Source: Candidatus Hydrogenedentota bacterium (GTDB lineage: Bacteria > Hydrogenedentota > Hydrogenedentia > Hydrogenedentales > SLHB01). Taken from it: a stretch of DNA of 15,281 nucleotides. The stretch is from positions 5,540 to 20,820 of the forward strand of contig JAKJDA010000007.1 of the NCBI GenBank assembly GCA_022706165.1, read 5' to 3'. This document shows positions 1 through 15,281 of this stretch, in pieces. The notes below the pieces were generated by a model, which did no database searches, was not told where the DNA came from, and worked only from the letters and a program-made list of their open reading frames with translations. Positions within the stretch are counted from its first letter, which is position 1. The number at the start of each line of letters is the position of its first letter. The translations under genes and the position numbers were made by a program.

Positions 1-1
1 G

Positions 2-1063
2 TCGTTGGCAAACGGACTGGGCATCTACAACGGCTTGTCGCTCAGCTTTGGCGATGTCATCGATTGGGGACTGCCCTACTTCATCGGTCGGCTCTACTTC
101 ACCCGGATTGAGTCTCTTCGCGAACTGGCCTACGGCATTCTGATAGGCGGGCTTTTCTATGCGCCGCTTTGCTGGTTCGAGATACGCATGAGTCCCCAGC
201 TCAACTATTGGATATACGGCTATTACCAAAGCAGCTTTTCCTCGACGTACCGCTACGGCGGTTGGCGGCCCATGGTTTTCATGAGCCACGGCCTTATGGT
301 CGGCATTTGGATGATGTCCGCCTCGTTTGTGGCCTCGTGGCTGTGGGTTACTGGAGCCATGAAGCGTTTCCGAAAAATCCCCGGCTGGATGGTTTCCGGT
401 TTTCTCTGTCTCACCACGGTGTGTTGCAAGGCCACGGGGGCGACGGTGTTGCTGTTCCTGGGGCTGGGCGTTCTGGCGGGCATCAAGTGGCTGCGTTCGC
501 CGATCGTCGTGCTGGTTCTCATCTTTTTGCCGGTGGCGTACATTGCCGGGCGCACCAGCGATATCATTCCAGCGGGCCCCATTATTTCCCGCGCCCAGAC
601 GTATTTCGGCCCGGACCGCGCCGCCTCGCTGCAGGTGCGATTGACGACCGAGGACCGCATGGCGGCCAAGGCCCTGGAGCGTCCTGTGTTTGGCTGGGAC
701 GGCTGGGGGAGGGCGCGCGTCACCAGCGACAGCGGCGAGGACCGGACCCTCGTGGACGGGCTGTGGATCATAACGTTTGGATCGAAGGGCTTGTTTGGGT
801 TGGGCGCGCTGTTGCTGCTCATTTTGGGGCCGGTCGCGTTGTTGCTGCTCCAGATACGCGTGCGACATTGGTCTCATCCCGCCTTGGCGCCCGTGACGGC
901 CGTGGCGTTGTTGCTGCCGCTTTTCATGCTCGACGGCCTCTTGAACGCCATGCTCAACCCCATCTATGTCCTCATCGCGGGCGGCATCGCGGGATTCAAG
1001 CTCCAGCCGCCCCCGCGGCGCATTGTCCGCCCCAGGCGCGCGTCCGAAGAAGAGCCGTTGTAA
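2..1063 (+). CDS. O-antigen ligase/polymerase-like membrane protein, 5' truncated
   Basis: The reading frame is open through the left edge, so the true start lies outside the window; the in-frame TTG at position 5 is probably not it. About 353 residues are visible. Hydrophobic segments lie near residues 41-58, 95-118, 128-160, 165-181, 252-284, 295-312 and 315-332, numbered from that TTG. This makes it a polytopic inner-membrane protein. Between the first segments is a conserved-looking stretch with RMSPQLNYWIYG and GGWRPMVFMSHGL, which I associate from memory with Wzy/WaaL-type O-antigen ligase-like proteins. A later periplasmic-loop motif, RPVFGWDGWGRA, resembles the P-hh-G-x-G loop of O-antigen ligases. 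The likely role is polymerising or transferring a lipid-linked surface glycan. The substrate cannot be told, and no other glycan gene is visible. The C-terminus is short, basic and cytoplasmic-looking. Confidence 0.7.
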   Translation, partial: SLANGLGIYNGLSLSFGDVIDWGLPYFIGRLYFTRIESLRELAYGILIGGLFYAPLCWFEIRMSPQLNYWIYGYYQSSFSSTYRYGGWRPMVFMSHGLMVGIWMMSASFVASWLWVTGAMKRFRKIPGWMVSGFLCLTTVCCKATGATVLLFLGLGVLAGIKWLRSPIVVLVLIFLPVAYIAGRTSDIIPAGPIISRAQTYFGPDRAASLQVRLTTEDRMAAKALERPVFGWDGWGRARVTSDSGEDRTLVDGLWIITFGSKGLFGLGALLLLILGPVALLLLQIRVRHWSHPALAPVTAVALLLPLFMLDGLLNAMLNPIYVLIAGGIAGFKLQPPPRRIVRPRRASEEEPL

Positions 1064-1129
1064 CAGCGCGCCTCGGCGAAAAGAAGACGAAAAGGCGGCG
1101 CCCCTGATGCGGCATCGCGGCTTCCCCTC

Positions 1130-1158
1130 TTGGCGCTTGGATCGGCGTGTGGCATAAT
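1130..1158 (+). promoter_or_regulatory. Sigma70-like promoter for zwf-pgl
   Basis: A -35-like TTGGCG (1130-1135) is followed after exactly 17 bases by a -10-like CATAAT (1153-1158). This predicts a start near 1165 and a leader of about 40 nt before zwf. The leader ends with a perfect AGGAGG Shine-Dalgarno at 1194-1199. The -10 matches the consensus at 5 of 6 positions and the -35 at 4 of 6. It is predicted from sequence only. Confidence 0.5.
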
Positions 1159-1205
1159 GCGGCCTGCTGTTTGACGCGTCGACCGAACAGCCCAGGAGGT
1201 GTTGC

Positions 1206-2745
1206 ATGTCTTTCATCTCGACCACTGCGCTCCAACAACCTTCGCCGTCGCCAGGCGATTCCCGTTACCGGATCGCCGCGGACGCCATGGCGACCATCGT
1301 CATCTTCGGCGTGACGGGCGATCTGGCGGGGCGCAAACTGATCCCCGCGGTCTACAATTTGTGGCGCGCGGGCTTTTTGCCGGAGCGCATCGCGGTGGTT
1401 GGGGTGGCGCGCAAGCAGAAGACCGATGCCGAGTTCCGCGCGGAGATGTGCGAAGCTCTCAAAAAATACTCGCGCACGGGCCACGGCGAAAGCGACACCT
1501 GCGATCCGTTCGTCGCGAATCTGCACTATCATTCCCTGGAATTCAGCGCCGCCGCCGCCGAGTACCGCAAGCTTGGCGAACGGCTTGCCGCCATGGAACA
1601 GCGCGCCGGGTTTGCGGGGTCGCGGTTGTTTTATCTCGCGACGAGCCCCGAATATTTCGCGCCCGTAACGGAACGCCTGGGCGCGGCGGGATCGCCCGGA
1701 GGGGCCTTGGGCGAGGGTGGTGGTGGAAAAGCCGTTTGGCGAGGACGCCGCGTCGGCGGAGGCGTTGAACCGTTCCTTGCGTGCCGTGCTCAGCGAACGT
1801 CAGATATACCGCATCGATCATTACCTCGGCAAGGAAACCGTCCAGAACATCTTCGCGTTTCGATTGGGCAACGCGATCTTCGAACCGTTGTTCCATCACC
1901 ACTACGTCGATCACGTGCAGATCACCGTCGCCGAAACCGTCGGCATGGAAGGCCGGCGCGGCGCGTTCTACGACCAGACCGGGGCCCTGCGCGATGTCGT
2001 GCAGAATCACGCCTTGCAGTTGCTCTGTCTCGTTGCGATGGAGCCGCCCGCTCGCTTCGCCGCCCAGGACATCCGAGACGAAAAACTCAAGGTCCTCAGC
2101 TCCGTTGCGCTCCCCTTTGGAGACCCGCTGGAAACGTGGTGCGTGCGCGGACAGTACGCCGAGGGCGGCGGCATGCCGGGATACGTCGCCGAACAGGGGG
2201 TTGCGCCCGATAGCAAAACGGAAACCTATGTCGCGTTGCGTCTGTATGTCGACAACTGGCGTTGGGCGGGCGTGCCGTTCTACCTTCGAACCGGCAAGCG
2301 CATGGCCTCGCGCGTAACGGAGATCGCCCTTCAGTTCCGCCGGCCTCCAACGCAATGCTTCAAGGACCTTGGCGTGAAATTGCCGCAACCCAACGTGTTG
2401 TCGTTCCGCATTCAGCCCGACGAGGCCATCTCGTTGACCTTCAGCGCGAAACCGCCCGGCATGGAATTCCTGCTTGAGCCGGTGGCGATGGATTTTCGGT
2501 ATGGCACGGCGTTCGAGCAAGATTTGCCCGAGGCGTACGAGCGGCTGTTGCTGGATGCCCTGCGCGGCGATTCGACGTTGTTCATGCGCGCCGACGAGAT
2601 CGAGCGTGCGTGGCGGATCGTCACGTCGGTGAGGGACGCCTGGAAGGACGCGCCTCTTCCCGAATTGTACCGGCCCGGAACCTGGGGGCCTCCGGAGGCC
2701 GATCGCCTCTTTGCTTGTTGCCAAGGCGCATGGCGCACGCTATGA
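1206..2745 (+). pseudogene. zwf: Glucose-6-phosphate dehydrogenase, frameshifted
   Basis: It oxidises glucose 6-phosphate to 6-phosphogluconolactone with NAD(P)+, the entry step of the oxidative pentose phosphate pathway. The first frame starts at ATG 1206, six bases after AGGAGG, and encodes the Rossmann nucleotide-binding motif (ATIVIFGVTGDLAGRKL). It remains G6PD-like to RLGAAGSPGG near 1700. The family sequence then continues in the +1 frame as WARVVVEKPFG, then the active-site signature RIDHYLGKE, then GAFYDQTGALRDVVQNH, to the stop at 2743-2745. Removing one G from the GGGG run at 1701-1704 joins the halves into about 512 residues, a normal G6PD length. The break is therefore a single extra base, either a sequencing or assembly homopolymer error or a recent mutation. 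The first-frame reading continues to 2213 without homology. The downstream half has no good start of its own, although GTG codons occur at 1717-1725. Family assignment is very sure; functional status is not. Confidence 0.93.
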
Positions 2746-3413
2746 ACCTGCACGTTGCGGATGATCCCGCGCGGGCGCTTGCGGAACGGTTTGCGGCGGA
2801 ACTGCCGCGCGATGGACGGGTCCACGTGGCCTTGTCGGGCGGTTCCACGCCCCGGCAGTTGTTTCGCTTGCTGGCGACGGAATTTCGCGGCGCCGTGCCG
2901 TGGGAGCGGGTCGAGATATGGCAAGTGGACGAGCGCTGCGTGCCGCCCGATCATGAGGACTCGAACTGGCGCCTGATCGCCGCGGAACTGCTTGCCCGCG
3001 AGAACGGAATCGTCGCGCACCGCATCGAGGTCGAGCGCGATACGGCCGCCGAGGCATATGAGCGCCTGCTGCGCGACCGTGTTCCCGAGGGACCGGATGG
3101 ATGTCCCGCGCTCGATTTCGTTTTTTTAGGCATGGGCGCGGACGGGCATACGGCCTCGCTTTTTCCGAATTCGGCAGCGCTGGACGAAGCGGCGCGACTG
3201 GTTGTTTTCAACGAGGTTCCGCAGCGGGCTGTGCGCCGCGTGACGATGACGTTCCCGTTGCTGCGCGCCGCGCGGCGTCGATGGTTCCTGGTCGCGGGCG
3301 CGGACAAGGCAGCGGCCTTGGCGCGCGTCCAACGGGGCGAATTGCCCGCGGGCCAACTCGCGGACGCCGAATGGTTTCTTGATCCTGCCGCGGCGGGGGA
3401 GTCCCGTCCGTAA
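2742..3413 (+). CDS. pgl: 6-phosphogluconolactonase
   Basis: It hydrolyses 6-phosphogluconolactone to 6-phosphogluconate, the step after G6PD. The protein has 223 residues, within the usual range for the bacterial DevB/SOL-type enzyme. Visible family motifs are LSGGSTPRQLF (residues 31-41, phosphate-binding loop), the DERCVPPDHEDSN segment (63-75), and GMGADGHTASLFP (130-142), which carries the catalytic-region histidine. I chose ATG 2742 because it overlaps the zwf stop as ATGA (stop 2743-2745), a normal coupling arrangement. An in-frame ATG twelve bases upstream (2730) would add four residues and is possible. The gene is cotranscribed with zwf, so it likely depends on the promoter near 1130-1158. 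Its stop codon abuts the end of the convergent sufU gene with no spacer. Confidence 0.95.
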   Translation: MNLHVADDPARALAERFAAELPRDGRVHVALSGGSTPRQLFRLLATEFRGAVPWERVEIWQVDERCVPPDHEDSNWRLIAAELLARENGIVAHRIEVERDTAAEAYERLLRDRVPEGPDGCPALDFVFLGMGADGHTASLFPNSAALDEAARLVVFNEVPQRAVRRVTMTFPLLRAARRRWFLVAGADKAAALARVQRGELPAGQLADAEWFLDPAAAGESRP

Positions 3414-3866
3414 TCATTCCGTCGATATGGGATCGCCCTTGCCGTCGAGAGCGGCGAGCATGGTGTGCCAGGCGAGGGTGGCGCATTTGATGCGCACGGG
3501 GTATTCGCGCACGCCGCAGAACACGGCCAAGCGGCCCAGGTCTTCGGCGTTGACGGGCGCGTCGGGTTCGGACGTGACGAGGGCGTGGAATTTGACGAAA
3601 AGGGATTCGGCCTCTTTCTTGGTTTTTCCCTTGAGCAAAGTCGTCATGATCGATGCGGAGGACTTGCTGATCGCGCACCCGCACCCTTTGAAGCTGACGT
3701 CGACGATCTTGTCGTCCTCGAACTTCAAGTAGATCGTGAACTGGTCGCCGCATAAAGGATTGAAACCGTCGGCTTTGCAATCGGCACAGGTCATCTCGCG
3801 AAAATTGCGCGGGCTTTTGTTGTGTTCCAGGATAACCTGCTCGTATAGGGCCCTGTTCTCAGCCAT
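3414..3866 (-). CDS. sufU: SufU-type iron-sulfur cluster assembly / sulfur-transfer protein
   Basis: SufU accepts persulfide sulfur from the cysteine desulfurase SufS and passes it on for cluster building on SufBCD. The protein has 150 residues. The IscU-fold ligand residues are present: C39 and D41 in NPLCGD, C64 in GCGCAISKSSAS, and C128 in IKCATLAW. About 20 extra residues between the last two motifs (around 85-110) mark it as SufU rather than IscU. Unusually, it has further cysteines at C27 and C30 (CADC, just before the first ligand motif), C62 and C117. Its ATG shares one base with the sufS stop (TGATG, 3864-3868), so it is translationally coupled and is the last gene of the operon. Its stop directly abuts the pgl stop, and no terminator is seen between them. 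Confidence 0.95.
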   Translation of the reverse strand: MAENRALYEQVILEHNKSPRNFREMTCADCKADGFNPLCGDQFTIYLKFEDDKIVDVSFKGCGCAISKSSASIMTTLLKGKTKKEAESLFVKFHALVTSEPDAPVNAEDLGRLAVFCGVREYPVRIKCATLAWHTMLAALDGKGDPISTE

Positions 3867-5089
3867 CAGTCAAACACCTTCTTTACTGCTTCCGCCGCCG
3901 CGGCGGCGGCGTCAAGATCAGCCTTGGTATTGTAAAACGCAAGCGAAATACGCGCGGTCGCCGGCACGCCAAAACGCTGCATCACCGGTTGTGCACAATG
4001 GTGCCCCGCGCGAATGGCCACGCCGTTGTCGCTGAATATCTGTCCAATGTCATGCGGGTGCGCACAGTCCATTGTAAACGATAACACCGCCGCTCTGTGA
4101 GGCGCTGTGCCGATACGTCGAACGCCGTCGATGTTCGACAACAGGCGCGTGCCGTATTCGAGGAGTTCGTCCTCCCACTTCGCAATCCGCTCCATCCCGA
4201 GTTCGGCGAGATAATCCACCGCGACGCCGAGCCCGATCGCGCCTTCGATGTGCGGCGTGCCTGCCTCGAATTTGTACGGCAGCGAATTGAATATCGTCTT
4301 CTCGAAGGTCACCGACAAAATCATGTCGCCGCCGCCTTGATACGGCGGCATGGCATCCAGCCGAGGCGCCTTGCCAAACAAAACGCCGATGCCGGTCGGG
4401 CCGCACATTTTGTGCCCCGAACAGACGAAGAAGTCGCAATCGATATCTTGGACATCGATCGGCACGTGCGGGGCCGACTGCGCGCCATCCACCAACACCG
4501 GGGTTCCATTGGCGTGCGCCATCGCGATCATTTTCTTGACCGGATTAACCGTGCCCAATGCGTTCGAGACATGCGAAAGGCCCACCATCTTCGTGCGTGG
4601 GGTGAGCAGCTTCTCAAATTCCTCGACCAGCAATTCGCCCGCGTCGTTCATCGGAATCACGCGCAACGTTGCGCCTTTTTCCTCGCACAGCATCTGCCAC
4701 GGCACGATGTTGCTATGGTGTTCCATCGCGGAGATCAGGACTTCATCGCCTGCGCCGACATGGGCGCGGCCGTAAGTCTGCGCGACAAGATTGATGCCCT
4801 CTGTCGCGCCGCGAGTAAAAATGATCTCGCACGTCAACGGGGCATTGAGAAATTTCTGGACCTTCTTGCGAGACTTCTCATAGAGATCTGTCGCAAGCTC
4901 GCTCAAGTAATGCACGCCGCGATGCACATTCGCGTTCTGTTCGGCGTAGTACCGCGTCACCGCGTCAATGACCGCCTGCGGCTTCTGACTCGTCGCGGCG
5001 TTATCAAGATAGACCAATGACTTTCCGCCCACGGTCAGATGCAACGCGGGGAAGTCTTTGCGAATGCGCTCGACATCCAATTCCGTCAA
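3866..5089 (-). CDS. sufS: Cysteine desulfurase SufS
   Basis: This PLP enzyme converts cysteine to alanine and leaves a persulfide on its active-site cysteine for delivery to SufU and SufBCD. It has 407 residues, the normal group II length. TRGATEGINLVA (residues 92-103) and LVDGAQSAPH (199-208) belong to the cofactor pocket. SGHK carries the Schiff-base lysine K227. RAGHHCAQPVM holds the catalytic cysteine C365, with the short loop typical of SufS. The start is TTG at 5087-5089: an in-frame stop lies 27 bases upstream, no ATG or GTG lies between, and an AAGG Shine-Dalgarno sits seven bases ahead. The N-terminus MTELDVERIRKDFPAL is right for the family. A repeat element fills the 211 bases between it and sufD. 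It overlaps sufU by one base. Confidence 0.97.
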   Translation of the reverse strand: MTELDVERIRKDFPALHLTVGGKSLVYLDNAATSQKPQAVIDAVTRYYAEQNANVHRGVHYLSELATDLYEKSRKKVQKFLNAPLTCEIIFTRGATEGINLVAQTYGRAHVGAGDEVLISAMEHHSNIVPWQMLCEEKGATLRVIPMNDAGELLVEEFEKLLTPRTKMVGLSHVSNALGTVNPVKKMIAMAHANGTPVLVDGAQSAPHVPIDVQDIDCDFFVCSGHKMCGPTGIGVLFGKAPRLDAMPPYQGGGDMILSVTFEKTIFNSLPYKFEAGTPHIEGAIGLGVAVDYLAELGMERIAKWEDELLEYGTRLLSNIDGVRRIGTAPHRAAVLSFTMDCAHPHDIGQIFSDNGVAIRAGHHCAQPVMQRFGVPATARISLAFYNTKADLDAAAAAAEAVKKVFD

Positions 5090-5100
5090 GGCAACACCTT

Positions 5101-5280
5101 TCGTTTTTAAGATTCACCACAAAGGCACAAAGGACACAGAGACTCACAAAGGGAAGAGGAAGAAATCAATTACAGATCACACAGATAAACACAGATGAAA
5201 GTCATTTAACTTTCTCTGCGGCCTCTGCGTCCAATTCTTTCATCCTTTGTGTCTTTGTGTTAAATCCGTTCTTTCATTTC
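5101..5280. repeat. Low-complexity inverted-repeat element between sufD and sufS
   Basis: This A+T-richer intergenic block has several word-repeat sections. CACAAAGG occurs twice in tandem at 5118-5133, and a near-perfect reverse complement (15 of 16) lies at 5244-5259. Between them are an ACAGAT-rich section (about 5170-5196), a central hairpin GAAAGT-CATTTA-ACTTTC (5197-5214), and the core CTCTGCGGCCTCTGCGT at 5214-5230. The layout suggests one large imperfect inverted repeat centred near 5205. The core recurs in the same orientation, with one mismatch, at 6676-6692 between sufC and sufD. I have seen similar intergenic words in genomes of several environmental phyla, but this is recollection. 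No coding potential is evident. Confidence 0.75.
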
Positions 5281-5300
5281 TAACAGCCGCGTATCATCGT

Positions 5301-6626
5301 TCATTTTGGGCTGTACTTGTCAAACACCAAGCGATCCAACCGTGCACGCACCGGCTCCATCGTTAGCTGCGCGACGATTTCGTCCGCGAAGCCATAGGTC
5401 AAGATGCCGCGTGCGGTTTCGGGGCTCATCCCGCGCGTCTGGAAATAATACACCAGCTCCTTCGGCGGCTGGCCGATGGTCGCGCCGTGCGTGCATTTCA
5501 CGTCGTCGGCGAAAATCTCCAGCAAGGGTTTCGTGTCGACCGTCGCCTTGTCCGATAGCAGCAGATTGCGGTTGAGCTGCTGCGAACTCGTCTTCTGGGC
5601 TCCGCGCTGCACCCGGATGCCGCCGCTGAACACGCCGGCGCTCGCATCGGCGAGAATGCCCTTGTAGCCAATCCAACTGGTGCAATGCGGCTTGGCATGA
5701 TCGATGCCGGTCGCGTTGTCGGCCAGCATCGAACCGTCGGTCATGTAGAGCCCGTTCAGCGAACAGTCCGCGCCCTCGCCGTCGAGCAATGCCTTGTCCT
5801 CGTTGCGCACAATACGTCCGCCAGCGGTAAACACATAGGACGTGTAGCGGCTGTTCCGAGCCTGGCGCACGCGTGCCGTGGCCAGATGGAAGGCATTCGG
5901 CGCTTCATCGACGAACTTGACGCGATAGAGCGCGGCGTTCTCCCCGATCGAGGTCTCGGTTACGGCGTTGGCGAAATAGGCGGCGTCGTTCACGGCCGAC
6001 ACGCAGCTCTCGATCAGCTTCAGTTCGGCGGATTCGTCCAAGACGATCAAATTGCGCGGGTTCGCCGTCTTGCCCGCCGCCGCCGAAGTCGCTACAAACA
6101 CAAGATGCACCGGCGCTTCGAGGGCGACGCCCTTCGGCGCGTAGACAAACGCGCCGTCTTGAAACAATGCGGTGTTCAGAGCGGTAAAGACGGTCGACAC
6201 GCCATTCCCCGCGTAGTGACCCAGGTGTTCTTTTGCGACAGGATGTTCGTCGCGGATCGCCTCGGCCAGACTTCCGGCGTACATGCCCTTCGGCAGCGAG
6301 ACCGTGCGCGACAACGCGGCGTTGTAACGGCCGTCTACAAAGACCAATTCCGCCCAAGCTGCTTCGTGATACAAGAACGGGGCAATGTCGCCGTTGCCAA
6401 TCGATGGCGCGCTTGCCGCAACGGGCGCGAACGGCATCTTCAGGATGGGCGCGATGTTGGTGAAGCGCCACTCTTCCTGCCGTCGATCCGGGAACGGCAA
6501 CTCGGCAAAACGTTCCGCACCGCTCCTGCGCAACGCCCCCGCCCACTCTGGCGCTTGTGTCTGCGCCAGGGCATTAATGGCCGTGAGATACGCTTGTTTT
6601 TGCTCGGGATTCTTCACTTCGGTCAT
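5301..6626 (-). CDS. sufD: SufD, Fe-S cluster scaffold subunit
   Basis: SufD pairs with SufB and the SufC ATPase in the SufBC2D scaffold on which nascent iron-sulfur clusters are built. The protein has 441 residues from ATG 6624-6626. That start has GGAG seven bases upstream and gives a family-like N-terminus. The open frame runs on to 6701, but that extension is the flanking repeat. Visible features include a conserved N-terminal helix region (QEEWRFTNI, 50-58), the beta-helix core, and the C-terminal segment with SSQQLNRNLLLS, LEIFADDVKCTHGAT and FQTRGMS. In CTHGAT (C378-T379-H380), H380 corresponds to the histidine implicated in cluster assembly in E. coli SufD. The gene is separated from sufC by a 135-base gap holding a long inverted repeat, and from sufS by a second repeat element. 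Confidence 0.96.
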   Translation of the reverse strand: MTEVKNPEQKQAYLTAINALAQTQAPEWAGALRRSGAERFAELPFPDRRQEEWRFTNIAPILKMPFAPVAASAPSIGNGDIAPFLYHEAAWAELVFVDGRYNAALSRTVSLPKGMYAGSLAEAIRDEHPVAKEHLGHYAGNGVSTVFTALNTALFQDGAFVYAPKGVALEAPVHLVFVATSAAAGKTANPRNLIVLDESAELKLIESCVSAVNDAAYFANAVTETSIGENAALYRVKFVDEAPNAFHLATARVRQARNSRYTSYVFTAGGRIVRNEDKALLDGEGADCSLNGLYMTDGSMLADNATGIDHAKPHCTSWIGYKGILADASAGVFSGGIRVQRGAQKTSSQQLNRNLLLSDKATVDTKPLLEIFADDVKCTHGATIGQPPKELVYYFQTRGMSPETARGILTYGFADEIVAQLTMEPVRARLDRLVFDKYSPK

Positions 6627-6675
6627 GTATAAACTCCAAGAAATCATGGAGAAGAATACAACAACAGATTCTTCC

Positions 6676-6755
6676 CTCTGCGGCCTTTGCGTTCTCTGCA
6701 TCTCTGCGTTGAGATTTTTGAACGCAGAGTCGCAGAGCGCGCTAAGGTCGCAGAG
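6676..6755. repeat. Long inverted repeat (35-bp arms) between sufC and sufD
   Basis: The left arm 6676-6710 and right arm 6721-6755 are imperfect reverse complements matching at 29 of 35 positions, around a 10-base spacer, GAGATTTTTG. The arms are built of roughly 9-base units such as CTCTGCGNC and AACGCAGAG. The element lies 6 bases beyond the sufC stop and about 50 bases before the sufD start, so the operon mRNA would carry a very stable hairpin here. The first 17 bases of the left arm match 5214-5230 in the sufD-sufS gap at 16 of 17 positions. Confidence 0.85.
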
Positions 6756-6761
6756 AAGAAG

Positions 6762-7517
6762 TCAAACTGCCGCGACTTCTTCTTTGATCCAATCGTAGCC
6801 CTTTTCTTCAAGTTCGAGGGCCAGATCCTTCCCGCCGGACTTGACGATCCGTCCTTTGTACAGCACGTGGACAAAATCCGGCACGATATAGCTCAGCAAC
6901 CGCTGATAGTGCGTCACCATCACGACGGCGCGGTTTTCCGAGCGCAACTTGTTCACGCCTTCGGACACGATGCGCAGCGCGTCGATGTCGAGCCCGGAAT
7001 CCGTCTCGTCGAGGATCGCCAGTTTCGGTTCCAGCACGGCCATCTGCAAGATCTCGTTGCGCTTCTTCTCGCCGCCGGAAAAACCCTCATTCACGGGGCG
7101 ATCCGCGAATTTCCTGTCTATTTTGACGAAGTCCATCTTCTCTTCAAGAAACTCGCGGAACTCCATTGCGTCGAGTTCGTCGAGGCCATTGCTCTTGCGA
7201 ATCTCATTCAGCGCCGCCTGCAGGAAATAGGCATTCGAAATGCCCGGAATCTCCACGGGATACTGAAACGCCAGAAACAACCCCAACCGCGCGCGCTCTT
7301 CCGCGGGCAGTTCGAGCAGGTCGCGGCCCAAAAACGACACGCTGCCGTCGGTCACGTCATACGCCTCGTTGCCGGCCAGCACGCCCGCAAGCGTGCTCTT
7401 GCCCGAACCGTTCGGCCCCATGATGGCGTGCGTCTCGCCCGCGTTCACGGTGAGGTTGACGCCGCGCAGGATTTCGTTTCCTTCGACGGTCGCATGCAAG
7501 TTCTTGATTTCAAGCAT
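6762..7517 (-). CDS. sufC: SufC, ABC-type ATPase of the SUF scaffold
   Basis: SufC hydrolyses ATP to drive conformational change of the cytoplasmic SufBC2D scaffold; it is an ABC ATPase without a membrane partner. The protein has 251 residues, the usual length. The Walker A motif GPNGSGKST is at residues 34-42, the ABC signature FSGGEKKR at 146-153, Walker B LAILDE ends at D170-E171, and the switch histidine is H203 in VTHYQR. The sequence [12 protein letters not shown] is characteristic of SufC. I chose ATG 7515-7517 because it shares one base with the sufB stop (TAATG) and gives the canonical MLEIKNLHA start. The frame open to 7607 is a shadow inside sufB. The long inverted repeat follows immediately downstream of its stop. 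Confidence 0.97.
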
Positions 7518-9055
7518 TAGCCGACACTCCCTTCCAGACTGACTCCGAGCAACTTGGTGGCTTCGACGGCAAACTCCATCGGCAGGTGCTCGAACACTTC
7601 TTTGCAAAAACCGTTAATCACCATCGATATCGCGTCTTCTTGGCTGATGCCGCGTTGCTTGCAGTAGAACAATTGGTCTTCGCTGATCTTTGAGGTCGAG
7701 GCCTCGTGTTCTACATGCGCCGTCGGGTTTTTCACCTCGATATACGGGAACGTGTGCGCGCCGCATTGATCGCCGATGAGGAGCGAATCGCATTGCGTGT
7801 AGTTGCGCGCGTTGTGGGCCTTCGGCATGACCTTGATCTGGCCGCGGTAGCTGTTGTTGCCGTTGCGCGCAGAGATGGTTTTCGAGATCACCGTGCTGCG
7901 CGTGTTCGCGCCGAGATGGATCATCTTCGTGCCGGTGTCGGCCTGTTGGTAATTCGTGCTCAACGCCACCGAATAAAATTCGCCAATCGAGTTCTCGCCC
8001 TGCAGGAGGCAGCCGGGGTATTTCCAGGTGATCGCGGAACCCGTCTCCACCTGCGTCCACGAGATATGTGAATTGCGCCCGGCGCACTTGCCGCGCTTCG
8101 TCACGAAATTGTAGATGCCGCCCTTGCCGTCCCTATCGCCCGCATACCAGTTCTGCACGGTCGAGTAGTTGATCGTCGCATCGTCCAGCGCGACCAACTC
8201 GACGACCGCCGCGTGCAATTGATTCTCGTCGCGTTGCGGCGCCGTGCAGCCTTCAAGGTAGTTCACCGAAGCGCCCTCCGCGGCGACGATGAGCGTGCGC
8301 TCGAACTGACCGGTCTCCGCAGCGTTGATGCGGAAATACGTGGACAAATCCATCGGGCACTTTACGCCCTTCGGCACGAAACAGAACGATCCGTCGCTGA
8401 AGACAGCCGAGTTCAACGCCGCGAAAAAATTGTCGGCATACGGCACCACCGATCCCAGATGCTCGCGCACCAAGTCCGGATGTTCCTTCACGGCTTCGGA
8501 GAAGGAACAGAAGATAATCCCCTTTTTCGCAAGGATGTCCTTGTGGGTCGTGGCAACGGACACGCTGTCGAACACCGCGTCGACCGCCACGCCCGACAAC
8601 CGTTTTTGTTCCTCCAGCGGAATGCCCAGTTTGTCGAACGTCTGGAGCAGTTTTTGGTCGACGTCATCGAGACTGCTCAGCGGCGCGGCCTTGCGCTTCG
8701 GCGCAGCGTAGTAGCGCTGATGCTGGTAGTCGATGGCGGGATAGTGGACATTCGCCCACGTCGGTTCGGTCATCGTCTGCCAATGCCGGAACGCCTTCAA
8801 CCGCCACTCGAGCAACCACTCCGGTTCTTCCTTTTTGGCAGAAATTAGCCGAACCGTGTCCTCCGTCAAACCGCGCTCGATAACGTCCTGCTCAATCTCC
8901 GTCACCCAACCGTGCTTGTACTGCTGATTGGCAAGCTCCTCGAGTTCGCGCGTGCTCTGCTCCACGCGCGTTCCGGAGTACGTGTCGTTTCCCGAAGGCG
9001 GCTTTTGGGCGCGCGCATCGGCGTTCTCTTGATTTGAACCCGCAACGGACGGCAT
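7517..9055 (-). CDS. sufB: SufB, Fe-S cluster scaffold subunit
   Basis: SufB is the main scaffold subunit of SufBC2D: it receives sulfur and holds the nascent cluster. The protein has 512 residues, slightly long because of a polar, low-complexity N-terminal stretch of about 35 residues before the conserved part. Family blocks are [21 protein letters not shown] (within 201-221), [21 protein letters not shown] (within 225-244), [20 protein letters not shown] (within 301-320), and the C-terminal [18 protein letters not shown]422 in that last block matches the essential cysteine of E. coli SufB, and E449 lies in HVEHEAST. The ATG start has GAGG six bases upstream. It is the first gene of the operon, coupled to sufC by TAATG. 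A run of eight G on the plus strand (9077-9084) lies in its leader. No Rrf2-type regulator gene is adjacent. Confidence 0.97.
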
Positions 9056-9604
9056 GGACTACCTCTACTTCCTTTTGGGGGGGGTGTAGACTCCGCTTAT
9101 CCTTGTTCCCGGCGAAACATCTCCCGGAGGGGCGGTTTCCCTTTCCTCGCCCGCGCTTTTTGATACGATCGTGCGCATAGGGGCAACAAGCGATCAACCG
9201 TCGGCATTCCCTCCATAACCGCAGGAAAAGGAAGGATTTCCAGAGGCCTGGCCTGGAAAGCGCGACTTGCCCGCCCTGCTCGCGGGGAAACCCGCTCCGG
9301 GATGCTTATTGGCTCCTGCGGCCCCTACAGCGAGGCAATCGCGCATTTTTCGCATTGCTCGGACGGACGACCTGGATGCGCTCCCGTTCAAGCATTGGGG
9401 CGCAGCGGGAGCGATTTGCTCCAACACGATGTTCCGCGAGACCTCTGTCTTCGGCAAACGTTTCATCGCGGGCAACGGCCCCCACGCACGAACCTGCCGA
9501 GTATACCGAACCTTCGGGAGCAATAAAAGCCCCCTTGCCTGCCGCGCCCCGGTCCTGCACATTTCTCTTGCGCCGCGAAGTCAAAACCGGTATCGTTTGG
9601 CGCC
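9056..9604. other. Non-coding region between sufB and the CxxCxxCC gene
   Basis: These 549 bases have no convincing gene; short frames on both strands lack family resemblance and Shine-Dalgarno sites. Possible suf promoter elements on the minus strand are TTGTTG (9184-9189) and TATCAA (9160-9165), 18 bases apart, a weak match. A minus-strand TATACT lies near 9500 without a good -35. Compact hairpins are 9237-9259 (TTTCCAG/CTGGAAA), 9282-9295 (GCGGG-GAAA-CCCGC, a GNRA-type loop), 9335-9358 (GCAAT[C]GCG/CGCATTGC) and 9379-9413 (CGCTCCCG/CGGGAGCG). They could belong to a long suf leader or an unassigned RNA. Confidence 0.5.
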
Positions 9605-10180
9605 ATGGGAACGCATACCGTCCATTTTCGCTGTCATCACTGCGGCCACTGTTGCACCGATGTGGTGTGTCTGCCCACCCCGTGGGACGTCATCCGCATC
9701 GTCAAGCAGACCGGCCAAAACCCCTATGCCTTTTTGGCGTTTTTGACTCCGGAAGATGTCACCGGCGTCAACAAGAGCGACCCGACGTGGCTCGATTGCC
9801 AGGGGAAGCGCTATATCATGGCATTGCGGCGCGGTAAAAAGGGATGCTACTTTTTGCACCCGAAGACGCGATTTTGCACCGCCTACGAGGCGCGCCCCAT
9901 CTTGTGCCGCTTGTATCCGTTCAAGCTGCACGAAACGCGCGCGGGCGCATTCAAGGCGTTCAGTCTTCATACGGATGTGGGCTGTCCCCGGCATCGGGAC
10001 GGTCTCTACGAGACAGGGCCGTTGTATGCGTTGTATACGGCGGATTCCGCGCACCAGGAAGACTATGCGCGGTTGGTCGAGGTCTTCAACCGGCGGCGCT
10101 ATCCAGACAAACGCCCCGAGCATTTCGTGGAAATGTTCGTTACAGGCTTTTCCGATAGCATGACGCCCGCGAAAAGCTGA
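9605..10180 (+). CDS. YkgJ-type CxxCxxCC cysteine-cluster protein
   Basis: The 191-residue soluble protein belongs to the zinc/iron-chelating CxxCxxCC family (Pfam PF03692, from memory). The N-terminal motif is C10-x2-C13-x2-C16-C17. Partner cysteines are C81 (KKGCYFL), C91 and C101 in FCTAYEARPILCRLYPF, the typical second half of the family, and C127. These residues are expected to bind a metal or iron-sulfur cluster. The biochemical role of the family is poorly known. I chose ATG 9605 because it sits directly before the first cysteine motif, as is usual. No clear Shine-Dalgarno is visible upstream. The suf operon lies upstream in the opposite direction and would be a logical source of clusters, but this link is only suggestive. 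It is followed by an A+T-rich region and a separate promoter, so it is probably monocistronic. Confidence 0.88.
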   Translation: MGTHTVHFRCHHCGHCCTDVVCLPTPWDVIRIVKQTGQNPYAFLAFLTPEDVTGVNKSDPTWLDCQGKRYIMALRRGKKGCYFLHPKTRFCTAYEARPILCRLYPFKLHETRAGAFKAFSLHTDVGCPRHRDGLYETGPLYALYTADSAHQEDYARLVEVFNRRRYPDKRPEHFVEMFVTGFSDSMTPAKS

Positions 10181-10203
10181 ATACATCCGTATTGTATAGG
10201 CCG

Positions 10204-10256
10204 CAAAAAATAAATTATTTCAATTATTGCTATTATTTCATTACATATAAGCGCTT
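10204..10256 (+). promoter_or_regulatory. A+T-rich UP-like element
   Basis: About 50 bases made almost entirely of A and T lie immediately upstream of the promoter at 10263, in sharp contrast with the G+C-rich surroundings. It contains an A6 tract and phased A/T runs such as AAATAAATTATTT. The position, roughly -40 to -95 relative to the predicted start, fits an UP element that binds the RNA polymerase alpha subunit, as seen at rRNA and other very strong promoters. A nucleoid-protein binding site is an alternative. Confidence 0.5.
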
Positions 10257-10262
10257 TTGGGG

Positions 10263-10291
10263 TTGACTTGAGCGCGAGGTCGTGGTATAGT
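10263..10291 (+). promoter_or_regulatory. Strong sigma70-like promoter for the structured RNA / M23 gene
   Basis: TTGACT (10263-10268) and TATAGT (10286-10291) each match the consensus hexamer at 5 of 6 positions and are exactly 17 bases apart. An A+T-rich stretch lies upstream. The predicted start is about 10297-10299, at the base of the first hairpin of the structured RNA. This is the best promoter in the window. Confidence 0.8.
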
Positions 10292-10294
10292 CCG

Positions 10295-10562
10295 GCGTCT
10301 TGGGCGGGAACCCAAGACGCGATGCAGGTATAAAGACAAGAGCACCTGTCGTTCTTCCAACGTGGAAGGAAAGCATGTCCAAGGTGCGGCTTTGGATGTG
10401 CCGACAAAGGAGCGCCATCGGGGAACTTCTGGTATAGAAGTTTGTGCCTCGAGGGGGAGTTCGGGAACCTGTCGTATAGGAAGGGCAAGCGCCGTTCCGC
10501 GCGGATGGGTCCGAAAGAAGTCTATCCGGAGCCCGGATAGTTTCCCCGCGAGGAGCGGCGCT
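10295..10562 (+). ncRNA. Unassigned structured RNA (leader of the M23 gene or independent small RNA)
   Basis: The promoter just upstream would make an RNA that starts in a perfect 10-bp hairpin (10295-10304/10311-10320, loop CGGGAA). More helices follow: CAGGT/ACCTG (10325-10329/10344-10348); TTCTTCCA/TGGAAGGA (10352-10359/10363-10370); GGTGC/GCGCC enclosing CTTTG/CAAAG across a GG/GA internal loop (10383-10416); TCGGGG/CCTCGA (10418-10423/10447-10452) around AACTTCT/AGAAGTT (10424-10430/10436-10442). Finally a 17-position helix with one mismatch (10488-10504/10546-10562) encloses CTATCCGG/CCGGATAG (10522-10529/10533-10540). GGGAAC-N6-TATAG occurs twice, 42 nt apart (10421 and 10463). The last helix ends 19 bases before the M23 start codon. 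I see no hallmark of RNase P, tmRNA, SRP RNA, 6S RNA or a riboswitch I know. It may be a cis leader or a separate abundant RNA; no good terminator is visible. Confidence 0.6.
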
Positions 10563-10581
10563 CCTGGAGAGACCGCCTACG

Positions 10582-11601
10582 ATGAAGAAATGGACCGTCA
10601 TGCTCGTCCCCCAAGGCCAAGGGGTTACGCGAACGCTCCACTTGTACTCGTTTCAACTGTGGCTATTCATTGTCATTCTCCTCGGGCTGGCGTTTACGTC
10701 GGCGTTTTTCTTCCAATGGTTTCAAGCGGCGCAGACGCATGCGCGCATTCTGGAAAAGAGCAATCACGAATTGGCTCGGGCGCGCTCCGAAGCGCCTGCG
10801 ACAACGACGGGTCTCACCGACGAAGAACGCGCGGAAATCGAGCGCCGGGTCCGGGCCGAGTACGAAGAGCAGAATGCGGTGGTTGCTCGCGAATTGAGCG
10901 AATTGCGCGATTTGGAGGATAGCATTCGCCGGGTGCAGAAGCTTCCGCCCAAGATCAAGCATCCGTACGGCGTCATGATGAACATGACTCCCGGGAAAGA
11001 GAACAACGGCAAGGGCGGTCCGTTGGACGGCGGCGGTCCGTTGCCGGCGCAGACGGCATCGGACGATATGATGGGGCCGCCGCAGCTTATCTACGGTCTT
11101 TCCCGGCCCCCGGCGGATCTCATCATTCAGGAAATCAATCTGCGCACGGAGAGTTTGCGCGAGTTGTTGACCGCGATGGACGCCAAGCGCGATCGGATCG
11201 AACGCACGCCGCTTGGCTGGCCCGTTCTCAGCCGCCAACGCCAGATCAGTTCGGGGTTCGGCCTGCGTTTCGATCCGTTCACGCATCGGCTTTCGCGGCA
11301 TGAAGGCCTCGATATTCGCGCGCCGTACGGGACCAAGATTTATGCCGTCGCGCGCGGCGTCGTCGTCACGTCCGCCTACGACGGCGACTACGGCAATGTT
11401 GTGGTTATCCGTCACGGAGACGGATTCGAGACGTTGTACGGTCACATGAGCGAGCGTCTTGCCAAGCCGGGGCAGGAAGTGGGGCGCGGCGACGTGATCG
11501 GCTTGGTGGGAAGCACGGGCCGCAGCACCGGAAATCACTGTCACTACGAAGTGCGCCTCAGCGGCGTCGCGGTTGATCCGGAAAATTATCTGGGCAACTA
11601 A
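10582..11601 (+). CDS. Membrane-anchored M23 (LytM-type) peptidoglycan peptidase
   Basis: A zinc endopeptidase expected to cut peptidoglycan cross-links in the periplasm. The protein has 339 residues: a short basic cytoplasmic N-terminus, one membrane segment (about 22-46), a charged coiled-coil-like region (about 52-120), a Gly/Pro-rich linker (about 135-165), and the M23 domain (about 212-338). The zinc ligands are visible as H240 and D244 (RHEGLD) and H321 within HCH (H319-H321); H288 lies in LYGHMS. All expected residues are present, so it looks active rather than a degenerate LytM activator. The start is ATG 10582 with GGAGAG ten bases upstream. The structured RNA lies just ahead and may control it. 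It is followed by a bactofilin gene, a pairing known from cell-shape loci such as csd1/ccmA in Helicobacter. Confidence 0.93.
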   Translation: MKKWTVMLVPQGQGVTRTLHLYSFQLWLFIVILLGLAFTSAFFFQWFQAAQTHARILEKSNHELARARSEAPATTTGLTDEERAEIERRVRAEYEEQNAVVARELSELRDLEDSIRRVQKLPPKIKHPYGVMMNMTPGKENNGKGGPLDGGGPLPAQTASDDMMGPPQLIYGLSRPPADLIIQEINLRTESLRELLTAMDAKRDRIERTPLGWPVLSRQRQISSGFGLRFDPFTHRLSRHEGLDIRAPYGTKIYAVARGVVVTSAYDGDYGNVVVIRHGDGFETLYGHMSERLAKPGQEVGRGDVIGLVGSTGRSTGNHCHYEVRLSGVAVDPENYLGN

Positions 11602-11651
11602 GGCCTTACTAGCGCCGGGCGGTCCATCTAAGGTATCATGCCCCTCGACGT

Positions 11652-11675
11652 CGCCCCCAATCCGGATTGGGGGCG
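11652..11675. promoter_or_regulatory. Perfect 24-bp palindrome upstream of the bactofilin gene
   Basis: Half-site CGCCCCCAATCC is followed directly by its exact reverse complement. As RNA it folds into a 10-bp stem with a CCGG loop. It lies 50 bases after the M23 stop and about 21 bases before the bactofilin start, ahead of the AGAGGA Shine-Dalgarno. There is no U-tract after it, so it is a poor intrinsic terminator. An operator for a dimeric regulator or an mRNA processing/stability hairpin are the alternatives. Confidence 0.6.
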
Positions 11676-11696
11676 CTTCATTAGAGGAAACGCGCC

Positions 11697-12110
11697 ATGC
11701 TCGATTCAGGACGAAAACGAAATTACAGCGAGACGAAAGTCGTCACCATTATCGGTCAGGGCACGACCGTGGTCGGCGAAGTCAAATCCACCGGCACGAT
11801 CCGCGTGGAAGGATCCGTTTCCGGCTGCATCCACTGCGATGACTCCATCGTGATCCAGGAAACCGGCAAGGTCAAGGCCGATCTTGTCGCCGGCCAGATC
11901 GCCATTAGCGGCGAGGTGGAGGGCAACGTTTTCGCCCATGAACGTCTCGAGATATCGTCCAAAGGCAAGCTTATCGGAGATATCACCATCACCGCCCCGC
12001 GTCTCAGCATTGACGAGGGCGTCGTTTTCGAGGGCCGTTGCACCATGAAGGCGCCCGGCCAAGTCAAGCCGTCCGTTTCGGGCGCGCCTGCTCCATCCGC
12101 CGCCGAATAG
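11697..12110 (+). CDS. Bactofilin family cytoskeletal protein
   Basis: Bactofilins polymerise without nucleotide into filaments, often on the inner face of the cytoplasmic membrane, and localise peptidoglycan enzymes or control cell shape. The protein has 137 residues, a usual size. A short polar tail (1-15) precedes a right-handed beta-helix core (about 16-118). The core is made of repeated hydrophobic/glycine turns such as TIRVEGSVSG, IVIQETGKVKADL, IAISGEVEGNV, LEISSKGKLIGDI and LSIDEGVVFEGR (Pfam PF04519 pattern). A Pro/Ala/Ser-rich tail ends the protein. I chose ATG 11697 for its AGAGGA site eight bases upstream; the frame opens further upstream only through the palindrome. The adjacent M23 gene supports a role in wall remodelling. 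Confidence 0.92.
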   Translation: MLDSGRKRNYSETKVVTIIGQGTTVVGEVKSTGTIRVEGSVSGCIHCDDSIVIQETGKVKADLVAGQIAISGEVEGNVFAHERLEISSKGKLIGDITITAPRLSIDEGVVFEGRCTMKAPGQVKPSVSGAPAPSAAE

Positions 12111-12168
12111 GATCGCCATTCCGCCGCGCACATTGTTTCGGCTGATCGGTTGAGAGGAGCCCATCGGC

Positions 12169-14598
12169 ATGGCATCGCACTCTTCCCCAGATCGTCGGCG
12201 TCCCGTGGCCCCGTTGTTGCCGCGCAAGGCGCGTCTGGCTGCATGGAAATCGGGCGCCAAGCCGGAATTGCTCGCTCCGGCGGGGCGCATCGAGACCTTC
12301 TTCGCCGCGCTTGCCGCAGGCGCGGACGCGGTGTACGTTGGCGCGCAAAATTTCAATGCACGGTTGCGGGCAGCCAATTTCTCGATGGACGATATCGCGC
12401 GCATGACGGCGTTTGCGCATGCGCAAGGGCGGCGGCTGTACGTGACGCTCAACACGCTCGTCCGCCAAGATGAGTTGCCCGAGCTTGTGCGGACGCTCGA
12501 CGCCTTGCGCCGCATCCAACCGGACGCGCTGATCGTTCAGGACCTCGGCGTCTACCGCCTTGCGCGAAAACTGGCTCCGGAAATGCCGCTGCATGCGTCG
12601 ACGCAGATGACCATTCATAATCTCGACGGCGCGTTGCAGGCGCAACGGATGGGGTTGGAACGCGTCATCCTCGCGCGCGAGCTCACCTTGGACGAAATCC
12701 GGAACATCCGCGCGTCGTGCACCATCGAACTCGAAACCTTCGTTCACGGGGCGCACTGCTACTCGATTTCGGGTCAGTGTCTGTTCAGCAGCTACGCGCA
12801 CGGCAGAAGCGCAAACCGCGGGCGCTGCATGCAGCCATGCCGGCGCGCTTTCGCGACAGGAAACGGGGAGGCGGGAAACGAGCAGGCGCTTTTTTCCATG
12901 CGCGACTTGAATGCCGGTCCGGTTTTGGAGCAACTCATTCCCTGCGGCATCCGCTCCTTCAAAATCGAAGGCCGCCTGAAGCCCGCGGAGACCATCGCGC
13001 AGACGGTTCGGGCGTATCGCCTCTTGGTTGACGCATATCCGAGAATCACCGCGGAGATCATCGACGAAGCAAAGCGCTGTTTCGATCGCGCGGTGGGGCG
13101 TGAACGAAGCGCCGGTTTCTATGTGTCCGCGGAGCCGGCGCATATCCTGGGCGACCCCGCCGAGACGCAGAGCGGCCGGGCGCTGGGCGAAGCGCTGCCT
13201 GGCAAGCATGGACGGTTTGGGCTGATTCCGAGCGCGCCCGTGAAAGCGGGAGACCGTTTGCGCGTGCAGATAAGGCCGAACGAGGCCCCGCGCGGATTCG
13301 TCGTGCGCGATCTGCGTCTCGAAGACCGCGTCATCAAGCGATGCCACGCGGGCCAGCGCGTGGAGCTCGAAGCCCCGTTTGTCGTTCCGGCGGGCTCTCG
13401 GGTGATTAAGGCGGCGGATGCGGACGCAGTCGAACGCGGCGCCGCGCGGCTGTTCGACCGGCAGTGGGCCGAGGCAACGGCGCGGTCCAAGACGGCGTTT
13501 GCCGCGTGGCTGAGCCCCGGTGGGCGCAACGACCTTGCGCTGAAGGTCACCGCGGGCGCCGAGTCATTTCGCGTGAATCAACGGCAAACGTGGGCCGGCG
13601 CCATCCCGTTACAGGACGCATTGCGCGTGTTGCGCACGGGCAGCGAGGCGTTTGCGGTCCGCCTCGACGTTGGGGTGGGGCCGGAGATGGACCCGGAAGT
13701 GCGCGTTGGCATGACCGAATGGGAGGCGTTTCGCGATCGTGCATTGGCGCAGTTGACGGATGCGCTGGATCGGCAGCGAGACGCAGTTTTGGAGGAGGTC
13801 TGCCAGGCGGCGAACGAGGCGCCTGCGGCCGAAACGCGCACCATGATACGGCTGAACGCGTTCGCGGACGTGGCTTCGCTGGGCGACGAGGGGGCGGGGT
13901 GCGATGTGGTCCTGCCATTGCGCGACGTGGAGAATCACGAGTTCCGGCGTTTTGCGCGCACGTCCAGCCATCGCGAACGGCTTGTGTTGGCGCTGCCGAC
14001 GTTTCAGTTTACGACGGATGATCGCGCGCATGCCGCCGAGCGGATCCGCCAGGCGCTCGCGCTGGGTCTGCGTCGGTTCGAGGCGTCGAACCTGGCGCAT
14101 TTTCAGCTCTTGCATGCAACCGGACGCCGCAATCTGTTCGTGATGACCGCGCCGGGCATTGGGTGTCTCAATGCGGCGTGTCACGCGCAACTGCGCGAAC
14201 TTGGCGCGGATGTCGTGACGTACAGCATCGAAGGCGACGCCGAAGGGCTTGCGGGGCTTCTTCGATGCGCGCCCCCGGCGCAGACGGCCGTGTGCGTGTA
14301 CGGGCACGCGCCGTTGTTTCAATCGCGCGTTCCGGCGCCGCCCGACGGCGAATACCGGCTCCAGACGCCTCGCTTGCGCGTGCGGGTCGAGCGTCGCGAA
14401 GGCATCGTCACCGTGACCCCCGCACAGCCGTTCCACCTGCGCAAGCACGTCTCCGGCTTGCGCGCGCAAGGCGTGTACGCGCTGGTATACGATCTAACGC
14501 TCGACCCCGATCCGCTTCGCGCCATGCGCCGCGCGCTGGCCGCCGAGGATCCCGAAGCGGCCGCGTCCACCTTCAATTTCGAGCGGCATCTCGAGTGA
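12169..14598 (+). CDS. Long U32-family protein (RlhA/YhbU-like, with C-terminal extension)
   Basis: The 809-residue protein starts with the U32 domain: KPELLAPAGRIETFFAALAAGADAVYVG (about 31-58), then a TIM-barrel-like region. The family signature ETFVHGAHCYSISGQCLFSS lies around 189-208. Four cysteines, C197, C204, C220 and C224 (the last two in RGRCMQPCRR), match the iron-sulfur ligands proposed for RlhA and TrhP. Those enzymes hydroxylate 23S rRNA C2501 and tRNA U34, respectively, using prephenate-derived chemistry. FKIEGRLKP (about 264-272) is another family mark. The C-terminal half of roughly 450 residues corresponds to the extension of long RlhA-type members (DUF3656 region). RNA hydroxylation is therefore the best guess, despite the historical name collagenase-like peptidase. 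The start ATG 12169 has an AGGAG site ten bases upstream and follows the bactofilin stop by 58 bases, so cotranscription is likely. Confidence 0.88.
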   Translation: MASHSSPDRRRPVAPLLPRKARLAAWKSGAKPELLAPAGRIETFFAALAAGADAVYVGAQNFNARLRAANFSMDDIARMTAFAHAQGRRLYVTLNTLVRQDELPELVRTLDALRRIQPDALIVQDLGVYRLARKLAPEMPLHASTQMTIHNLDGALQAQRMGLERVILARELTLDEIRNIRASCTIELETFVHGAHCYSISGQCLFSSYAHGRSANRGRCMQPCRRAFATGNGEAGNEQALFSMRDLNAGPVLEQLIPCGIRSFKIEGRLKPAETIAQTVRAYRLLVDAYPRITAEIIDEAKRCFDRAVGRERSAGFYVSAEPAHILGDPAETQSGRALGEALPGKHGRFGLIPSAPVKAGDRLRVQIRPNEAPRGFVVRDLRLEDRVIKRCHAGQRVELEAPFVVPAGSRVIKAADADAVERGAARLFDRQWAEATARSKTAFAAWLSPGGRNDLALKVTAGAESFRVNQRQTWAGAIPLQDALRVLRTGSEAFAVRLDVGVGPEMDPEVRVGMTEWEAFRDRALAQLTDALDRQRDAVLEEVCQAANEAPAAETRTMIRLNAFADVASLGDEGAGCDVVLPLRDVENHEFRRFARTSSHRERLVLALPTFQFTTDDRAHAAERIRQALALGLRRFEASNLAHFQLLHATGRRNLFVMTAPGIGCLNAACHAQLRELGADVVTYSIEGDAEGLAGLLRCAPPAQTAVCVYGHAPLFQSRVPAPPDGEYRLQTPRLRVRVERREGIVTVTPAQPFHLRKHVSGLRAQGVYALVYDLTLDPDPLRAMRRALAAEDPEAAASTFNFERHLE

Positions 14599-14604
14599 CG
14601 CGCT

Positions 14605-14623
14605 CGGGACGCGGCGCGTCCCG
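14605..14623. terminator. Hairpin between convergent genes, possible bidirectional terminator
   Basis: CGGGACGC (14605-14612) and GCGTCCCG (14616-14623) form a perfect 8-bp stem with loop GGC. It fills the 25-base gap between the stop of the U32 gene and the stop of the convergent minus-strand gene. On the plus strand it is followed by TTATT, a weak U-tract; on the minus strand there is none. Confidence 0.5.
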
Positions 14624-15280
14624 TTATTCGGCGAAACGGATGCCGTCGAGGTCGGCCATCGTGGGAAATCCGCCGTTGGGCCGGCGCTTGGCCGGGTCAT
14701 ACCACGTTTTCCATTTCGGGTTTTTGTCGCCGTCCTCGCGGGTTTTCAGGTGGGCGGCAAGGATGTCTCTGGCGCGGGCGATGGCGGCCTCGGCGCGCGT
14801 CTTGCCGTCTTGCCGGCCTTCTCGGGCGTTTTCGTTCCACGCGACGAGGGCGTCTTGCAAGGCCAGCCGGAGCGCGACGGTCTGCACAAACAAACGGATT
14901 GGCAACACGACGTGATCGTGGCAAAAACCGGCTTGGTCGTCCGCGACGGCGTCGGCCTGAAGGGCTTTTTCGAGAGCCGATTCAAGCATTGCAAGGCGAT
15001 CGGCGCAGGCGGCCCGGTCTGTGCGCAGGGCGTCCAGCGAATCGAAGACCTTGCGCTCTTTGCAGGCATTGAGATCGCTCATGACGTCGTGGATGAGACT
15101 GACATATCCTTTGCCGTTCGCTTCGTGAAGTTGGTCGAAGGCGGCGACTGCATGGGGCGCGGCTTTCGCGCCGAAGTAGCGCGTCATGAATTCCCGGTGG
15201 AAGGCTTCGCCGTCGAAGCGATCGGGATCGGCGACGGCGCGGCTGTAGGCTTCCAGGTTGAGCAAGAAGTGGCGGAAGGT
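14624..15280 (-). CDS. Unrecognised protein, C-terminal part (N-terminus beyond the window)
   Basis: The frame is open at the right edge, so only the last 218 residues are seen. I do not firmly recognise it. The sequence is soluble-looking and probably mostly helical, with no signal or membrane segment in the visible part. Near its visible start, FHREFMTRYFGAKAAPHAVAAF resembles the helical segment after the barrel in some carbohydrate-active proteins (GH115/GH67 or DUF4838-type). This is a faint impression, not an assignment. It ends with WKTWYDPAKRRPNGGFPTM and a short acidic/hydrophobic tail. Codon composition is like the neighbours, and the continuous frame argues for a real gene. It converges on the U32 gene with only a hairpin between. 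Confidence 0.75.
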   Translation of the reverse strand, partial: TFRHFLLNLEAYSRAVADPDRFDGEAFHREFMTRYFGAKAAPHAVAAFDQLHEANGKGYVSLIHDVMSDLNACKERKVFDSLDALRTDRAACADRLAMLESALEKALQADAVADDQAGFCHDHVVLPIRLFVQTVALRLALQDALVAWNENAREGRQDGKTRAEAAIARARDILAAHLKTREDGDKNPKWKTWYDPAKRRPNGGFPTMADLDGIRFAE

Positions 15281-15281
15281 C

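Follow-up and report, generated by a model that had tools for sequence, protein, structure and literature searches.

Cell shape in many phyla is set by pairs of an M23 peptidase and a bactofilin, and in many phyla adjoining genes for the two form putative lmdC-bacA operons (PMC10945521). The window, by which we mean the whole 15,281-nucleotide stretch of DNA analysed here, comes from a 3.48-Mb Candidatus Hydrogenedentota assembly that is 83% complete, and it holds the same gene pair at 10582-12110. The M23 peptidase gene (10582-11601, + strand; PF01551, E 1.1e-33), LmdC-like by arrangement, is followed by the bactofilin gene (11697-12110, + strand; PF04519, E 4.4e-26); a gene for a CxxCxxCC-domain protein (9605-10180) lies upstream of the leader, and a U32 peptidase gene (12169-14598) lies downstream of the bactofilin gene. 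The passages cited treat the lmdC-bacA operon in terms of proteins and gene order and do not mention a leader RNA. Wall peptidases elsewhere are under the control of c-di-AMP riboswitches (PMC9960051). Their target gene is of the same kind as that of the window leader, which differs from them in having no Rfam match and no visible shared core. The locus resembles bacterial structured 5′ leaders and cis-regulatory mRNA elements in its promoter, in a long conserved untranslated leader that ends at a ribosome-binding site and, among some relatives, in limited compensatory changes; it differs from them in that it comes without a known ligand, protein partner or switch, in a predicted fold that varies among genera and in the lack of an Rfam match. 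The stretch appears to be an mRNA leader, mostly constrained and unclassified, whose 5′ element occurs chiefly at the M23 locus.

The promoter is of the extended -10 type, TTGACT-17-TGGTATAGT (10263-10291, + strand), with TTGACT at 10263-10268, a 17-nt spacer, TG at 10283-10284 and TATAGT at 10286-10291; the same promoter type stands at the M23 locus of relatives. The initial annotation called it near-consensus, and it does match 10 of the 12 consensus bases in addition to the TG of the extended -10. Judged from promoter spacing, transcription would probably start at 10297-10299, yielding an untranslated leader of the M23 mRNA at 10298-10581 (+ strand; start +/-1-2 nt). This leader continues into the ribosome-binding site of the M23 gene, where GGAGAG at 10566-10571 (+ strand) is, by sequence, the likely Shine-Dalgarno. 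In our view the stretch is most plausibly an mRNA leader acting in cis rather than a free-standing RNA.

The same arrangement recurs among relatives. A protein match to the M23 peptidase was found in all 60 genomes, in four of them (G012, G035, G048 and G050) to the C-terminal domain alone. Reading upstream of the M23 gene excluded 7 of the 60 (G012, G035, G044, G046, G048, G050 and G057). The promoter pattern followed by an untranslated leader was present at 40 of the 50 loci read in the order and 6 more were anchored by eye, counts that are partly circular because leaders were picked by the promoter pattern within 420 nt. The remaining 4 of the 50 were one contig end and three loci without an assigned promoter. 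With two loci added later, one of them anchored by eye, the 46 leaders became 48, and 7 in all were anchored by eye (L008, L011, L016, L037, L038, L044 and L157). The counts omit L009 and L158, both at a contig end (L158 with 79 nt), and also L012, L048 and L052, to which no promoter was assigned; L159 duplicates L020 in genome and locus, and the doubtful 83-nt leader of L049 was retained. The search expression did not demand the TG of the extended -10, yet 36 of the 37 genus representatives (4 anchored by eye) carry it, the exception being L049. The leaders of the relatives also end at RBS-like sequence. What is found here is a conserved untranslated start of a predicted transcript that is fixed to one gene, as in a cis-regulatory leader. 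Upstream of the promoter, TATATTG or its complement is present in 5 of 16 family genera (for example in L003, L004, L007, L022 and L031) with 0.24 expected, and over all genera in 5 of 37 versus 0.9 expected. TATATTG may be a transcription-factor site; the window has a variant, TATTGT, at 10190-10195.

Between close relatives the leader sequence is constrained in most cases. Of 11 close pairs compared (10 within a genus and 1 between genera), 8 have a leader identity of 0.68-0.96; their shuffled leaders reach 0.44-0.49 and the four-fold sites of their genes 0.35-0.83. Identity just upstream of the promoter is 0.49-0.57 in five of the six measurable pairs among them and 0.71 in the sixth (g11). 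In g17 the leader (0.69) and the four-fold sites (0.67) are about equal. In the remaining 3 of the 11 pairs, of which two are within-genus, leader identities of 0.47-0.54 lie near background. The seven pairs that were viewed show conservation distributed along the leader, with one weaker fifth each (0.33-0.58), and the best-kept fifth is the one adjoining the start codon in four of the seven. A DNA search with the stretch at E<=0.001 over 60 genomes matched its own genome alone (0 of 59 others), and the matches listed for 25 family genomes at E<=10 held no foreign M23-leader match, the best foreign match being 31 nt with E 0.0017. The earlier proposal, that a wall hydrolase/bactofilin operon could have a cis-regulatory leader here, finds partial support: the promoter and untranslated leader recur at the M23 locus, most close pairs are constrained, the 5′ element is common to one other genus and the promoter joined to GGGAAC is found mostly at this locus; constraint is absent in 3 of 11 close pairs, and the regulation itself is what we infer.

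The 5′ element, GGGAACC...GATGCAGGTATAAAG (10300-10335, + strand), is homologous to the leaders of genus g3. It aligns with L028 at a score of 44 and with L033 at 42, versus shuffled means of 15.5 and 15.7 (0 of 300 shuffles each), while the third g3 member, L026, gives p=0.08; overall, 2 of 47 leaders reach p<0.01 in alignment with the window element. Beyond 10335 the window leader had no detectable homologue in the leader alignments or among the DNA matches listed. The motif GGGAAC-N6-TATAG had been noted as duplicated, which is correct: the second and third GGGAAC copies of the leader are of this form (10421-10437 and 10463-10479, both + strand), are 82% alike and lie 42 nt apart. With the additional GGGAAC at 10306 the window leader carries three copies (P=0.0004 by shuffles). 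The L004 leader also has three (P 0.0002), and these are two of the three longest leaders. Among 35 genus representatives, 11 have a GGGAAC that starts at position 11-19 past TATAGT, compared with a mean of 0.4 and a maximum of 2 in 200 shuffles; the other 24 lack an early GGGAAC. Fourteen genera have an early GGGAAC or GGGAAT, and in five of these, judged by the first member, TATA follows within ~30 nt, with 0.65 expected; the distance from GGGAAC to TATA is 17-20 nt in the window, g2, g5, g28 and g32. A tight pattern joining the promoter to GGGAAC gave 11 matches in 68 genomes, 9 of them at M23, with 0 for the reversed control, and a looser promoter pattern with GGGAA gave 13 matches in 25 genomes, 8 of them at M23, with 1 for the reversed control.

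A model of the 5′ element, R1, with the window in its training set, matches the window at 10303-10346 with 30.2 bits; the second and third GGGAAC copies are unmatched at E<=5. The genome search with R1 scored 150 of 728-2137 first-look candidates per genome. Among the candidates scored in 25 family genomes there were 10 matches of at least 28 bits, all at M23 leaders, so that among these candidates the element is not strewn through the family genomes; 15 of the 25 were without such a match. Eight of the matches are training sequences, and the other two, L033 and the G020 leader (confirmed ahead of MKRWTVM), equal the training members L028 and L003 in score and element sequence. Since all matches at this level are training sequences or identical to them, they do not demonstrate that R1 finds new elements. 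At least five weaker matches scored 21-23 bits. A further stretch, L047 353-392 on the minus strand, scored 23.7 bits with R1 and lies upstream of the M23 leader, outside the leader itself.

The main rival to a trans-acting reader of the RNA is that the conserved 5′ element acts as DNA, as an operator or a second promoter-like element immediately downstream of the main promoter, and that the leader RNA is itself functionless. We regard this as unlikely, though serious enough to weigh. It would account for the nearly constant spacing between the -10 box and GGGAAC, and the TATATTG that 5 of 16 family genera carry ahead of the promoter also points towards transcriptional control. The window and g3, moreover, keep the sequence of the element and not the hairpin around it: a 5-bp hairpin around GGGA is present in the L028 fold and absent from that of L033, and hence is not kept in g3. 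A DNA site fits less well with conservation that is spread along the leader in the seven viewed pairs and is often best next to the start codon, and with compensatory hairpin changes in g17 and g5/g11. In g17, from two sequences, 4 of 48 consensus pairs have changed on both sides and 0 are broken. In g5 and g11 taken together (four sequences), 3 of 12 pairs, in helices chosen after viewing the alignment, have changed on both sides, all of them in the hairpin before the ribosome site. In this set 91.7% of cells pair versus 33-56% when slid, and five shuffle measures were reached by 38, 23, 111, 162 and 23 of 500 shuffles.

The fold of the window leader is striking and, as a prediction, strong. 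The stretch 10293-10581 folds to -136 kcal/mol with a z of -6.31, far below its shuffles, of which 0 of 200 did as well; the multi-helix RNA of the initial annotation is thereby confirmed in part, as a prediction. Slightly shorter leader stretches give z of -5.4 to -5.5. When 102 other 284-nt stretches were taken from both strands of the window, with 40 shuffles for each, a z as low as the leader's -5.4 turned up at one place only, 6533-6816, which holds an inverted repeat. This imperfect 35-nt repeat (6676-6755; 83% complementary, 10-nt gap) lies between SufD-like and SufC-like genes, names read from the open reading frames; of the Suf genes, the profile scan covered the SufB-type one at 7517-9055. 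The tile around the repeat gives a fold z of -6.5 (+ strand) and -5.4 (- strand).

From its 5′ end the leader is predicted to form a hairpin of 10 perfect pairs with GGGAA in its loop (10295-10320, + strand; 10295-10304/10311-10320), a hairpin TCTTCCA/TGGAAGG (10353-10369, + strand), a 13-bp hairpin (10373-10401, + strand) and a domain (10408-10565, + strand) that is closed by the 9-bp helix 10408-10416/10557-10565 and contains hairpins at 10423-10443 and 10522-10540. Pair probability in the closing helix is 1.0 for eight of the nine pairs and 0.72 for the ninth. The first hairpin lies partly upstream of the likely start. Its pairing is perfect as originally described, but the first 2-4 bp would be lost with a start at 10297-10299, and its predicted stability depends on the start because those pairs precede the expected transcription start: the predicted probability is 0.999 from 10295, 0.44 from 10297 and 0.15 from 10298. 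The 8-bp hairpin 10522-10529/10533-10540 is part of the predicted fold. The long final helix said to enclose it (10488-10504/10546-10562) can form 16 of 17 pairs but has an ensemble probability of 0.0, because 10557-10565 prefers pairing with 10408-10416, and forcing it costs ~9 kcal/mol.

A conserved multi-helix fold is not a general trait of these leaders. Fold z averages -0.6 over 46 leaders, with 7 of the 46 below -2, and among 16 structure-threading tests on 8 pairs 3 keep pairs above chance (p<=0.014) and 13 are not significant. The leader could be real and the strong extra structure of the window no more than a lineage-specific growth of GC-rich hairpins without a function of their own, a reading that we again think improbable, to about the same degree as a DNA-level role. 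In its favor, the 290 nt after the -10 box in the window are the longest of all, with 110-190 nt in 37 of the 48 leaders; the window's z of -5.4 stands against the mean of -0.6; and its own leader is the sole M23-leader match among the matches listed for the 25 family genomes at E<=10. The three GGGAAC copies in the window and the three in L004, both beyond shuffled expectation, suggest instead a repeat that is used, and g17 keeps a long structured leader with compensatory changes, the extreme z occurring in one of its two members (-4.6 and -0.5).

That the RNA belongs to no recognisable family was confirmed for the covariance models of Rfam, none of which matched the window at gathering score or 10150-10700 at E<=10; at the loci of 15 of the 50 relatives there were 4 weak matches, 0 in a leader and 0 above gathering score. 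The model of the ydaO-yuaA c-di-AMP riboswitch, RF00379, was unmatched in the window and in the leaders of these 15 of 50 loci. A ligand-sensing riboswitch that controls the wall hydrolase, for instance in response to c-di-AMP, is attractive because of the target gene, given the c-di-AMP riboswitches that govern wall peptidases elsewhere (PMC9960051, as above), and a diadenylate cyclase is present in 25 of 30 genomes searched. The missing Rfam matches in the window and the 15 scanned relative leaders, a leader with no detected terminator, the lack of any aptamer-like core seen across genera and a genome of the window's own (G000, 83% complete) with no detected diadenylate cyclase make it very improbable. 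The diadenylate cyclase of G000 may be missing owing to the 83% completeness of the assembly. In a narrow search for prior work, no literature linking Hydrogenedentota to riboswitches was found.

Further down in probability comes a free-standing abundant RNA of 6S-like or another type that lies before M23 by chance, which had been offered as the other possibility for this stretch. The promoter and the stable fold would suit such an RNA; however, the leader runs into the ribosome site and a consensus scan found no + strand terminator in 10292-10581, before the M23 start codon, which leaves that reading unsupported, and the RBS-like ends of the relatives' leaders and the lack of an Rfam match also speak against it. 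Nor did that scan find the terminator of a transcription attenuator.

Related leaders hold little sign of coding. Substitutions are about even over the three codon phases, and six of the 7 sets lack an ORF of at least 8 codons that keeps start and stop (in two of them a stop column past the leader end is all that is shared), so the leader has probably been selected mostly as non-coding sequence. The window does contain a small ORF of 20 codons inside the leader (ATG 10375-10437, behind GGAAGGAAAGC), and in g17 two nested GTG-started frames keep their start and stop columns. A leader peptide acting by attenuation or translational coupling, in place of RNA structure, could draw on these two cases and is nonetheless the least credible reading, given the evenness over phases and the six sets without a shared start and stop; as a function of the leader, the small ORF was rejected outside g17.

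Two direct routes to translational control were examined across the leaders. Sequestration of the ribosome-binding site and pairing of the 5′ end with it were rejected as a common mechanism (mean z 0.05 and 0.17 over 37 leaders); the 5′-RBS complementarity of the window has a z of -2.2, and 3 of the other 36 leaders are also below -2. Leaders bound by CsrA/RsmA carry GGA-containing repeats. The window leader is like them in its GGA-containing repeats, and a CsrA gene is present in the genome; GGA is enriched (129 vs 104). The CsrA-type ANGGA, however, is not enriched over the genus representatives (46 vs 44.6 expected; window 6 vs 3.7 +/- 1.8), and GGGAAC differs from the CsrA consensus. CsrA, the obvious reader of the element, is a weak candidate.

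Recurrence of the promoter and leader, conservation of the leader and recurrence of GGGAAC at the M23 locus are shown at the level of sequence. To these we add that the leader would act in cis on its own mRNA, and, because no terminator was found and gating of the ribosome site is not shared, we favor a trans-acting reader of GGGAAC, with the hairpins as lineage-specific tuning. A trans-acting factor, most simply an RNA-binding protein, would recognise the GGGAAC element on the nascent transcript; lineage-specific hairpins might tune access, stability or translation, and the outcome would be a wall hydrolase and a bactofilin scaffold made in balanced amounts. In the genome of the window, the leader would have grown to ~285 nt of hairpins. 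This reading as a whole, a leader of the M23-bactofilin mRNA that is transcribed from an extended -10 promoter kept across the order, acts in cis and has its GGGAAC read by a trans-acting factor, is in our judgment evenly balanced between right and wrong. A bolder version is a possibility that we advance tentatively: an undescribed, order-wide class of Hydrogenedentota leader RNAs may set M23-bactofilin output through a new RNA-binding factor that reads GGGAAC, and the window would hold an enlarged form with three sites. Hydrogenedentota is a phylum studied mostly through assembled genomes, and an order-wide leader whose 5′ element occurs mainly at the M23 locus offers in it a defined target for asking whether such cell-shape genes are under post-transcriptional control.
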